Positions 1-64,000 of a stretch of 64,000 nucleotides of DNA are shown piece after piece. The position numbers and the translations under genes are program-made. The notes beneath the pieces were generated by a model that saw only the letters and a program-made list of their open reading frames with translations, did not search any database and had not been told where the DNA came from. Each line of letters starts with the position of its first letter. Position 1 is the first letter of the stretch. The stretch lies in assembly GCF_004168035.1 (NCBI RefSeq), contig NZ_SDPU01000021.1, forward strand, positions 1 through 64,000, written 5' to 3'. The DNA is from Nocardioides iriomotensis. Its GTDB lineage: Bacteria; Actinomycetota; Actinomycetes; Propionibacteriales; Nocardioidaceae.

Positions 1-2
1 CC

Positions 3-1565
3 ATGGCCGTCCCGACCTTCGTGGACCGGGTGTCCCTGCACGTCACCGCGGGGCGCGGTGGCAACGGTGTCGCGTCGGTGCACCGCGAGAAGTTCAAGCC
101 GCTGGGCGGGCCCGACGGCGGCAACGGCGGTCCCGGCGGCAGCGTCATCCTCCGTGTCGACCCCGACGTGACGACCCTGGTCGACTACCACCACAGCCCG
201 CACCGGCGCGCCGAGCACGGTGGCCACGGCGCCGGCGGCCACCGCAACGGCGGGCACGGCGCCGACCTGGTGCTGCCCGTCCCCGACGGCACCGTCGTCA
301 CCGACGAGCGGGGCACCGTCCTCGCCGACCTCGTCGGCGCCGGCACCGAGATGGTCGTGGCCGAGGGCGGCCGCGGCGGGCTCGGCAACGCCGCGCTGGC
401 GTCGTCGAAGCGCAAGGCGCCCGGCTTCGCGCTGCTCGGCGAGCCCGGCGACGACCGCGTCGTCGTGCTGGAGCTCAAGGTCGTCGCCGACATCGGCCTG
501 GTCGGCTTCCCGAGCGCCGGCAAGTCCAGCCTGATCGCCGCGCTCTCGCGGGCCCGGCCCAAGATCGCCGACTACCCGTTCACCACGCTCGTGCCCAACC
601 TCGGTGTCGTCACCGCGGGCGACACGACGTTCACCGTCGCCGACGTACCCGGTCTCATCGAGGGCGCGAGCGAGGGACGCGGGCTCGGCCACGACTTCCT
701 CCGCCACGTCGAGCGCTGCGCCGCGCTCGTGCACGTCGTCGACACCGCGACCATGGAGCCGGGACGCGACCCGCTCAGTGACCTCGACGTGATCGAGGGC
801 GAGCTCTCCCGTTACGGCGGGCTCGAGGACCGGCCGCGGCTGGTCGTGCTCAACAAGGTCGACGTGCCGGACGGTCGCGACCTGGCCGAGATCGTGCTGC
901 CCGACCTCGAGGAGCGCGGTCTGACCGTGCTGGAGGTGTCGGCGGCCAGCCACGAGGGCCTGCGCGAGCTGTCGTTCGCGATGGCCGAGATCGTCGCCGC
1001 CGCCCGTGCCGCCAAGCCGGTCGTCGAGGCGACTCGGATCGTGATCCGGCCACCGGCGGCCGCCGGCGGGCCCGAGTTCACGATCAAGGAGACCGGCGAG
1101 GGCTGGCGCGTGCGTGGCGAGAAGCCCGAGCGCTGGGTCCGGCAGACCGACTTCAGCAACGACGAGGCCGTCGGCTTCCTCGCCGACCGGCTCAACCGCC
1201 TCGGCGTGGAGGACCGGCTGCTCCAGCTCGGCGCGGAGGAGGGCGACGCGGTGCTCATCGGCGACGCAGACAACGCGGTCGTCTTCGACTTCAAGCCCAT
1301 GCTCGACGCCGGTGCCGAGATCCTCGGCCGCCGCGGCGAGGACAGCCGCTTCGAGGAGTCCCGTCCCGCCGCCAGGCGCCGCCGCGCGATCCAGGAGGCG
1401 ATGGCCACCCGCGCCCCGGAGGAGACCCGCGCCGACGTGGCCCGCCGCCTCGGCGTCAGCGAGGAGGACGTCGCGGCCGTCACCGAGGAGCTCGGCGACG
1501 CGCTGCCCGAGGACTGGGGCTGGAGCGAGGACGACCCCGACGCCACCGGACAGGACGACGCGTGA
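3..1565 (+). CDS. obgE: GTPase ObgE/CgtA
   Basis: Ribosome-associated GTPase of the Obg family, acting in large-subunit assembly and stress signalling (family knowledge). The 520-residue protein shows the Gly-rich Obg fold at about 3-160, the G domain with P-loop GFPSAGKSS at 168-176, DVPGL at 214-218 and NKVD at 284-287, and a C-terminal OCT domain at about 350-430, followed by an acidic tail. The ATG is only two bases inside the window, so the upstream region (in most bacteria rplU-rpmA) cannot be seen. The stop overlaps the GTG of proB (GTGA), so the two are probably translated together. Confidence 0.96.
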
Positions 1566-2680
1566 GCCTGCGGTCCCACCTCGCCGCCGCCCGGCGGGTC
1601 GTGGTCAAGGTCGGCTCGTCCTCGCTGACCACGGCCGAGGGCGGCATCGACCCCGACCGGGTCAGCGCCCTCGTCGACGCGCTGGCCGCCGTCCGGGCGC
1701 GGGACGCCGAGGTCGTGCTCGTCTCCTCGGGTGCCATCGCCGCCGGCCTCGCGCCGCTCGCGCTCGCTCGCCGCCCACGGGACCTGGCCACCCAGCAGGC
1801 CGCGGCGTCGGTGGGGCAGGGACTGCTGGTGCACCGCTACACCGAGGAGTTCGCCCGGCACGGCCTCGCCGTCGGCCAGGTGCTTCTCACCGTCGACGAC
1901 GTCACCCGCCGCAGCCACTACCGCAACGCCTACCGCACCTTCGCCAAGCTGCTCGAGATGGGCGTGCTGCCGATCGTCAACGAGAACGACACGGTGGCCA
2001 CCACCGAGATCCGGTTCGGCGACAACGACCGGCTCGCCGCCCTCGTGGCGCACCTCGTGCACGCCGACCTGCTGGTGCTGCTCAGCGACGTCGACGGCCT
2101 GTACGACGGCAACCCCGAGCACGACGGCACGTCCCTGCTCACCGACGTGGCGTCCGACGACGACTTGGCCGGCGTGAGCATCGGCCGGACCGGCTCGGCC
2201 GGGATCGGCACCGGCGGGATGCAGACCAAGGTCGAGGCCGCCCGGATCGCCACCGGCGCGGGCATCCCGGTCGTGCTCACCTCCGCCGCGCAGGCCGCCG
2301 CGGCCTTGGCCGGCGACGACGTCGGCACGGTCTTCCACCCCACCGGCAAGCGCCGCCCGACGCGGCTGCTCTGGCTCGCCCACGCCACCGAGGGCAAGGG
2401 CCGTGTGCACCTCGACGACGGCGCCGTCCACGCGCTGGTCGAGCGCCGCGCGTCGCTGCTGCCCGCGGGCATCACCGACGTCACCGGCACGTTCGTGGCG
2501 GGTGACCCGGTCGACCTCGTGGACGCGCGCGGCGCTGTCGTCGCGCGCGGGCTGGTCAACTACGACTCCGCCGAGCTGCCGGGCCTGCTCGGCAAGTCGA
2601 CCCGCGACCTGGCCCGCGAGCTCGGGTCGTCGTACGAGCGCGAGGTCGTGCACCGCGACGACCTCGTCGTCCTGAGGTGA
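1562..2680 (+). CDS. proB: Glutamate 5-kinase
   Basis: First enzyme of proline synthesis: phosphorylates glutamate to gamma-glutamyl phosphate with ATP in the cytosol. The 372-residue protein has an amino-acid-kinase domain (about 10-265, beginning with VVVKVGSSS around Lys16 and containing the NENDTVAT and [12 protein letters not shown] segments) and a C-terminal PUA domain (about 280-360), the full-length bacterial arrangement. Start GTG overlaps the obgE stop. proA follows after one small gene, so the proline pathway pair is nearly contiguous. Confidence 0.96.
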
Positions 2681-2774
2681 CATCCGCCGGGCCGTTTTCG
2701 CGTGTTCCGCCACGGTCCCGGTCAAACCCCGGAACACTGGGCGATGCTGGTTCGACGGTCCGACCCTGGGAGAG

Positions 2775-3137
2775 GTGAAGCGGCAGGTGACCGAGGCGAT
2801 CCGACTCTGGCACGTCACCATCACGGTGGCGGGCGAGCCGCTCGAGCCGCTCATCGTGCGCAACGGGCTGCGTCGGCTGGCCGACCAGAGGCCGTTCCTG
2901 CACTCGCTGAAGTACGCCGCCGGCCGCGCCGAGATCCAGTACTGGGAGCAGGCCGACAGCCTCCTCGACGCCTCGTCCCTCGCCCTGCGTGTGTGGAACG
3001 AGCACCGCGAGCCGGCCGGCCTGCCCCGCTGGGAGGTCGTCGGCCTGGAGGTGCTGGAGCGCAGCGTCTACCTCAGCCGCGGCATGGAGTACTCCGTGAT
3101 CGTCGACCTGCAGGACGTCACACCGCTGCCGTTCTGA
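2775..3137 (+). CDS. Conserved small protein between proB and proA
   Basis: A 120-residue protein I do not recognise as a named family. It starts with GTG directly after GGGAGAG; a second in-frame GTG at 2787 gives more usual spacing and may be the true start. The sequence is globular, without signal peptide or membrane segment; it reads as an alpha/beta domain with several aromatic residues ([19 protein letters not shown], then a C-terminal [10 protein letters not shown]-like strand). Codon use matches its neighbours. It could be a small binding or regulatory protein; position alone ties it to proline synthesis, and that is weak. Confidence 0.72.
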
Positions 3138-3195
3138 CCCGTCTGCGCGGCGGGACGCGGTCCGCACAGCCGCCGGCGCGACCTACGCTTGCCCC

Positions 3196-4437
3196 ATGAA
3201 CGAGGTCGAGTCCGTCGCCCGCCGCGCCCGCGCGGCGTCCGTGGACCTGGCGCTGGCGACCCGGGCCACCAAGGACGCGGCGCTGCACGCCATGGCCGAC
3301 GCGCTGGAGGCCGCCACCGGGTCGATCCGGGAGGCCAACGCTGCCGACGTCGACGCCGCCCGCGCGGCCGGGACGCCCGAGGCGATCATCGACCGGCTCC
3401 GGCTCGACGAGGACCGCGTGCGCGGGATGGCCGACGGGCTCCGTGACGTGGCCGGACTGGCCGACCCCGTCGGCGAGGTCGTCCGCGGCTCGACGCTCGC
3501 GAACGGCCTCGAGCTGCGCCAGGTGCGGGTGCCGTTCGGCGTCGTCGGGATCATCTACGAGGCCCGGCCCAACGTCACCGCCGACGCCGCCGGCATCTGC
3601 CTCAAGAGCGGCAACGCAGTCCTGCTTCGCGGCTCGTCGAGCGCGCTGCGCTCCAACACCGAGATCGTCCGTGTCCTGCGCGAGGCCGCCGAGGCGAGCG
3701 GGCTGCCGGCCGACGTCGTCCAGCTGGTGCCGGGGGAGGGCCACGACCCCGCCAAGGCGCTGATGCGCGCCCGCGGCCTGGTCGACGTGCTCATCCCGCG
3801 CGGCGGCGCCGGGCTGATCCGGTCGGTGGTCGAGGAGTCGACCGTGCCCGTCATCGAGACCGGCGTCGGCAACTGCCACGTCTACGTCGACCGCGACGCC
3901 GACCTCGACCAGGCGCTGGCGATCGTGCTCAACGCCAAGACCCACCGGCCGTCCGTCTGCAACGCCGCCGAGTCGCTGCTCGTGCACGCCGACGTCGCCG
4001 ACGAGTTCCTGCCGCGGGTCGTCACCGCGCTCCAGGACGCGGGCGTCACCGTCCACGGCGACGACCGGTTCGGCGCCCTCGATGGCGTCGTACCCGCGAC
4101 CGACGAGGACTGGGACCGCGAGTACCTCGCCCTCGACATCGCGGCCGCGGTGGTCCCCGACCTCGACGCCGCCCTGGCGCACATCCGCACCCACTCGTCG
4201 GGTCACAGCGAGGCGATCGTGACCCGCTCCCAGCAGGCCGCCCGCCGGTTCACCGCGGCCGTCGACGCCGCCGCCGTCCTGGTCAACGCCTCGACCCGGT
4301 TCACCGACGGCGGTGAGTTCGGGTTCGGCGCGGAGATCGGGATCTCGACCCAGAAGCTGCACGCCCGCGGCCCGATGGGGCTGCCGGAGATGACGTCGAC
4401 GAAGTACGTCGTCACCGGGGAGGGACACGTCCGCTGA
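3196..4437 (+). CDS. proA: Glutamate-5-semialdehyde dehydrogenase
   Basis: Second step of proline synthesis: NADPH-dependent reduction of gamma-glutamyl phosphate to the semialdehyde. The 413-residue protein has the aldehyde-dehydrogenase fold with the catalytic Cys255 in [13 protein letters not shown] and the typical C-terminal [22 protein letters not shown]. The start ATG lies six bases after TACGCT (3184-3189), an actinobacterial -10 hexamer, with no Shine-Dalgarno, so the mRNA is probably leaderless and separate from the proB message. Confidence 0.96.
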
Positions 4438-4476
4438 GCCTGTGACCCCAGGTGCCTGTCGGCGCAGGCTGTCAGG

Positions 4477-5667
4477 ATGACCGGCATGACGCGCAGGTTC
4501 ACGACCGCGGAGCGCCGGGCCCGGCTGGCCCGGCGGCACCTGCTGCTGCCGGCGCTGCGCACCGACGACGTCGTCGCGCTCACCGACGCGGTCGTCGCGC
4601 TGCACTCGACCGACCCGGTCACCGTCCACCTCTCGGCCGCCGCCCGGATGGCGCACCCGTCGATCCCGGCCGTCGAGCGGTGCCTGTACGACGACCGCGC
4701 GCTCGTGCGGCACCACGCGATGCGCCGCACGCTGTGGATCGCGCGGCCCGAGGTCGTCCGGTGGATGCACGCCGCCTGCACGCGCAAGCAGGCCGCCGTG
4801 GAGCACCGCCGCACGGCGAAGTTCCTCACCGACGCCGGCCGCGACGACGCCGACGCGTGGATCGCCGGGGCCCGCAAGCAGGTCCTCGACCTGCTGCACG
4901 AGCAGGGCCCGATGACCACCCGGCGGCTCGGCGAGGAGCTCCCCGAGCTGCGCGTGCCGATCGGGCTGGCGCCGGGCAAGTCCTACGCCGCGACCATCTC
5001 GGCGCACACCCGGATCCCGCTGCTGCTCGGCTTCGAGGGTGCGCTGGTGCGCACCCGCCCGGCGGGCAGCTGGGTCAGCGGTGCCTACGTCTGGGACGCG
5101 ATGGACACCTGGATGCCCGGCGGCGTCGGCGACCTGACCGAGCAGGAGGGCTCGGTGCCGCTCGCCGACGCCTACCTCCGCCGGTTCGGGCCGGTCACGC
5201 AGCGCGACCTGCAGTGGTGGACCGGCTGGACGGTCGCGCTCACCAAGCACGCGCTCGCCGGTGCCGGCGCCGAGGCCGTCGAGCTCGAGGACGGGCCCGG
5301 CTGGGTCGCCGCCGGCGACGCCGAGAGCGCCGACGACGCACCGGTGCCGTCCTGGGTCGCGCTGCTGCCGAGCCTCGACCCGACGACGATGGGCTGGAAG
5401 GACCGGGGCTGGTACCTCGACCCGGCCTGCGCGGACGCCTTCGACAGCGTCGGCAACGCCGGCGCCACGATCTGGGCAGACGGCCGCGTGGTCGGTGCGT
5501 GGGCGCTGGGGGAGGACGGTGCGTTCCTGTCGCACTACTTCCTCGAGGTCTCCGACGGCACCCGCCGGGCCGTCCTCCAGGAGGCCGAGCGGCTCCAGGC
5601 GCTGGTGGGGGAGACCCGGTTCTCCGTGCGATTTCCCGGCCACATGCAGAAGTCCCTGAACGGATGA
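4477..5667 (+). CDS. Winged-helix DNA-binding domain protein, AlkZ superfamily (HTH_42)
   Basis: A 396-residue protein of the HTH_42 family, which includes the AlkZ and YcaQ/AlkX DNA glycosylases that unhook crosslinks and bulky alkyl adducts. Three winged-helix units are expected; visible are the N-terminal ARRHLLLPALR helix, TMRGTLW-like RRTLWIARPEVV and C-terminal GATIWADGRVVGAW. In AlkZ the catalytic motif is Q-x-Q; here the equivalent segment is H43-S-T45-D46, so activity as an AlkZ-type glycosylase is uncertain. The other paralogue in this window (44.6-45.6 kb) has Q-A-Q. ATG follows CAGGCT by six bases. Confidence 0.85.
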   Translation: MTGMTRRFTTAERRARLARRHLLLPALRTDDVVALTDAVVALHSTDPVTVHLSAAARMAHPSIPAVERCLYDDRALVRHHAMRRTLWIARPEVVRWMHAACTRKQAAVEHRRTAKFLTDAGRDDADAWIAGARKQVLDLLHEQGPMTTRRLGEELPELRVPIGLAPGKSYAATISAHTRIPLLLGFEGALVRTRPAGSWVSGAYVWDAMDTWMPGGVGDLTEQEGSVPLADAYLRRFGPVTQRDLQWWTGWTVALTKHALAGAGAEAVELEDGPGWVAAGDAESADDAPVPSWVALLPSLDPTTMGWKDRGWYLDPACADAFDSVGNAGATIWADGRVVGAWALGEDGAFLSHYFLEVSDGTRRAVLQEAERLQALVGETRFSVRFPGHMQKSLNG

Positions 5668-5690
5668 GTCCGCGTGGCTAGCCTGAACAC

Positions 5691-6317
5691 ATGACGGTGA
5701 CCGAGGACTCCGGTCTGGACGTCTGGGCCGACCCGGCGGCCGAGCGCCTGGGCACCCCGGCCAACGTGCTGACCGTCGTCCGCACGCTGGCCGCCGTCGC
5801 GCTGGCCGCCTGGGCCGCGGTCGAGGGCCATCTCGGCCTGCTCGTGCTGTCGCTGGCCGTCTACTGGGTCGGCGACGTCGCCGACGGGATCGTCGCCCGC
5901 TACGCGCGCTGCGAGACCCGGATCGGCGCGGTGCTCGACATCCTCTGCGACCGGTTCTGCGCGGCCGCTTTCTACCTCGGTCTGGTGTGGCTGCACCCGG
6001 AGTACGCCCTGCCGGTGATGGTCTACCTCGCGGAGTTCATGGTCGTCGACTGCTTCCTGTCCCTGGCGTTCCTGGCCTGGCCCATCCGCAGCCCCAACTA
6101 CTTCTACGTCGTCGACCGCACCACCTGGGTCTGGAACTGGTCCAAGCCGGCCAAGGCGGCCAACTCCGCGATCTTCGCGGTGCTGCTGCTGACGACGGGC
6201 TGGACCTGGCTGGCGCTCGCCGCGGCCTCGGCGTTGCTGGTGCTCAAGAGCGTCTCGGTGGTGCGGCTCGTCCGCGTCGGCCTCCCGGTCCCGGGCGCGG
6301 CCGGCGCGATAGGGTGA
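5691..6317 (+). CDS. CDP-alcohol phosphatidyltransferase family protein
   Basis: Integral membrane enzyme that transfers a phosphatidyl group from CDP-diacylglycerol to an alcohol. The 208-residue protein contains the family signature in GDVADGIVARYA followed by GAVLDILCDR (D-x2-D-G-x2-A-R, then G-x3-D-x3-D), with all metal-binding Asp present, and about five or six hydrophobic segments. The acceptor alcohol cannot be told from sequence. ATG 5691 lies six bases after TAGCCT (5679-5684), so it is probably leaderless. Confidence 0.88.
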   Translation: MTVTEDSGLDVWADPAAERLGTPANVLTVVRTLAAVALAAWAAVEGHLGLLVLSLAVYWVGDVADGIVARYARCETRIGAVLDILCDRFCAAAFYLGLVWLHPEYALPVMVYLAEFMVVDCFLSLAFLAWPIRSPNYFYVVDRTTWVWNWSKPAKAANSAIFAVLLLTTGWTWLALAAASALLVLKSVSVVRLVRVGLPVPGAAGAIG

Positions 6318-6322
6318 CGCCC

Positions 6323-6487
6323 ATGTCGCTCACGCCTCTGGTCACGACCGTGGTGCCCGCCCTGTCCGAGGGCGCGGCCCACGAGCCCGCAGTCAGCCCC
6401 TACGTCGTCGGCGTCAGCGTGTTCGGCGTGCTGCTCGTGCTGATGCTCGGTCTGCTGATGTTCGGTGCGGGCCGCGACCACTCCTGA
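6323..6487 (+). CDS. 54-residue single-pass membrane protein
   Basis: A short protein starting MSLTPLVTTVV, with one strong hydrophobic helix (about 27-47, VVGVSVFGVLLVLMLGLLMF) and a short Gly-Arg-Asp-His tail. TAGGGT at 6310-6315 overlaps the stop of the upstream gene and sits seven bases before the ATG, which supports this start and leaderless expression. It lies between a phospholipid-synthesis enzyme and nadD. I know of no function for it. Confidence 0.75.
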   Translation: MSLTPLVTTVVPALSEGAAHEPAVSPYVVGVSVFGVLLVLMLGLLMFGAGRDHS

Positions 6488-6510
6488 CCCCTGCTCGATG
6501 ACGGTGACGG

Positions 6511-7185
6511 GTGAGTGAGCGCGAGGGGCGTCCCTCCGCCCACCCGACCCGGCGCCGCGTGGGGGTCATGGGCGGCACCTTCGACCCGATCCACCACGGG
6601 CACCTCGTGGCCGCCAGTGAGGTGCAGTCCTGGTTCGGGCTGAGCGAGGTCGTGTTCGTGCCGACGGGACAGCCCTGGCAGAAGAGCGAGCGGCAGGTGT
6701 CGCCTGCCGAGCACCGCTACCTGATGACGGTCATCGCGACGGCGTCGAACCCGCGGTTCTGGGTGAGCCGGGTCGACATCGACCGGGACGGCCCGACGTA
6801 CACCGCCGACACGCTGCGGGACCTCCAGGCGCTGATGCCGGACGCCGAGCTGTACTTCATCACCGGCGCCGACGCCCTGGGCGACATCTTCACGTGGCGG
6901 GACGCGGCCGGGCTGTTCGAGCTCGCGCACTTCGTCGGCTGCACGCGGCCGGGCTACGAGATGGACCGCTCCACGCTCGCCGGCATCCCGAGCGACCGCG
7001 TCACGATCGTGGAGATCCCCGCGCTGGCGATCTCGTCGACCGACTGCCGCGAGCGCCAGGCCGCCGGGGACCCCGTGTGGTACCTCGTCCCCGACGGTGT
7101 GGTGCAGTACATCAACAAGCACAACCTCTACCGCAAGCCCGGCGCGGCCGAGGACGGACTCCCGCTAGGAACAACCACCGCATGA
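6511..7185 (+). CDS. nadD: Nicotinate-nucleotide adenylyltransferase
   Basis: Converts nicotinate mononucleotide and ATP to nicotinic acid adenine dinucleotide in NAD synthesis. The 224-residue protein has the nucleotidyltransferase motif [12 protein letters not shown] at 21-32 and the C-terminal [13 protein letters not shown] segment of the family. The GTG start gives a 19-residue extension before the domain; GTG at codon 19 (RVGVMGG) is too late. The stop overlaps the rsfS start by ATGA, an order also found in mycobacteria (nadD-rsfS-gpgP). Confidence 0.94.
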
Positions 7186-7562
7186 CCGCTACCGACCGCG
7201 CACTCGAGCTCGTCGTCGCCGCCGCCCAGGCGGCCTCCGACAAGCTCGCCGAGAACATCATCGCCTTCGACGTCTCGGAGCAGCTCGTCATCACCGACGC
7301 CTTCGTGCTCTGCTCGGCGCCCAGCGACCGTCAGGTCAAGGCGATCGTCGACGAGATCGAGGACAAGCTGCGCGAGATCGGTGCCAAGCCGGTCCGCCGC
7401 GAGGGCGAGCGCGACGGCCGCTGGGTGCTCATCGACTACGCCGACATCGTGGTGCACGTGCAGCACGAGGAGGAGCGGTCCTTCTACGCCCTCGAGCGGC
7501 TCTGGCGCGACTGCCCGCTGATCGACCTGCCCGCCACGGTCACGTCCGGCCGCGGGCAGTGA
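7182..7562 (+). CDS. rsfS: Ribosomal silencing factor RsfS
   Basis: Binds ribosomal protein L14 and blocks subunit joining when nutrients are short (family knowledge). The 126-residue protein has the DUF143 core: [27 protein letters not shown] and the ending [28 protein letters not shown]. It overlaps nadD upstream (ATGA) and the phosphatase downstream (GTGA), so the three genes form a tightly coupled operon. Confidence 0.95.
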
Positions 7563-8260
7563 CCCGCGACCTCGACACGGCCGGCGCTCCGGACGCGGAG
7601 GAGCAGCCCGGCCGCCGGCTCGTCGTGCTCCGGCACGGCCGCACCGAGTGGAACGCCATCGGCCGCGGCCAGGGCCACGCGAACATCCCGCTCGACGACC
7701 TCGGTCACGCCCAGGCGGCCGCGGCCGCGCCGTACCTCGCCGGGCTGGAGCCGGTCGCCCTGTTCACCTCCGACCTGGCCCGTGCGCGCGAGACCTGCAC
7801 GTACGTCGAGAAGGCGACCGGGCTGAGCGCCGTCGAGGACCCGCGGCTGCGGGAGTTCGACATCGGCGCGCGGCAGGGCCTGACGATGCCGGAGTTCGCC
7901 GAGAAGTACCCGGCCGAGCACGCCGCCTGGGCGCGCGGCGACGGCATGACGCGGCTGCCCGGTGCCGAGATCACGCCCGAGGTCGAGGAGCGCATGCGGC
8001 CCGCCCTCCAGGACGCCCTCGACGCCGCCGGCCCCGGGGAGACCGTCGTCACGGTGACGCACGGCGCCTCCCTGAAGATCGGCGTCGTCGCGCTCCTCGG
8101 CTGGCCGGCCGAGCTCGCAACCTCGCTCCAGGGCATCGACAACTGCGCCTGGGTGACGCTCGAGGAGCTGACCTACGGCGGCAGGCTGCGGCTCACCGGC
8201 TACAACGAGTCGGTGACGCCCGGGCACACCGCGCCGAAGCGTCTCCCCGACGAGGGCTGA
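7559..8260 (+). CDS. Histidine phosphatase family protein, GpgP-like
   Basis: Branch-1 histidine phosphatase of 233 residues with the catalytic RHG at 25-27 (His26) and second His168 in VTHGASLK. In mycobacteria the gene in this exact position after nadD-rsfS is gpgP, glucosyl-3-phosphoglycerate phosphatase, so that role is the leading guess; broad phosphatase or alpha-ribazole phosphatase activity cannot be excluded from sequence. GTG start overlaps the rsfS stop. Confidence 0.88.
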   Translation: MTRDLDTAGAPDAEEQPGRRLVVLRHGRTEWNAIGRGQGHANIPLDDLGHAQAAAAAPYLAGLEPVALFTSDLARARETCTYVEKATGLSAVEDPRLREFDIGARQGLTMPEFAEKYPAEHAAWARGDGMTRLPGAEITPEVEERMRPALQDALDAAGPGETVVTVTHGASLKIGVVALLGWPAELATSLQGIDNCAWVTLEELTYGGRLRLTGYNESVTPGHTAPKRLPDEG

Positions 8261-8308
8261 CCGCCCGCGAGAGCCGCCCCCGATTTCGTGTGGGCGGGGG
8301 ACGCCCGC

Positions 8309-8314
8309 TAGTAT
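8309..8314 (+). promoter_or_regulatory. -10 hexamer for tRNA-Ala
   Basis: TAGTAT fits TAnnnT and lies 27 bases before the mature 5' end of the tRNA, which leaves a short 5' leader for RNase P. Confidence 0.55.
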
Positions 8315-8341
8315 TTCCGCCGTTGCCCGAACCAGGGCGGC

Positions 8342-8417
8342 GGGGCTGTGGCGCAGCTGGTAGCGCACCTCCATGGCATGGAGGGGGTCAGGGGTTCGAG
8401 TCCCCTCAGCTCCACCA
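8342..8417 (+). tRNA. tRNA-Ala (anticodon GGC)
   Basis: Complete 76-base cloverleaf with encoded CCA. Acceptor GGGGCTG pairs with CAGCTCC (one G-U), D arm GCGC/GCGC, anticodon stem CCTCC/GGAGG around loop ATGGCAT giving anticodon GGC, and T arm GGGGTTCGAGTCCCC reads as stem plus TTCGAGT loop. A terminator hairpin follows. Confidence 0.96.
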
Positions 8418-8426
8418 GACACCGAG

Positions 8427-8453
8427 AAGGCCGGTTCGTGAGGACCGGCCTTT
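8427..8453 (+). terminator. Terminator after tRNA-Ala
   Basis: Nine-base stem AAGGCCGGT / ACCGGCCTT with an 8-base loop and a short T run. Confidence 0.75.
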
Positions 8454-8475
8454 CGCGCGTCCTGGCTGCTTTTCG

Positions 8476-8552
8476 GCGCAGCTGGCAGCGGCTCTCTCAT
8501 CCTGGCCATGGCAGGGAGGGGGTCAGGGGTTCGAGTCCCCTCAGCTCCACCA
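8476..8552 (+). pseudogene. Degenerate second copy of tRNA-Ala
   Basis: Positions 8515-8557 repeat 8380-8422 exactly (43 bases: 3' anticodon arm, variable loop, T arm, acceptor 3' strand, CCA and 5 bases beyond), and GCGCAGCTGG of the D arm (8476-8485) is also kept. The 5' acceptor strand is damaged (only GGCTG at 8464-8468 could pair, at wrong spacing) and the anticodon region has 10 extra bases, so a normal cloverleaf does not form. It has its own terminator. A partial tandem duplication that has decayed is the simplest reading; an attachment-site remnant is the alternative. Confidence 0.75.
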
Positions 8553-8560
8553 GACACGAC

Positions 8561-8586
8561 AAGACCGGCCCTCGTGGCCGGTCTTT
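8561..8586. terminator. Bidirectional terminator after the tRNA copy
   Basis: Perfect 10-base stem AAGACCGGCC / GGCCGGTCTT around CTCGT, flanked by A on the left and T on the right, between the tRNA copy and the convergent TetR gene. Confidence 0.75.
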
Positions 8587-8592
8587 CGCTTT

Positions 8593-9273
8593 CTAGGTGC
8601 GGAGCCCACCCACCGCGTCCAGCACCAGGTCGAGGCCGACGTCGAACTCGTCGGCGAAGTCGTAGCCGCCCGCCAGCACCACCTCGCTCATGAACTCCGC
8701 GAGGTGGGGGAGCTCGACGGCGGCGTGCTGGTCGAGGATGCCGGCCGCCACGTCGGGCGCGGAGGCGTCGTCGAACGGCAGCTGCTGCTCCTGGAGCAGG
8801 AAGCCCATCACGTACGCGTCGAGCAGCGCGTAGGCGTGGCCGGTGGCGCGGACCGTGAAGCCGGTACGGCGCAGGAACCCGAGCGTCGCGTCGTGGTGCC
8901 GGATCGTCTCGTAGCCCGGGGTGGCGCGCGACTCCATGACGGCCAGCGCCCACCCGTGCCGCCGCAGCGCCGCACGCTGGGCCACGGCGCGCTCGCGCAA
9001 CCCGGCGCGCCAGTCGTCCCCCTGGGGAACGGCCATCTCCGCGAACACCTGGTCGACCATCGCGTCGAGCAGGGCGGTCTTGTTCGGGACGTGGTGGTAC
9101 AGCGACATCGCCTCCACGCCGAGCCGCTCGCCGAGGCGCCGCATGCTCAGCCGGTCGAGACCCTCGGCGTCTGCCATCGCCACCGCCGCCTCGACCACCG
9201 CCTCGCGGGTCAGGGGCGCGCGGTCGGCGGGGGAGCGGCGGGCTCGGTTCGGCATGCGGTTCCTCTCGGCCAT
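8593..9273 (-). CDS. TetR family transcriptional regulator
   Basis: A 226-residue repressor. The N-terminal helix-turn-helix reads GLDRLSMRRLGERLGVEAMSLYHHVPNKTALLDAM, typical of TetR proteins with a tetracycline-repressor-type C-terminal domain, here rich in aromatic and His residues for a ligand. It is divergent from a zinc-type oxidoreductase; two 13-base operators lie in between, one only eight bases from this start. AAGGAAG precedes the ATG. Likely represses itself and the oxidoreductase. Confidence 0.92.
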   Translation of the reverse strand: MAERNRMPNRARRSPADRAPLTREAVVEAAVAMADAEGLDRLSMRRLGERLGVEAMSLYHHVPNKTALLDAMVDQVFAEMAVPQGDDWRAGLRERAVAQRAALRRHGWALAVMESRATPGYETIRHHDATLGFLRRTGFTVRATGHAYALLDAYVMGFLLQEQQLPFDDASAPDVAAGILDQHAAVELPHLAEFMSEVVLAGGYDFADEFDVGLDLVLDAVGGLRT

Positions 9274-9280
9274 TGACTTC

Positions 9281-9316
9281 CTTACAATGTAAGCCTACTC
9301 TTCCTTACAGTGTAAG
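9281..9316. promoter_or_regulatory. Paired TetR operators
   Basis: CTTACAATGTAAG (9281-9293) and CTTACAGTGTAAG (9304-9316) are near-identical palindromes, starts 23 bases apart, each preceded by TTC, in the 57-bp gap between divergent tetR and oxidoreductase genes. Confidence 0.85.
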
Positions 9317-9330
9317 ACAGTCGAGGAGGC

Positions 9331-10353
9331 ATGATGAAGACGGATGTGACGCCCATGGACGACCAGAGGTCGGAAGCGACGCCCGGGCTGATGCGGGCCG
9401 CGGTCCAGCACGGCTACGGCACCGCGCTCGCGGTCGAGGAGCGGCCGCTGCCCGAGCCGGGGCCGGGGCAGGTCCTGGTGCGGGTCGAGGCGGCGGGTGT
9501 CTCCCGCGGCGCGTGGCACCTCGCGGTCGGCAAGCCCTACGCCGTCCGCCTGGCCCTCGGGCTGCGGCGCCCGCGCAACCCGGTGCCCGGCCTCGAGGTG
9601 ACCGGACGTGTCGCCGCGGTCGGCGCCGAGGTGACCCAGTGGTCGGTCGGGGACGCGGTCATGGGCATGGGCCGGGCGACGTTCGCCGAGCACGCCCTCG
9701 CCGACGCGAAGGCGCTGGTCGCCCGCCCTGACGACCTCGACGTCGCCGAGGCGGCCGGGATGACCGACCCCGGCTCGACCGCGCACCAGGCGCTGCACCG
9801 GCACGCCCGCATCGGCGCGGGGGAGCGGGTGCTCGTGATCGGCGCGTCCGGGGCCGTCGGCTCGTTCGCGGTCCTGTTCGCCGTCGCGGCCGGGGCCGAG
9901 GTGGTCGGCGTCGCGAGCGAGGGCAAGGCCGACTTCGTGCGCGGGCTGGGCGCCAAGGACGTCATCGACTACCGGCGGGAGGCTATCGACGCGCGGGGAG
10001 GTGGCTACGACGTCGTGCTCGACATCGCCGGCAACCGCTCGGTGCGCGAGCTGCGCCGGGTGCTGGCGCTGAAGGGGCGCCTGGTCATCGTCGGCGGCGA
10101 GGACGGCGGGCCGCTGCTCGGCGGCCTGGGGCGGCAGGTCCGTGCCCGGCTGCTCGGCCTGTTCACCGGCCAGCGGATGACGGGCATGCTCGCGCGCCCC
10201 ACCGCCGCAGCGATCGAGGAGCTGCTGGCCGTGCACCGTGCCGGTGGGCTGGCGCCCGTGGTCACGCGCCGCTACTCCTTGGACGAGGCGGGGCAGGCGC
10301 TGCACGACCTCGAGGCCGGTCGGGTCACCGGGAAGACCGTCGTCGTGCTCTGA
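9331..10353 (+). CDS. NAD(P)-dependent zinc-type alcohol dehydrogenase/quinone oxidoreductase
   Basis: MDR-superfamily oxidoreductase of 340 residues: N-terminal GroES-like domain (about 20-150) and Rossmann domain with VLVIGASGAVGSFAVLFA (about 164-181). The structural and catalytic zinc Cys clusters are absent, so it is closest to quinone oxidoreductase-like members. GAGGAGG at 9323-9329 is too close to ATG 9331; ATG 9334 or 9355 may be used. Regulation by the divergent TetR protein is inferred from the shared operators. Substrate unknown. Confidence 0.9.
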   Translation: MMKTDVTPMDDQRSEATPGLMRAAVQHGYGTALAVEERPLPEPGPGQVLVRVEAAGVSRGAWHLAVGKPYAVRLALGLRRPRNPVPGLEVTGRVAAVGAEVTQWSVGDAVMGMGRATFAEHALADAKALVARPDDLDVAEAAGMTDPGSTAHQALHRHARIGAGERVLVIGASGAVGSFAVLFAVAAGAEVVGVASEGKADFVRGLGAKDVIDYRREAIDARGGGYDVVLDIAGNRSVRELRRVLALKGRLVIVGGEDGGPLLGGLGRQVRARLLGLFTGQRMTGMLARPTAAAIEELLAVHRAGGLAPVVTRRYSLDEAGQALHDLEAGRVTGKTVVVL

Positions 10354-10368
10354 CGGCCTCCGACGCGG

Positions 10369-11484
10369 TCAGTCGTGCTGCAGCCGCAGCGGCGCCAGCG
10401 TGCCGAGAGACACCGCCACGACCACGGCGTCGTCGCCGGGCTGCATCCGGAAGTCGGTCGGCGGGTTGACGTAGGCGTGCCCGTCACGGCTCACCGCCAG
10501 CAGCGTCGCGCCGTGGTCGGCGCGCATCCGGGCCGACAGGTCGTCGACGGAGAGGCCGACGTACGCGTCGGGCAGGTTCACCCGGTAGAGCTCCGACCCG
10601 TCGCCGCCCGACACGATGTCGGTGACCAGCTCGGCGAGCCCGGGGTACAGCGAGGAGCGGGCCAGCAGCCGTGAGGCGATCCGCGAGGTCACCACGATCT
10701 CGTCGGCCCGGGCCCGCCGGAAGTGCTCGACGTGGGCGGGGTTGTTCACCTCGGCCACGGTGCGCACCTGTGGCGCGATCGACTCGATCGCCATCACGGT
10801 GAGGATCGAGCGCATGTCGGCCTCGTTGGACGGGTCGGCCGGGCAGACGACCGCCGCCATCGCCTCCTCGATGCCCGCGCGGCGCAGGTCCTCGGCGCTC
10901 GTGGTGTCCCCGCTGACGAAGTAGACGCCCTGGCCGGCGGGGTTCTTCTCCGACGCGTGCAGCACCACGACCCGGGTCGTGTACTCGTCGTGGCCCAGCT
11001 CCTGGATGAGCTCGCGCGCGGTCGGGTTCCACCCGCACACGACGATGTGGTCGCGGTAGCCGGCTGCTCCCATTCCCTGGCCCTCCTTGATCAGGAAGTC
11101 GATGACGAAACCGACGAGAGCGCCGGTGATGGAGGCGACGATCGCGGCGCCGAACAGGACGAGCAGCCAGCTGACGACGTACCCGGCCGGGGTCTGGACG
11201 TACGACGCGTCGCCCGACCCCATCACCGTCGTCACGGCCCAGTAGAAGCTCGCGGACAACGTCGAGACGAACTCGCCGATGCTGGCGCGGGGACCCTCGA
11301 TCGCGGCGACCAGCAACGCCGCCACGAAGACCACGGCGGCCAGGCCCAGGGCGAGGCGCAGGAAGAAGCCGCGGTCGACGTCGCCGGTGAGCCGCCGCGC
11401 GTGGTAGGCGAACCGGCGCAGCAGCGGCACGGCGGCGAACGCCCTGATGCGCCGCCCGAGCCGTCCTCGGATCCGTCCTGCCAC
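10369..11484 (-). CDS. Two-TM ion channel with RCK/TrkA-N domain
   Basis: About 371 residues from GTG 11484, chosen because GGGAGAGG precedes it. Order: basic N-terminus, TM1 (FFLRLALGLAAVVFVAALLVA), pore loop, TM2 (VVSWLLVLFGAAIVASITGALVGFVI), then a TrkA-N Rossmann domain (DHIVVCGWNPTARELIQEL) and a TrkA-C-like end. Such proteins are ligand-gated potassium channels. The pore segment reads TTVMGSGDA, so the filter is VMGSG in place of TVGYG; ion selectivity is therefore uncertain. Convergent with the oxidoreductase, 15 bp apart. Confidence 0.82.
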   Translation of the reverse strand: MAGRIRGRLGRRIRAFAAVPLLRRFAYHARRLTGDVDRGFFLRLALGLAAVVFVAALLVAAIEGPRASIGEFVSTLSASFYWAVTTVMGSGDASYVQTPAGYVVSWLLVLFGAAIVASITGALVGFVIDFLIKEGQGMGAAGYRDHIVVCGWNPTARELIQELGHDEYTTRVVVLHASEKNPAGQGVYFVSGDTTSAEDLRRAGIEEAMAAVVCPADPSNEADMRSILTVMAIESIAPQVRTVAEVNNPAHVEHFRRARADEIVVTSRIASRLLARSSLYPGLAELVTDIVSGGDGSELYRVNLPDAYVGLSVDDLSARMRADHGATLLAVSRDGHAYVNPPTDFRMQPGDDAVVVAVSLGTLAPLRLQHD

Positions 11485-11621
11485 CGCGCTGCCTCTCCCG
11501 CTACCGCCCCGGCGGCGTGGCAGCGCGCGGCGACCCGAGAGACCCTGCGCGGATCCTGCCAGTCCGGGGGACCACTTGTCAGGAGTTCGGACGGCAGCCG
11601 GTGATACCGATCCAGACGTGT

Positions 11622-11682
11622 TCAACCAAGTGGTTGACAACGCGCGTCGGGTCGCCGTACCGTTGTTCAACCAGATGGTTGA
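11622..11682 (+). promoter_or_regulatory. arsR promoter framed by two operators
   Basis: TTGACA (11634-11639), 18-base spacer, TACCGT (11658-11663) form a near-consensus promoter. TCAACCA-AG-TGGTTGA (11622-11637) overlaps the -35 and TCAACCA-GA-TGGTTGA (11667-11682) covers the expected start site about 45 bases on, a layout fit for tight self-repression by the ArsR protein encoded next. Confidence 0.85.
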
Positions 11683-11699
11683 GTACGACGGAGGACGAG

Positions 11700-12062
11700 A
11701 TGGGTGCAGCGGCCGAGGACCGGCTCTCGCGGGTGTTCGCCGCGCTGGCCGACCCGACCCGGCGGGACATGGTCAGCCGGCTCACGGTCGCCGACGCGAC
11801 GGTCGGGGAGCTGGCCGCCCCCTACGACGTCTCCGTGCAGGCGGTGTCCAAGCACCTCAAGGTGCTCGAGGACGCCGGCCTGGTCAGCCGCAGCCGCGAC
11901 GCGCAGCGCCGGCCCGTGCACCTGGAGGCCGAGGTGTTCGACCTGATGACGAAGTGGATCGAGAGGTACCGCCGGCAGGCCGAGGAGCGCTTCAGCCGCC
12001 TCGACGCGCTGCTCGCGGAGATGGACAACGACGACGACACACCCCGAGGAGACCGACCATGA
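11700..12062 (+). CDS. ArsR family winged-helix regulator (SRPBCC-linked type)
   Basis: A 120-residue ArsR protein: RVFAALADPTRRDMVSRLTVADATVGELAAPYDVSVQAVSKHLKVLEDAGLVSRSRD is the full wHTH. No metal-binding Cys is present. This subtype is regularly paired with an SRPBCC/AHSA1 protein, as here, where the stop overlaps the next ATG (ATGA). Start ATG 11700 follows GGAGGACGAG. Two operators flank its promoter. Confidence 0.92.
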   Translation: MGAAAEDRLSRVFAALADPTRRDMVSRLTVADATVGELAAPYDVSVQAVSKHLKVLEDAGLVSRSRDAQRRPVHLEAEVFDLMTKWIERYRRQAEERFSRLDALLAEMDNDDDTPRGDRP

Positions 12063-12562
12063 GCACCACCCAGCACAGCACCGACCGGATCGAGCACGCC
12101 ACCATCGAGGCCGACCCGCAGCTGCCGACCTGCCGGATCGTCCGCGACTTCGACGCCCCGCGGGAGCTGGTCTTCCGCGCGTGGACCGACCCCGCGCTCG
12201 TGGCCCGGTGGATGGGCCCGCGCTCGATCGACATGGACATCGACGCCTGGGAGGCGACGACCGGTGGTCGCTACCGGTACGACGCCGTCCGCGAGGGCGA
12301 GGTTGTCGCGTCGTTCTACGGCTCGTTCCACGAGGTGCGTCCGCACGAGCGGATCGTGCAGACGTTCACCTGGGCGGGCATGCCCGACGGCGTCTCGCTC
12401 GACATCCACACGTTCGTCGACCTCGGCGACGGCCGCACCCGCATCGACTCGCTGTCGGTGCTCGAGACGATCGAGGGGCGCGACGCGATGCTGGCCAGCG
12501 GCATGGAGACCGGCGTTCACGAGGGCTACGCGAAGCTCGACGAGCTGCTCCGCGACCTCTGA
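12059..12562 (+). CDS. SRPBCC (AHSA1-like) domain protein
   Basis: A 167-residue START/SRPBCC-fold protein with the AHSA1 signature: IVRDFDAPRELVFRAWTDPALVARWMGP, then GGRYRYDAVREGE and the ending GMETGVHEGYAKLDELL. The fold makes a hydrophobic cavity; the ligand is unknown. It is translationally coupled to the ArsR gene. In related pairs the SRPBCC protein probably senses or removes a small hydrophobic compound; that is inference. Confidence 0.9.
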   Translation: MSTTQHSTDRIEHATIEADPQLPTCRIVRDFDAPRELVFRAWTDPALVARWMGPRSIDMDIDAWEATTGGRYRYDAVREGEVVASFYGSFHEVRPHERIVQTFTWAGMPDGVSLDIHTFVDLGDGRTRIDSLSVLETIEGRDAMLASGMETGVHEGYAKLDELLRDL

Positions 12563-12593
12563 CCCGGTCCGTGGCGCGCGACGGGACCGCGGC

Positions 12594-13103
12594 TCAGGCG
12601 AACGGGTTCGCCGCCCTGTGGCCGGGCATCTGCGCGAGCATCTCCCGCCCCCTGATGGCGTGCTTGTGCTCGACGAGCACCTCGTAGCGGGTCGCCACGA
12701 TCTGGCTCACCGAGCTGAAGTCGCGGCGGCCGCGCGTGGCGGCGTACCCGGCCAGGGCCCAGATGACGCCGAACAGCGCGCCGAACACCGCGGTGGAGGC
12801 GATGATGCCGAGCGCCGAGCCCTGGCCGAACAGCGACAGGACCAGGCCGACGAAGAGGCCGAGCCAGACGCCCGACAGCAGTCCGCCGAGGGCGACGCGT
12901 CCGGTGGTCAGCCGGCCGGTGACGCGCTCGACCTGCTTGAGGTCGGTGCCGACGATCATGCAGTTCTCGACCGGGAAGGCGTGGTCGGAGAGGTAGTCGA
13001 CCGCCTTCTGGGCGTCGGCGTACTCGTCGTAGACCCCCAGAGACTGCGGGAAGTCCAGCGTGAGGCCGGACCGGAGGATGCGCGCGTTCGCCTGGCTGCT
13101 CAT
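12594..13103 (-). CDS. General stress protein 17M-like (YflT domain) membrane protein
   Basis: A 169-residue protein. Residues about 20-60 (LGVYDEYADAQKAVDYLSDHAFPVENCMIVGTDL) match the YflT/general-stress-protein-17M domain; two hydrophobic Gly-rich segments follow (ALGGLLSGVWLGLFVGLVLSLF and ALGIIASTAVFGALFGVIWALAGY), then a cytoplasmic tail. The role is unknown; the domain is common in stress regulons of Gram-positives. Start ATG 13103. Confidence 0.85.
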   Translation of the reverse strand: MSSQANARILRSGLTLDFPQSLGVYDEYADAQKAVDYLSDHAFPVENCMIVGTDLKQVERVTGRLTTGRVALGGLLSGVWLGLFVGLVLSLFGQGSALGIIASTAVFGALFGVIWALAGYAATRGRRDFSSVSQIVATRYEVLVEHKHAIRGREMLAQMPGHRAANPFA

Positions 13104-13154
13104 GGCTCCATCGTCCCACCCCGCTCCCAGAGCCGTCCGTGAGCGGGCTGAACG

Positions 13155-13931
13155 TCAGGTGATCGTGAGGCCGCCGTCGACCGCGAGCGTCTGCCCGGTC
13201 ACGTAGCCGCCCGCTGCCGAGGCGAGGAACACCAGGGCGGCGGCGAGCTCGCGGGCGTCGCCCTTGCGGCCGAGGGCCAGCCGCGGCTGCATCGCGTCGA
13301 GGTAGCCGTCGGGGTACTGGTCGGTCATCTCGGAGGCGAAGAAGCCGGGCGCCAGCGCGTTGACCCGGATGCCCTTGCGGCCCGACCACTGCTGCGCGAG
13401 GTCGCGGGTCAGGCCGATCAGCCCCGCCTTGCTGGCGGAGTACGCCGCCTGCGGGAGGCCCGCGGTGGTGATGCCGAGGACGCTGCTGATGTTCACGATG
13501 CTGCTGCCCGGCTGCATCACCCGGCCGCACGCCTGGGCCATCCAGTAGCAGCCGTTGAGGTTCACGTCGATGACGTCGCGGAACTGCTCGGGCGTCTCCC
13601 GGGTGGCGGGGACGGCCGTGCCGACGCCGGCGTTGTTGACCAGCACGTCCACCCGACCGAACGCCTCCATCGCCGCGTCGACGAGGGCCTGGCAGTCCTC
13701 GGGCCGCGCGACATCGGTGGCGACGGTGATCGCGCGGCGACCGGCACGCTCGACGAGCGCCTTGGTCTCCTCGAGCCGCTCCACCCGGCGGGCGCCGAGC
13801 GCGACGTCGGCCCCGGCCTCGGCGAGCGCCTGCGCGAACGCGACGCCGAGGCCCGACGAGGCCCCGGTGACCACCGCGACCTTGCCGTCGAGGCGGAACA
13901 TGTCGAGCACGCCGGGCGTCTCGTCAGGCAT
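13155..13931 (-). CDS. Short-chain dehydrogenase/reductase
   Basis: Classical SDR of 258 residues: cofactor motif TGASSGLG at 22-29, NNAG at 99-102, and the catalytic set Ser150, Tyr164, Lys168 (YSASK). FabG-like in length and ends AVDGGLTIT. The start overlaps the galE stop by eight bases, so it is co-transcribed with galE. Substrate is unknown; a sugar or 3-oxoacyl alcohol is possible. Confidence 0.92.
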   Translation of the reverse strand: MPDETPGVLDMFRLDGKVAVVTGASSGLGVAFAQALAEAGADVALGARRVERLEETKALVERAGRRAITVATDVARPEDCQALVDAAMEAFGRVDVLVNNAGVGTAVPATRETPEQFRDVIDVNLNGCYWMAQACGRVMQPGSSIVNISSVLGITTAGLPQAAYSASKAGLIGLTRDLAQQWSGRKGIRVNALAPGFFASEMTDQYPDGYLDAMQPRLALGRKGDARELAAALVFLASAAGGYVTGQTLAVDGGLTIT

Positions 13932-14928
13932 AGCCGAGGATCTCCTTGCGCTTGCTGCCCCAGGCGAGCGCGGAGGCGATGCCCTCGTCGAGCGTGTGGT
14001 CGGCGGTCCAGCCGAGCACGTCGCGCGCCTTGTCGACGTTGGCGTAGGCGCCGACCGCGTCGCCGGGCCGCGGTGGCGCCGTGGTGGTCGGCACCTTCTC
14101 GCCGAAGACCCGCTCGAAGGCCGCGATCAGCTCGAGGACGGTGACGCCCGCACCGGTGCCGATGTTGATGACGGTGCTGGGCGCGTCGACCGTGGCGAGC
14201 ACGTCGTCGAACCGCTCGACGGCCGCGACGTGCGCCTTCGCCAGGTCCCAGACGTGGATGTAGTCGCGGATTCCCGTGCCGTCACGCGTCGGGTGCTCGG
14301 TGCCGGTGATCGTGAAGGAGTCCTTCAGGCCCTGCGCCGCCATCACCAGCTGGCCGATGACGTGCGAGGGCTCGCGGGCGTAGATGCCGGACTCGAGGTC
14401 GGGGTCGGAGCCGATCGGGTTGAAGTAGCGGAGGATCACCGCGCGCAGCTCGGTCGCCGCGCACATGTCCTGCAGGACCGACTCCATCATTCCCTTGGTG
14501 CGGGCGTACGGCGACTGCGGGGCGAGCCCGTCCGCCTCCGTCACCTCGAACTCCGGGGTGAGCGCGTACAGCGAGGCGCTCGAGGAGAAGACCACGCGGG
14601 GCTTCCCGAGCCGGACGAGCTGGTCGAACATCTCCAGCGACTTCGCGACGTTGTCGCGGTAGTACTCGTAGGGCTTCTCCACCGACTCCGGCACCACGAT
14701 GCGTGCGGCCATGTGGATGGTGCAGTCGATGTCGGGGTGCTCCTCGACGATCCGCGCGAGCAGGTCGCGGTCGGCGATGTCGCCCTCGTAGAAGATCCGG
14801 TCCTTGACGAAGACCCGCGGCCCGGTGAGGAGCGAGTCGAGGATCACGGGCGTGTGCCCGGCCTGCTCGAGCGCCTTGGCGGTGATCGATCCGAGGTAGC
14901 CGGCGCCGCCGGTGACGAGAACCTTCAT
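13924..14928 (-). CDS. galE: UDP-glucose 4-epimerase
   Basis: Interconverts UDP-glucose and UDP-galactose for galactose use and cell-wall sugars. The 334-residue protein has GGAGYLG at 7-13, Tyr141 and Lys145 in SPYARTKGMME, and the GalE stretch IHMAARIVVPESVEKPYEYYRDNV. Start ATG 14928 lies eight bases after TAGGGT on the minus strand, suggesting a leaderless or near-leaderless mRNA. It faces a sodium/solute symporter gene, which hints at a sugar (perhaps galactose) uptake and use unit. Confidence 0.92.
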   Translation of the reverse strand: MKVLVTGGAGYLGSITAKALEQAGHTPVILDSLLTGPRVFVKDRIFYEGDIADRDLLARIVEEHPDIDCTIHMAARIVVPESVEKPYEYYRDNVAKSLEMFDQLVRLGKPRVVFSSSASLYALTPEFEVTEADGLAPQSPYARTKGMMESVLQDMCAATELRAVILRYFNPIGSDPDLESGIYAREPSHVIGQLVMAAQGLKDSFTITGTEHPTRDGTGIRDYIHVWDLAKAHVAAVERFDDVLATVDAPSTVINIGTGAGVTVLELIAAFERVFGEKVPTTTAPPRPGDAVGAYANVDKARDVLGWTADHTLDEGIASALAWGSKRKEILGYA

Positions 14929-15058
14929 GGCACCCGACCCTAGGGGAACCGTCCGGACCAGTTCGTGGTGGCCATGCATACCGCGGGCCGGAGGAGGGAA
15001 TGGGATCTGTTGGGCCTCGTCCCGGGGCCCCGCTCGGACCCCCTGCGAGGAGCACACC

Positions 15059-16741
15059 ATGATTCTGGCGGCGGACGCCCAGCTCCGGCTGGACGCCAAC
15101 TGGATCGACTACCTGCTGATCGCGTTCTACTTCGCGTTCGTGATCGGGATCGGGATCCTCGCCAGACGCTCGGTCTCCAGCAGCCTCGACTTCTTCCTGT
15201 CCGGCCGCTCCCTGCCGGCCTGGGTGACGGGGCTCGCCTTCGTCTCGGCCAACCTCGGCGCGGTGGAGATCATCGGGATGTCCGCCAACGGCGCCAACTA
15301 CGGCATCCCGACGGTGCACTACTTCTGGGTCGGCGCCGTGCCGGCGATGCTGTTCCTGGGCGTCGTGATGATGCCGTTCTACTACGGCTCCAAGGTGCGG
15401 TCGGTCCCCGAGTTCATGAACCGCCGGTTCGGGTCGGCCGCCCACCTCGTCAACGCGATCAGCTTCGCGGTCGCGCAGCTGCTGATCGCCGGCATCAACC
15501 TGTACCTGCTCGCCAGCATCGTCGAGGTGCTGCTCGGCTGGCCGTTGTGGGTCTCCCTCGTGGTGGCGGCCGCGATCGTGCTCACCTACACAGCGCTCGG
15601 CGGCCTGTCCGCGGCGATCTACAACGAGGTCCTCCAGTTCTTCGTGATCGTGGCGGCGCTGCTGCCGCTCACCCTGGTCGGTCTGAACAAGGTCGGCGGC
15701 TGGGACGGACTGAAGGAGAAGGTGGCCGGCTCCCCAGGCGGAGGGGAACAGCTGTCGTCCTGGCCGGGGACGGCGTTGAGCGGCTTCGACAACCCGGTGC
15801 TGTCGGTGATCGGCATCGTGTTCGGCCTCGGCTTCGTGCTGTCGTTCGGCTACTGGACGACCAACTTCGTCGAGGTGCAGCGGGCGATGGCGACGAACTC
15901 CATGTCGGCGGCTCAGCGCTCGCCGATCATCGGTGCTTTCCCGAAGATGTTCGTCCCCTTCATCGTCATCATTCCCGGCATGATCGCCGCGGTCACCGTC
16001 AACGAGCTCGTCCAGTTCAAGGAGGACGGTTCCGGCGGCGCGACGTACAACGACTCGATCCTCTACCTGATGCGCGACCTGCTGCCCAACGGCATGCTCG
16101 GGGTCGCGATCGCGGGCCTGCTCGCGTCGTTCATGGCCGGCATGGCCGCCAACATCTCGGCCTTCAACACGGTGTTCTCCTACGACCTGTGGCAGACCTA
16201 CCTGGTGAAGGACAAGGAGGACTCGTACTACACGGCAGTCGGCCGGGTCGCGGCGGTGGCGGCGACCTTGATCGCGATCGGCACGGCGACGTTCGCGGCC
16301 AGCTACTCCAACGTCATGACCTACCTGCAGACGCTGTTCGGGTTCTTCAACGCGCCCCTGTTCGCGACCTTCATCCTCGGCATGTTCTGGAAGCGGATGA
16401 CGGCCGCGGCCGGCTGGTCCGGCCTCGTCGCCGGTACGGCGGCCGCGGTCGGCGTCTGGGTGCTGAGCGAGGACGTGCTCGGCGTGATCGGGATCGGAGA
16501 GCAGGGCGGTGCGTTCGTCGCGGCCAGCGCGGCGTTCGTCGTCGACATCGTCGTCTCCGTCGTGGTCAGCCTCGCCACGGAGCCCAAGCCGGAGCACGAG
16601 CTGGAGGGTCTTGTCTACTCGCGCAGCGAACGGACCAGACGGCACGAAGAGGTCTCGCGCCTGCCGTGGCACCAGCAGCCGACCCGGCTCGCCGGCGTCG
16701 CGCTGGCCCTGGTCGTCCTGCTCAACATCCTGTTCTGGTAA
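15059..16741 (+). CDS. Sodium:solute symporter (SSS family, sugar-type)
   Basis: Secondary transporter of 560 residues with about 14 transmembrane helices. The SSS signature regions are clear: DFFLSGRSLPAWVTGLAFVSANLGAVEIIGMSANG near the N-terminus and the GYWTTNFVEVQRAMATNS motif in the middle. It resembles the SGLT-like sugar branch. ATG 15059 follows GAGGAG. A small membrane protein follows after 15 bases, and galE is divergent, so sodium-driven uptake of galactose or another hexose is the best guess. Confidence 0.9.
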   Translation: MILAADAQLRLDANWIDYLLIAFYFAFVIGIGILARRSVSSSLDFFLSGRSLPAWVTGLAFVSANLGAVEIIGMSANGANYGIPTVHYFWVGAVPAMLFLGVVMMPFYYGSKVRSVPEFMNRRFGSAAHLVNAISFAVAQLLIAGINLYLLASIVEVLLGWPLWVSLVVAAAIVLTYTALGGLSAAIYNEVLQFFVIVAALLPLTLVGLNKVGGWDGLKEKVAGSPGGGEQLSSWPGTALSGFDNPVLSVIGIVFGLGFVLSFGYWTTNFVEVQRAMATNSMSAAQRSPIIGAFPKMFVPFIVIIPGMIAAVTVNELVQFKEDGSGGATYNDSILYLMRDLLPNGMLGVAIAGLLASFMAGMAANISAFNTVFSYDLWQTYLVKDKEDSYYTAVGRVAAVAATLIAIGTATFAASYSNVMTYLQTLFGFFNAPLFATFILGMFWKRMTAAAGWSGLVAGTAAAVGVWVLSEDVLGVIGIGEQGGAFVAASAAFVVDIVVSVVVSLATEPKPEHELEGLVYSRSERTRRHEEVSRLPWHQQPTRLAGVALALVVLLNILFW

Positions 16742-16756
16742 CCCGAAGGAGTCGTC

Positions 16757-17029
16757 ATGACCCAGCCCAGCTCCGGCCACAAGGCGGGTGCGTTCGACAT
16801 CCGCATCTTCATCTCGATGCTGATCGGTCTGTACGGCGTCGTGCTCGTCGCCACCGGTCTGGTCGGCACGTCCGACGACGAGCTGGCCCGAGCCGACGGG
16901 GTCAACATCAACCTGTGGGCCGGTCTCGGGATGATCGTCTTCGCGGCGTGCTTCCTGGCCTGGGCGCGGCTGCGTCCGGTCGTCGTACCGGACGACGAGC
17001 AGCGCTCCGAGGGCGACGAAACCCCTTAA
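16757..17029 (+). CDS. 90-residue membrane protein, symporter partner
   Basis: Two hydrophobic helices (about 16-36, IFISMLIGLYGVVLVATGLVG, and 50-70, NLWAGLGMIVFAACFLAWARL) with an acidic C-terminal tail. GAAGGAG precedes the ATG and the gap to the symporter is 15 bases, so the two are one transcript. Small two-helix proteins are often found beside actinobacterial SSS transporters; a subunit or stabilising role is inference. Confidence 0.85.
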   Translation: MTQPSSGHKAGAFDIRIFISMLIGLYGVVLVATGLVGTSDDELARADGVNINLWAGLGMIVFAACFLAWARLRPVVVPDDEQRSEGDETP

Positions 17030-17046
17030 GCGGGACATACCGCCCC

Positions 17047-17091
17047 AAAGTAAATGTTTCTGGTACATGGTAAACAAAACGCGAATCGGCG
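17047..17091. other. AT-rich intergenic patch
   Basis: A stretch with far more A and T than its surroundings (AAAGTAAATG, TGGTACATGGTAAAC, AAAACG) lies upstream of the MarR-like gene. It contains TGGTAC and ATGGTA repeats. It may be a promoter or binding region for that regulator; no clear hexamers can be assigned. Confidence 0.4.
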
Positions 17092-17193
17092 TTCCTCACG
17101 CCCGCCGCGAGAACAGAATGGCGGGACCACGCGGTCGTCGGCAGGGGGGAACTTGCCGGTGACCGTCACACCACTGCTCTGAGGGGGGCACTC

Positions 17194-17646
17194 GTGGGGG
17201 AGAAGTACGTCGACGCGATGCCGTTGGCGGCCGCACTGCTGCGCCGGCCGACGGTCCTCATGCGTCACGAGGTCATGGCGGGTCTCGCCGCCGCCGGCTA
17301 CGCCGACATCCTGCCGGCGCACCTGGGTGTCTTCCAGCACCCGGGGCCCGACGGCATGCGGCCGGGCGTGCTGGCGACGCGCACCTACGCGTCCAAGCAG
17401 GCGATGAACCACCTGCTGCACCAGCTCGAGGAGGGCGGCTACCTCGTGCGCGAGACCGCCAGCGGCGACCGCCGTACCCGGATCGTCCGGCTCACCGAGC
17501 GCGGCTGGGACGCCGCCGGCGTGATCCAGCAGACGATGCTCGACGTCGACAAGGCGTGGGAGGGCGCGCTCGGCGAGGAGACCTACCGTGAGCTGCGGCA
17601 CGGCCTCGAGCGGCTGGAGGGCGTGCTCGACACGGTGCGTCTCTGA
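17194..17646 (+). CDS. MarR/PadR-like winged-helix regulator
   Basis: A 150-residue DNA-binding protein: MRHEVMAGLAAAGYADILPAHLGVF, TYASKQAMNHLLHQLEEGGYLVRETASGDRRTRIVRLTERGWDA is the MarR wing with the conserved DRR. GTG start follows GAGGGGGG. The AT-rich patch upstream is its likely control region. Targets unknown; none of its neighbours is an obvious efflux pump or enzyme. Confidence 0.88.
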   Translation: MGEKYVDAMPLAAALLRRPTVLMRHEVMAGLAAAGYADILPAHLGVFQHPGPDGMRPGVLATRTYASKQAMNHLLHQLEEGGYLVRETASGDRRTRIVRLTERGWDAAGVIQQTMLDVDKAWEGALGEETYRELRHGLERLEGVLDTVRL

Positions 17647-17745
17647 CGCCCAGCGGCGCCGTTGCTCGCCTGACCGGCCCGGGCCTGGCAGGGTCGGGGT
17701 CGACGGCGCCGGCGCCCGGGGCGTCGTCCCGTCTCGGGAGGCGTC

Positions 17746-18627
17746 GTGAAGGTCCTGGTCGTCGAGGAGAGCCGCGTGATGCGGCAGATCCTCGTGCGCG
17801 CGCTGCGGCAGGCCGGTCTCGACGGCCTCGACGTGCTGCCGGCCGAGGACGGCCGCGCGGGGCTGCAACTCGCCCGTGAGGAGTGTCCCGATGTCGTCCT
17901 GTGCGGCTGGAACGTCCCGGGCCTGTCGGGGGCCGAGCTCGTCTCGTCGCTGCGGCTGGCGGTCGGCTCCGGCCGCGTGGTCGTGGTCAGCGCCGAGACG
18001 GCGTCACCGGCGGTCGCGGCCGAGGCGCGCCGCGCCGGCGCGGACGTGGTGCTCGCCAAGCCGGTGACCCCGGAGGGTCTGGCCGCGGCAGTGACCGGGG
18101 AGGGGGACCCGCCCGAGCCGGGCGAGGACGAGGAGACCGGCCACGAGGCGCCGGCCCACGTGCCGACCCCGTTCGAGGTGCGCGACGCCCTGACCACCTT
18201 GCTCGCGCGCGACGTCGAGGTCGACGCCGGCGACCCGTTCTCAGGGGAGGACGCCCGCACCACCTACGCCGTCTACGTCGACGAGCGTCTCGCCGCGCGC
18301 GTGGTCGCGGTGGCGGACGTCGGCTTCTCGGCCCACGCCGGCGCCGCCGTCGGGCTCGTGCCGGCGCCGCTGGCCGTGAGCGCGGTACGGCGCGGCAACC
18401 TGCCGGACATGCTCGCCGAGAACCTCGACGAGGTGCTCAACGTCTGCGGTGCCGCCGTCAACGGGCCCGGCCGTCCGCACCTGCGACTCTGGTCGGTGCA
18501 CCACGCGGGCGAGGACGCCCCGCCGGACGTCGTCGCGTTCGCCGCCGTACCGGGGCGGCGGCTGGACCTCCTCGTCAGCATCCCGTCGTACGGCGACGGC
18601 CGGCTGTCCTTCGTCGCGGTCGACTGA
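17746..18627 (+). CDS. Degenerate receiver domain fused to a CheX-like domain
   Basis: A 293-residue protein. Residues 1-120 have the response-regulator receiver fold: acidic pair E7-E8, VVVVS Ser in strand 4, and the conserved Lys in VLAKPVTP. The phospho-acceptor Asp is missing: DVVLCGWNVPG has Gly54 at that place. After an acidic Pro-Glu linker (about 122-145), the second half resembles CheC/CheX phosphatases, with the motif E229-V-L-N232 (E-x-x-N) followed by VCGAAVNG. No chemotaxis genes are near. RBS GGGAGG precedes the GTG. Possibly a phosphatase controlled by protein contact and not by phosphorylation. Confidence 0.72.
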   Translation: MKVLVVEESRVMRQILVRALRQAGLDGLDVLPAEDGRAGLQLAREECPDVVLCGWNVPGLSGAELVSSLRLAVGSGRVVVVSAETASPAVAAEARRAGADVVLAKPVTPEGLAAAVTGEGDPPEPGEDEETGHEAPAHVPTPFEVRDALTTLLARDVEVDAGDPFSGEDARTTYAVYVDERLAARVVAVADVGFSAHAGAAVGLVPAPLAVSAVRRGNLPDMLAENLDEVLNVCGAAVNGPGRPHLRLWSVHHAGEDAPPDVVAFAAVPGRRLDLLVSIPSYGDGRLSFVAVD

Positions 18628-18649
18628 GCGCGCCCGGGCGGGGGTGCGG

Positions 18650-18655
18650 TAACCT
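18650..18655 (+). promoter_or_regulatory. -10 hexamer of the leuS leader
   Basis: TAACCT fits TAnnnT and ends six bases before the leader-peptide ATG, so the transcript probably begins at that ATG. Confidence 0.6.
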
Positions 18656-18661
18656 GCTGTC

Positions 18662-18697
18662 ATGCGGACGACCCTCCTGCTTACCTGGCCGCGTTGA
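18662..18697 (+). CDS. Leucine-rich leader peptide of leuS
   Basis: An 11-codon frame, MRTTLLLTWPR, with three consecutive Leu codons (CTC CTG CTT, 18674-18682), directly after a -10 hexamer and ahead of an intrinsic terminator and leuS. This is the layout of a ribosome-mediated attenuator: when charged Leu-tRNA is scarce the ribosome would stall on the Leu codons. It is too short for gene finders. A stem can form between 18687-18694 (end of the peptide) and 18711-18718. Confidence 0.72.
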   Translation: MRTTLLLTWPR

Positions 18698-18718
18698 CCT
18701 GACGACGTCGACGCGGCT

Positions 18719-18744
18719 GCCCCTCGTGCCTGAGGGGCTTTTTT
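18719..18744 (+). terminator. Attenuator terminator of leuS
   Basis: Stem GCCCCTC / GAGGGGC with loop GTGCCT and six T directly after: a textbook intrinsic terminator, rare in such GC-rich DNA, 68 bases before the leuS start. Confidence 0.85.
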
Positions 18745-18811
18745 GTGCCCGGGACCCGGGCCGAGCAGGAAGACCGACAGCCACCAGCGGAACCGCACGA
18801 GGGAAGACGAG

Positions 18812-21298
<2,487 letters not shown>

Positions 21299-21327
21299 GG
21301 CCCAGCCAGCGGCTGTAACGCGGGGTT

Positions 21328-21369
21328 ATGGACGCTCAACGCGCGGAATTCCGCGTGGGGGGCGTCCAT
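21328..21369. terminator. Bidirectional hairpin between leuS and the convergent gene
   Basis: Outer arms ATGGACGC (21328-21335) and GCGTCCAT (21362-21369) enclose a perfect palindrome CGCGGAATTCCGCG (21342-21355). No long T run; a terminator for both sides is the likely role. Confidence 0.6.
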
Positions 21370-21390
21370 TTCGCGTGGGAAGGGCCAGCG

Positions 21391-22044
21391 TCAGAGCGAC
21401 GCGAGCGCGTCGCTGATCGGGCTGTCGCCGCCGACCAGGTCGAACGTCGTCCGGGCCGTCGCCGGGTCGTCCAGCAGCGCCACCAGCACGGCGGCCACGT
21501 CGTCGCGCGGGACCTCGCCGTACGCGATCGAGCCGGGCGCACCGACCTGCACGCGCCCGGTGCCCGGGTCGTCGGTCAGCCGGCCCGGCTTCACGACGGT
21601 CCAGTCGAGGTCGCGTGCCCGGAGGTCGTCGTCGGCGGCCTGCTTGGCGCGCAGGTACACCTGGAACACCTCGTCGCTGTCCGGGTCGGCCTTCTCCGTC
21701 CCGATCGCCGACACCATCAGGTACCGCCGTACCCCGGCCTGCTCCGCCGCGTCGGCCAGCAGGATCGCAGCACCCTTGTCGACGGTGTCCTTGCGGGCCG
21801 CGCCGCTGTTGGGTCCGCCGCCGGCCGCGAACACCACCGCGTCCGCGCCGCTCACCACCTGGGCCACCTCGTCGACGGACGCCTGCTCGAGGTCGAGCAC
21901 GACCGCCCGCGCCCCGATCGCCTCGAGGTCGCCCACGTGGTCCGGGTTGCGGACGATCCCGACGGGCTCGTGCCCGCCGCCCGCGAGCCGGCGCTCGAGG
22001 TGAAGGGCGATCTGACCGTGTCCTCCTGCGATGACGATGCGCAT
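21391..22044 (-). CDS. NAD(P)-binding protein, atypical SDR (NmrA/YwnB-like)
   Basis: A 217-residue Rossmann protein beginning MRIVIAGGHGQIALHLERRL (G-x-x-G-x-x-A) with VFAAGGGPNSGAARKDTVDKGAA and a YLMVSAIG strand, as in atypical SDRs of the NAD(P)H-binding type. The classic YxxxK is not clear. It is divergent from degV with 30 bp between starts; CACGAT lies six bases before this ATG. Function unknown. Confidence 0.87.
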   Translation of the reverse strand: MRIVIAGGHGQIALHLERRLAGGGHEPVGIVRNPDHVGDLEAIGARAVVLDLEQASVDEVAQVVSGADAVVFAAGGGPNSGAARKDTVDKGAAILLADAAEQAGVRRYLMVSAIGTEKADPDSDEVFQVYLRAKQAADDDLRARDLDWTVVKPGRLTDDPGTGRVQVGAPGSIAYGEVPRDDVAAVLVALLDDPATARTTFDLVGGDSPISDALASL

Positions 22045-22074
22045 GGGCCCATCGTGCCCAGGTAGCCTTCGCGC

Positions 22075-22935
22075 ATGTCTCGCCGGGTCGCGGTCGTCAC
22101 CGACAGCACGGCCATGCTCCCCGCCGAGCTCGCCGCGGAACGCGATGTCACCGTCGTACCCCTCCAGGTCGTGATCGGCGCGAAGTCGTACGACGAGGGC
22201 GTCGACGCCGAGGCGACGCCCGAGACCATCGCCACCGCGCTGCGCGAGTGGACGCCGGTGAGCACGTCGCGGCCCGCGCCGTCGGTGTTCCTCGACGCGT
22301 ACCGCCGCGCGCACGACGCCGGCGCCGAGTCCGTCCTGTCGCTGCACCTGTCGAGCCAGGTGAGCGGCACCTTCGAGTCCGCGCAGCTCGCCGCCAAGGA
22401 GGCACCGCTGCCGGTGCTCACGGTCGACACGTTGCAGCTCGGCTTCGCCACCGGGTACGCCGTCCTCACGGCCGCCGACGTCCTCGACGCCGGGAGGTCG
22501 GCGGAGGAGGCGAAGGGCGCGGCCCTCGCCCGGGCAGCGGCCACCACGTCGCTGTTCTACGTCGACACCCTCGAGTACCTCCGCCGCGGCGGTCGCATCG
22601 GCGCCGCCGCCGCGATGCTGGGCTCCGCGCTCGCCGTGAAGCCGCTGCTCACCATCGACGAGGGCCGGATCGCCACGCTCGAGAAGGTGCGCACCGCCGG
22701 TCGCGCCCTCGCCCGGCTCGAGGAGCTCGCCGCCACGGCCGCCGACGACCACCAGGTCGATGTCGCGGTGGCGCACCTCGCCGCCGAGGACCGCGCCCGC
22801 ACGCTCGCGGACCGGCTCTGCTCCCGGCTCTCGGCCAACCTCGGTGACCGCGAGGTCAGCGTCGGCGAGGTCGGCGCGGTGATCGGTGCGCACGTCGGGC
22901 CGGGGATGGTCGCTGTCGTGGTCGCCCCGCGCTGA
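22075..22935 (+). CDS. DegV family fatty-acid-binding protein
   Basis: DegV/FakB-type protein of 286 residues that binds a fatty acid for presentation to a kinase (family knowledge). It has VTDSTAMLP at the start, the SRPAPSVFLDAY and LHLSSQVSGTFESAQLA segments, and GGRIGAAAAMLGSALAVKPLLTIDEGRI. TAGCCT lies six bases before ATG, so it is probably leaderless. No FakA-type kinase is nearby. Confidence 0.93.
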   Translation: MSRRVAVVTDSTAMLPAELAAERDVTVVPLQVVIGAKSYDEGVDAEATPETIATALREWTPVSTSRPAPSVFLDAYRRAHDAGAESVLSLHLSSQVSGTFESAQLAAKEAPLPVLTVDTLQLGFATGYAVLTAADVLDAGRSAEEAKGAALARAAATTSLFYVDTLEYLRRGGRIGAAAAMLGSALAVKPLLTIDEGRIATLEKVRTAGRALARLEELAATAADDHQVDVAVAHLAAEDRARTLADRLCSRLSANLGDREVSVGEVGAVIGAHVGPGMVAVVVAPR

Positions 22936-23038
22936 CCGGCCGGCCCGTTTCCCTCCACAACCCGACCGTGCGGCCCTTCGTCCCCAGGGCCGGCCGCGGG
23001 TGCCGCCGTGGGTCCGCGCCCGCTCCTAGGTTCCTGGC

Positions 23039-24004
23039 ATGCGCTCACGCAGGTCCTCCCACTCCCAGGCCGCCGACGTGGCACGCCGGCGTCTGGAGCT
23101 GCTGAGCGCCGAGCTCGCCGCGATCCGGGCCGACCCGGTCGATCCCCCGTCGCACGACGTCGGCACCGGGTCCGGCGAGCCTCCTGTTCCCGCTGGTGCC
23201 TCGCCTCGGCCAGCCCCGTCGCCTGCAGATCCGCCGGGCGGGGCGAGGGCGCCGGCGGGGCGGCACGCCGCCCGAAGAGGCGCACCCTCCCGGGCGGGCG
23301 GCTGGGTCGAGGACCGGCTGCCGTCGACGCTGCAGGGCCGGATCCGCGTCGGTCCCTCCCAGCTCACTGTCGTCGCGGTGCTCGTCGCTGCCGCACTCGG
23401 TTTCCTCGCCTGGTGGTCGGTGCGGGCCGCGGACCCGGGCGAGCTCGTCACGACCGGCGCTGCCACACCGGTCACGAGTGAGGTCGAACCGCTCGTCTCC
23501 GCGCCGCCCGGCCCGTCGCCGCCCGGCCCGGTGGCGTCCGGTCCGGTGCCCTCCGGGTCGTCGGCCGGCCCCGACGTGGTCGTCGATGTCGCGGGCAAGG
23601 TCCGCCGGCCCGGCATCGTCCGGCTCCCCGCCGGCTCCCGGGTCGTCGACGCGCTCGAGGCGGCCGGTGGCGCCCGGCGCGGTGTCGACCTCACCGGGCT
23701 GAACCTCGCCCGCCTCCTCGTCGACGGCGAGCAGGTCCTCGTCGGGGTGCGCTCCGTCGCCGGGGTGGCGCCCTCGGCCGCGGCGGCCGCTCCCGGTGCG
23801 GACGGTGCCGCCCCGATGGTGAACATCAACACCGCCGGCGCCGAGGAGCTCGACACCCTGCCCGGGGTCGGACCGGTGACCGCGGCCGCCATCTTGCAGT
23901 GGCGGGCCGACCACGGGGCGTTCAGTGCGGTCGACGAGCTGCTCGAGGTGTCCGGCATCGGCGACGCCACGTTGGCCGAGATGGCCCCGTTCGTGACGCT
24001 GTGA
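23039..24004 (+). CDS. comEA: DNA uptake protein ComEA
   Basis: Membrane-anchored DNA receptor of 321 residues. Long Pro-rich cytoplasmic N-terminus, TM at about 109-128 (LTVVAVLVAAALGFLAWWSV), SLBB-like domain (VVVDVAGKVRRPGIVRLPAGSRVVDALEAAGG), Ala-Gly linker, and a C-terminal helix-hairpin-helix pair (VNINTAGAEELDTLPGVGPVTAAAILQWR). TAGGTT lies seven bases before ATG. comEC overlaps its stop. Confidence 0.94.
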   Translation: MRSRRSSHSQAADVARRRLELLSAELAAIRADPVDPPSHDVGTGSGEPPVPAGASPRPAPSPADPPGGARAPAGRHAARRGAPSRAGGWVEDRLPSTLQGRIRVGPSQLTVVAVLVAAALGFLAWWSVRAADPGELVTTGAATPVTSEVEPLVSAPPGPSPPGPVASGPVPSGSSAGPDVVVDVAGKVRRPGIVRLPAGSRVVDALEAAGGARRGVDLTGLNLARLLVDGEQVLVGVRSVAGVAPSAAAAAPGADGAAPMVNINTAGAEELDTLPGVGPVTAAAILQWRADHGAFSAVDELLEVSGIGDATLAEMAPFVTL

Positions 24005-27000
24005 GCGAGGAGGTCGACGACGAGCCGCGCACCGACCTGCGGATGGTGCTGCTCGGCGTCGCCGCCTGGGCCGGGGGACTGGTGGCGCTGCTGACCCCGG
24101 GCTGGGTCGGAGCCGCGCTCGTCGCCGTCGGGCTGGCCGGCGTGGCCGGGCTCCGGCGTCGCGGGCGGCCTGCCGGGGTGGCGGTCGGTGCCGTGCTCGT
24201 CGGTGCAGCCGTGGCGGCCGGTGTCGTGGTGCGGGCCGAGGCGAACACCACCGGGCCGGTGGCCCGGCTCGCCGAGCAGCGCGCCGTCGCCACGATCACG
24301 GCCCGCGTGACGTCCGACCCGGTGACGAGGCAGGGGCGGTTCGGCGACTTCGTGGTCGCCCGGCTGACAGTGACGGAGGTGGTGGGGCGGGGACAGAGGT
24401 TCGCGGTCCGCACGCCGGTGGTGCTCATCGGCGACGCCGCCTGGGCCGACGTCGAGCTGGGGTCGCTCGTCCGTGGCACCGCCCGGCTCACCCCGCCGGA
24501 CGACCCGTCGGTCGGTGCGGTGCTCACCGGGGCCGGCGCGCCGGCGCTTCTCGCCGCGCCGTCGGAGCTTCTCGCCGGCGCCGAGGCGGTGCGCGCAGGC
24601 ATCCGCGACGCCGTCCGGGGCAGTCCCGACGCGCGGGCGCTGGTACCGGCGCTCGTCGTGGGGGACGACCGGACGATGTCGACGGCGGTGGTCGAGGCCT
24701 TCCGCACCTGCGGCCTCACCCACCTAGCTGCGGTGTCCGGCACGAACCTCACGCTCGTCGTCGGGTTCCTGCTCCTGGTGGCACGGGGCGTCGGCGTGCG
24801 CGGCCGCTGGCTGACGCTGCTGGGGGTGCTCGGCGTGGTCGGCTTCGTCGTGCTGGCGCGGCCGGAGCCGAGCGTGGTCCGGGCGGCGGCGATGGGTTCG
24901 GTGGCGCTGATGTCGCTCGGCCGCGACGGACGCACCCGCGGCGCCCGCGCGCTCGGGGTCGCGACGGTCGTGCTGCTCTTGGTCGACCCCTGGCTCGTGG
25001 TGTCGCCCGGGTTCGCGTTGTCGGTGCTGGCGACGGCCGGCATCCTGTTCCTCGCTCCGGCGTTCCGCGACCGGTTGGCACGATGGCTGCCGCGGTGGGC
25101 CGCGGAGGCGGTCGCCGTACCCCTGGCGGCGCAGCTGGCCTGCACGCCGGTGGTGGCCGGGCTGTCCGGCGAGGTCAGTCTCGTCGCCGTGGTCGCCAAC
25201 ATGGCCGTGGCGCCGGTGGTGGCGCCGGCCACCGTGCTCGGGCTCGTGGGCGGACTCACGTACCTCGTCGTCCCGGCCGTCGGCGCCCTGCTCGGGCTGG
25301 TGGCCGGGTGGTGCGGCGGCTGGATCGTGCTGGTCGCGGTCCACCTCGCTCGCCTGCCCGCGGCCTCGGTCGGCTGGGCGGCCGAGCCGTTGCCGCTGCT
25401 GCTTCTCACCTTGGTCTGCGTCGGTGTGGGCTGGTGGTCGGGGTGGGTGCTGGCGCGACGGCGTCGCTCCGCCTGTGCGGTCGTCGTGCTGGCGCTGGTC
25501 GTGCTGCGCCCGCTGCCGACGCTGGGGTGGCCACCCGACGGCTGGGTGGTGGTGGCGTGCGACGTCGGCCAGGGTGACGGCCTGGTGCTCAACGCCGGCG
25601 ACGGACGGGCGGTCGTCGTCGACACCGGCCCCGAACCGGCGCCGATGCTCCGCTGCCTCGACCGCCTGGGGGTCGCGGCCGTCCCCGTGCTGGTGCTGAC
25701 TCACTTTCACGCCGACCACGTGGGCGGTCTACAGGGGGTGCTGGGCGAGGAGGACGTCGGTGAGGTGCTGACGACCGGGCTGCGCGACCCGCCGGGCGGT
25801 GCGGCGGCCGTGAGCGCGGCCACCGCGGAGGCGGGCGTGCCGGTGCGGGTTCCGGCGCAGGGCGAGGTCGAGCGGGTGGGTGCCGTGACCTGGCAGGTGC
25901 TCGCGCCCGGCGCGCACCCGCCGAGTCCCGGTGAGCAGGGCTCAGCGGCCAACAACGCGAGCCTAGTGCTGCTCGTCCAGGTGCACGGCGTGCGCGTGCT
26001 GCTCACCGGTGACGTGGAGCCGGAGGCACAGGCGGCACTGGCGCGCGCGTACCCGGGGCTGCGCGTCAGCGTGCTGAAGGTGCCGCACCACGGGAGCCGG
26101 TTCCAGGACACGGCCTGGCTCACGGGCCTCGGCGCGCGAGTGGCGCTGGTGTCGGTCGGGGCGGGCAACGACTACGGGCACCCGGCTCCGGCGCTGATCA
26201 GCGCGCTGGAGGCCTCGGGCGCGGTCGTGCGACGTACCGACGAGTCGGGCGACGTCGCGGTCGTGCTGGACCGGGGCCGGCTCCGGCTGCGCGCCCGGCG
26301 AGTCAGATCGTCCGGTAACCGTCGATCCGCAGCCCGCCGTCGTCGCCGGGCACCAGCTGCAGGAGCTGGCGTTCCTCGACCGTGCGGCCGTCCGTGTACT
26401 CGTACGTCACCGTGGCCTCCACCGCGTCGCCACCCGAGACAGGAGAGAGGTCTGTGGCGTCCACGTCGGCGACCTCTGCCCAGAAACCGTCGTACGACCC
26501 GCGGCCGGTCTCCGCCTGGTACGCCGGGCTCAGCATCGCCCAGCCGGCGTCGACGTCGTCCGGCACGGTGTCGAAGTAGCCGTCGACGAACGCCACCGCC
26601 TGGCCGCCGCCGGGTGCCGAGCCGGCAGAGCCGCCCGCGCTCCGGTCGCCGGCCGATGGGCTGTTCGTGGTCTGCCGGTCGGGCGTCGGCGAGCTGCCGC
26701 CGCTCTCCGAGGGTGTGGACGGGTCGTCGGCTGCGCCCGTTCCGGAGCCCGGGGTGCCCGTTCGGCCGTCGTCGCCGAGCTGCACGACCACGAACGCGGC
26801 GACCAGGGCCACGAGCAGCGCCAGCACGCCGGCGGCGACCAGGCCGGGACGGCGACGTCGCGGGCTCGCGTCGTCGGGGGTGGGGCCAGGAGGTGGCGAT
26901 GCGGCGGGCCGCTCGACCGGCTGTGTGGCGGGCCGTGTCGCTTCGGCCGCGGGCGGGGCGAGGGGAGCGGCCGGGGTCGGTGGTGCGAGCTCGCGGGTCT

Positions 27001-27093
27001 GCTCGCGCGGTCGGGCGGCGAGCCGACGCAGCTCCTCGTGGGCATCTCGCAGCGACAGACGCTGCGCGGGGTCGCGCGCCATCAGGCCGTTGA
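24001..27093 (+). CDS. comEC: Competence channel protein ComEC/Rec2 (open frame runs past the conserved end)
   Basis: Inner-membrane DNA translocation channel. From GTG 24001 (overlapping the comEA stop): N-terminal TMs, DUF4131-like region, the competence domain with CGLTHLAAVSGTNLTLVVGF, then a metallo-beta-lactamase-like domain with HFHADH at 568-573 and LKVPHHGSRFQDTAW. The conserved part ends near 26300 (about 767 residues, the usual length), but no in-frame stop occurs until 27091-27093; the last ~263 codons are Arg-Pro-rich and are antisense to the kinase gene. A stop exists in another frame at 26316-26318, so a single-base indel near 26.3 kb, real or from sequencing, is likely. Confidence 0.85.
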   Translation: MSEEVDDEPRTDLRMVLLGVAAWAGGLVALLTPGWVGAALVAVGLAGVAGLRRRGRPAGVAVGAVLVGAAVAAGVVVRAEANTTGPVARLAEQRAVATITARVTSDPVTRQGRFGDFVVARLTVTEVVGRGQRFAVRTPVVLIGDAAWADVELGSLVRGTARLTPPDDPSVGAVLTGAGAPALLAAPSELLAGAEAVRAGIRDAVRGSPDARALVPALVVGDDRTMSTAVVEAFRTCGLTHLAAVSGTNLTLVVGFLLLVARGVGVRGRWLTLLGVLGVVGFVVLARPEPSVVRAAAMGSVALMSLGRDGRTRGARALGVATVVLLLVDPWLVVSPGFALSVLATAGILFLAPAFRDRLARWLPRWAAEAVAVPLAAQLACTPVVAGLSGEVSLVAVVANMAVAPVVAPATVLGLVGGLTYLVVPAVGALLGLVAGWCGGWIVLVAVHLARLPAASVGWAAEPLPLLLLTLVCVGVGWWSGWVLARRRRSACAVVVLALVVLRPLPTLGWPPDGWVVVACDVGQGDGLVLNAGDGRAVVVDTGPEPAPMLRCLDRLGVAAVPVLVLTHFHADHVGGLQGVLGEEDVGEVLTTGLRDPPGGAAAVSAATAEAGVPVRVPAQGEVERVGAVTWQVLAPGAHPPSPGEQGSAANNASLVLLVQVHGVRVLLTGDVEPEAQAALARAYPGLRVSVLKVPHHGSRFQDTAWLTGLGARVALVSVGAGNDYGHPAPALISALEASGAVVRRTDESGDVAVVLDRGRLRLRARRVRSSGNRRSAARRRRRAPAAGAGVPRPCGRPCTRTSPWPPPRRHPRQERGLWRPRRRPLPRNRRTTRGRSPPGTPGSASPSRRRRRPARCRSSRRRTPPPGRRRVPSRQSRPRSGRRPMGCSWSAGRASASCRRSPRVWTGRRLRPFRSPGCPFGRRRRAARPRTRRPGPRAAPARRRRPGRDGDVAGSRRRGWGQEVAMRRAARPAVWRAVSLRPRAGRGERPGSVVRARGSARAVGRRADAAPRGHLAATDAARGRAPSGR

Positions 27094-27808
27094 TGACCGG
27101 TTCGAGCGTGCCCGCTCGCCGGGGTCGGTCCGCGTCCTCGTGCGCGATCTGGTGGAGCACGGCGAGCGCGTTGTCGCCTCCGAACGGAGCGCGTCCTTCG
27201 ACCGCGGCGTACAGGGTCGCGCCGAACGCCCAGGCGTCGGAGACCGGGGAGGGGGTGGCGCCCCGCGCGACCTCGGGCGCGAGGTAGCCGGGCGTGCCGG
27301 AGATCATGCCCGTCGAGGTGAGCGTCGTGTCCTCGGCCGTCCGGGACAGTCCGAAGTCGCCGATCTTGGCCGTGCCGTCGCCGGCGACGAGCACGTTGCC
27401 GGGCTTGACGTCGCGGTGGGTGAGGCCGGCGGCATGCGCGGCCAACAGCCCGTCGGCGACTTGCGCGCCGAGGGCCGCCACGCGTCCTGGTTCGAGCGGG
27501 CCGCCGTCGGCGATCATCTGAGACAGCGTGCGGGAGGGGACGTACTCCATGACCAGCCAGACCGCGCCGTCCTCCTGGACCACGTCGTGCACGGCGACGA
27601 CGTTCCGGTGGCTCAGGGCCGCGGTGGCGCGTGCCTCGCGCAGGGCCCGCGCGGTGTCGGTCGAGGACTCGCCGGGGAGCAGTCCGACCTGCTTGACCGC
27701 GACGTCGCGCGCGAGGGTCTCGTCGCGGCACAGCCAGACGGTGCCCATGCCCCCGCGGCCGACGGCACGCCGGACGCGGTAGCGCCCACCGATCAGCTCG
27801 GGCTGCAC
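26303..27808 (-). CDS. Membrane Ser/Thr protein kinase (PknB-like)
   Basis: A 501-residue eukaryotic-type kinase. Kinase domain at 8-265 with GRGGMGTV loop, Lys39, HRDVKPGN 131-138 (Asp133), DFG 151-153 and GTPGYLAPE. Pro-rich juxtamembrane region, one TM at about 322-343, then an extracellular Ser-Gly-rich linker and a small NTF2-like domain (FVDGYFDTVPDDVDAGWAMLSPAYQ) in place of PASTA repeats, so it should sense something other than muropeptides. GTG start follows AGGAGGAG. Its 3' half overlaps the run-on part of comEC. Confidence 0.93.
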   Translation of the reverse strand: MQPELIGGRYRVRRAVGRGGMGTVWLCRDETLARDVAVKQVGLLPGESSTDTARALREARATAALSHRNVVAVHDVVQEDGAVWLVMEYVPSRTLSQMIADGGPLEPGRVAALGAQVADGLLAAHAAGLTHRDVKPGNVLVAGDGTAKIGDFGLSRTAEDTTLTSTGMISGTPGYLAPEVARGATPSPVSDAWAFGATLYAAVEGRAPFGGDNALAVLHQIAHEDADRPRRAGTLEPVINGLMARDPAQRLSLRDAHEELRRLAARPREQTRELAPPTPAAPLAPPAAEATRPATQPVERPAASPPPGPTPDDASPRRRRPGLVAAGVLALLVALVAAFVVVQLGDDGRTGTPGSGTGAADDPSTPSESGGSSPTPDRQTTNSPSAGDRSAGGSAGSAPGGGQAVAFVDGYFDTVPDDVDAGWAMLSPAYQAETGRGSYDGFWAEVADVDATDLSPVSGGDAVEATVTYEYTDGRTVEERQLLQLVPGDDGGLRIDGYRTI

Positions 27809-27942
27809 GCGGCTCCTCCTGTCGCACGTCGGTCACTCGGTACGCCGGGTCTCGGATCGCGTACCCGACGTCGCGACGGGTACGCATCACGCCACCGGTC
27901 ACGGCGTGGGACGTCGGTGCCGTGTGGCAGGCTGACCGCACC

Positions 27943-28926
27943 ATGGCGAACCCGAAGGCGTCCGACATCCTGGGCCACGTCCTGCTCGTGACGGGTCCGG
28001 AGGAGTTCCTCAACCAGCGCACGGTCTCGTCGGCGCTGGCTGCGGTCCGGGCCGCCGACCCGGAGTCCGAGCAGAGCGAGACGATGGCGGCGAGCCTGAC
28101 GATCGCGGCGCTGGGGGACCTGGCGGCGCCGTCGCTGTTCTCCTCGATCCGCTGCGTGGTGGTGCGCGAGCTCGAGGACCTGCCGGACGAGTCGGTCGAC
28201 GGGCTGGTGGAGTACGCCGCCGCCCCGAGCGACGAGGTCGGCCTGGTGCTCGTGCACAGCGGGGGCCAGAAGGGCACCGGCGTGCTCAACAAGCTGCGCA
28301 AGCTCCCGCTGGTGACGGAGGTGAAGTCCGCGACGCTGAAGCCGTCGGAGTTCGGCCGCTTCGTCGCCGGGGAGGTGCGCAGCCACGGCGGCCGGATCGA
28401 CGACGAGGCGAGCGCGCTGCTCGTCCAGGCCGTGGGCCAGGACCTCCGCGCGCTCGCGGGTGCGGCGCACCAGCTGACCAGCGACTTCCCCGACGAGCCG
28501 ATCAGCGAGTCCGTGGTCAAGCGCTACTTCGCCGGCCGCGCCGAGGTGAAGTCGTTCGCGGTCGCGGACGCCGCCCTCTACGGCCGTACGGCGGCCGCGC
28601 TCGAGGAGCTGCGCTGGGCCCTCGACAGCGGGACCGCGACCGTCCTGGTCACCAGCGCGTTCGCCAACGGCCTGCGCGGGCTGGCCCGGTTCATGGCCGC
28701 TCCCCGCGGCATGCGCGAGGCCGACCTGGCCCGTGAGGCGGGCGTGCCGCCGTGGAAGATCCGGGTCCTGCGCGAGCAGTCCCGCGGCTGGGACGACCGG
28801 GGCGTCGCCGAGGCGATCACCGCGGTGGCGCAGGCCGACGCCGACGTGAAGGGCGCGTCGAGCGACGCCGCCTACGCCCTGGAGCGCATGGTGCTCCGGG
28901 TGGCCGGCGCCCGCTCCGGTCGCTGA
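27943..28926 (+). CDS. holA: DNA polymerase III delta subunit
   Basis: Clamp-loader delta subunit of 327 residues. It has HVLLVTGPEEFLNQR at the start, VRELEDLPDESVDGLVEY, and the C-terminal helical domain ending RMVLRVAGAR. ATG 27943 is preferred over an earlier in-frame GTG at 27922 as it begins MANPKASDILGH like other actinobacterial HolA. It sits between comEC and rpsT, the conserved actinobacterial order. Confidence 0.93.
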   Translation: MANPKASDILGHVLLVTGPEEFLNQRTVSSALAAVRAADPESEQSETMAASLTIAALGDLAAPSLFSSIRCVVVRELEDLPDESVDGLVEYAAAPSDEVGLVLVHSGGQKGTGVLNKLRKLPLVTEVKSATLKPSEFGRFVAGEVRSHGGRIDDEASALLVQAVGQDLRALAGAAHQLTSDFPDEPISESVVKRYFAGRAEVKSFAVADAALYGRTAAALEELRWALDSGTATVLVTSAFANGLRGLARFMAAPRGMREADLAREAGVPPWKIRVLREQSRGWDDRGVAEAITAVAQADADVKGASSDAAYALERMVLRVAGARSGR

Positions 28927-28968
28927 GCGACCCCCGCGCCGCGCGTCAGTAGCCGCGTGCAGGAACAG

Positions 28969-29006
28969 CACGAGGCGCCGCCCCCGACGGGGAACAGCGC
29001 CTCGTG
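28969..29006. terminator. Hairpin between convergent holA and rpsT
   Basis: Perfect 10-base arms CACGAGGCGC (28969-28978) and GCGCCTCGTG (28997-29006), with an inner CCCC-GACG-GGGG pairing. A terminator for both genes. Confidence 0.7.
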
Positions 29007-29039
29007 GGAAGACTCCGGCGTGCCGGTGTCAGCCCTGGG

Positions 29040-29300
29040 TCAGAGCGACGCGGCCTTCTTGCCGATGGCCGACTTGCGGTTCGCGGCCTGGTTCTTGTGG
29101 ATGACGCCCTTGGAGGCAGCCTTGTCGAGCTGCTTGGCGGCGTCCTGCGCGGCGGCGAGGGCGGCGTCCTTGTCACCGGCGTCCGCAGCGGCGCGGAACT
29201 TGCGCACGGCGGTCTTCAGCGCCGACTTCACGGACTTGTTGCGCTCGTGCGCAGCGTCGTTCTGTCGGTTGCGCTTGATCTGGGACTTGATGTTCGCCAC
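29040..29300 (-). CDS. rpsT: Ribosomal protein S20
   Basis: Small basic 86-residue 30S protein, read from GTG 29300: begins [26 protein letters not shown] and ends with the [19 protein letters not shown] helix typical of S20. Lys/Arg/Ala-rich throughout. Convergent with holA and followed by a strong hairpin. Confidence 0.97.
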
Positions 29301-29427
29301 GGGGCAAGCCTCTGCTGTGTCTTGGTGGTCAGGGTGGAGAGTCGGTGTGCGGGCACGCCGACCGGCGGACACGCAAGCGACGACATTACCAGCGGGCGCG
29401 CTGGCCGCCCAAATCGAGCGGCACCGC

Positions 29428-30390
29428 TCAGGCCCAGCCGCGACGTGACGCGAGCCACGCCCAGGTGACCTCGCCCCACCAGTTCGCGTGGACCCGCAGG
29501 TACGGCGAGCTGTTGGGCCGCGGCCGGTCCCGGGCGTCCAGCATCATCCCGGCCAGCATCGCGAGCCAGGCGTCGACGTGGTCGGGGTCGGCGTCCTTGG
29601 TGAGCGGGTGCTCGGCGAGCAGCGCGTCGGCGTCGAGCCCGTCGCCGTACGCCGACACCAGCAGGTCGACCGCGTCGAGCCAGACCGGGCCGAGGGCGGG
29701 CCAGTTCCAGTCGCACAGCATCGCGGGGCGGCCGGGTGCGAGGAGGAAGTTGTCGTCGCGGGCGTCGGTGTGCGTGAACGCGTCGTTGCCCGGGAAGTCG
29801 TCGTACGACGCCGCCAGGTCCTCGGCGTCCTCGAGGTGCGGCCAGTCCGGGAACGCCTTCCGCACGTGCTGCCAGCCCGTGAGAAGCGCCGGGATCTCGC
29901 GCTCGATCGGCTTCAGCGACCAGCCGGGCGGCACCGGGTTCAGTGCCTCGGCGACCACGGCCAGCGTGTCGAGGCAGGCGACCAGCTCGTCGCGCTGCCA
30001 GGGCCGGGCCGGGGGCCGGGCGGCGACGTGCTCGAAGCCGAGCACGATCCAGAGGTCGTCCTCGTACTTCCACAGCAGCCTGGGTGCGGGAACCTCGTGG
30101 GGGAGCAGGACGTTCTTCCGCGCCTCCTCGGCGTAGGCCGCGGCGAAAGGCGCCTGCGCCTTCTTGCTGGCGGCCTTCACGAAGAGCCTGGTGCCGTCCT
30201 CACCGGTCAGCACGGACGCGAACCCGGGTGTGAACCCGCTGTCCTGCGACTCCGCCGTCGCGACGGGGGACCCGAGGCGGTCGGCGATCGTGCGCCGCAG
30301 CGCGGGCGGCAGCAGCCGCCAGTCCAGCCGCCGGGCGGTGCGGCCGTGCGGCACCGGCTCGACGGTGGCGAGGTCCTGGGGTCCGGTCAC
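29428..30390 (-). CDS. Phosphotransferase (APH family)
   Basis: Aminoglycoside-phosphotransferase-fold kinase of about 320 residues from GTG 30390. The nucleotide Lys is in RLFVKAASK (Lys72), the catalytic loop is H207-T-D209-A-R-D-D-N214, and the metal Asp227 is in LCDWNWP. Members act on antibiotics, choline or other small alcohols; substrate cannot be told. The longer open frame upstream is antisense to lepA and is not coding. It is divergent from lepA across a 14-bp-arm inverted repeat. Confidence 0.85.
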
Positions 30391-30419
30391 AGCAGGCCAT
30401 TCAACCCGCGTCCCGGCCG

Positions 30420-30471
30420 GATTCGTCTGCGACCCGCCCGTGTGGATCACCCCGTGAGTCGCAGACGAATC
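30420..30471. repeat. Long inverted repeat between divergent genes
   Basis: GATTCGTCTGCGAC (30420-30433) and its exact complement GTCGCAGACGAATC (30458-30471) are separated by 24 bases in the 156-bp gap between the phosphotransferase and lepA. A wide operator, an RNA hairpin or a repeat element are all possible. Confidence 0.75.
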
Positions 30472-30546
30472 GTTGTCGGCGCGGGTCGCGTGGGAGGATG
30501 GGCGACCGCACCGCATCCCTGCCGAGAGATCCGAAGAAAGCCGCCT

Positions 30547-32418
<1,872 letters not shown>

Positions 32419-32421
32419 TCG

Positions 32422-33354
32422 GTGCTGCAACCACCGGCCGGCCTGCGCGAGCGCGCGCTTCTCGGGGAGCACTGGGCCGACTGGCTCGACCGGCTGCCGC
32501 GCACCATGGCGGAGCTGCTGGAGGAGTGGGACCTCACCCTCGACCCCGCGGGCGACCACGCGATGCACGGCTTCGGCTCCTGGGTGCTGCCGGTGCACGA
32601 CCGCGACGGCGAGCCCGCTGCGCTCAAGGTCACGATCGACACCGAGGACGAGACCGAGCACGAGCACCTGGCGCTGCAGCGCTGGGCCGGCGAGGGTGCC
32701 GTCCGCCTGCTTCGCGCCGACCCGCACCGCCGGGCCCTGCTGCTCGAGCGGCTGCACCGGCGCGACCTCTCCTCGCTCGGGTACGTCGAGAGCGCCGAGG
32801 TCGTGGGCGGGCTCTACCGCCGCCTGCACGTCCCGGCGCCGCCGCAGCTGCGCACCTTCACGTCGTACGTCGAACGCTGGACCGGGCCGCTGGCGGGCCT
32901 GCCGCGCGACGCCCCGATCCCGCACCGGCTGGTCGAGCAGGCGCTGGCGACGTACCGCGACCTGGCGACCGACCCGGCCAGCACCGGCACGTTGATGCAC
33001 CACGACCTGCACGACTTCAACGGCCTGGCCGGCGACCGCGAGCCGTGGCTGGCGATCGACCCGCAGGCGATGTCCGGTGACGTGCACGCCGAGCCGGCCC
33101 CGATGCTCTGGAACCGGTGGGACGAGGTCACCGCGCGCGGCCGGATCCGCGACGACGTGCGCGACCGGTTCTTCGCCCTGGTCGACACCGCCGAGCTCGA
33201 CGAGGACCGGGCCCGCGCCTGGGTCGTGGTCCGGCTGGTGCTCAACGCCTACTGGGCCATCGAGGACGCCCAGAAGCAGGGCCGCGGCCTCACCGCCGAC
33301 GACCGGGAGTGGATCACCCGGTGCATCACGATCGTGAAGGCCGTGCAGGACTGA
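32422..33354 (+). CDS. Aminoglycoside/hydroxyurea phosphotransferase family (APH(6)-like)
   Basis: A 310-residue kinase of the APH(6)/hydroxyurea group: HGFGSWVLPVHDRDGEPAALKV (Lys69), the loop LMHHDLHDFNGL (Asp195, Asn200) and AIDPQAMSGD (Asp213). In streptomycetes such enzymes inactivate streptomycin or hydroxyurea; a housekeeping substrate is equally possible here. GTG starts three bases after lepA, so it is translationally coupled to it. Confidence 0.88.
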   Translation: MLQPPAGLRERALLGEHWADWLDRLPRTMAELLEEWDLTLDPAGDHAMHGFGSWVLPVHDRDGEPAALKVTIDTEDETEHEHLALQRWAGEGAVRLLRADPHRRALLLERLHRRDLSSLGYVESAEVVGGLYRRLHVPAPPQLRTFTSYVERWTGPLAGLPRDAPIPHRLVEQALATYRDLATDPASTGTLMHHDLHDFNGLAGDREPWLAIDPQAMSGDVHAEPAPMLWNRWDEVTARGRIRDDVRDRFFALVDTAELDEDRARAWVVVRLVLNAYWAIEDAQKQGRGLTADDREWITRCITIVKAVQD

Positions 33355-33409
33355 CTGCGGCGCCGAAATCCGCGCGCCCGGCGACGCGCGGTCCGGCAGA
33401 CTGTGTGCC

Positions 33410-34072
33410 GTGTTCACATCCCCCGCCCGCGTCGTCTCCGTCAACGTCGGCCTGCCCCGCGACGAGACGTGGGCCGGCAGCCTCAAGCGCACCGCGATCG
33501 ACAAGCGCCCGGTGACCGGGCCGGTCGAGGTCGGCCTGCTGGGCCTGGCGGGAGACGAGGTCGCCGACACCAAGCACCACGGCGGGACCTACCAGGCCGT
33601 CTACGCCTTCGCCCGCGAGGACAGCGACTACTGGGCCGCGCAGCTCGGCGGTCCGGTGCGGCCCGGCCTGTTCGGCGAGAACCTCACCACCACCGGCATC
33701 GACGTCAACGAGGCCGTGATGGGGGAGCAGTGGCGGATCGGGACGACGCTGCTCGAGGTGGTCTCGGTGCGCATCCCCTGCTCGGTGTTCAAGAACTGGC
33801 TCGGCCTGCACGACTACGACGCCCGGCAGTGGCAGAAGCGCTTCACACGGGTCGGCCGCCCGGGCCCGTACCTCCGGGTGCTCGAGCCCGGCACCCTGGC
33901 CGCCGGTGACGAGGTGGTCGTGGAGCACCGTCCCGACCACGACGTCAGCGTGTCCACGATGTTCCGGGCGCTCACCACCGAGCGCGACCTGCTGCCGCGC
34001 CTGATCGGTCTGGACCGGATCGATCCCGAGGCGGTCCAGGCCGCCGAGAAGTACGTCGCGAGCCTGGTCTGA
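33410..34072 (+). CDS. MOSC domain protein (YiiM-like)
   Basis: A 220-residue MOSC protein, a family that handles Mo-bound sulfur or reduces N-hydroxylated compounds. It shows GLAGDEVADTKHHGGTYQAVYAFARED and GLFGENLTTTG, with Cys124 in RIPCSVFKNWLG as the likely cofactor ligand, and the YiiM-type C-terminal helical part. CAGACT lies seven bases before the GTG start. No Mo-cofactor genes are in the window. Confidence 0.9.
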   Translation: MFTSPARVVSVNVGLPRDETWAGSLKRTAIDKRPVTGPVEVGLLGLAGDEVADTKHHGGTYQAVYAFAREDSDYWAAQLGGPVRPGLFGENLTTTGIDVNEAVMGEQWRIGTTLLEVVSVRIPCSVFKNWLGLHDYDARQWQKRFTRVGRPGPYLRVLEPGTLAAGDEVVVEHRPDHDVSVSTMFRALTTERDLLPRLIGLDRIDPEAVQAAEKYVASLV

Positions 34073-34147
34073 CGGTGACGACGGTCACGAATCAGTGAGA
34101 ACCCCCACGAACCCGGGGGATCCCTACCCATCGGTAGCCGGGTGTTC

Positions 34148-34153
34148 TAGGTT
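34148..34153 (+). promoter_or_regulatory. -10 hexamer for the acyl-CoA ligase gene
   Basis: TAGGTT, 72 bases before the GTG start, leaving a 5' UTR of about 65 bases; just upstream CTACC-CATC-GGTAG can fold. Confidence 0.45.
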
Positions 34154-34225
34154 GTCCTGCATCCAGTCCGCCGCCGGGTGCGTGGGACCGCGCCACCGTG
34201 CACAGAACAGGGAGAGCGATCGACC

Positions 34226-36049
34226 GTGTCACCCGTGAGCTACGACCTCTCGTTCATCGAGAACCGGCCCGCCAACGTGGCCGTGCAGTTCCAGGAGCGG
34301 GTGAAGGCCAGCGCGAACCGTGAGGCCTTCCGCTACCCCGTCGGCGAGTCGTGGGAGTCGGTGACCTGGGCGGAGGCCGGCGAGAAGGTCAGCCGCCTCG
34401 CGGCCGGTCTGCTGTCGCTCGGCGTCGAGCCCGAGCAGCGCGTCGGCATCGCGTCGGGCACCCGCTACGAGTGGATCCTCGCCGACCTGGCGATCATGTG
34501 CGCCGGTGCCGCCACCACCACGGTGTACCCGTCGACGATGGCCGAGGACGTCGCCTACATCCTCGCCGACTCCGAGTGCGTCGTGGTCTTCGCCGAGGAC
34601 GACGAGCAGGTCGCCAAGCTGCGGCAGCACAAGTCCGAGCTGCCGCACCTGTCGAAGGTCGTGGTGCTCGACGGCGCGGCCGACGGCGACTGGGTGATCG
34701 GCCTCGAAGACCTCGAGAACGCCGGCGCCGAGCTGCTGAAGAACGACCCGGGCGCCGTCGACGAGGCGATCGCCAAGATCCAGCCCGACGCCCTCGCCAC
34801 GCTCATCTACACCTCCGGCACGACCGGCCGCCCCAAGGGCGTGCGGCTGCGGCACAGCTCGTGGACCTACGAAGGCGCGGCCATCCAGGCGCAGGACATC
34901 CTGCACGAGGACGACCTGCAGTTCCTGTGGCTGCCGATGGCGCACTCGTTCGGCAAGGTGCTGCTCTCGACCCAGCTCGCCTGCGGCTTCGCCACCGCCA
35001 TCGACGGCCGCGTCGACAAGATCGTCGACAACCTCGCCGTCGTCCGCCCGACGTTCATGGGCGCGGCCCCGCGCATCTTCGAGAAGGCGCACGGCCGGAT
35101 CGTCACCATGCAGGCCTCCGAGGGCGGCCTCAAGGAGAAGATCTTCAACCAGGCCTTCAAGGTCGGCCTCGAGTACGACCGCCGCAAGCGCGACGGCCAG
35201 CCGATCCCGTTCCTGCTCGAGAAGCAGCACGGCCTGTTCGACAAGCTCGTCTTCAGCAAGGTCCGCGAGCGGTTCGGCGGACGGGTCCGGTTCTTCATCT
35301 CCGGCGCCGCCGCGCTCAACCAGGACATCGCCGAGTTCTTCCACGCCGCGGGTGTGCTGATCCTCGAGGGCTACGGCCTCACCGAGTCGTCGGCCGGCTC
35401 CTTCGTGAACCACCCCGAGCAGTACAAGTTCGGCACCGTCGGCCCGGTCATGCCCGGCAGTGAGGTCAAGCTCGGCGAGAACGACGAGATCCTGATCAAG
35501 GGCCCGGGCGTCATGGACGGCTACCACAACCTGCCCGAGGAGACCGCCGCGTCGCTCACCGACGACGGCTGGCTGCGCACGGGTGACAAGGGCTCGATCG
35601 ACTCCGACGGCTTCCTGAAGATCACCGGCCGGATCAAGGAGCTCTTCAAGACCTCGGGCGGCAAGTACATCGCGCCGTCCGCGATCGAGTCGAAGTTCAA
35701 GGCGGTCTGCCCGTACGCCAGCCAGTTCCTGGTGTTCGGCAACGAGCGCAACTACTGCATCGCGTTGGTCACGCTCGACCCCGACGCGATGGCCGGCTGG
35801 GCCGCCGAGAACGACATGGCCGGCGCGTCGTACACCGAGATCGTCAACAGCGACAAGGTGAAGTCGATGGTCGCCGGGTACGTCGACGAGCTCAACTCCC
35901 ACCTCAACCGCTGGGAGACCATCAAGAAGTGGGAGCTGCTCGACCACGACCTCACGGTCGAGTCGGGAGAGCTCACCCCGTCGATGAAGGTCAAGCGCAA
36001 CGTCGTCGAGGAGAACTACAAGGAGCGCATCGACGCCCTCTACGCCTGA
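34226..36049 (+). CDS. Long-chain acyl-CoA synthetase (AMP-binding)
   Basis: Activates fatty acids to acyl-CoA through an acyl-AMP. The 607-residue protein has the AMP motif LIYTSGTTGRPKG at about 193-205, EGYGLTESSAG, GWLRTGDKG and the C-terminal KTSGGKYIAPSAIE. FadD15-like in length. GTG 34226 is chosen because GGGAGAG lies ten bases upstream; the longer open frame has none. It stands alone, in line with a general lipid role. Confidence 0.93.
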   Translation: MSPVSYDLSFIENRPANVAVQFQERVKASANREAFRYPVGESWESVTWAEAGEKVSRLAAGLLSLGVEPEQRVGIASGTRYEWILADLAIMCAGAATTTVYPSTMAEDVAYILADSECVVVFAEDDEQVAKLRQHKSELPHLSKVVVLDGAADGDWVIGLEDLENAGAELLKNDPGAVDEAIAKIQPDALATLIYTSGTTGRPKGVRLRHSSWTYEGAAIQAQDILHEDDLQFLWLPMAHSFGKVLLSTQLACGFATAIDGRVDKIVDNLAVVRPTFMGAAPRIFEKAHGRIVTMQASEGGLKEKIFNQAFKVGLEYDRRKRDGQPIPFLLEKQHGLFDKLVFSKVRERFGGRVRFFISGAAALNQDIAEFFHAAGVLILEGYGLTESSAGSFVNHPEQYKFGTVGPVMPGSEVKLGENDEILIKGPGVMDGYHNLPEETAASLTDDGWLRTGDKGSIDSDGFLKITGRIKELFKTSGGKYIAPSAIESKFKAVCPYASQFLVFGNERNYCIALVTLDPDAMAGWAAENDMAGASYTEIVNSDKVKSMVAGYVDELNSHLNRWETIKKWELLDHDLTVESGELTPSMKVKRNVVEENYKERIDALYA

Positions 36050-36078
36050 GGGTCGCGACCGCGTGACACGATCGGGGC

Positions 36079-37302
36079 ATGCCGTCCGCGCTGCCCGAGG
36101 GTGACCCCGCGCCTGCCGACGGATCCCTCCCGGAGTCGGCGCTGGCGGGCGTCGGGTCGCGAGCCCTCTCGTTCTACGTGCACGTGCCGTTCTGCTCGGT
36201 GCGCTGCGGCTACTGCGACTTCAACACCTACACCGCGACCGAGCTGGGCGGCGGCGCTTCGCAGGCGTCGTACGCCGACACGGCGGTCGAGGAGGTGCGG
36301 CTCGCGCGTCGCGTGCTCGGCGACGTGGACGCGCCGGTGAGCACCGTGTTCCTCGGCGGCGGCACACCCACGCTGCTGCCGCCCGCCGACCTGGTGCGGC
36401 TGCTCGACGCGATTCGCGACGAGTTCGGCCTGACCGCCGACGCCGAGGTGACGACCGAGTCCAACCCGGACTCGGTCGACGAGGCCGCGCTGGCCACGCT
36501 CCGCGAGGGTGGCTTCACGCGGGTGTCGTTCGGGATGCAGTCGGCGGTGCCGCGCGTGCTGCGGGTGCTGGACCGCACGCACGACCCGCGGCGCGTGCCG
36601 CGCGTCGTGGAGTGGGCCCGCGCCGCCGGCTTCGACGAGGTCAGCCTCGACCTGATCTACGGGACGCCGGGGGAGTCGCTCGAGGACTGGCGCACGTCCC
36701 TGGAGTCCGCGCTCGCCTGCGAGCCCGACCACCTGTCGGCGTACGCCCTGATCGTCGAGGACGGCACGGCGCTGGCCCGGCAGGTCCGCCGCGGCGACGT
36801 GCCGATGCCGGACGACGACGACCTCGCCGACAAGTACCTCCTCGCCGACGACCTGCTGACCGCGGCCGGGCTGGACTGGTACGAGGTCTCCAACTGGGCG
36901 CGCCGGCCGGAGAGCGCGTGCCGGCACAACCTGGCCTACTGGCGCGGCACCGACTGGTGGGGCGTCGGCCCCGGCGCGCACTCGCACGTCCGGGGCGTGC
37001 GGTGGTGGAACGTCAAGCACCCCACGGCGTACGCCGCGCGCCTACGCGAAGGCGTCAGCCCCGCGCTCGCCCGGGAGGTGCTGGACGCCGAGACCCGCCG
37101 GGTCGAGCGGGTGCTGCTCGAGACCCGGCTGAGTGACGGGCTGCCGACCGACGTGCTCGACGACGGCGGACGCTCCGCGGTGCCCGGGCTGGTCACCCGC
37201 GGCCTGCTCGAGCACGGTGACCCGCTCGTGCTCACGCGTGACGGCCGGCTGCTCGCCGACGCCGTCGTGCGCGACCTGCTCAGTGCACCATCCGGATGGT
37301 GA
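36079..37302 (+). CDS. hemW: Heme chaperone HemW (radical SAM)
   Basis: A 407-residue radical SAM protein with the HemW cluster motif C39-SVR-C43-GY-C46-D-F and FLGGGTPTLL, LDLIYGTPGES. HemW binds heme and delivers it to membrane targets; it was long annotated as an oxygen-independent coproporphyrinogen oxidase, but it has the CxxxCxxC of HemW and lacks the fourth Cys. It lies after lepA in the conserved actinobacterial block. Its end overlaps the convergent DUF4870 gene by 23 bases. Confidence 0.93.
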   Translation: MPSALPEGDPAPADGSLPESALAGVGSRALSFYVHVPFCSVRCGYCDFNTYTATELGGGASQASYADTAVEEVRLARRVLGDVDAPVSTVFLGGGTPTLLPPADLVRLLDAIRDEFGLTADAEVTTESNPDSVDEAALATLREGGFTRVSFGMQSAVPRVLRVLDRTHDPRRVPRVVEWARAAGFDEVSLDLIYGTPGESLEDWRTSLESALACEPDHLSAYALIVEDGTALARQVRRGDVPMPDDDDLADKYLLADDLLTAAGLDWYEVSNWARRPESACRHNLAYWRGTDWWGVGPGAHSHVRGVRWWNVKHPTAYAARLREGVSPALAREVLDAETRRVERVLLETRLSDGLPTDVLDDGGRSAVPGLVTRGLLEHGDPLVLTRDGRLLADAVVRDLLSAPSGW

Positions 37303-37681
37303 GCGGGTACTTGTAGAACTCGCCGTTGGCCGCCTTGATCGTCGCGAGGATGATCACGACCAGCGCGAAGATGCCGAGGATCGGCAGCAGCACGAAGCCG
37401 ACCAGCACGAAGATCAGCGCGAAGCTCACCGCCGCGTAGATCAGCAACGAGATCTGGAAGTTGAGCGACTCGACGGCGTGCCTGCGGATGAAGGCCGAGT
37501 CGTTGCCCTTGACCAGCATGATGACCAGCGGGCAGAGGAAGCCGAGCGCGATCCACGCCGCCACGAAGCAGCCGACGTGGGAGGCCAGCGCCCAGTTCTT
37601 CTCCTCGGCGGTGGGTACCGCCGGGACTGCGCCGGGCTCGTAGGGACCGGGCGTGTTGCCCGGTGGGGGTGGGTAGCTCAT
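37280..37681 (-). CDS. DUF4870 membrane protein
   Basis: A 133-residue protein with a Pro-rich head, the AEEKNWALASHVGCFVAAW segment and three hydrophobic helices, ending EFYKYPLTIRMVH: the DUF4870 (Tic20-like) pattern. The ATG shares one base with the DUF3097 stop (TGATG) and has GGAGG four bases before it, so it is translated together with that gene. Role unknown. Confidence 0.9.
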   Translation of the reverse strand: MSYPPPPGNTPGPYEPGAVPAVPTAEEKNWALASHVGCFVAAWIALGFLCPLVIMLVKGNDSAFIRRHAVESLNFQISLLIYAAVSFALIFVLVGFVLLPILGIFALVVIILATIKAANGEFYKYPLTIRMVH

Positions 37682-38538
37682 CACACCTCCTGCGCTGAGG
37701 TCACGAAGTCGATCAGTTCCTCGACTCTACCCAGCAGGGCGGGCTCAAGGTCGGCGTACGACGACACCCGACCGAGGATGTGCTTCCAGGCCCGGGCGAT
37801 GTCGGCCTGGTCGCGGTGTGGCCAACCGAGCCTCTGGCACACGCCCTTCTTCCACTCGACGTTGCGGGGGATGGTCGGCCAGGCCTTCATGCCCAGCCGC
37901 TCGGGCTTCACGGCCTGCCAGATGTCGACGTACGGGTGCCCGACGATCAGCACGTGCCGGCCCACCGGGCTCTTCGCGATGGCCTGCGCGATGCGGCTCT
38001 CCTTGGACCCGGCCACCAGGTGGTCGACGAGCACGCCGACGAGGCGCTCGGGACCGGGGCGGAAGTCGCGCAGCTGCTCGGCCAGGTCGTCGACACCCTC
38101 GATGTACTCGACGACGACGCCCTCGACGCGGAGGTCGTCGCCCCACACCTTCTCGACCAGCTCGGCGTCGTGCCGGCCCTCGACGAAGATCCGGCTGGCC
38201 CGGGCGACGCGGGCCTTCGTGCCCGGGACGGCGACCGAGCCTGAGGCGGTGCGGGTCGGCCTGGCCGGGCCCTGCTTCGTCGGCGCGACGAGGATGACCG
38301 GCACGCCCTCCAGGAGGAAGCCGGGGCCGAGTGGGAACGTCCGGCGCTTGCCGCGCCGGTCCTCGAGGATCACGGTGTGCAGGTCGCGCTCGACCTTGAC
38401 GATCTCACCGCACCAGTCGGTGGTGACCTCCTCGACGACGAGCCCGGCGTCGGCGGCGATCTCGACGGCGCGGCCGCGTTTCGGGGCGCGCCAGTCGGTG
38501 TTCAGGACGTCGGATCCGTACCGGTCGTGGGAAGGCAC
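37681..38538 (-). CDS. DUF3097 protein with Toprim-like core
   Basis: A 285-residue actinobacterial protein. The middle contains IFVEGRHDAELVEKVWGDDLR (Glu120) and LVGVLVDHLVAGSKE (Asp172), the acidic residues of a Toprim fold as in topoisomerases, primases and RNase M5, so a metal-dependent nucleic-acid reaction is plausible. The N-terminal 90 residues form a small beta-rich domain. Operon with DUF4870. Confidence 0.88.
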   Translation of the reverse strand: MPSHDRYGSDVLNTDWRAPKRGRAVEIAADAGLVVEEVTTDWCGEIVKVERDLHTVILEDRRGKRRTFPLGPGFLLEGVPVILVAPTKQGPARPTRTASGSVAVPGTKARVARASRIFVEGRHDAELVEKVWGDDLRVEGVVVEYIEGVDDLAEQLRDFRPGPERLVGVLVDHLVAGSKESRIAQAIAKSPVGRHVLIVGHPYVDIWQAVKPERLGMKAWPTIPRNVEWKKGVCQRLGWPHRDQADIARAWKHILGRVSSYADLEPALLGRVEELIDFVTSAQEV

Positions 38539-38638
38539 CGAAGCAGGCTAGGGGCGGCCGGAGGCCCGGCCTGGGCGGCACGCCGTCCGCCGGCGCGAGT
38601 GTGAGATCGACCGCGGAAATGCCTTGCTCCAAGAACAG

Positions 38639-38676
38639 TCGCGATATATCGTCAACCTATCGCGAAACACTCGCGA
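38639..38676. promoter_or_regulatory. Putative operator cluster upstream of padR
   Basis: Three TCGCGA boxes (38639, 38660, 38671) and the palindrome CGATATATCG (38642-38651); TATCGT (38647-38652) can serve as a -10. Sits 60-97 bases before the padR start. Confidence 0.6.
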
Positions 38677-38735
38677 CATGACGTTGGAGCCGCTGGCTCC
38701 GAGCACAGCTCTCTCGCTTCTCCAAGGAGGAAACC

Positions 38736-39386
38736 ATGGGACACAATCCCTGGGACATGCCCTGGGACGACCCCCGCGCGGGGCACCCGGGTCACGGACG
38801 AGGCGGCCACGGGGGACCCGGCGGTCGCGGCGGCTCGTGGGGCGGACCGCCCCCGTGGCTGCAGGGCCTGATCGGCCTGGCCCAGTCGGGACAGACCGCC
38901 ACGCGCGGTCCGCGGGTCCGCCGCGGCGACGTGCGCGCGGCGATCCTCGACGTGCTGTCGGTCGAGCCGATGAACGGCTACCAGATCATCCAGCAGATCG
39001 CCGAGCGCAGCGGCGGCGCGTGGAAGCCGAGCCCCGGCTCGGTCTACCCGACCGTCCAGCAGCTCGAGGACGAGGGCCTGGTCGAGGGCAACGACAGCGA
39101 GGGTCGTCGGCTGCTCACGCTGACCGAGGCCGGCCGGACCTACGTGCAGGAGCACCCCGACGAGCTCGCCGCCACCTGGCGCTCGTTCGACGACGCCGCC
39201 GAGGCGGAGCAGGCCCACGGCGGGCACGACCTCAAGCCGGTCATCGGCCAGGTCATGGGCGCGGTGTGGCAGGTCGTCACCACCGGCACCCGGCAGCAGC
39301 AGGCGGAGGCCGCCGAGATCCTCGCGGACACGCGCCGCAAGCTCTACGGGCTTCTCGCGGAAGGGGACGACGGTGACCGCGGGTGA
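38736..39386 (+). CDS. PadR family regulator
   Basis: A 216-residue PadR protein: Gly/His-rich head (1-65), then VRAAILDVLSVEPMNGYQIIQQIAERSGGAWKPSPGSVYPTVQQLEDEGLVEG is the wHTH, followed by a PadR-C helical region. AAGGAGG precedes ATG. It overlaps the DUF1707 gene by 14 bases, a frequent actinobacterial pairing. The operator cluster upstream suggests self-regulation. Confidence 0.93.
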   Translation: MGHNPWDMPWDDPRAGHPGHGRGGHGGPGGRGGSWGGPPPWLQGLIGLAQSGQTATRGPRVRRGDVRAAILDVLSVEPMNGYQIIQQIAERSGGAWKPSPGSVYPTVQQLEDEGLVEGNDSEGRRLLTLTEAGRTYVQEHPDELAATWRSFDDAAEAEQAHGGHDLKPVIGQVMGAVWQVVTTGTRQQQAEAAEILADTRRKLYGLLAEGDDGDRG

Positions 39387-39849
39387 GATGCGGATCGGTG
39401 ACAAGGAGCGCGAGGGCGCGGTCAACGCGCTCGGCGAGCACTACGCCGCCGGTCGGCTGACCAAGGAGGAGTACGACGAGCGGGCCGCCGTGGCGTACAC
39501 CGCCAAGACCGAGTCGTCGCTCCGGCCGCTGTTCACCGACCTGCCCGGCCCGCACCCGTTCGCGGTCGCGGCGAGCAGCGCCGGGGCCCGCAGCCGGCCG
39601 AGCGGTCCCGGCTCGTGGGCGGCGGGGCCGCCGTTCACCGGCCCCGGCACGACCCGCGGCCCGCAGCGCGGATTCCGGATGCCGTTCCTGCCGCTCGTGC
39701 TGGTGCTGGTCGGCCTGGCGATCCTGCTCAACGCCCCGTGGCTGGTGTTCATCGGCCTCGGCGCGCTGTTCTTCGCCCGGGCGCACCGCCGCCACCACGG
39801 CGGGACGTCCGCGTGGCACGGCGGCTGTGGCACGGGCCGGACGCGCTGA
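39373..39849 (+). CDS. DUF1707 (SHOCT-like) membrane protein
   Basis: A 158-residue protein with the DUF1707 motif MRIGDKEREGAVNALGEHYAAGRLTKEEYDERAAVAYTAKT at the N-terminus, a Pro-Gly linker, and two adjoining hydrophobic helices (PFLPLVLVLVGLAILLNAPWLVFIGLGALFF) with a His-rich tail. Start GTG 39373 overlaps padR; ATG 39388 is a possible alternative. Likely envelope-stress related. Confidence 0.88.
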   Translation: MTAGEMRIGDKEREGAVNALGEHYAAGRLTKEEYDERAAVAYTAKTESSLRPLFTDLPGPHPFAVAASSAGARSRPSGPGSWAAGPPFTGPGTTRGPQRGFRMPFLPLVLVLVGLAILLNAPWLVFIGLGALFFARAHRRHHGGTSAWHGGCGTGRTR

Positions 39850-39850
39850 C

Positions 39851-40732
39851 CTACAGCAAGGGGAGGGACCGCGCCGAGCGGGGGAGCTGGGCGTAGCCGC
39901 GGGCGACCGCGCGCGCCAGCTCCTCCTTCGGGTAGGGCCACTCGGTCGCGTCGAGCGCGTCGGCCACGGGCACGCCCCGGCCGGCGAGGTCGCGGATCGT
40001 CTCGGCCACGATGCCGATCGCGCTGCGCTGCTCCTCGACGAAGTCCTTGTCGACCGGCAGGCCGTGCCCCGGTACGACGACCGAGCCCGGGTCGAGCAGC
40101 TGCAGGACGAGGTCCATCGTGATCGGCCACTCCATCGGGAAGCAGTCGTCGCCGAAGCCGGGGACGCCGCTGCGCGCCGCCGACTCCTCGACGAGGTCGC
40201 CGGCGAACAGCACGTCGGCGTCGCCGACCCGGACGACCACGTCGCCGCCGGTGTGGCCGCGGCCGGGGTGGACCAGCTCGACGTACCGGCCGCCGAGGTC
40301 GACCGCCTTGGCGGAGGAGAACGTCGTGGTCGGCGCCAGCACCCGGGTCGCCGCGATGTCGGCGTGCTCGGGCCGGCTGTCGTCGGCGCGGGCCTCCGCC
40401 TGGAGCGCGGGAGCCGAGACCGCGAGGTCGGCCGGGACCGAGTCGTGGGAGTAGATCGGGAGGCCGTCGCCGTACTCCTCGACGAGCACGACGTTGCCGA
40501 ACGTGTGGTCGAAGTGCTGGTGGGTGTTGACCACCCCGACGACGTCACCGACACCGAGGGCCCGGACGTGCTCGACGACGCGGCGGGCCGCGACCTCGGA
40601 GGCGTGGGTGTCGACGACGAGCAGCCCGTGGTCGCCGCCGACCAGGCCGACGTTGACGTCGAGGAACTCGAAGCGGGCGACCCAGCAGCGGTCGCCGACC
40701 TCGGCGAAGCCGGTGTCGTGGGGGATGGCCAT
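39851..40732 (-). CDS. MBL-fold metallo-hydrolase
   Basis: A 293-residue metallo-beta-lactamase-fold hydrolase from ATG 40732: metal motif H71-Q-H73-F-D75-H76, then [15 protein letters not shown] and PGHG. Substrate unknown; family members include glyoxalase II and lactonases. TAGGTT lies seven bases before the ATG, which supports this start and a leaderless mRNA. Divergent from hrcA. Confidence 0.9.
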
Positions 40733-40784
40733 GGCGCCCAACCTACGACCGGTCCGCGACTCGAAAGGACCGTGGGCGGGCGAG

Positions 40785-40819
40785 TAGGCTTGGCACTCGG
40801 ATCCCGCGAGTGCCAAGCC
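40785..40819 (+). promoter_or_regulatory. CIRCE element and -10 of hrcA
   Basis: TTGGCACTC-N9-GAGTGCCAA at 40790-40816, extended to 12-base arms (40787-40798, 40808-40819), is the HrcA operator. It overlaps TAGGCT (40785-40790), a -10, and the expected start site, so HrcA would block initiation. Confidence 0.93.
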
Positions 40820-40890
40820 GAGTGGCAGGCCGAGTGCCGGAGCGCGGGCGGACGAGCGTCGTGACCGTGGACGAGACGAGGAGGTGGCCG

Positions 40891-41913
40891 GTGGTCGAGG
40901 ACCGCAAGCTCAACGTGCTGCGCGCGATCGTCGAGGACTACGTCGCCACCCAGGAGCCGGTCGGCTCCCGGGCGCTGGTCGACCGCCACCAGCTCGGCGT
41001 GAGCCCCGCCACCGTGCGCAACGACATGGCCGCACTGGAGGAGGAGGGGTTCATCACCCAGCCGCACACCAGCGCCGGCCGGATCCCGACCGACAAGGGC
41101 TACCGGCTCTTCGTCGACCGGCTGAGCACGGTCAAGCCCCTGTCGGTGGCCGAGAAGCGCGCGATCACCACCCTGCTGGAGGGCGCGGTCGACCTCGACG
41201 ACGTGGTCCAGCGCAGCGTCCGGCTGCTCGCGCAGCTGACCCGGCAGGTCGCGATCGTCCAGTACCCCACGCTCTCGCGCTCCACCGTCCGCCACGTCGA
41301 GCTGGTGCACCTCGGCGGTGCCAGGCTGCTGCTGGTGCTGATCCTGTCGACCGGCCGGGTCGAGCAGCGCGTGGTCGAGCTCGCCGAGCACCTCGGCGAA
41401 GAGGAGCTGGCCGACCTGCGCAGCCGGCTCAACCGGGCGGTCATCGGCGAGCGCCTCGCCGACGCCGCCGACCGGTTGGTGCAGCTGCCCGACGAGTTCG
41501 ACCAGGGCCGTCGCGCCCCGGTCGCCGCCCTGGTCGCCTCCCTCGTGGAGGCGATGAGCGACCACCGGTCCGACGAACGCGTCGTCGTCGGCGGTACGGC
41601 GAACCTCGCCCGGTTCGGCGACGGCTTCGACACCAGCATCCGGCCGATGCTCGAGGCGCTGGAGGAGCACGTCGTGCTGCTCCGGCTGCTCGGCGAGGCC
41701 ACCTCGTCCTCGACCGTCACGGTGCGCATCGGCGCCGAGGGCCCCTACCAGGAGCTGTCGTCGACCTCGGTGGTCGCGACCGGCTACGGCCCGGGTGACG
41801 AGGCGCTGGCGTCGCTCGGCATCGTAGGACCGACCCGCATGGACTATCCCGGATCGATGGCGGCGGTGCGCGCGGTCGCGCGCTACGTCAGCCGGATCCT
41901 CGACGAGGGCTGA
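40891..41913 (+). CDS. hrcA: Heat-inducible transcription repressor HrcA
   Basis: Repressor of class I heat-shock genes through CIRCE. The 340-residue protein begins [30 protein letters not shown] with w[28 protein letters not shown] 40891 is chosen: GAGGAGG stands six bases before it and it matches HrcA N-termini, whereas the longer frame starts inside the CIRCE. dnaJ and rsmE follow; the CIRCE upstream means self-control. Confidence 0.96.
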
Positions 41914-41965
41914 CCTCGTCGCGCCCGAACCACCACGCACACACGGAACGAGCTGAGACGGACAC

Positions 41966-43159
41966 GTGAGTCAGGACCTGTACGAGACCCTCGGGATCCC
42001 GCGCGACGCGGACGGCGACACGATCAAGAAGGCCTACCGCAAGCTCGCCCGGCAGCTGCACCCCGACGTGAACCCCGACCCGGAGACCCAGGAGCGGTTC
42101 AAGGACGTCAGCCGCGCCTACGAGGTGCTCTCCGACCCGGAGAAGCGCCGCATGTACGACCTCGGCGGCGACCCGTTCAACGGCGCCGGCGGCGGCTTCG
42201 CGGGAGCCGGTGCCGGCTTCTCGTTCACCGACATCATGGACGCGTTCTTCGGCGGTGCCGCCGGGGGAGCGGCCGGCGGCGGCCGTGGCCCGCGCCCGCG
42301 CGTGCGGCGTGGCCAGGACGCGCTGATCCGGCTGGAGGTCGACCTCGCCGAGGCGGCGTTCGGCACCACCCGCGAGCTCAAGGTCGACACCGCGGTGCTC
42401 TGCACGCTGTGCCAGGGCAGCGGCGCCGCGCCGGGCTCCTCGCCCACGACCTGCGAGACCTGCCACGGGCGCGGCGAGACCGTGCACCTGCAGCGCTCGT
42501 TCCTCGGCGAGATCCGCACGATGCGGCCGTGCGCCGCCTGCCGCGGCTTCGGCACGATCATCCCCGAGCCCTGCCGCGAGTGCTCGGGCGACGGCCGGGT
42601 CCGCTCCCGCCGCAGCCTCAACGTGAAGATCCCCGCCGGCGTCGACGCCGGCACCCGCGTCCAGCTCTCTGGGCAGGGCGAGGTCGGTCCCGGCGGTGGG
42701 CCGGCCGGTGACCTGTACGTCGAGATCCACGTCGCCGAGCACCCGGTGTTCGCGCGGCACGGCGCCGACCTGCACTGCCAGGTGACGGTGCCGATGACCG
42801 CTGCGGCGCTCGGCACGTCGCTCGACCTGCCGCTGCTGGAGGCCGACCTCGTCGAGGAGGGCGCGGAGTCCGACAGCGAGGTCGAGACCAGCGTCGCGCT
42901 CGACATCCGGCCCGGCACCCAGTCCGGGCATGAGCAGGTGATCCGCGGGCTCGGCGTCCCCGCCCTGCGCGGCAGCGGCCGCGGCGACATCGTCGTCCGG
43001 GTCGTCGTCGAGACCCCGACCCGGCTCGACCCGCGGCAGGAGGAGCTGCTCAAGGAGCTCGCCGCCATCCGGCACGAGGAGTCGCCGGAGGGCACGGTGC
43101 GCACCGCGCCGCCCAAGTCGGTGTTCGGCCGCTTCCGCGACGCCTTCAACCCGCGATGA
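41966..43159 (+). CDS. dnaJ: Chaperone DnaJ (DnaJ2 type)
   Basis: Hsp40 co-chaperone of DnaK, 397 residues. J domain with HPD at 32-34, Gly/Phe-rich stretch (GGFAGAGAGF), four CxxCxGxG zinc repeats from Cys146 (CTLCQGSG, CETCHGRG, CAACRGFG, CRECSGDG), then the C-terminal substrate domains. It follows hrcA, the usual actinobacterial place for the second dnaJ. The stop overlaps rsmE (ATGA). Confidence 0.97.
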   Translation: MSQDLYETLGIPRDADGDTIKKAYRKLARQLHPDVNPDPETQERFKDVSRAYEVLSDPEKRRMYDLGGDPFNGAGGGFAGAGAGFSFTDIMDAFFGGAAGGAAGGGRGPRPRVRRGQDALIRLEVDLAEAAFGTTRELKVDTAVLCTLCQGSGAAPGSSPTTCETCHGRGETVHLQRSFLGEIRTMRPCAACRGFGTIIPEPCRECSGDGRVRSRRSLNVKIPAGVDAGTRVQLSGQGEVGPGGGPAGDLYVEIHVAEHPVFARHGADLHCQVTVPMTAAALGTSLDLPLLEADLVEEGAESDSEVETSVALDIRPGTQSGHEQVIRGLGVPALRGSGRGDIVVRVVVETPTRLDPRQEELLKELAAIRHEESPEGTVRTAPPKSVFGRFRDAFNPR

Positions 43160-43893
43160 CCCTGCCGGTCTTCGTCCACCCGGCCGTCGCGGGCGCCACC
43201 CCGGGCAGCCAGGTCGTCCTCGACGGCGACGAGGCGCGGCACGCCGTGGTGGTCAAGCGGATCCGCGCGGGGGAGCGGGTCGTGCTCACCGACGGCGCCG
43301 GTACGGCGGTCGTCGGCACGGTGACGCGCACCGACAAGAGGTCGCTGACGCTCGACGTGGAGGAGTCGACCACCAGCGAGCCCGAGCTGCCGCGCGTCGT
43401 CGTGGTGCAGGCCATCCCCAAGGGAGACCGCGGCGAGCTCGCCGTCGAGATGCTGACCGAGGTCGGCGTCGACGTGATCGTGCCCTGGGCGGCCAGCCGC
43501 TCGGTCGCGGTGTGGAAGGGCGAGCGCGCGGCCAGGTCGCTGGCCAAGTGGCGCGCCACCGCGCGCGAGTCGGCCAAGCAGGCCCGTCGCACATGGTTCC
43601 CCGAGGTCGCCGAGCCGGTCGGCACCGACGAGGTGACCGCGCTGCTGGAGAAGGCGTCCGTCCCGGTCGTGCTGCACGAGGCCGCCTCCGGACCGCTCGC
43701 CGACCTGCCGGTCCCCGGCCGCGGCGAGATCGTGATCGTGGTCGGGCCCGAGGGCGGGATCAGCGACGAGGAGCTCGCCGCCTTCGCCGCTGTGGGCGCC
43801 GAGCCGGTGCGGCTCGGGTCGTCCGTGCTGCGCACCTCGACCGCCGGGGTCGCGGCGACGGCCGCGCTGCTCGCCCGCACCCGCTGGCGCTGA
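43156..43893 (+). CDS. rsmE: 16S rRNA (uracil1498-N3)-methyltransferase
   Basis: SPOUT methyltransferase of 245 residues. N-terminal PUA-like part, then QAIPKGDRGELAVEMLTEVGVDVIVPW, and the knot signature GPEGGISDEELAAF with LGSSVLRTSTAGVAA binding AdoMet. Overlaps dnaJ, as in many bacteria. The stop codon is inside an 18-base palindrome. Confidence 0.95.
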   Translation: MTLPVFVHPAVAGATPGSQVVLDGDEARHAVVVKRIRAGERVVLTDGAGTAVVGTVTRTDKRSLTLDVEESTTSEPELPRVVVVQAIPKGDRGELAVEMLTEVGVDVIVPWAASRSVAVWKGERAARSLAKWRATARESAKQARRTWFPEVAEPVGTDEVTALLEKASVPVVLHEAASGPLADLPVPGRGEIVIVVGPEGGISDEELAAFAAVGAEPVRLGSSVLRTSTAGVAATAALLARTRWR

Positions 43894-43954
43894 CTACCGA
43901 TATCGGTAGTCCAGGAGTGACCCAGGGGTCACGCTTCGACTACCGATATCGGTA
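43893..43954. promoter_or_regulatory. Three palindromes between convergent genes
   Basis: ACTACCGATATCGGTAGT (43893-43910), GTGACCC-AG-GGGTCAC (43917-43932) and TACCGATATCGGTA (43941-43954). The outer two share a 17-base direct repeat (43892-43908 and 43938-43954). Operator pair or bidirectional terminator. Confidence 0.7.
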
Positions 43955-44578
43955 TCACTCCGCCGGCTCCCGCGCCGGCTCCCGCGCCGGGTCGCCGGCG
44001 GGCAGGTAGTCGCACGCCCAGTCGGCGCGCTTCCAGTCCGGGACGGGCGTGACCTGCCCGCGCCGCGGCACGAACGACGAGCGCCGTACCTGCTCGTAGC
44101 GGTGGATGTAGCGCGGACAGTTGGGGAACACCTGCGTGATGTGGACCCGCACGACCAGCTGGGCGCCGTCGTACTCCGCCATCAGCGGGTCGTCGAGGTG
44201 GAGGCTCGCGCGCCCCTGCACGCGGAGCCGGTTGCCGCCGACGAGGTCGATGAACAGCAGCCCCACCTCCGGGTTGGCGGCCACGTTGCCGAGCGAGAGG
44301 TACATGCCGTTGCCGTCGTAGCTCGGGAAGGCCAGCGTGCGCTCGTCGACGACCCGGACGAACCCCGGGTCCCCGCCCTTGTAGGAGCAGGTCGGCACGC
44401 CGTCGGCGTCGGCGGTCGCCAGGAAGAACATGTCGCGCTCGGCGATGAACGCGGCCTGGTGGTCGTCGACCCTGTCGTGGACGAGGACCTCGGCGATCCG
44501 GTCGGCGATGCGACGGGTGTCGAAGCGGTCCTGCAGCGCGCGGCTGTCGTCGTGGAACATGTGCTCAGGGTCGGGCAC
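43955..44578 (-). CDS. Pyridoxamine 5'-phosphate oxidase family protein
   Basis: A 207-residue flavin/F420-type split-barrel protein: FIAERDMFFLATADADGVPTCSYKGGDPGFVRVVDERTLAFPSYDGNGMYLSLGNVAANPEVGLLFID, then NRLRVQGRA. It ends with a repeated AREP tail coded by a short tandem repeat. GTG 44578 lies two bases after the stop of the upstream AlkZ-type gene, so they are coupled; ATG 44560 is an alternative start. Confidence 0.88.
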   Translation of the reverse strand: MPDPEHMFHDDSRALQDRFDTRRIADRIAEVLVHDRVDDHQAAFIAERDMFFLATADADGVPTCSYKGGDPGFVRVVDERTLAFPSYDGNGMYLSLGNVAANPEVGLLFIDLVGGNRLRVQGRASLHLDDPLMAEYDGAQLVVRVHITQVFPNCPRYIHRYEQVRRSSFVPRRGQVTPVPDWKRADWACDYLPAGDPAREPAREPAE

Positions 44579-44580
44579 GG

Positions 44581-45627
44581 CTACCCCGTGAGCAAGGCCG
44601 TCACCCGGTCGATCTCGTCGTCGAGCTCGCGGCGCTCGCTGCGCGTGAAGGGCCGGAACAGGTCGACCGTGACCGCGTCGTCGCGCCACCACCACAGCCC
44701 GGCCATGAACCCGTCGGCCCACACGGTGCTGCCGACGCCGCCGTTGGTGCCGGCCCAGCGGGTGCGGTGCTCCTCGGGCACGATGCGCGCCCGGTCGGCG
44801 TGGGAGAGGAAGACGTTGTCGTACGCGCCGAGCAGCCGCACCGGCGCATGCGCCGATCCGTCGACCCGCGGCGCCCCGGGTACGTCGTACAGCCGCCTGC
44901 CGTCGTCGGTCTCCACGACGTCGAGCTCGTCGGCCATCGCGGCGAACACCGGACCGAGCCGCGTCACCCGCGACCAGGTCGTCATGTCGGCCGCGGTGGC
45001 CGGCCCGAACGCGCGCAGGTAGCGGCGCACGAGGGCGGGCACCTCGAGCTCGGTCGTCGGTCGGCCGAGCCAGCTCTCGACGGTCTCGTAGACCACGCCG
45101 CCCGACCGGCGCCAGAGCCCGCGCGGCGGGACCTGCACCATCGGCACCCGCTCGCGCGCGACGTGGGCGAGCGCGCCGGCGGGTGCATCGAGCCGCTCCG
45201 CGAGGCGCTCGCCGAGCTGCTTCACCGGAAGCGGGCCGTCGGCCAGGACGTCGCGGGTCGCCGCGACCACGTCGGGCACGGGAACGTGCCGCGCGTCGCG
45301 GTTCATCTGGTTGCTGCCGCTCTGCTGGTCGAGCGCGACCTGCACCCACGGCCGCAGCGCGAGCGCGTCGTCGGCGGTGAGGACGTGGATCGTGCCGCGC
45401 ATGGTCAGGAACCGCACCGCCTCGCGGCGTTCGAGCGCGTCACTCAACGCGTCCGGGTCGAAGCCGTCGAGCCGCGCGGCGAGGGAGAGGTACGGCGGCA
45501 GGTTCTCCTGCGCCTGCAGGCCGACGAGGTGCTCGACCATCGCGAGCGCCGGCATCGTGGTGCGCTCCAGCAGGTGCTGGCGCGCGAGCAGCGTGCGGTT
45601 CAGGTCGCGGACGGTCAGGCCGGGCAC
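44581..45627 (-). CDS. AlkZ-like winged-helix DNA glycosylase family protein
   Basis: A 348-residue HTH_42 protein. It has the catalytic Q38-A-Q40 of AlkZ in EHLVGLQAQENLPPYLSLAARL, then RFLTMRGTIHVLTADDAL, and the C-terminal GSTVWADGFMAGLWWW. AlkZ enzymes excise crosslinked or bulky guanines, so a DNA-repair role is likely; some relatives only bind DNA. It precedes a split-barrel oxidase-fold gene in the same operon and has a paralogue at 4.5 kb. Confidence 0.88.
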   Translation of the reverse strand: MPGLTVRDLNRTLLARQHLLERTTMPALAMVEHLVGLQAQENLPPYLSLAARLDGFDPDALSDALERREAVRFLTMRGTIHVLTADDALALRPWVQVALDQQSGSNQMNRDARHVPVPDVVAATRDVLADGPLPVKQLGERLAERLDAPAGALAHVARERVPMVQVPPRGLWRRSGGVVYETVESWLGRPTTELEVPALVRRYLRAFGPATAADMTTWSRVTRLGPVFAAMADELDVVETDDGRRLYDVPGAPRVDGSAHAPVRLLGAYDNVFLSHADRARIVPEEHRTRWAGTNGGVGSTVWADGFMAGLWWWRDDAVTVDLFRPFTRSERRELDDEIDRVTALLTG

Positions 45628-45639
45628 GGGACGGCGACG

Positions 45640-45987
45640 TCAGCGCGTGCGCGCGGGGGAGGCGGCGTCGGTGAGCTCGTCGCCGAGCTCGCCCTGGACG
45701 GCGATGAGCCCCGAGAGGATCGTGCGCGCCGCCAGCAGCAGGTCACGCACCTCGGGCACGCTGATGGAGTAGACGACCTCGCCGTTGCGGCGCCGCGACA
45801 CGACCATCGACGTCCGGCGCAGCACGGCGAGCTGCTGGGAGAGGTTGCTCGGCTCGATCTCGATCTGCTCGAGCAGCTCGTGCACCGCGTGGTCGCGCTC
45901 GCTGAGGAGCTCGAGGATCCGGATCCGGGCCGGGTGCCCGAGCGTCTTGAAGAGCTCCGCCTTGGCCTGGTACAGCGGGACACCCAT
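45640..45987 (-). CDS. ArsR family regulator
   Basis: A 115-residue ArsR protein from ATG 45987, preceded by AAGGGAG. wHTH: AELFKTLGHPARIRILELLSERDHAVHELLEQIEIEPSNLSQQLAVLRRTSMVVSRR. No Cys at the metal sites, so it is not a classical arsenic or cadmium sensor. It is divergent from pckG, and a 14-base palindrome in the gap may serve both. The longer frame upstream lies across that control region and is not used. Confidence 0.9.
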   Translation of the reverse strand: MGVPLYQAKAELFKTLGHPARIRILELLSERDHAVHELLEQIEIEPSNLSQQLAVLRRTSMVVSRRRNGEVVYSISVPEVRDLLLAARTILSGLIAVQGELGDELTDAASPARTR

Positions 45988-46047
45988 GCCTGGCTCCCTT
46001 CCACAACTGCTCGGACGGGCCGTTCCGACGGGCCACGTTACACCATG

Positions 46048-46061
46048 TGAAGAATTCTTCA
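46048..46061. promoter_or_regulatory. Palindromic operator between arsR and pckG
   Basis: TGAAGAATTCTTCA, a perfect 14-base palindrome, very AT-rich for this DNA, 61 bases from the arsR start and 50 from pckG. TATCGT at 46069-46074 may be the pckG -10. Confidence 0.75.
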
Positions 46062-46110
46062 GGTTGTGTATCGTGCGGTCAGGCTGACTCTCCGACGACG
46101 AGGAGCTCTC

Positions 46111-47967
46111 ATGGTGGACGCGGTGGTGAACGTGGCGGCGGTGCTCGAGGCCGCGGGCCTGACGAACCGGCACGTGCAGGAGTTCGTCGAGCACTGGGCC
46201 GGCGTGACCGGTGCCTCCTCCGTGCAGGTGGTCTCCGCGGCCGACGACGAGCGTCTCGTCGCCGAGGCGCTCGAGGCCGGTGAGCTGGTCCCGGCCGGCG
46301 AGGGTCGCTACTACGCCCGCTCCTACGTCAAGGACACGGCCCGAGCCGAGGAGCGCACGATCGTCGCCACCGGCGACGAGCGCGACAGGGGGACCTACAA
46401 CAACTGGCGGCCCGGCGCCGAGACGAAGGAGAAGCTCGTCGAGCTGATGACGGGCGCCTCGGCCGGCCGGACGATGTACGTCATCCCCTACCTGATGGCT
46501 CCGGCAGGCTCACCGCTCGACCGGTACGCCGCCGGGGTGGAGCTGACCGACAACCGCGGCGTCGTGCTGCAGATGATCAGGATGTCCCGGGTCGGTGCCG
46601 ACAACGTCAACGACCTCGGCGACGACTTCGTCCGCGGCGTGCACGTGACCGGCGACCTGGCGAACCTCGGGCAGGGCACGCCCGACGACAAGCGCCACTT
46701 CGTCACCCTCGCCGACGAGCGCACGATCCTGCACTTCGGCTCGTCGTACGGCGGCAACGCACTGCTCGGCAAGATCGCCCACGGCCTGCGGCAGGGCTCC
46801 TACGACGGCTGGAAGAACGGCTTCCTCGTCGAGCAGTTCATGCTGCTCGGCATCACCGACCGGCAGACCGGCCGGAAGTACAACATCGCCGGCGGGTTCC
46901 CGTCGGCGTCGGGCAAGACGAACCTCGCGATGACGCTGGCGCCCGAGGCCCTGGGCGACCGCTACTACGTGGAGTTCTACGGCGACGACATCGCCTGGAT
47001 CTGGGTCGACGAGGACGGCGTCCTGCGCGGGTTCAACCCGGAGAACGGCGTGTTCGGCGTCGCCAAGGACACCAACGAGCGGACCAACCCGACCGCGATC
47101 GACTCGATCGTCCCCGGCAGCGGGGCGATCTTCACCAACGTCGCCTACAACGAGCGGACCCAGGACGTCTGGTGGGAGGGCCGCGGCGACAAGCCCACCG
47201 ACCTCGACGGCTGGCTGGACTGGAAGGGCGAGCGGATCGCCGACCGCGCTCCCGAGCACGCCGACGACCCCTGGGCGCACCCCAACTCCCGCTTCACCAC
47301 CCAGCTCGCCAACGTCCCCAACGTCGCGAAGGACTGGGACGACCCGCGCGGCGTCGAGATTCACGGGATCATCTTCGGTGGCCGCACCCGCGACCGCGAG
47401 CCGCTCATCCGCGCGATCACCGACGTCGCCGAGGGGGTGTACGACGGCCTCACCCTGGGTGCGGAGGCGACGGCCGCCGCCGACGGTCTCGAGGGCGTGC
47501 TGCGCTACGACCCGATGTCGATGCGGCCGTTCCTGTCCTACCCGGAGGCCGACTACGCCCAGCACTGGCTCGACGTCATCGGCCAGGCCAGGAACCAGCC
47601 GATCTTCGCCCACGTCAACTGGTTCCAGCGTGACGCCGAGGGCCGGTTCATCTGGCCCGGCTACCGGGAGAACCTCCGGCCGCTCGTGTGGCTGATGCGG
47701 CTCAGGAGCGGCGAGGTCACCGGCGTCCCGTCGCCGGTGGGCATCCTGCCCGCCCGGGACGAGCTCGACCTCGCCGGCCTCGACGAGCGGACGCTCGCCG
47801 ACCTCGACACGCTGCTCACCATCGACGTGGAGCGCTGGCGTCAGGAGATCGGCTACCGCGAGGAGCACCTCGCCCAGTTCGACGGCCTGCCCGAGCCGAT
47901 CTGGGCGGCGCACCGCCGGGTGGCCGCCGCGCTCGACGCCGAGCGGGAGAGCGTCGGCCAGTCCTAG
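46111..47967 (+). CDS. pckG: Phosphoenolpyruvate carboxykinase (GTP)
   Basis: Links oxaloacetate and PEP in gluconeogenesis; cytosolic, GTP- and Mn-dependent. The 618-residue protein has GGFPSASGKTNLAM at 261-274 (P-loop), the YGDDIAWIW segment and ENGVFGVAKDTNERTNPTAI. The hyper-reactive Cys of the GTP-type P-loop (FPSACGKTN in relatives) is Ser267 here. ATG 46111 follows GAGGAG. An ArsR gene is divergent, and the palindrome between suggests it controls pckG. Confidence 0.95.
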   Translation: MVDAVVNVAAVLEAAGLTNRHVQEFVEHWAGVTGASSVQVVSAADDERLVAEALEAGELVPAGEGRYYARSYVKDTARAEERTIVATGDERDRGTYNNWRPGAETKEKLVELMTGASAGRTMYVIPYLMAPAGSPLDRYAAGVELTDNRGVVLQMIRMSRVGADNVNDLGDDFVRGVHVTGDLANLGQGTPDDKRHFVTLADERTILHFGSSYGGNALLGKIAHGLRQGSYDGWKNGFLVEQFMLLGITDRQTGRKYNIAGGFPSASGKTNLAMTLAPEALGDRYYVEFYGDDIAWIWVDEDGVLRGFNPENGVFGVAKDTNERTNPTAIDSIVPGSGAIFTNVAYNERTQDVWWEGRGDKPTDLDGWLDWKGERIADRAPEHADDPWAHPNSRFTTQLANVPNVAKDWDDPRGVEIHGIIFGGRTRDREPLIRAITDVAEGVYDGLTLGAEATAAADGLEGVLRYDPMSMRPFLSYPEADYAQHWLDVIGQARNQPIFAHVNWFQRDAEGRFIWPGYRENLRPLVWLMRLRSGEVTGVPSPVGILPARDELDLAGLDERTLADLDTLLTIDVERWRQEIGYREEHLAQFDGLPEPIWAAHRRVAAALDAERESVGQS

Positions 47968-48782
47968 CCCCGGGGCCGGACCACCGTCGAAGCGTGTCGC
48001 GCCGAGCGACGCCACACCGCGGTCATCGCCCACACGCCCAGGAGCAGCCCGGTCCCGGTGCCCACCAGTGCTCCGACGAACGAGCCGGCGAACATCAGCG
48101 GCAGCATCCCGCCCACGGACGTGAGGAAGAACAGCACGCCGAACGCCATCCACCGTGTCGACGTCCAGTCGTCGACCACCGACGTGTCGGCGGACCACCA
48201 GCGGACACCGCCCCGGCGACGGACGGCCAGCTGGTCGGTCGTGACCAGAGCACCGGCGAGGCTGAACGCCGCGAACAGCGCGAACATCAACCAGCCGCTG
48301 TCGCCGAACTCGTCGGTCTTCACCCACGTCTTGTCGGGCAGCTCGACCGCGACGATGTCCCGGTCCCAGGCCAGCCCGTTGACGACCGTGTCACCACCCA
48401 CGGCCTCCAGCTCGAGCGACTGCTGGGTCGGCATCGTGAACGAGTCGAAGCCGTGCGCCATCTCGGCGCCGTCGCGCAGGGCCCACCGGGACCCCGGCCC
48501 CTTCTTGAAGCTCGGTCCGTCGAGGTACCCCGGCACCCGTTCCAGGCAGTGGTCGTCGCTCGCCGTCGCACAGATCCCGGCCGAGGCCATCCGGTGCTTC
48601 TCGGCGTACGTACCCACCGCCAGCAGGGCGAACAGCACGGCGAACATCCCGATGACGACGACCAGGACGACCAGCACCGCCGGTCGCCCGAACACCCGGC
48701 TCTTCCTGCGGGGACGACCACGTCCACGGTCCTGGTCGCCACCTCGGCGACCTGCGTCGCTCCGCACCTCACCCGTCGACAT
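47964..48782 (-). CDS. Multi-pass membrane protein of unknown function
   Basis: A 272-residue protein from ATG 48782, preceded by GGGGGAAC. Basic Arg/Gly-rich head (about 1-30), TM at about 34-56 (AVLVVLVVVIGMFAVLFALLAVGTY), an external domain of about 110 residues with two Cys (ICATASDDHC) that may bond, then three to four TM helices. DUF3592-like in layout, but I do not recognise it firmly. It overlaps the pckG end by 4 bases (tail to tail). Confidence 0.75.
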   Translation of the reverse strand: MSTGEVRSDAGRRGGDQDRGRGRPRRKSRVFGRPAVLVVLVVVIGMFAVLFALLAVGTYAEKHRMASAGICATASDDHCLERVPGYLDGPSFKKGPGSRWALRDGAEMAHGFDSFTMPTQQSLELEAVGGDTVVNGLAWDRDIVAVELPDKTWVKTDEFGDSGWLMFALFAAFSLAGALVTTDQLAVRRRGGVRWWSADTSVVDDWTSTRWMAFGVLFFLTSVGGMLPLMFAGSFVGALVGTGTGLLLGVWAMTAVWRRSARHASTVVRPRG

Positions 48783-48803
48783 GGTTCCCCCTGACGATCC
48801 GCG

Positions 48804-48858
48804 CACGTCCCGGAACGGGGACGTGTCGCACCCGGGTCATTCCCCGCCGGCTGCGGGG
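48804..48858 (-). terminator. Two hairpins downstream of the DUF1501 gene
   Basis: CACGTCCC / GGGACGTG (48804-48811, 48818-48825) and CCCCGC / GCGGGG (48842-48847, 48853-48858). No T run; likely end of the DUF1800-DUF1501 transcript. Confidence 0.5.
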
Positions 48859-48895
48859 TCATGCGAACCAGGGGCGATCGACCGCCCGCGGAGGG

Positions 48896-50206
48896 TCAGA
48901 GCATCACGCCGCGGGGCGCGTACGTCACCCCCGGGAACACCGACGCCAGCGACCGGTCCGGGAACCGCCGGGCGAGCACCTCGCCGAGCACGTTGCGGTA
49001 GTCGGTCGTGACCCGCAGGTCGGCGTCGGCCTCGCGGCCGGTGCCGAGGCCCGGCCAGGCGCCGTAGTAGGCGCCGCCGCGGACGCCGCCGCCGGCGACG
49101 AGCATCATGTTGCCCCAGCCGTGGTCGAGCCCGCCGTTGCCGTTCTCCATCAGCCGCCGGCCGAACTCGCTGATGGTCACGACCGTGACCCGGCTGCGCA
49201 GCGGACCGAGGTCGCGCATGAACGCGTCGAGGGCCTTCGCGAACCCGGCGATCAGGTTCTGCATGTCGCCCCACTCCAGGGTGCCGTAGTCGCTGTGCAG
49301 GTCCCAGGTGCCGTAGTCGATCGACACCACCTCGGTGCCGAGGTCGGCCTTGATCAGCTGGGCGGTGTCGCGCAGCGCCTCGGACAGGTCGTTGGCTGCG
49401 CCGCCTGTCGGGTAGGCGACGGTCGGCGTGTACGGCGTGCGCGCCAGGGGCGCCATCTTGTCGACGGTCGCGGCGGCGGAGCGGTACGCCGGGCCGAGCG
49501 CGCTCTTGCCGCGCCACATCGTGCCGAGCGCCTTGCGGCGGCGCCGCGACCACTCGTCGGCCTTGTCGGCGCCGATCATCGCGACTTGGCTGACCCGGTC
49601 GACGGCGATGGTCGGCGTGGGCCCGGCGATCAGCGTGGGCATCGCGGCGGTGGAGAGGTGGATGCCGGTCGTCGGGTCGGTCGTGCCGGTGAGGCCGATC
49701 ATCCGGTTCACCCAGCCGCGGCGGGCGTCCGAGCCGGTGTCGGCGTCCTCGATCTCCTCCATGGCGGAGAAGTGCGAGCGATTCGGGACCGGGAGGCCGA
49801 CGGCGTGGACGGCCGCCAGCTCACCCGCGCTCCACAGCCACTCGAGCGGCTGCATCGCGGGGTGCAGGCCGAAGAACCCGTCCTGCGCGACGAGCGACTC
49901 GCGCGGCACCGCGATGCGCGGCCGCGCGGTGTAGTAGCCGGGGTCGCCGTGCGGCACGACGACGCCGAGGCCGTCGATGCCGCCGCGCAGGCTCAGCACG
50001 ACGAGCACGTTGCCGCCGGGCTGCCCGGCGAACGCCGTCTGCCGGAACGCGTCGCCGAACAGTGAGGTGGCCACCCCGGTCGCGCCCGCGGCCGCCATGC
50101 CCTGGATCAGCCGGCGGCGGCTCAGCCGGGTGGCCTGCGCGAGCTCGTCGCAGCAGGCGGGTCCGGAGGTGGTGGTCATCGCGGTCTCATCCCTGTGCGT
50201 GGTCAT
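48896..50206 (-). CDS. DUF1501 family secreted protein
   Basis: A 436-residue protein with a Tat signal (S29-RRRLIQG then an Ala/Gly-rich core). The DUF1501 domain, a sulfatase/alkaline-phosphatase-like fold, shows VLSLRGGIDGLGVVVPHGD, SHFSAMEEIEDAD and ISEFGRRLMENGNGGLDHGWGNMMLVAGGGV. The start (MTTHRD, 50206) overlaps the DUF1800 stop by ATGA; ATG 50179 is an alternative. DUF1501 and DUF1800 genes are nearly always paired; their joint substrate is unknown. Confidence 0.92.
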   Translation of the reverse strand: MTTHRDETAMTTTSGPACCDELAQATRLSRRRLIQGMAAAGATGVATSLFGDAFRQTAFAGQPGGNVLVVLSLRGGIDGLGVVVPHGDPGYYTARPRIAVPRESLVAQDGFFGLHPAMQPLEWLWSAGELAAVHAVGLPVPNRSHFSAMEEIEDADTGSDARRGWVNRMIGLTGTTDPTTGIHLSTAAMPTLIAGPTPTIAVDRVSQVAMIGADKADEWSRRRRKALGTMWRGKSALGPAYRSAAATVDKMAPLARTPYTPTVAYPTGGAANDLSEALRDTAQLIKADLGTEVVSIDYGTWDLHSDYGTLEWGDMQNLIAGFAKALDAFMRDLGPLRSRVTVVTISEFGRRLMENGNGGLDHGWGNMMLVAGGGVRGGAYYGAWPGLGTGREADADLRVTTDYRNVLGEVLARRFPDRSLASVFPGVTYAPRGVML

Positions 50207-51663
50207 CGGTGCATGTGGTCGGGGGAGTCGAGCAGCACGCCGAGGATCCGGACGAACATCCAGCCGGCGGCCTGGTGGTCCTTGGTGACCTTCTCGCCGC
50301 CGCCGTACCCGACGGTGGTGCAGACGGCGTCGACGATGCGCGGGCTCGACTCGCGCCCGAGGATCTCGCGGCACAGGTGGTCGACCCAGGCGTCGAGACG
50401 GATCTGCTTCTCGGGCAGGAACGCCGCGCCGTCCTTGTACTTCACGCCCTTGCTCGGCCACCAGCCGGCGCCGAGGTTCCAGTGCATCCGGAAGGAGCCG
50501 AGCATCCGCGCGGGCGACGTCCACTGGGCGCCGCCCCAGGGCGAGCCGTCCGGACGCGGCCAGTGGTACGCCGGCGTGCTCTGCACCGCCCACGACGCGA
50601 CGCGCGCGAACGCGTCGTCGCCGGCGGGCTTGAGGACCCGGATGTCCAGCGCGCGGGCGGTCGCCACGAAGTCGTCGAGCGGAGTGCGGACGAGGTTGCC
50701 CTTGCTCTTCTTGAACTCCGGGTGCGCGACCAGCGCGCGCATCGTCGCCTTGATGTCGGTGCCGGACTTCCGGAAGACCTTCGCCAGGTCGTTGACGAGC
50801 CGGGTCGACGGTGTGTCGGAGACGAAGCGGACCGCGAGCTTGCGGGCGATGTTGTGGGCGGTCGCGGGGTGGTGGGCGAGGTAGCGGAGGTAGTCCTTGG
50901 TGGTCTCCTGCGCGTCCGCGGACGTGTTGCCGGCCGTGAAGCCGAGCACCTGGACCGGCCCGGTGGTGTGCTTGGCGGGGTCGTAGAAGCGGTCCCAGGT
51001 CTTGAAGGCGTCGACGGTCCAGCCGGACAGGATCTTGGCGGAGTCCTTGACCATCTGCTCCGTGTAGCCCGCCGCCCGGCCGACGGTGTGCAGCTCGAGG
51101 AGCTCGCGGCCCTGGTTCTCGTTGGGGGCGCCGCGGACCGACCGCCAGTTGTCGAGGAACAGCAGCATCGACGGGTGCAGCGCGGCGTCGGCGAGCATCT
51201 CGTCGAACCGGCCCAGCGCGTGCCGGCGGATCGTCTCGTCGTACGACCAGCGGTGCACCCAGCCGAGGTCGGAGGAGGCGCCGACGTGCAGGTGGTTGGA
51301 CCAGAAGTCGACGAGGTTCTCGAGCACCTGGCGCTCGGAGTGGATGCGGCGCAGCAGGGAGTAGTTGGCAAGGTCGAGGGCGTACTCCCAGCCGCCCTTG
51401 ACCTGCTGGGCCTGCTTCGACCACTTGGTCACGGGGCTGTCGGTGCGGGCCTCGCCGTACCAGTACGGCAGCTTGCGGGCGAGCTTGGCCTCCTTGACCT
51501 TCTCGGGGCGCAGCTGCTTCTCGAACCAGGCCTCGGGGGACCCCGCCTTGCGCATGGCCTTGAAGGTCGACCGGGAGTACCCGCAGCCGAGCCGGTTCAT
51601 GAAGTGCCGTTGCTGGGCGGTGGGGACCTTGGTGTCGGGGTACGGGTTGACCTTGCGTGCCAC
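50203..51663 (-). CDS. DUF1800 family protein
   Basis: A 486-residue helical protein with the DUF1800 hallmarks: FMNRLGCGYSR near the start, LVDFWSNHLHV, GRELLELHTVG and FLDNWRSVRGAPNENQ, then SGWTVD. No obvious signal peptide; it may leave the cell with its Tat-targeted partner. GTG start; GATACT lies six bases upstream and may be its own -10. Coupled to DUF1501 downstream; the PQQ-type lipoprotein gene is 54 bases upstream. Confidence 0.92.
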   Translation of the reverse strand: MARKVNPYPDTKVPTAQQRHFMNRLGCGYSRSTFKAMRKAGSPEAWFEKQLRPEKVKEAKLARKLPYWYGEARTDSPVTKWSKQAQQVKGGWEYALDLANYSLLRRIHSERQVLENLVDFWSNHLHVGASSDLGWVHRWSYDETIRRHALGRFDEMLADAALHPSMLLFLDNWRSVRGAPNENQGRELLELHTVGRAAGYTEQMVKDSAKILSGWTVDAFKTWDRFYDPAKHTTGPVQVLGFTAGNTSADAQETTKDYLRYLAHHPATAHNIARKLAVRFVSDTPSTRLVNDLAKVFRKSGTDIKATMRALVAHPEFKKSKGNLVRTPLDDFVATARALDIRVLKPAGDDAFARVASWAVQSTPAYHWPRPDGSPWGGAQWTSPARMLGSFRMHWNLGAGWWPSKGVKYKDGAAFLPEKQIRLDAWVDHLCREILGRESSPRIVDAVCTTVGYGGGEKVTKDHQAAGWMFVRILGVLLDSPDHMHR

Positions 51664-51717
51664 GGAGTGAGTATCGGCACCGGTACCCCGGGTCTGGAGG
51701 ATTCCCGCGGCGCGTCG

Positions 51718-52869
51718 TCAGCGCAGCGCGACCTCGAGGATCCGGTCGTCCTGGGCGGCGGGGTCGCCGCGGCCGTCGCGGTTGGACGTGGTCACCCACA
51801 GGTTCCCGTCGGGAGCCACGACGACGGTGCGCATCCGGCCGTAGTCGCCGACGAACCAGTCGCGGGGCTTGCCGGTGCCCTCCTCGCTGACCGGGACCTG
51901 CCACAGCCGCTGGCCGCGCAGCGATGCCATCCACAGCGAGCCGTCGAGGTAGGCGAGCCCGCTCGGCGAGGCTTCGGAGGTGCGCCACTGCACGTACGGG
52001 TCGCGGTAGGCGTCCTGCGGGTCGGGGGCGCGGCCCTCGTGGAGCGGCCAGCCGTAGTTGCGTCCCCGGCTGATCAGGTTGAGCTCGTCCCAGGTGTCGG
52101 CGCCGAACTCGCTGGCCCAGAGACGGCCGTGCTCGTCGAACGCCAGACCCTGCACGTTGCGGTGGCCCATCGTCCACACCGGCGAGCCCTCGACCGGGTT
52201 GTCGGCCACGGGGTCGCCGTCGGGCGTGATCCGGAGGACCTTGCCGGCCAGGGAGTCGCGGTCCTGGGCGAGCTGCTCGTCGCCGGTCTCGCCCGTGGAC
52301 ACGAACAGGTTGCCGTCGTCGGCGAAGAGCAGCCGCCCGCCGTCGTGGATGAAGCCGTTCGGGATGCCGGTCAGCACCGGGTCGGGCCGGCCCAGGCGGC
52401 GGCCGTCGTACTCCATGCGGACGACGCGGTTGTCCTCCGCGGTGGAGACGTAGGCGTAGACGAGCGAGTCGTCGTCGTACGTCGGGGAGGTGGCGAGCCC
52501 GAGGACGCCGGCCTCGCCCTGCGGCGCGGCGATGCCGAGCCGGCCGACCTCGCGCGGACGTCCGCCACCGGCCGGGATCGCCAGCACGCGCGTCGTGTCG
52601 CGCTCGGAGACGAGGGCGCTGCCGTCGGGCAGGAACGTGACGCCCCACGGAGCGGCGAGGTTGCGGGCCACCGTGCCGACGACGTGGGGGCGGACCGGGC
52701 CGGCGGACTCGCTCGACTGCTCGCTGGGCTCGGCCGGCTCACCGGTCTGCGTCGACGGCTGGGGGGTGGGCTGCTGCGGGCCGAGCCCGCCGGGGTCGCC
52801 CTCGGGCTGGGTGCATGCGGAGAGCAGCAGCGCCGACGTCGACAGCAGGACGGCGAGTGCGGTTCTCAC
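51718..52869 (-). CDS. PQQ-dependent sugar (aldose) dehydrogenase lipoprotein
   Basis: A 383-residue soluble-type quinoprotein. Lipoprotein signal with lipobox LLSAC (Cys19), Pro-Gln-rich linker, then a six-blade propeller of the Asd/YliI class: LAAPWGVTFLPDGSALVSERD, GEAGVLGLA, GHRNVQGLAF and NLISRGRNYGWP. Oxidises aldoses with PQQ outside the membrane; no PQQ synthesis genes are seen. GTG 52869 is chosen: TACCGT lies seven bases before it. Confidence 0.9.
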   Translation of the reverse strand: MRTALAVLLSTSALLLSACTQPEGDPGGLGPQQPTPQPSTQTGEPAEPSEQSSESAGPVRPHVVGTVARNLAAPWGVTFLPDGSALVSERDTTRVLAIPAGGGRPREVGRLGIAAPQGEAGVLGLATSPTYDDDSLVYAYVSTAEDNRVVRMEYDGRRLGRPDPVLTGIPNGFIHDGGRLLFADDGNLFVSTGETGDEQLAQDRDSLAGKVLRITPDGDPVADNPVEGSPVWTMGHRNVQGLAFDEHGRLWASEFGADTWDELNLISRGRNYGWPLHEGRAPDPQDAYRDPYVQWRTSEASPSGLAYLDGSLWMASLRGQRLWQVPVSEEGTGKPRDWFVGDYGRMRTVVVAPDGNLWVTTSNRDGRGDPAAQDDRILEVALR

Positions 52870-52891
52870 CCCGACCACGGTAGTCCCGGGC

Positions 52892-53857
52892 TCAGCCCAG
52901 CCTTCGCGACCGCTGTGCGCCGGCGACGTACCCGACCACGAAGAGCGTGCCGCCGGCGAGCACGACGGCCGCCGGGTCCGACCAGCGCGCGAGCACCGGG
53001 ACGAGGCCGGCGACGGCGAGCAGCGCCACCGCGCCCCGCCCGTACGGCGAGCGGCGCAGCAGGGCGACGACGGCCACCGATGCGAGCAGGAGGGGGACGA
53101 AGCCGCCGCGGAGGTTCTCGGCCAGCCGCACGTCCATCGAGTCGCCGAGCCGGAACACGACCGGCGCGGCCACGCCCGCGAGCACGCACCCGACCAGGCC
53201 GGCGACGAGCACGTGCGCCCAACGGCCGACCGGGAACGCCTCCACGCCGCGTCGGGCGCGGGCCGGGCCGCCGAGCAGCAGTGCGGCGGTCACGGTCAGC
53301 ACGAACCAGGAGGCCTGCGTGGCGTTGACGGAGATGAACCAGGCCGGCCCGACCGCCCCGACCCACCACAGCGACCATCCGGTGGCGATGCCGGCCAGCA
53401 CCAGCCATCCGTGCAGGAGCACGGCCGTCCAGGCCAGCAGCACGCCGAGCCGGTACCGCCGGAGCACCAGCGCCCCGGCGGTCGCGACCCAGGCGACCTG
53501 GACCGGCCAGCGCGGGTCGACCCACACCCGCCAGACCTGCCACGCGTGCGGGTAGCCGTCGAGGCCGAGGCCGCGCAGCCCCATCTGGCTGAGCTGGGCC
53601 GCGCCCAGCACGGCGAGCAGCAGCGCCAGGGCCACGCCGGCGACGCCCACCGAGGCCGGGACCCGGAGGCCAGGGGACTGCCGCACCCGGGCGACCAGGC
53701 CGTGCCCCACCAGCGTCGCGGCCTCGGGCAGCAGCGACCATCGACCGCGCTGCTCCTCCGCGGCGAGCAGGACGTCGAGCATCTCGTCGCCACGGACGGC
53801 GCGGTAGGAGCGCGGGTAGGCACGCAGCAGGAACCGGTAGCGGGACTCGGCGCTCAT
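52892..53857 (-). CDS. Multi-pass membrane protein paired with PadR
   Basis: A 321-residue protein with the short permease-prefix-like head RYRFLLRAYPRSYRAVRGDEMLDVLLAAEE, then about eight hydrophobic helices. Such heads occur on membrane proteins next to PadR regulators in actinobacteria. Its start overlaps the padR stop (ATGA), so it is the regulated partner. The transported or sensed compound is unknown. Confidence 0.88.
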   Translation of the reverse strand: MSAESRYRFLLRAYPRSYRAVRGDEMLDVLLAAEEQRGRWSLLPEAATLVGHGLVARVRQSPGLRVPASVGVAGVALALLLAVLGAAQLSQMGLRGLGLDGYPHAWQVWRVWVDPRWPVQVAWVATAGALVLRRYRLGVLLAWTAVLLHGWLVLAGIATGWSLWWVGAVGPAWFISVNATQASWFVLTVTAALLLGGPARARRGVEAFPVGRWAHVLVAGLVGCVLAGVAAPVVFRLGDSMDVRLAENLRGGFVPLLLASVAVVALLRRSPYGRGAVALLAVAGLVPVLARWSDPAAVVLAGGTLFVVGYVAGAQRSRRLG

Positions 53858-54195
53858 CGGGCACCGCCGACCGCGGGGCGGAGCCGGCGCAGCCGCGTGC
53901 GCGCGGTGCGGGCGAGATCCGCCATCCGGTCGGCCTCGACGGCGACCGCGTCGGCACCGGCGCCGGTGAGGCAGTAGGTGCGGCGCAGCCGGCCGCGCAC
54001 GACCTCCTCGGACTCGACCGCGACGAGACCCTCGCCGGTGAGCCGGTCGAGGGCGGCGTACAGCGTGCCGACGCGCAGCGACACGCGACCCTGGGAGAGC
54101 CGCTCGACGTCGGCGAGCAGGGCGTAGCCGTGCTGCGACTGCTCCAGCAGCGCGGTCAGGATGAGGAACGTCGGTTCCTGCAGGGGCTTGCTCAT
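53854..54195 (-). CDS. PadR family regulator
   Basis: A 113-residue PadR: PTFLILTALLEQSQHGYALLADVERLSQGRVSLRVGTLYAALDRLTGEGLVAVE is the wHTH; short C-terminal dimer helix. First gene of an operon with the membrane protein above. A palindrome lies ten bases upstream of its ATG, so it very probably represses itself. Confidence 0.93.
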   Translation of the reverse strand: MSKPLQEPTFLILTALLEQSQHGYALLADVERLSQGRVSLRVGTLYAALDRLTGEGLVAVESEEVVRGRLRRTYCLTGAGADAVAVEADRMADLARTARTRLRRLRPAVGGAR

Positions 54196-54204
54196 GTCAC
54201 ATGA

Positions 54205-54225
54205 ATACTCCGTCGATCGGAGTAT
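54205..54225. promoter_or_regulatory. PadR operator
   Basis: ATACTCCG-TCGAT-CGGAGTAT, perfect eight-base arms, directly upstream of the padR start. Confidence 0.85.
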
Positions 54226-54243
54226 CCGCGCGACGACACGCCA

Positions 54244-55263
54244 TCAGCGCCAGCCGAGCTCCGGGGCGATCAGCCGCACCACGCTGTCGAGGACGTGCGC
54301 GTTGTAGTCGACGCCGAGCTGGTTGGGCACCGTGAGCAGCAGCGTGTCCGCGGCCGCGACCGCCTCGTCGTCGGCCAGCTCCTTCACGAGCTGCTCGGGC
54401 TCGCCTGCGTACGTCTTGCCGAACCGGGCGTTGCCGCCGTCGAGGAAGCCGACCTGGTCCTGGCTGCGGGTCTCGTGGCCGAAGTACGCGTGGTCCAGGT
54501 CGGAGACGATCGGGAAGATGCTGCGGCTCACCGAGACGCGCGGCTCGCGCTCGTGGCCCGCGGCCTTCCATGCGTCGCGGAACATCTGGATCTGCTCGGC
54601 CTGGAGCTGGTGGAACGGCACGCCGGTGTCCTCGGTGAGCAGGGTGGAGCTCATCAGGTTCATCCCCTGCTCGGCGGTCCACTCGGCGGTGGCCCGGGTC
54701 CCGGCGCCCCACCAGATCCGGTCGCGCAGCCCGGGGGAGTGCGGCTCGATCCGCAGCAGGCCCGGCGGGTTGGGGAACATCGGCCGCGGGTTCGGCTCGG
54801 CGAAACCCTTGCCGGACAGGACGTCGAGGAAGAGGGCGGCGTGCTCCCGGGCCATCTCCGCGTGGTCGGAGCCGTCGGTCGGGACGTGGCCGAAGTAGCG
54901 GAAGCCGTCGACCACCTGCTCCGGTGAGCCGCGGCTGATGCCGAGCTGGAGCCGGCCGCCGGCGATCAGGTCGGCGGCGCCGGCGTCCTCGGCCATGTAG
55001 AGCGGGTTCTCGTAGCGCATGTCGATCACGCCGGTGCCGATCTCCACCCGGCTCGTCCGCGCCCCGACGGCGGCCAGCAGCGGGAACGGCGAGGCGAGCT
55101 GGCGGGCGAAGTGGTGCACGCGGAAGTAGGCGCCGTCCGCGCCGATCTCCTCCGCGGCGACCGCGAGGTCGATCGACTGGAGCAGTGCGTCCGAGGCGCT
55201 GCGCGTCTGGGAGTGCGGCGAGGGTGACCAGTGACCGAACGACAGGAACCCGATGTTCTTCAT
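54244..55263 (-). CDS. LLM class flavin-dependent oxidoreductase
   Basis: Luciferase-like monooxygenase of 339 residues: MKNIGFLSFGHW, then SRVEIGTGVIDMRYENPLYMAEDAGAADLIAGGRLQLGISRGSPEQV. The family uses FMN or F420; substrate unknown. Stands alone. The open frame extending upstream is antisense to the hydrolase gene and is not used. Confidence 0.92.
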   Translation of the reverse strand: MKNIGFLSFGHWSPSPHSQTRSASDALLQSIDLAVAAEEIGADGAYFRVHHFARQLASPFPLLAAVGARTSRVEIGTGVIDMRYENPLYMAEDAGAADLIAGGRLQLGISRGSPEQVVDGFRYFGHVPTDGSDHAEMAREHAALFLDVLSGKGFAEPNPRPMFPNPPGLLRIEPHSPGLRDRIWWGAGTRATAEWTAEQGMNLMSSTLLTEDTGVPFHQLQAEQIQMFRDAWKAAGHEREPRVSVSRSIFPIVSDLDHAYFGHETRSQDQVGFLDGGNARFGKTYAGEPEQLVKELADDEAVAAADTLLLTVPNQLGVDYNAHVLDSVVRLIAPELGWR

Positions 55264-55353
55264 GCCGGCGCAACAACGCGGCGCCCCGAAGCCTTCCAGG
55301 TCGGGTCGTTCGGCCCTGGGGCGACGGCGCGTGCGGCGCCTAGCGTCGATGTC

Positions 55354-55524
55354 GTGCCCGCCGTACCCCGCTGCCCGCTGCGACCCGGGGAGCCGTGCAC
55401 CCTGTGCGAGCCCGGCGCGACCGGGCCGGAGGACTGCGCGGCGGTCTACCTGGTCATGAGCGACCCGGGCCTTCGCGAACGGCTCGGCGAGCTCCGCCGG
55501 GCTCAGGCGACGCCCGGCTCCTGA
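55354..55524 (+). CDS. DUF6767-like small Cys-rich protein
   Basis: A 56-residue protein from GTG 55354: CPLRPGEPCTLCEPGATGPEDCAAVYLVMSDPGLRERLGELR. Four Cys and the GATGPxDC segment match a small family seen in many actinobacteria (DUF6767, from memory); a metal or Fe-S site is possible. TAGCGT lies seven bases before the GTG, supporting this start. It overlaps the convergent hydrolase by 22 bases. Confidence 0.75.
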   Translation: MPAVPRCPLRPGEPCTLCEPGATGPEDCAAVYLVMSDPGLRERLGELRRAQATPGS

Positions 55525-56423
55525 CCGGTCCGCGCGACCAGCGCGAGGAGCTGCTCGTGCACGAACTGCGGGTGCTCGAGCTGGAGGAAGTGCGACCCGG
55601 GCAGCACCTCGTACGACGCGTCGGGGATCCGCTCGGCGGCGGTGCGCATGTCGTGGGCGGAGGCGAGCACGTCGTAGTGCCCGGCGACGAACGCCGTCGG
55701 CACCCGGATCGAGCGCAGCGACACCCGCGGGTGCTCGGCGGCGGCGCGGGCGAGGTGCATGTACCAGTCGATCGGGGTGGTGAGGAACTCCCGGACCGCG
55801 CGCTGCACGTCCGCGAGGTCGCCGCCGCCCGCGCCGACCGGCAGCATGAACCCGCTGTGGGTGAGCACCTGCGCGGTGAGCGGTCCGACCGGCAGCCGGC
55901 TGGTCACCGGCGTCACCACCTTGCCCAGGTGCTGCATCGCGCTCGCCACGCCGACCGCGACCGGGCGGCGTACCGGGCGCGGCAGCATCAGCGGCGCACC
56001 CATCGAGGAGAACGTCCCTCCGGGCACGCCGGCCACCGCGAACAGCCCGGAGACGCGCTCCGGTGCGAGCACGGCGAGCTCGAAGGCCGTGTTGACCCCG
56101 ATCGACCAGCCCGCGACCACGACCTTGTGCACGCCGGCGTCGTCGAGGACCGCCAGCGCGTCCTCGACGAACGCGTCGACGCCCACGCGCTCCGGGTCGT
56201 CGGGCCGGTCCGACCCGCCGACGCCGCGGTGGTTCCACGACACGACGCGGACGCCGCAGTCGGAGTCGAGCAGCGCCGGCCAGGCGTAGGGGTTGGTGCC
56301 CAGGCCGTTGCACAGCAGCACCGTCGGGCCGTCGGCGTCGTTGGTCCAGGCGCGCAGGCGGGTGCCGTCGGCACTGGTGACGTCGTAGAAGCGGAGGGCC
56401 CGGCCGGGTCGCGCGCTCGACAT
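55503..56423 (-). CDS. Alpha/beta hydrolase
   Basis: A 306-residue alpha/beta-hydrolase: oxyanion region LLCNGLGTNPYAW, VSWNHRGVGGSDRP, nucleophile elbow GWSIG (Ser near 106), acid in VAGHYDVL and His in GSHFLQLEHP. Esterase or epoxide-hydrolase-like; substrate unknown. CACACT lies seven bases before the ATG. Confidence 0.92.
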   Translation of the reverse strand: MSSARPGRALRFYDVTSADGTRLRAWTNDADGPTVLLCNGLGTNPYAWPALLDSDCGVRVVSWNHRGVGGSDRPDDPERVGVDAFVEDALAVLDDAGVHKVVVAGWSIGVNTAFELAVLAPERVSGLFAVAGVPGGTFSSMGAPLMLPRPVRRPVAVGVASAMQHLGKVVTPVTSRLPVGPLTAQVLTHSGFMLPVGAGGGDLADVQRAVREFLTTPIDWYMHLARAAAEHPRVSLRSIRVPTAFVAGHYDVLASAHDMRTAAERIPDASYEVLPGSHFLQLEHPQFVHEQLLALVARTGQEPGVA

Positions 56424-56484
56424 GCCCCGGAGTGTGCCCTACCGGCCTTCGCCGGCCCGCACCGCCCGCGCGCCGGCGCGAGCG

Positions 56485-56703
56485 TCAGCCGGCTCGGTGC
56501 GCGAGGGCGGGGCCGGCGGCCCGCTTCTCGAGGTACGTGGCGAGGAACTCCTCGACCTCGAGCAGCTCGACCCGGCGCTGCGTGAGCGCCGTGCTGGCGA
56601 GGATCGCGTTGCGACGGGCGACCTCCTGGCTGGTCACCGGCCAGCTCAGGGCGCGGCGGGGTACGGACCTGAGCTGCTGGCTGAACGACCTGACCTGCAC
56701 CAC
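56485..56703 (-). CDS. Small conserved protein
   Basis: A 72-residue basic protein: VRSFSQQLRSVPRRALSWPVTSQEVARRNAILASTALTQRRVELLEVEEFLATYL, mostly helical. Strong GAGGAGG precedes two GTG codons (56703 and 56700); the second has better spacing. I recall similar small proteins in other Nocardioides, with no function. Confidence 0.7.
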   Translation of the reverse strand: MVQVRSFSQQLRSVPRRALSWPVTSQEVARRNAILASTALTQRRVELLEVEEFLATYLEKRAAGPALAHRAG

Positions 56704-56823
56704 GCCTCCTCGGATCGCCTCTGCTCGACGTGACCGAACCTAGGTCGCAGGTGCTTCGGGGCCGTCAACGTCGTGTGACGACCAGGTGAACTCCGGCTCG
56801 CAGCCCGTGGTTACAGTCGCCGA

Positions 56824-57744
56824 GTGACCGCCTCGGAACCTCTCGTGTGGCTGCCCTTCGACCCCGAGGCGCTGGGTGACCCGCCGTCGGGCCTGCGCTA
56901 CGAGGTGGTCGACCCGAGCGAGGACGTGCCGGCCTCGGTCGGCGACGTGGCCTTCTACGTGCCGCCGTACCGCTTCTCGAAGGCCGATGTCGACGTGCTC
57001 GCGCGGATGACCTCCCTGCGAGTGGTGCAGACGCAGACCGCCGGCGTCGAGCACGTGCGGCCCTTCGTGCCCGACGGCGTGACGCTCTGCAACGGCCGGG
57101 GGATCCACGACGCGTCGACCGCCGAGCTCGCGGTCACGCTGATGCTCGCCTCGCTGCGCGGGGTGCCGGGCTACGTCCGGGCCCAGGACGCGCACACCTG
57201 GGTCCACGGCACCCGGCCCGCGCTCGCGGACTCGACCGTCCTGATCGTGGGGTACGGCGCGATCGGGCAGGCGCTCGAGCGCCGCCTCGACGGCTTCGAG
57301 GTCGACGTCGTGCGCGTCGCGCGGACGGAGCGCGAGGGCGTGCACGGGTTCGACGCGCTGCCGAGGCTGCTGCCGGAGGCCGACGTCGTGGTGCTGATCG
57401 TGCCGCTGACCGACGGCACGCGCGGGCTCGTCGACGCGGCGTTCCTCGACCGGATGAAGGACGGCGCGCTGCTCGTCAACGTCGCGCGCGGGGCGGTGGT
57501 CGACACCGACGCGCTCGTCGACGCGCTGCGCTCGGGCCGCGTCAGCGCCGCGCTGGACGTCACCGATCCGGAGCCGCTTCCCGAGGACCACCCGCTGTGG
57601 GACTGCCCCAACCTGCTCATCTCGCCGCACGTCGGTGGCGCGAGCACGGCGATGGAGCCGCGCTCCTACGCCCTGGTGCGGGCGCAGCTGGCCAGGTTCG
57701 CGGCCGGGGAGCCGCTGGAGAACGTGATGGACGGGGACTACTGA
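56824..57744 (+). CDS. 2-hydroxyacid dehydrogenase (D-isomer specific)
   Basis: A 306-residue NAD-dependent dehydrogenase with LIVGYGAIGQALERRL (GYGAIG at 143-148), PLTDGTRGLVDAAFLDRMKDGALLVNVARGAVVDTDAL (Arg of the active site) and the C-terminal His in SPHVGGAST. Could act on phosphoglycerate, hydroxypyruvate or lactate-like acids. TACAGT lies six bases before the GTG start. The HIT gene follows after one base. Confidence 0.92.
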   Translation: MTASEPLVWLPFDPEALGDPPSGLRYEVVDPSEDVPASVGDVAFYVPPYRFSKADVDVLARMTSLRVVQTQTAGVEHVRPFVPDGVTLCNGRGIHDASTAELAVTLMLASLRGVPGYVRAQDAHTWVHGTRPALADSTVLIVGYGAIGQALERRLDGFEVDVVRVARTEREGVHGFDALPRLLPEADVVVLIVPLTDGTRGLVDAAFLDRMKDGALLVNVARGAVVDTDALVDALRSGRVSAALDVTDPEPLPEDHPLWDCPNLLISPHVGGASTAMEPRSYALVRAQLARFAAGEPLENVMDGDY

Positions 57745-57745
57745 C

Positions 57746-58156
57746 ATGAGCGAGCCGGGCTGCGTCTTCTGCCAGATCGTCGCCGGCGAGGCCGAGGCGT
57801 TCGTGATCGGCTCGGGGCCGGGCGCCGTGGCGTTCCTCGACATCGCGCCGCTCTCGCGCGGGCACGCTCTCGTCGTACCGACGGCGCACGTGCCCGACCT
57901 CCTGCACGGGGGCGCCGACGTGCTCCACGTGGTGGCGCCGCTGGTCGAGGAGGTCTCCCGGCTGCTGGTCGGCCGGCTCGGTGCCGACGGGCTCAACCTG
58001 TTCCAGAGCTCCGGCGAGGCCGCCGGCCAGGAGGTGCCGCACTTCCACGTCCACCTCGTGCCGCGGTGGCGGGGCGACGGGGTCGTGCGCGGCTTCGAGC
58101 GCGACCCGATGGCGGCCGAGGACCTCGACGCCCTGCACGCCCGGCTCCTCGGCTAG
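57746..58156 (+). CDS. HIT family nucleotide hydrolase/transferase
   Basis: A 136-residue HIT protein: zinc-type CVFC (Cys6, Cys9), then H99-F-H101-V-H103-L-VPRW, the histidine triad. Probably hydrolyses nucleotide phosphoramidates or dinucleoside polyphosphates. Immediately after the dehydrogenase gene, same transcript. Confidence 0.94.
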   Translation: MSEPGCVFCQIVAGEAEAFVIGSGPGAVAFLDIAPLSRGHALVVPTAHVPDLLHGGADVLHVVAPLVEEVSRLLVGRLGADGLNLFQSSGEAAGQEVPHFHVHLVPRWRGDGVVRGFERDPMAAEDLDALHARLLG

Positions 58157-58734
58157 GGCACGGGGAAGTCCCCGGGTGGTCCTTCGCCCGTGCTGCCGTC
58201 GACCGCCTGGCGGAGCAGGTCGGCATGACCGGTGTGGCGTGCGTACTCCTCCACCAGGTCGGCCAGCAACCGACGCAGACTCGTCCCGCTGTGGGTCGTC
58301 TGGTCGATCCCACCGCTCGACAGCGCCTCGGCCAGGGAGGCTCGGGAGCGGTGCACCGCCTCGACCCACTCGTCGCGCAGCTCCGACGGGGTGCGGTCGG
58401 CCGCGGTGCGCCACGGCCAGTCCTCCCAGTCGGTCTCGGGGTCGAGCCCGTCGAAGGGAGCCATGGCCGGGCGGCCCGCCAGTCGGTGCTGGAAGTAGAG
58501 CTCCTCCACCCAGGCCAGGTGCCGGAGCAGTCCACCCAACGTCACCGACGAGGGATCCAGCCGCAACGCCAGCCCGGCGGTTCCGACTCCGGCGCACTTC
58601 CAGGCGAACGTCCGCCGGTTGCGCTCCACGGTGATCAGCGCCGTCTCCACCTCGTCGCCGTGGAGGAAGCGCTCCACATCCCACTCCGGCGGCCGGCCGG
58701 GGGTGAAGCCCAGGCGGCTCGTGTCGTCGGTCAT
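58153..58734 (-). CDS. DinB/DUF664 family protein
   Basis: A 193-residue four-helix-bundle protein of the DinB superfamily (DUF664): VTLGGLLRHLAWVEELYFQHRL, WRTAADRTPSELRDEWVEAV, and LRRLLADLVEEYARHTGHADLLRQAVDG with the metal His residues. Such proteins include mycothiol-dependent transferases. It follows a padR gene by four bases with GAGGAGGG before ATG, so it is the PadR-controlled target. Confidence 0.9.
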   Translation of the reverse strand: MTDDTSRLGFTPGRPPEWDVERFLHGDEVETALITVERNRRTFAWKCAGVGTAGLALRLDPSSVTLGGLLRHLAWVEELYFQHRLAGRPAMAPFDGLDPETDWEDWPWRTAADRTPSELRDEWVEAVHRSRASLAEALSSGGIDQTTHSGTSLRRLLADLVEEYARHTGHADLLRQAVDGSTGEGPPGDFPVP

Positions 58735-58738
58735 CGGG

Positions 58739-59293
58739 TCAACCCTCCTCGTCGAGCCGCTGCAGCAGCTTCTCGATGATGGCCTGCTCGCCGGCGAGGT
58801 ACTCCAGCCCCCAGTCGGCGACGAGCGACGGGTACCGGAACGCGTCGCCCGGTGCGTCCCGGCCGACCAGGCTCTCGCGCACGCCCTCGAGGTCGGCCCG
58901 GTGAGCGGCGAGCTCGTCGAGGTGGGACCGGAGCAGCGCGCGGGTGCGGCTCGGGTCCACGAGGTGCCCGACGAGCAGCCGGAGCGCGACCGGGTGCTTG
59001 AGCGTCGGGAACCCGGCCGGCGCCTCCTCGAGCCAGCGGGTCAGCTCCCGGCGGCCCTTCGCCGTGATCCGGTACTTCGACGACTTCTGGTTGGGCCCGG
59101 CCTCCCGGGGGCTGACCAGGCCGTGGTCGGTGAGCCGCTCGAGCTCGGTGTAGACCTGGCTCATCGCGGGGGAGACCCAGTAGAAGCGCAGCGTCCGGTC
59201 GGCCCGTTGCTTGAGCTCGTAGCCGGTGAGGTCGTCGCCGAACGTCAGCAGCCCGAGGAGGGCGTACGACGTGGTCGGGAGGTCTTGACTCAT
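58739..59293 (-). CDS. PadR family regulator (Vir/AphA-like)
   Basis: A 184-residue PadR with the longer C-terminal helical domain: TTSYALLGLLTFGDDLTGYELKQRADRTLRFYWVSPAMSQVYTELERLTDHGLVSPREAG is the wHTH. First gene of the padR-DinB operon. A palindrome 16 bases upstream of its start points to self-control. Confidence 0.93.
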   Translation of the reverse strand: MSQDLPTTSYALLGLLTFGDDLTGYELKQRADRTLRFYWVSPAMSQVYTELERLTDHGLVSPREAGPNQKSSKYRITAKGRRELTRWLEEAPAGFPTLKHPVALRLLVGHLVDPSRTRALLRSHLDELAAHRADLEGVRESLVGRDAPGDAFRYPSLVADWGLEYLAGEQAIIEKLLQRLDEEG

Positions 59294-59309
59294 GACCCCA
59301 CCAGCGTAG

Positions 59310-59326
59310 TGTTCCTGACTGGAACA
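59310..59326. promoter_or_regulatory. PadR operator
   Basis: TGTTCC-TGACT-GGAACA, six-base arms, between padR and the BNR-repeat gene on the other strand. Confidence 0.75.
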
Positions 59327-59385
59327 ATCACCCTGCCGACCGGCGGGCGGGACGGCAGCTGCACTGCGGGACAGGGGAGAGCGTC

Positions 59386-60459
59386 ATGGGCCAGAGCATC
59401 GTCATGATCGGCACGCGCAAGGGGTTGTGGATCGCCCGCAGCGACGACCGCGAGACCTGGGAGCTGCAGGGGCCGCACTTCGACATGGAGGACGTCTACT
59501 CCTGCTGCATCGACACCCGCGGCGGGTCCGTCCGGCTGTTCGCCTCGCCCTCGTCGAGCTGGGTCGGGCCCAAGCTGATGCACTCCGACGACCTGGGGGA
59601 GACCTGGGTCGAGGGCAAGATCGGGTTCCCCGAGGACACCGGCACCTCACTGGAGCGGGTGTGGCAGATCCAGCCGGGCGTCGGCGACACGACGGTCTGG
59701 GCCGGCACCGAGCCGGGCGCGGTCTTCCGCTCCGACGACCGCGGCGAGACCTTCGAGCTGGTGCGCGGGCTGTGGGACCACCCGCACCGCCCCGAGTGGG
59801 GCGCCGGCTACGGCGGCCAGGCGTTCCACACGATCGTCCCGCACCCGACCGACACCGACCGGATCACCTGCGCGATCTCCTCCGGCGGCGTCTACGCCAC
59901 CACCGACGGCGGCGCCACGTGGGAGGCGCACAACACCGGCGTCCAGGCGGAGTTCCTGCCCGAGGGCAGCCAGTACCCCGAGTTCGGCCAGTGCGTGCAC
60001 AAGATCGCCCGGCACCCGGCGCGGCCCGACCGGATGTTCATGCAGAACCACGGCGGCGTCTACCGCTCCGACGACGGCGGCACCACGTGGCAGTCGATCG
60101 AGCAGGGCCTGCCGGCCAACTTCGGCTTCCCGGTCGTCGTGCACCCGCACGACCCCGACACCGTCTACCTCTTCCCGCTGTCCGGCAGCGGCGGCCGCTA
60201 CCCCGTCGACGGCGAGGCCCGGGTCTGGCGCAGCAAGGACGCCGGCGAGACGTGGGAGGCCCTCGACGACGGCCTGCCCGAGCACTTCTTCGTCGGCGTG
60301 ATGCGCGACGCGATGTGCACCGACCAGCACGACCCGGTCGGCGTCTTCTTCGGCGCCCGCAACGGCAGCGTGTGGGCCTCGACCGACGAGGGCGACACCT
60401 GGCGCGAGATCGCGGCGAACCTCCCCGACGTGATGGCCGTCCGCGCCGCGGCGCTCTGA
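59386..60459 (+). CDS. BNR/sialidase-like beta-propeller protein
   Basis: A 357-residue propeller with repeated Asp-box (S-x-D-x-G-x-T-W) motifs: SDDLGETW, SDDRGETFE, TDGGATWE, SDDGGTTWQ, SKDAGETWE, STDEGDTWR. It has no signal peptide, so it is probably cytosolic; catalytic residues of true sialidases are not evident. GGGGAGAG precedes ATG. Role unknown; similar proteins are called WD40/YCF48-like. Confidence 0.88.
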   Translation: MGQSIVMIGTRKGLWIARSDDRETWELQGPHFDMEDVYSCCIDTRGGSVRLFASPSSSWVGPKLMHSDDLGETWVEGKIGFPEDTGTSLERVWQIQPGVGDTTVWAGTEPGAVFRSDDRGETFELVRGLWDHPHRPEWGAGYGGQAFHTIVPHPTDTDRITCAISSGGVYATTDGGATWEAHNTGVQAEFLPEGSQYPEFGQCVHKIARHPARPDRMFMQNHGGVYRSDDGGTTWQSIEQGLPANFGFPVVVHPHDPDTVYLFPLSGSGGRYPVDGEARVWRSKDAGETWEALDDGLPEHFFVGVMRDAMCTDQHDPVGVFFGARNGSVWASTDEGDTWREIAANLPDVMAVRAAAL

Positions 60460-60494
60460 CCCGGCGGCTCGCCGTACGGCGTTAGCATCACGAC

Positions 60495-62177
60495 ATGCCT
60501 GACGCCCCCGACATCAAGCCCCGCAGCCGCGACGTCACCGACGGGTTGGAGAAGGCCGCCGCCCGCGGCATGCTCCGCGCGGTAGGCATGGGCGACGACG
60601 ACTGGGAGAAGCCGCAGATCGGCGTGGCGTCGTCCTGGAACGAGATCACCCCCTGCAACCTCTCGCTCGACCGGCTCGCGAAGGCCGTGAAGAACGGCGT
60701 GCACGCGGCGGGCGGCTACCCGCTGGAGTTCGGCACCATCTCCGTCTCGGACGGCATCTCGATGGGCCACGAGGGCATGCACTTCTCGCTGGTCTCGCGC
60801 GAGGTCATCGCCGACTCGGTGGAGACCGTGATGATGGCCGAGCGGCTCGACGGCTCGGTGCTGCTCGCCGGCTGCGACAAGTCGCTGCCCGGCATGATGA
60901 TGGCCGCGGCGCGGCTCGACCTGTCCTCGGTCTTCCTGTACGCCGGCTCGATCATGCCCGGCCAGGTGGACGGTCGCGACGTCACGATCATCGACGCCTT
61001 CGAGGCCGTCGGCGCCTGCCTCGCCGGCAAGATCACCCGCGAGGAGGTCGACCGCGTCGAGCGCGCGATCTGCCCGGGCGAGGGCGCCTGCGGCGGCATG
61101 TACACCGCCAACACCATGGCCGCCGTCGCCGAGGCGATCGGCATGTCGCTGCCGGGCTCGGCGTCGCCGCCGGCCGTCGACCGCCGCCGCGACGGCTTCG
61201 CGCACCGCTCCGGCGAGGCCGTGGTCAACCTGCTCCGGCAGGGCATCACCGCCCGCCAGATCATGACCCGCGAAGCGTTCGAGAACGCCATCACGGTCGT
61301 CATGGCGCTCGGCGGCTCTACCAACGCCGTCCTGCACCTGCTCGCGATGGCCCGCGAGGCCGAGGTGCCGCTCACGATCGACGACTTCAACCGGGTCGGC
61401 GACCGGGTGCCGCACCTCGGCGACCTCAAGCCGTTCGGCCAGTACGTCATGTACGACGTCGACAAGGTCGGCGGCATCCCCGTCGTCATGCGCGCGCTGC
61501 TCGAGGAGGGGCTGCTGCACGGCGACGTCCTCACCGTCACCGGGAGGACGATGCGCGAGAACCTCGACGCAATCGCCCCGCCGCCGCTCGACGGCGCGGT
61601 GATCCGCCACCTCTCCGAGCCGATCCACAAGACGGGTGGCCTCACGATCCTCAAGGGCTCGCTGGCCCCCGAGGGCGCGGTCGTGAAGTCGGCCGGCTTC
61701 GACGAGAGCGTCTTCGAGGGCACCGCGCGCGTCTTCGACGGCGAGCGGAAGGCGATGGACGCGCTGGCCGCCGGCCAGATCGTCGCCGGCGACGTCGTCG
61801 TCATCCGCTACGAGGGTCCCAAGGGCGGTCCCGGCATGCGCGAGATGCTCGCGATCACCGGCGCGATCAAGGGGGCCGGCCTCGGCAAGGACGTCCTTCT
61901 GCTCACCGACGGCCGGTTCAGCGGCGGTACGACGGGCCTCTGCGTCGGCCACGTGGCGCCCGAGGCCGTGGACGGCGGCCCGATCGCGTTCGTCCGCGAC
62001 GGTGACCGGATCCGGCTCGACGTCGCCGGGCGGACGCTCGACGTGGTCGTCGACGCCGAGGAGCTGAAGAAGCGCGAGGAGGGCTGGGAGCCGCTGCCGC
62101 CGAAGTACACCCGCGGCGTGCTCGGCAAGTACGCCAAGGTCGTGCAGTCCGCCGCGCACGGCGCGGTCTGCGGCTGA
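60495..62177 (+). CDS. ilvD: Dihydroxy-acid dehydratase
   Basis: Fe-S enzyme of branched-chain amino-acid synthesis, dehydrating dihydroxy acids to 2-keto acids. The 560-residue protein has the three cluster Cys: Cys54 (ITPCNLS), Cys127 (AGCDKSLPG) and Cys199 ([10 protein letters not shown]), and [19 protein letters not shown] lies six bases before the ATG, so the mRNA is probably leaderless with no attenuator. Confidence 0.96.
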
Positions 62178-62194
62178 CGCCCGGACCGGTCGCG

Positions 62195-62755
62195 ATGGGG
62201 AAGGTGCACGACGGGATCGACGGGCGCCTGCGCGCGTTCATCGAGGCGCAGCACGTCTTCTTCGTCGCGACCGCGCCGCTGGCCGACGGCCGGGTCAACG
62301 TCTCGCCCAAGGGCATCGGCGGCACGTTCGTGGTGGTCGACGAGCACACCGTCGCCTACCTCGACATCACCGCCTCGGGAGCGGAGACGATCGCGCACCT
62401 GCGCGAGCCCGGCAACGGGCGGATCACGCTCATGTTCTGCTCGTTCGACCGGTCGCCCGACGTCGTACGCCTGCACGGGCGCGGACGCGTGGTGTCGCTC
62501 TACGACGACGAGTTCGCCGACTGGCTCCCGCGGTTCGCCGAGACCCGTGGTGCCCGGGCGGTGATCGTCGTCGACGTGGAGCGGGTGTCCGACTCGTGCG
62601 GGTACGGCGTCCCGCTGATGGAGGTCGTCGGGGAGCGGCACCTGCTGCCCGAGCACATGGAGCGCAAGGGCGCCGACGGCGTCGTCGACTACCGCCGTGC
62701 CAAGAACCGCGCCAGCATCGACGGCCTGCCCGCCTTCACCGATGACGGTGCCTGA
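62195..62755 (+). CDS. Pyridoxamine 5'-phosphate oxidase family protein
   Basis: A 186-residue split-barrel protein: FIEAQHVFFVATAPLADGRVNVSPKGIGGTFVVVDEHTVAYLDITASGAETIAHLREPGNGRITLMFCSFD, of the Alr4036-like group that binds FMN or F420. Seventeen bases after ilvD on the same strand, so it may share its transcript. Function unknown. It overlaps the convergent gene by 20 bases. Confidence 0.9.
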   Translation: MGKVHDGIDGRLRAFIEAQHVFFVATAPLADGRVNVSPKGIGGTFVVVDEHTVAYLDITASGAETIAHLREPGNGRITLMFCSFDRSPDVVRLHGRGRVVSLYDDEFADWLPRFAETRGARAVIVVDVERVSDSCGYGVPLMEVVGERHLLPEHMERKGADGVVDYRRAKNRASIDGLPAFTDDGA

Positions 62756-63164
62756 CGGGCGCGACCACCTGAAGCTCGCCCGAGCGCCACATCGGCAGCG
62801 CCGCGTCACACAGGAGCGTCACCGCGCGGCGGACCGGCATCGCCCGGAGCGCCTCGGCGTGCAGCTCGCCGTACCGCCGGCCCACCCCGTTGTTGTGACG
62901 GTCGACCGCCGAGTCCTCGGCGCGCGTGCTGCCGCGCTCCTGTTCCTCGGCGACGGCGCTGGCGAGGTCCTCGCCGTGCCGCGCGGTCAGGCAGGCCTGC
63001 CAGGCGAAGTGCCGGCACGCGTTGCGCAGGCCAGGGCGTTCCGCGACCCCGGTCGCCGAGCGAAGAAGCGCGAGGGCGGACACGAGGAGGGCGTCGAGCG
63101 CCGCGCGCCGGGACGCGCCGGCGCCGCGGGCGGCGCGATACAGGCGCGCCACGTGCAGCGGCAT
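62736..63164 (-). CDS. DUF6973-like helical protein
   Basis: A 142-residue protein. The core NACRHFAWQACLTARHGEDLASAVAEEQERG and DSAVDRHNNGVGRRYG, with conserved His and Asn residues, resembles the DUF6973 group; the assignment is from memory. His/Asn/Asp residues could bind metal or form a hydrolase site. TAGGCT lies six bases before ATG. Divergent from a GNAT gene across a shared -10 palindrome. Confidence 0.78.
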   Translation of the reverse strand: MPLHVARLYRAARGAGASRRAALDALLVSALALLRSATGVAERPGLRNACRHFAWQACLTARHGEDLASAVAEEQERGSTRAEDSAVDRHNNGVGRRYGELHAEALRAMPVRRAVTLLCDAALPMWRSGELQVVAPVRHRHR

Positions 63165-63187
63165 GCGAGCAGCCTAGGCTCCCGGGC
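63165..63187. promoter_or_regulatory. Divergent promoter with a shared -10 palindrome
   Basis: AGCCTAGGCT (63171-63180) gives TAGGCT on both strands: on plus, seven bases before GTG 63188; on minus, six bases before ATG 63164. Confidence 0.75.
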
Positions 63188-63883
63188 GTGACCCGGACCA
63201 GCGAGCACGGCCTCCCCGTCGGCGACCCCGTCCCCGGCTGGACGCCTCGCGCCCGGCCGCGGCCCGGCCCGTTCGTCGGGAGGACCTGCTCGGTCGTGCC
63301 GCTCGAGGCCGGCCACGCCGACGCGCTCTACCCGACGTGTGCCGCGCGCGGCACCGAGCACCTGTGGACCTACCTCGCCGACGGGCCGTTCCCCGACCCC
63401 GGAGCCTTCCGCGACCGCATCGCCGGCACCGTCGCCGACCCGTCGTCCGTCTCGGTCGCGGTGCTCCTGGCCGACGGGACGCCGGCCGGCCTGGCGAGCT
63501 ACCTGCGCATCGACGAGGCGCAGGGGAGCGTCGAGGTCGGCGGGATCCTGCTCGGCACGGCGCTGCGCCGTACGACAGCGTCGACGGAGGCCATGCACCT
63601 GATGGCCGCGCACGTCTTCGACGACCTCGGCTACCGCCGCTACGAGTGGAAGTGCGACGACCTCAACGCACCGTCGAAGGCGACCGCGCGGCGGCTCGGC
63701 TTCACCTACGAGGGCACCTTCCGCAACGCGCTCGTCTACAAGGGCCGCAACCGTGACACCGCCTGGTTCTCGATCACCGACGAGGAGTGGCCCGCCGTGA
63801 AGGCGGCCCAGCAGGTCTGGCTCGACCCCGCCAACTTCGACGCGGACGGAGGCCAGGTCCGGCCCCTCGGTAGAGTTCAGTGA
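63188..63883 (+). CDS. GNAT family N-acetyltransferase
   Basis: A 231-residue acetyltransferase of the RimJ/RimL type: FVGRTCSVVPLEAGHADALYPTC, IDEAQGSVEVGGILLGTALRRTTASTEAMHLMAAHVFDDLGYRRYEWKCDDLNAPSKATARRLGFTYEGTFRNALVYKGRNRDTAWFSI. The Q/RxxGxG loop is altered (GTALRRT). Substrate is perhaps a protein N-terminus or a small amine. Confidence 0.92.
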   Translation: MTRTSEHGLPVGDPVPGWTPRARPRPGPFVGRTCSVVPLEAGHADALYPTCAARGTEHLWTYLADGPFPDPGAFRDRIAGTVADPSSVSVAVLLADGTPAGLASYLRIDEAQGSVEVGGILLGTALRRTTASTEAMHLMAAHVFDDLGYRRYEWKCDDLNAPSKATARRLGFTYEGTFRNALVYKGRNRDTAWFSITDEEWPAVKAAQQVWLDPANFDADGGQVRPLGRVQ

Positions 63884-64000
63884 GTGAGACTCGCGTTCCA
63901 CATCATGGGACGCCTGTCACACTTGCTTGACGGCGGAGCGGTCGGACGGCGACGGTTGGTGCCATGCGTGACCAGCTTCTTGTACGCCCGCGACGCGACG
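63884..64000 (+). CDS. Partial open frame at the window edge
   Basis: TAGAGT (63871-63876) lies seven bases before GTG 63884, and the frame (MRLAFHIMGRLSHLLDGG...) stays open to the edge. A second candidate start, ATG 63964 in another frame (MRDQLLVRPRRD), competes. I recognise neither, so this is only a note that a gene may begin here. Confidence 0.3.
   Translation, partial: MRLAFHIMGRLSHLLDGGAVGRRRLVPCVTSFLYARDAT

Follow-up and report, generated by a model that had tools for sequence, protein, structure and literature searches.

A predicted leucine-responsive attenuator ahead of leuS in Nocardioides iriomotensis and its counterparts in other actinobacteria

The leuS leader region

The window analysed here, a stretch of 64,000 nucleotides from Nocardioides iriomotensis, carries on its forward strand a leuS gene (18812-21298, start codon ATG at 18812) encoding a leucyl-tRNA synthetase of 828 amino acids (TIGR00396, leuS_bact, E 2.3e-281). 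On the same strand, an ORF whose product, judged by eye, resembles a response regulator (17746-18627) ends 22 nt upstream of a hexamer belonging to the leuS leader. This hexamer, the -10-like TAACCT (18650-18655, forward strand), lies six bases ahead of the ATG of a leader peptide ORF of 11 codons (18662-18697, forward strand; MRTTLLLTWPR*), in which three consecutive leucine codons, CTC CTG CTT (18674-18682, forward strand), are the predicted control codons. The leader stop codon TGA (18695-18697) is enclosed in a forward-strand hairpin, designated P1 (18687-18718, arms 18687-18698 and 18707-18718), of 12 pairs, two of which are G-U. An intrinsic terminator hairpin (18719-18738, forward strand) follows P1 with zero gap; it comprises a perfect 7-bp stem (arms GCCCCTC, 18719-18725, and GAGGGGC, 18732-18738) with the loop GTGCCT, and leads into a U-tract of six T (18739-18744, forward strand). 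The recurring motif GTGCCCGG (18745-18752, forward strand) adjoins the U-tract. Every element that the preliminary description had read from the letters was found at its exact coordinates when the sequence was re-read, including the 11-codon frame with its three leucine codons six bases after TAACCT, and the seven-base stem with six T followed by leuS.

The predicted fold of 18662-18744 has an energy of -41.2 kcal/mol, compared with -24.75 (sd 3) in 200 shuffled sequences, none of which equalled it (z -5.48). A simple scan of 18500-18900 returned one terminator-like site, that at 18719-18744, where 0.1 was expected. A strict-rule scan of the same interval returned no sigma-70-type promoter, so the case for TAACCT is its position and its conservation in relatives. 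From the spacing between TAACCT and the ATG, a leaderless transcript would be expected, and folding predicts a strongly structured terminated RNA of about 83 nt. A weak additional hairpin in the stretch from the leader start codon to the leucine codons (18662-18682 and the equivalent region in relatives) also shows up in many of the predicted folds. A GTGCCCGG- or ATGTCCGG-like motif after the U-tract lies past the point where the terminated RNA should end; 90 of 175 leaders have the pattern RTGYC[CA] no more than two bases from the U-tract, compared with a frequency of 0.5% at random positions upstream.

At the gathering score, Rfam gave no match to the leader, the only match in the window being a tRNA at 8342. 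The best sub-threshold match in 18600-18830, taking the T-box and all other families together, scored 19.3 bits, below the cut-off of 49.5, and eight related loci returned no Rfam matches.

Distribution and covariation among relatives

Two covariance models were built, R1 from 25 leaders of leuS genes in the family, window sequence included, and R2, as a guard against circularity, from 29 leaders with no Nocardioidaceae sequence among them, where membership of that family was assigned by sequence titles and kinship. R2 matched the window at 18662-18752 with 83.4 bits (E 5.9e-18), and its only other match there had E 2.6. Independently of the leader models, 80 named leuS loci were picked by similarity of the LeuS protein, from Nocardioides, Kribbella, Propionibacteriaceae, Arthrobacter and relatives, the Streptosporangium group, Actinomadura and others. 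R1 matched ahead of leuS in 71 of these 80 loci, and in 65 of the 71 a leader ORF carries two or more leucine codons side by side. The other nine had no R1 match, and some of them show no leader; in three (L246, L264 and L266), inspection by eye found short ORFs with one or two leucine codons, including CTA. The sequence TAnnnT stands 6-7 nt before the start codon in all 129 leuS leaders found with the covariance model (CM-found) and in all 65 named ones, counts that carry the bias that, among several possible starts, the one with a TAnnnT hexamer was favoured, and that the two sets have some genomes in common.

Under strict filters, genomes with an R1 match numbered 151 of 245 in the order, 133 of 296 in the class and 21 of 246 in the phylum, on lists that overlap and with a model that contains the window sequence. 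Eight of the 21 phylum genomes lie outside the class, and the nine matches in them precede ilvB (six), leuS (two) and a leuA-like gene (one), as read from the translated genes; one of these leuS genes (L294) was checked by family search. Both types of LeuS carry the element, with 111 unique elements for the short type and 23 for the long type. Some genomes have two leuS genes, one of each type and each with its own leucine leader (L116, L117, L120 and, in genome G370, L118 and L119); in L116, L117 and L120 the two genes lie about 3 kb apart.

The preliminary description proposed an alignment of related upstream regions as a check, and this bore it out, since relatives near and far retain the leucine codons, the terminator and the spacing. 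When 69 relatives were aligned to R1, 96.9% of cells were paired, against 42-62% for structures slid by 1-3 columns; two-sided changes affected 10 of 17 pairs, with 116 such cells compared with 14.9 in shuffles. Helix 1, corresponding to P1, was paired in 99.4% of cells with two-sided changes in five of nine modelled pairs, and helix 2, the terminator, in 94.1% with two-sided changes in five of eight. An alignment fitted to R1 leans towards the model structure; in alignment A1, not fitted to R1, two-sided changes were already present in 7 of the 17 pairs.

Leader codons and the gene downstream

In several genomes a second R1 match was found before cimA, encoding citramalate synthase (TIGR00977), with isoleucine codon runs such as ATC ATC ATT in place of leucine codons. 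Citramalate synthase is the entry to isoleucine synthesis. The genome of the window itself has such a gene on the same contig beyond the window (C14:85521), with the leader VQRQIIIS* and abutting hairpins. Searches of seven genomes of the genus found cimA in six, all with an isoleucine leader and abutting hairpins. A family search of the L109 protein identified it as the TIGR00977 citramalate synthase. The combination of cimA, isoleucine leader and P1-terminator layout was seen at L305-L310, L106-L115, L121, L122, L125, L129, L141, L143, L144 and L303. The hexamer of the cimA leaders is mostly CAnnnT after TGG; 3 of 19 have a correctly spaced TAnnnT.

Codon runs were then counted in any frame and with the downstream gene ignored. 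Of 134 leuS elements, 129 had a leucine run without an isoleucine run and five had neither; among 29 cimA elements, 22 had an isoleucine run only, three had both, four had neither and none had a leucine run only. The Fisher value for this swap is not a true probability, because the sequences are related. The exchange of leucine for isoleucine codons according to the gene is the best evidence for what would be an amino-acid-specific, ribosome-mediated attenuation. Elements lacking a cognate ORF numbered 5 of 134 for leuS, 4 of 23 for CM-found cimA and 6 of 71 for the named leuS set.

The ilvB leaders in other classes of the phylum (L295 and L298-L302) contain valine, leucine and isoleucine codons. 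Five of these six outside-class leaders end with CTT ATT ACC TAG, after which comes the abutting P1-terminator pair. In seven ilvB leaders the gap between P1 and the terminator is 0-1 nt, yet they were found with R1, which favours such gaps. The P1-terminator design stands before cimA, ilvB and leuA as well, and leuS is not its sole host.

In leuS runs of at least three codons, taken up to the last NTT, CTT occupies the third place in 103 of 105 CM-found and 56 of 58 named cases. CTT is included in the leucine run of 63 of 65 named leaders and accounts for 2.0% of 4288 leucine codons in the leuS genes; it closes the run in 115 of 129 CM-found leaders, where R1 itself favours CUU, a mild bias. 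The runs of CM-found cimA leaders end with ATT in 17 of 19 cases, compared with 18 ATT among 180 isoleucine codons at the starts of cimA genes. In the cimA leaders of the genus of the window, ATT is last in none of six and elsewhere in the run in five of six. The rule that NTT comes last is therefore firm for leuS only; the cimA pattern is weaker and fails in this genus. Pairing of the leucine codons with the 3' arm of the terminator (CUCCUU with GAGGGG) was considered as the cause of the fixed T and rejected, since by eye it is lost in leaders with CUG CUU and the ATT codons of cimA cannot form it.

The role of P1 and the mode of attenuation

The proposal in the preliminary description of a leucine-responsive attenuator before leuS is well supported by the leucine codons, the terminator and the spacing kept in relatives. 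Confidence is high that the element, as predicted from these features, is a leuS attenuator responding to Leu-tRNA; more specifically, 18650-18744 probably acts as a ribosome-mediated transcription attenuator that would make leuS expression depend on how much charged leucyl-tRNA is available. Transcription would start at or beside the ATG, and a ribosome would load on the leaderless RNA. With ample Leu-tRNA, the ribosome at the stop codon would mask P1 and the terminator would end transcription. When Leu-tRNA is scarce, the ribosome would stall, P1 would form first and RNA polymerase would read into leuS.

In order to follow the leader at different ribosome positions, the ribosome was modelled with a footprint reaching 12 nt beyond the first base of the A-site codon; the transcript as it exists before synthesis of the terminator 3' arm was folded, and pairing of the terminator 5' arm was the readout. 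An equilibrium terminator probability had been tried and rejected: it stayed at about 0.98 at every ribosome position and was equally flat in E. coli trpL and leuL (0.94-1.00), which made it uninformative, and it was replaced by sequestration of the nascent 5' arm, which separates the controls. In eight E. coli controls, whose terminators were delimited by a routine that differed slightly from the one applied to the test sets, pairing of the 5' arm was 0.56-0.90 when the ribosome stood at the first control codon, and in seven it was 0.01-0.22 at the stop codon; the exception was hisL (0.69 and 0.68). The test sets comprised 114 CM-found leuS, 59 named leuS and 19 cimA leaders, after 15 of 129 CM-found and 6 of 65 named leuS leaders with no T run by a simple rule, or with fewer than two hairpins, had been left out. 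Median arm pairing at the first codon and at the stop codon was 0.05 and 0.33, 0.05 and 0.37, and 0.25 and 0.32 in the three sets, respectively, and the median difference, first minus stop, was -0.22, -0.16 and -0.04. Stalling raised arm pairing by more than 0.3 in 0 of 114, 0 of 59 and 0 of 19 leaders, against seven of the eight E. coli controls; the 173 leuS entries (114 and 59) come from overlapping sets. As arm sequestration does not rise on stalling, a classical base-pairing switch is not seen.

The preliminary description found no clear antiterminator and suggested that the stem 18687-18694/18711-18718 could be a pause hairpin. That no overlapping partner of the terminator is visible was borne out, and the stem is real; it extends to 12 pairs and covaries, and it stands out as the leading antiterminator candidate. 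In the window, P1 shares at most one nucleotide with the terminator, through an added U-G pair, as read from the sequence. Among the 114 leuS leaders, contiguous extension of P1 takes no terminator bases in 88, one in 25 and three in one. Downward extension of P1 into the terminator was considered as the switch and rejected, both by eye and on these 114 leaders, because it is not conserved. The position of P1 is nonetheless regular: its gap to the terminator is 0-1 nt in 110 of 114 leuS, 56 of 59 named and 18 of 19 cimA leaders, and in 109 of 114 and 57 of 59 leuS leaders it begins 4-5 nt past the final codon of the run, with an inner length of 19-55 nt across the 114. In nascent RNA of these 114 leaders its median formation falls from 0.97 with the ribosome on the first codon to 0.44 on the last and 0.00 on the stop codon. 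P1 is the most likely candidate for the missing antiterminator, an assignment from modelling that is held with moderate confidence.

P1 would then antiterminate by abutting the base of the terminator, through steric hindrance at the RNA exit channel or stacking there, and not by arm pairing. This mode of action is the weakest step of the proposal and is held to be rather doubtful. In an abutment control, which was small and in which GC-rich folds favour adjacency, 73 of 75 leader-like terminators adjoined a hairpin of at least 9 bp, compared with 6 of 14 other terminators; three of those six (L106, L237 and L244) proved to be leaders missed by the rule, which leaves 3 of 11 non-leader terminators that abut. 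The distance from the leader stop codon to the terminator also counts against the preferred explanation, as do the nine named leuS loci that R1 did not match. According to PMC4824070, E. coli tR2 escapes repression by the ribosome at more than 27 nt, and known attenuators are placed more than 20 bp away; the spacing in the window is 21 nt, below the former value.

The preferred reading, moreover, does not account for the near-fixed slow CTT, which is the third codon, where P1 is only half available. This is better explained if P1 aids termination, as part of a stacked helix or as a pause hairpin: a ribosome at the slow third CTT would cover the base of P1, which starts 4-5 nt after the last codon, and leuS would be on, and fast translation followed by release would let P1 and the terminator form. 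The near fixation of CTT as third codon (103/105 and 56/58 runs) agrees with such a role. However, P1 is masked still more (0.00) once the ribosome is at the stop codon, so that replete cells would read through, and for the C. glutamicum ilvBNC leader PMC11857589 makes the adjacent hairpin the antiterminator. A pro-termination P1 is considered unlikely.

Less probable still is that a protein or ligand binds the leader with no translation switch at all. For the LEU element of leuA in S. coelicolor, binding of a protein or ligand was suggested because codon mutations had little effect, and the ilvB and leuA codon mutants of this species do not behave classically in the sections of PMC1262725 that deal with them; the absence of a visible pairing switch in the leuS leaders would fit. 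That paper describes no intrinsic terminator for the LEU element. But such binding gives no reason for the gene-matched codon swap, and the sequences of P1 and its loop vary widely (inner length 19-55 nt in 114 leaders) with no conserved unpaired pocket.

A further idea, to which very little probability is given, is that the terminated RNA or the peptide also acts in trans, which could coexist with an attenuator and would explain the very stable tandem hairpins. The rnTrpL and peTrpL of Sinorhizobium are a precedent for trans-acting leader products. The terminated RNA, at about 83 nt and highly structured, would suit this role, but the ends of the leader peptides vary among relatives. Equally improbable is that the terminator constitutively serves the upstream ORF 17746-18627, that the leader ORF arose by chance and that leuS has its own promoter further downstream: the same-strand ORF does end 22 nt before the hexamer, but leader ORF, P1 and terminator stay together before leuS where the upstream region differs, and the codons match the amino acid of the gene.

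The preferred reading, a translation-gated attenuator, has likenesses among known systems. The leuL and trpL attenuators of E. coli share with it tandem cognate codons, a terminator and the logic of ribosome position; in the E. coli attenuators, however, the stalled state captures the 5' arm of the terminator (seven of eight controls), and in the leuS leaders it does not. The target of E. coli leuL is the biosynthetic gene leuA and not the synthetase.

In the Mycobacterium tuberculosis ilvB1 leader, according to PMC13236596, replacement of the control codons abolishes induction and the antiterminator forms on stalling. It resembles the leuS leader in having a translated leader with branched-chain codons, a terminator and an antiterminator, and differs in being a 166-nt leader on ilvB1NC that is neither leaderless nor on leuS. 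The closest structural parallel is C. glutamicum ilvBNC, for which PMC11857589 sets the start codon a single nucleotide away from the 5' end of the transcript, lists CUU among the control codons and has the bases of antiterminator and terminator adjacent, with an overlap of three nucleotides, GCC. The two hairpins stand side by side as in the window (gap 0; 0-1 nt in 110 of 114 leuS leaders), but those of ilvBNC compete for GCC and are joined by a third, anti-antiterminator hairpin in that account, and sharing of three nucleotides occurs in 1 of 114 leuS leaders.

A putatively leaderless leucine leader on a synthetase gene in an actinobacterium had been singled out as worth a look; it has precedents in Streptomyces leuS. 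A 2005 study predicted leuS attenuators for S. avermitilis and S. coelicolor (in the leuS part of PMC1262725), and in 2021 S. lividans LeuL2, MRAVRLLLSEPR, was described as leaderless, with a hairpin and a U stretch (in the LeuL2 part of PMC8079986). Like the window, these loci have a leader peptide with a leucine run and a terminator before leuS. The exact LeuL2 peptide MRAVRLLLSEPR was found in three Streptomyces-type loci (L094, L131 and L205), whose LeuS is of the long type (964 amino acids in L131), compared with the 828-residue bacterial type of the window. The element in the window belongs to this already described kind of leuS attenuator.

No report of a cimA leader was found in searches of the open-licence literature. 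The present data place the leuS attenuator, described earlier for a few Streptomyces, in many actinobacterial families, and add a matching predicted isoleucine switch on cimA. A tentative generalisation from these sequences is a phylum-wide scaffold, shared by leuS, cimA, ilvB and leuA, in which a gated hairpin 0-1 nt upstream of the terminator, with no shared nucleotides, may block it by position, and the codon run is swapped from leucine to isoleucine to retarget the switch. If P1 does antiterminate by abutment, structure-based searches that insist on an overlap between alternative hairpins will fail to find actinobacterial attenuators, and abutment would be a new way to block intrinsic termination.
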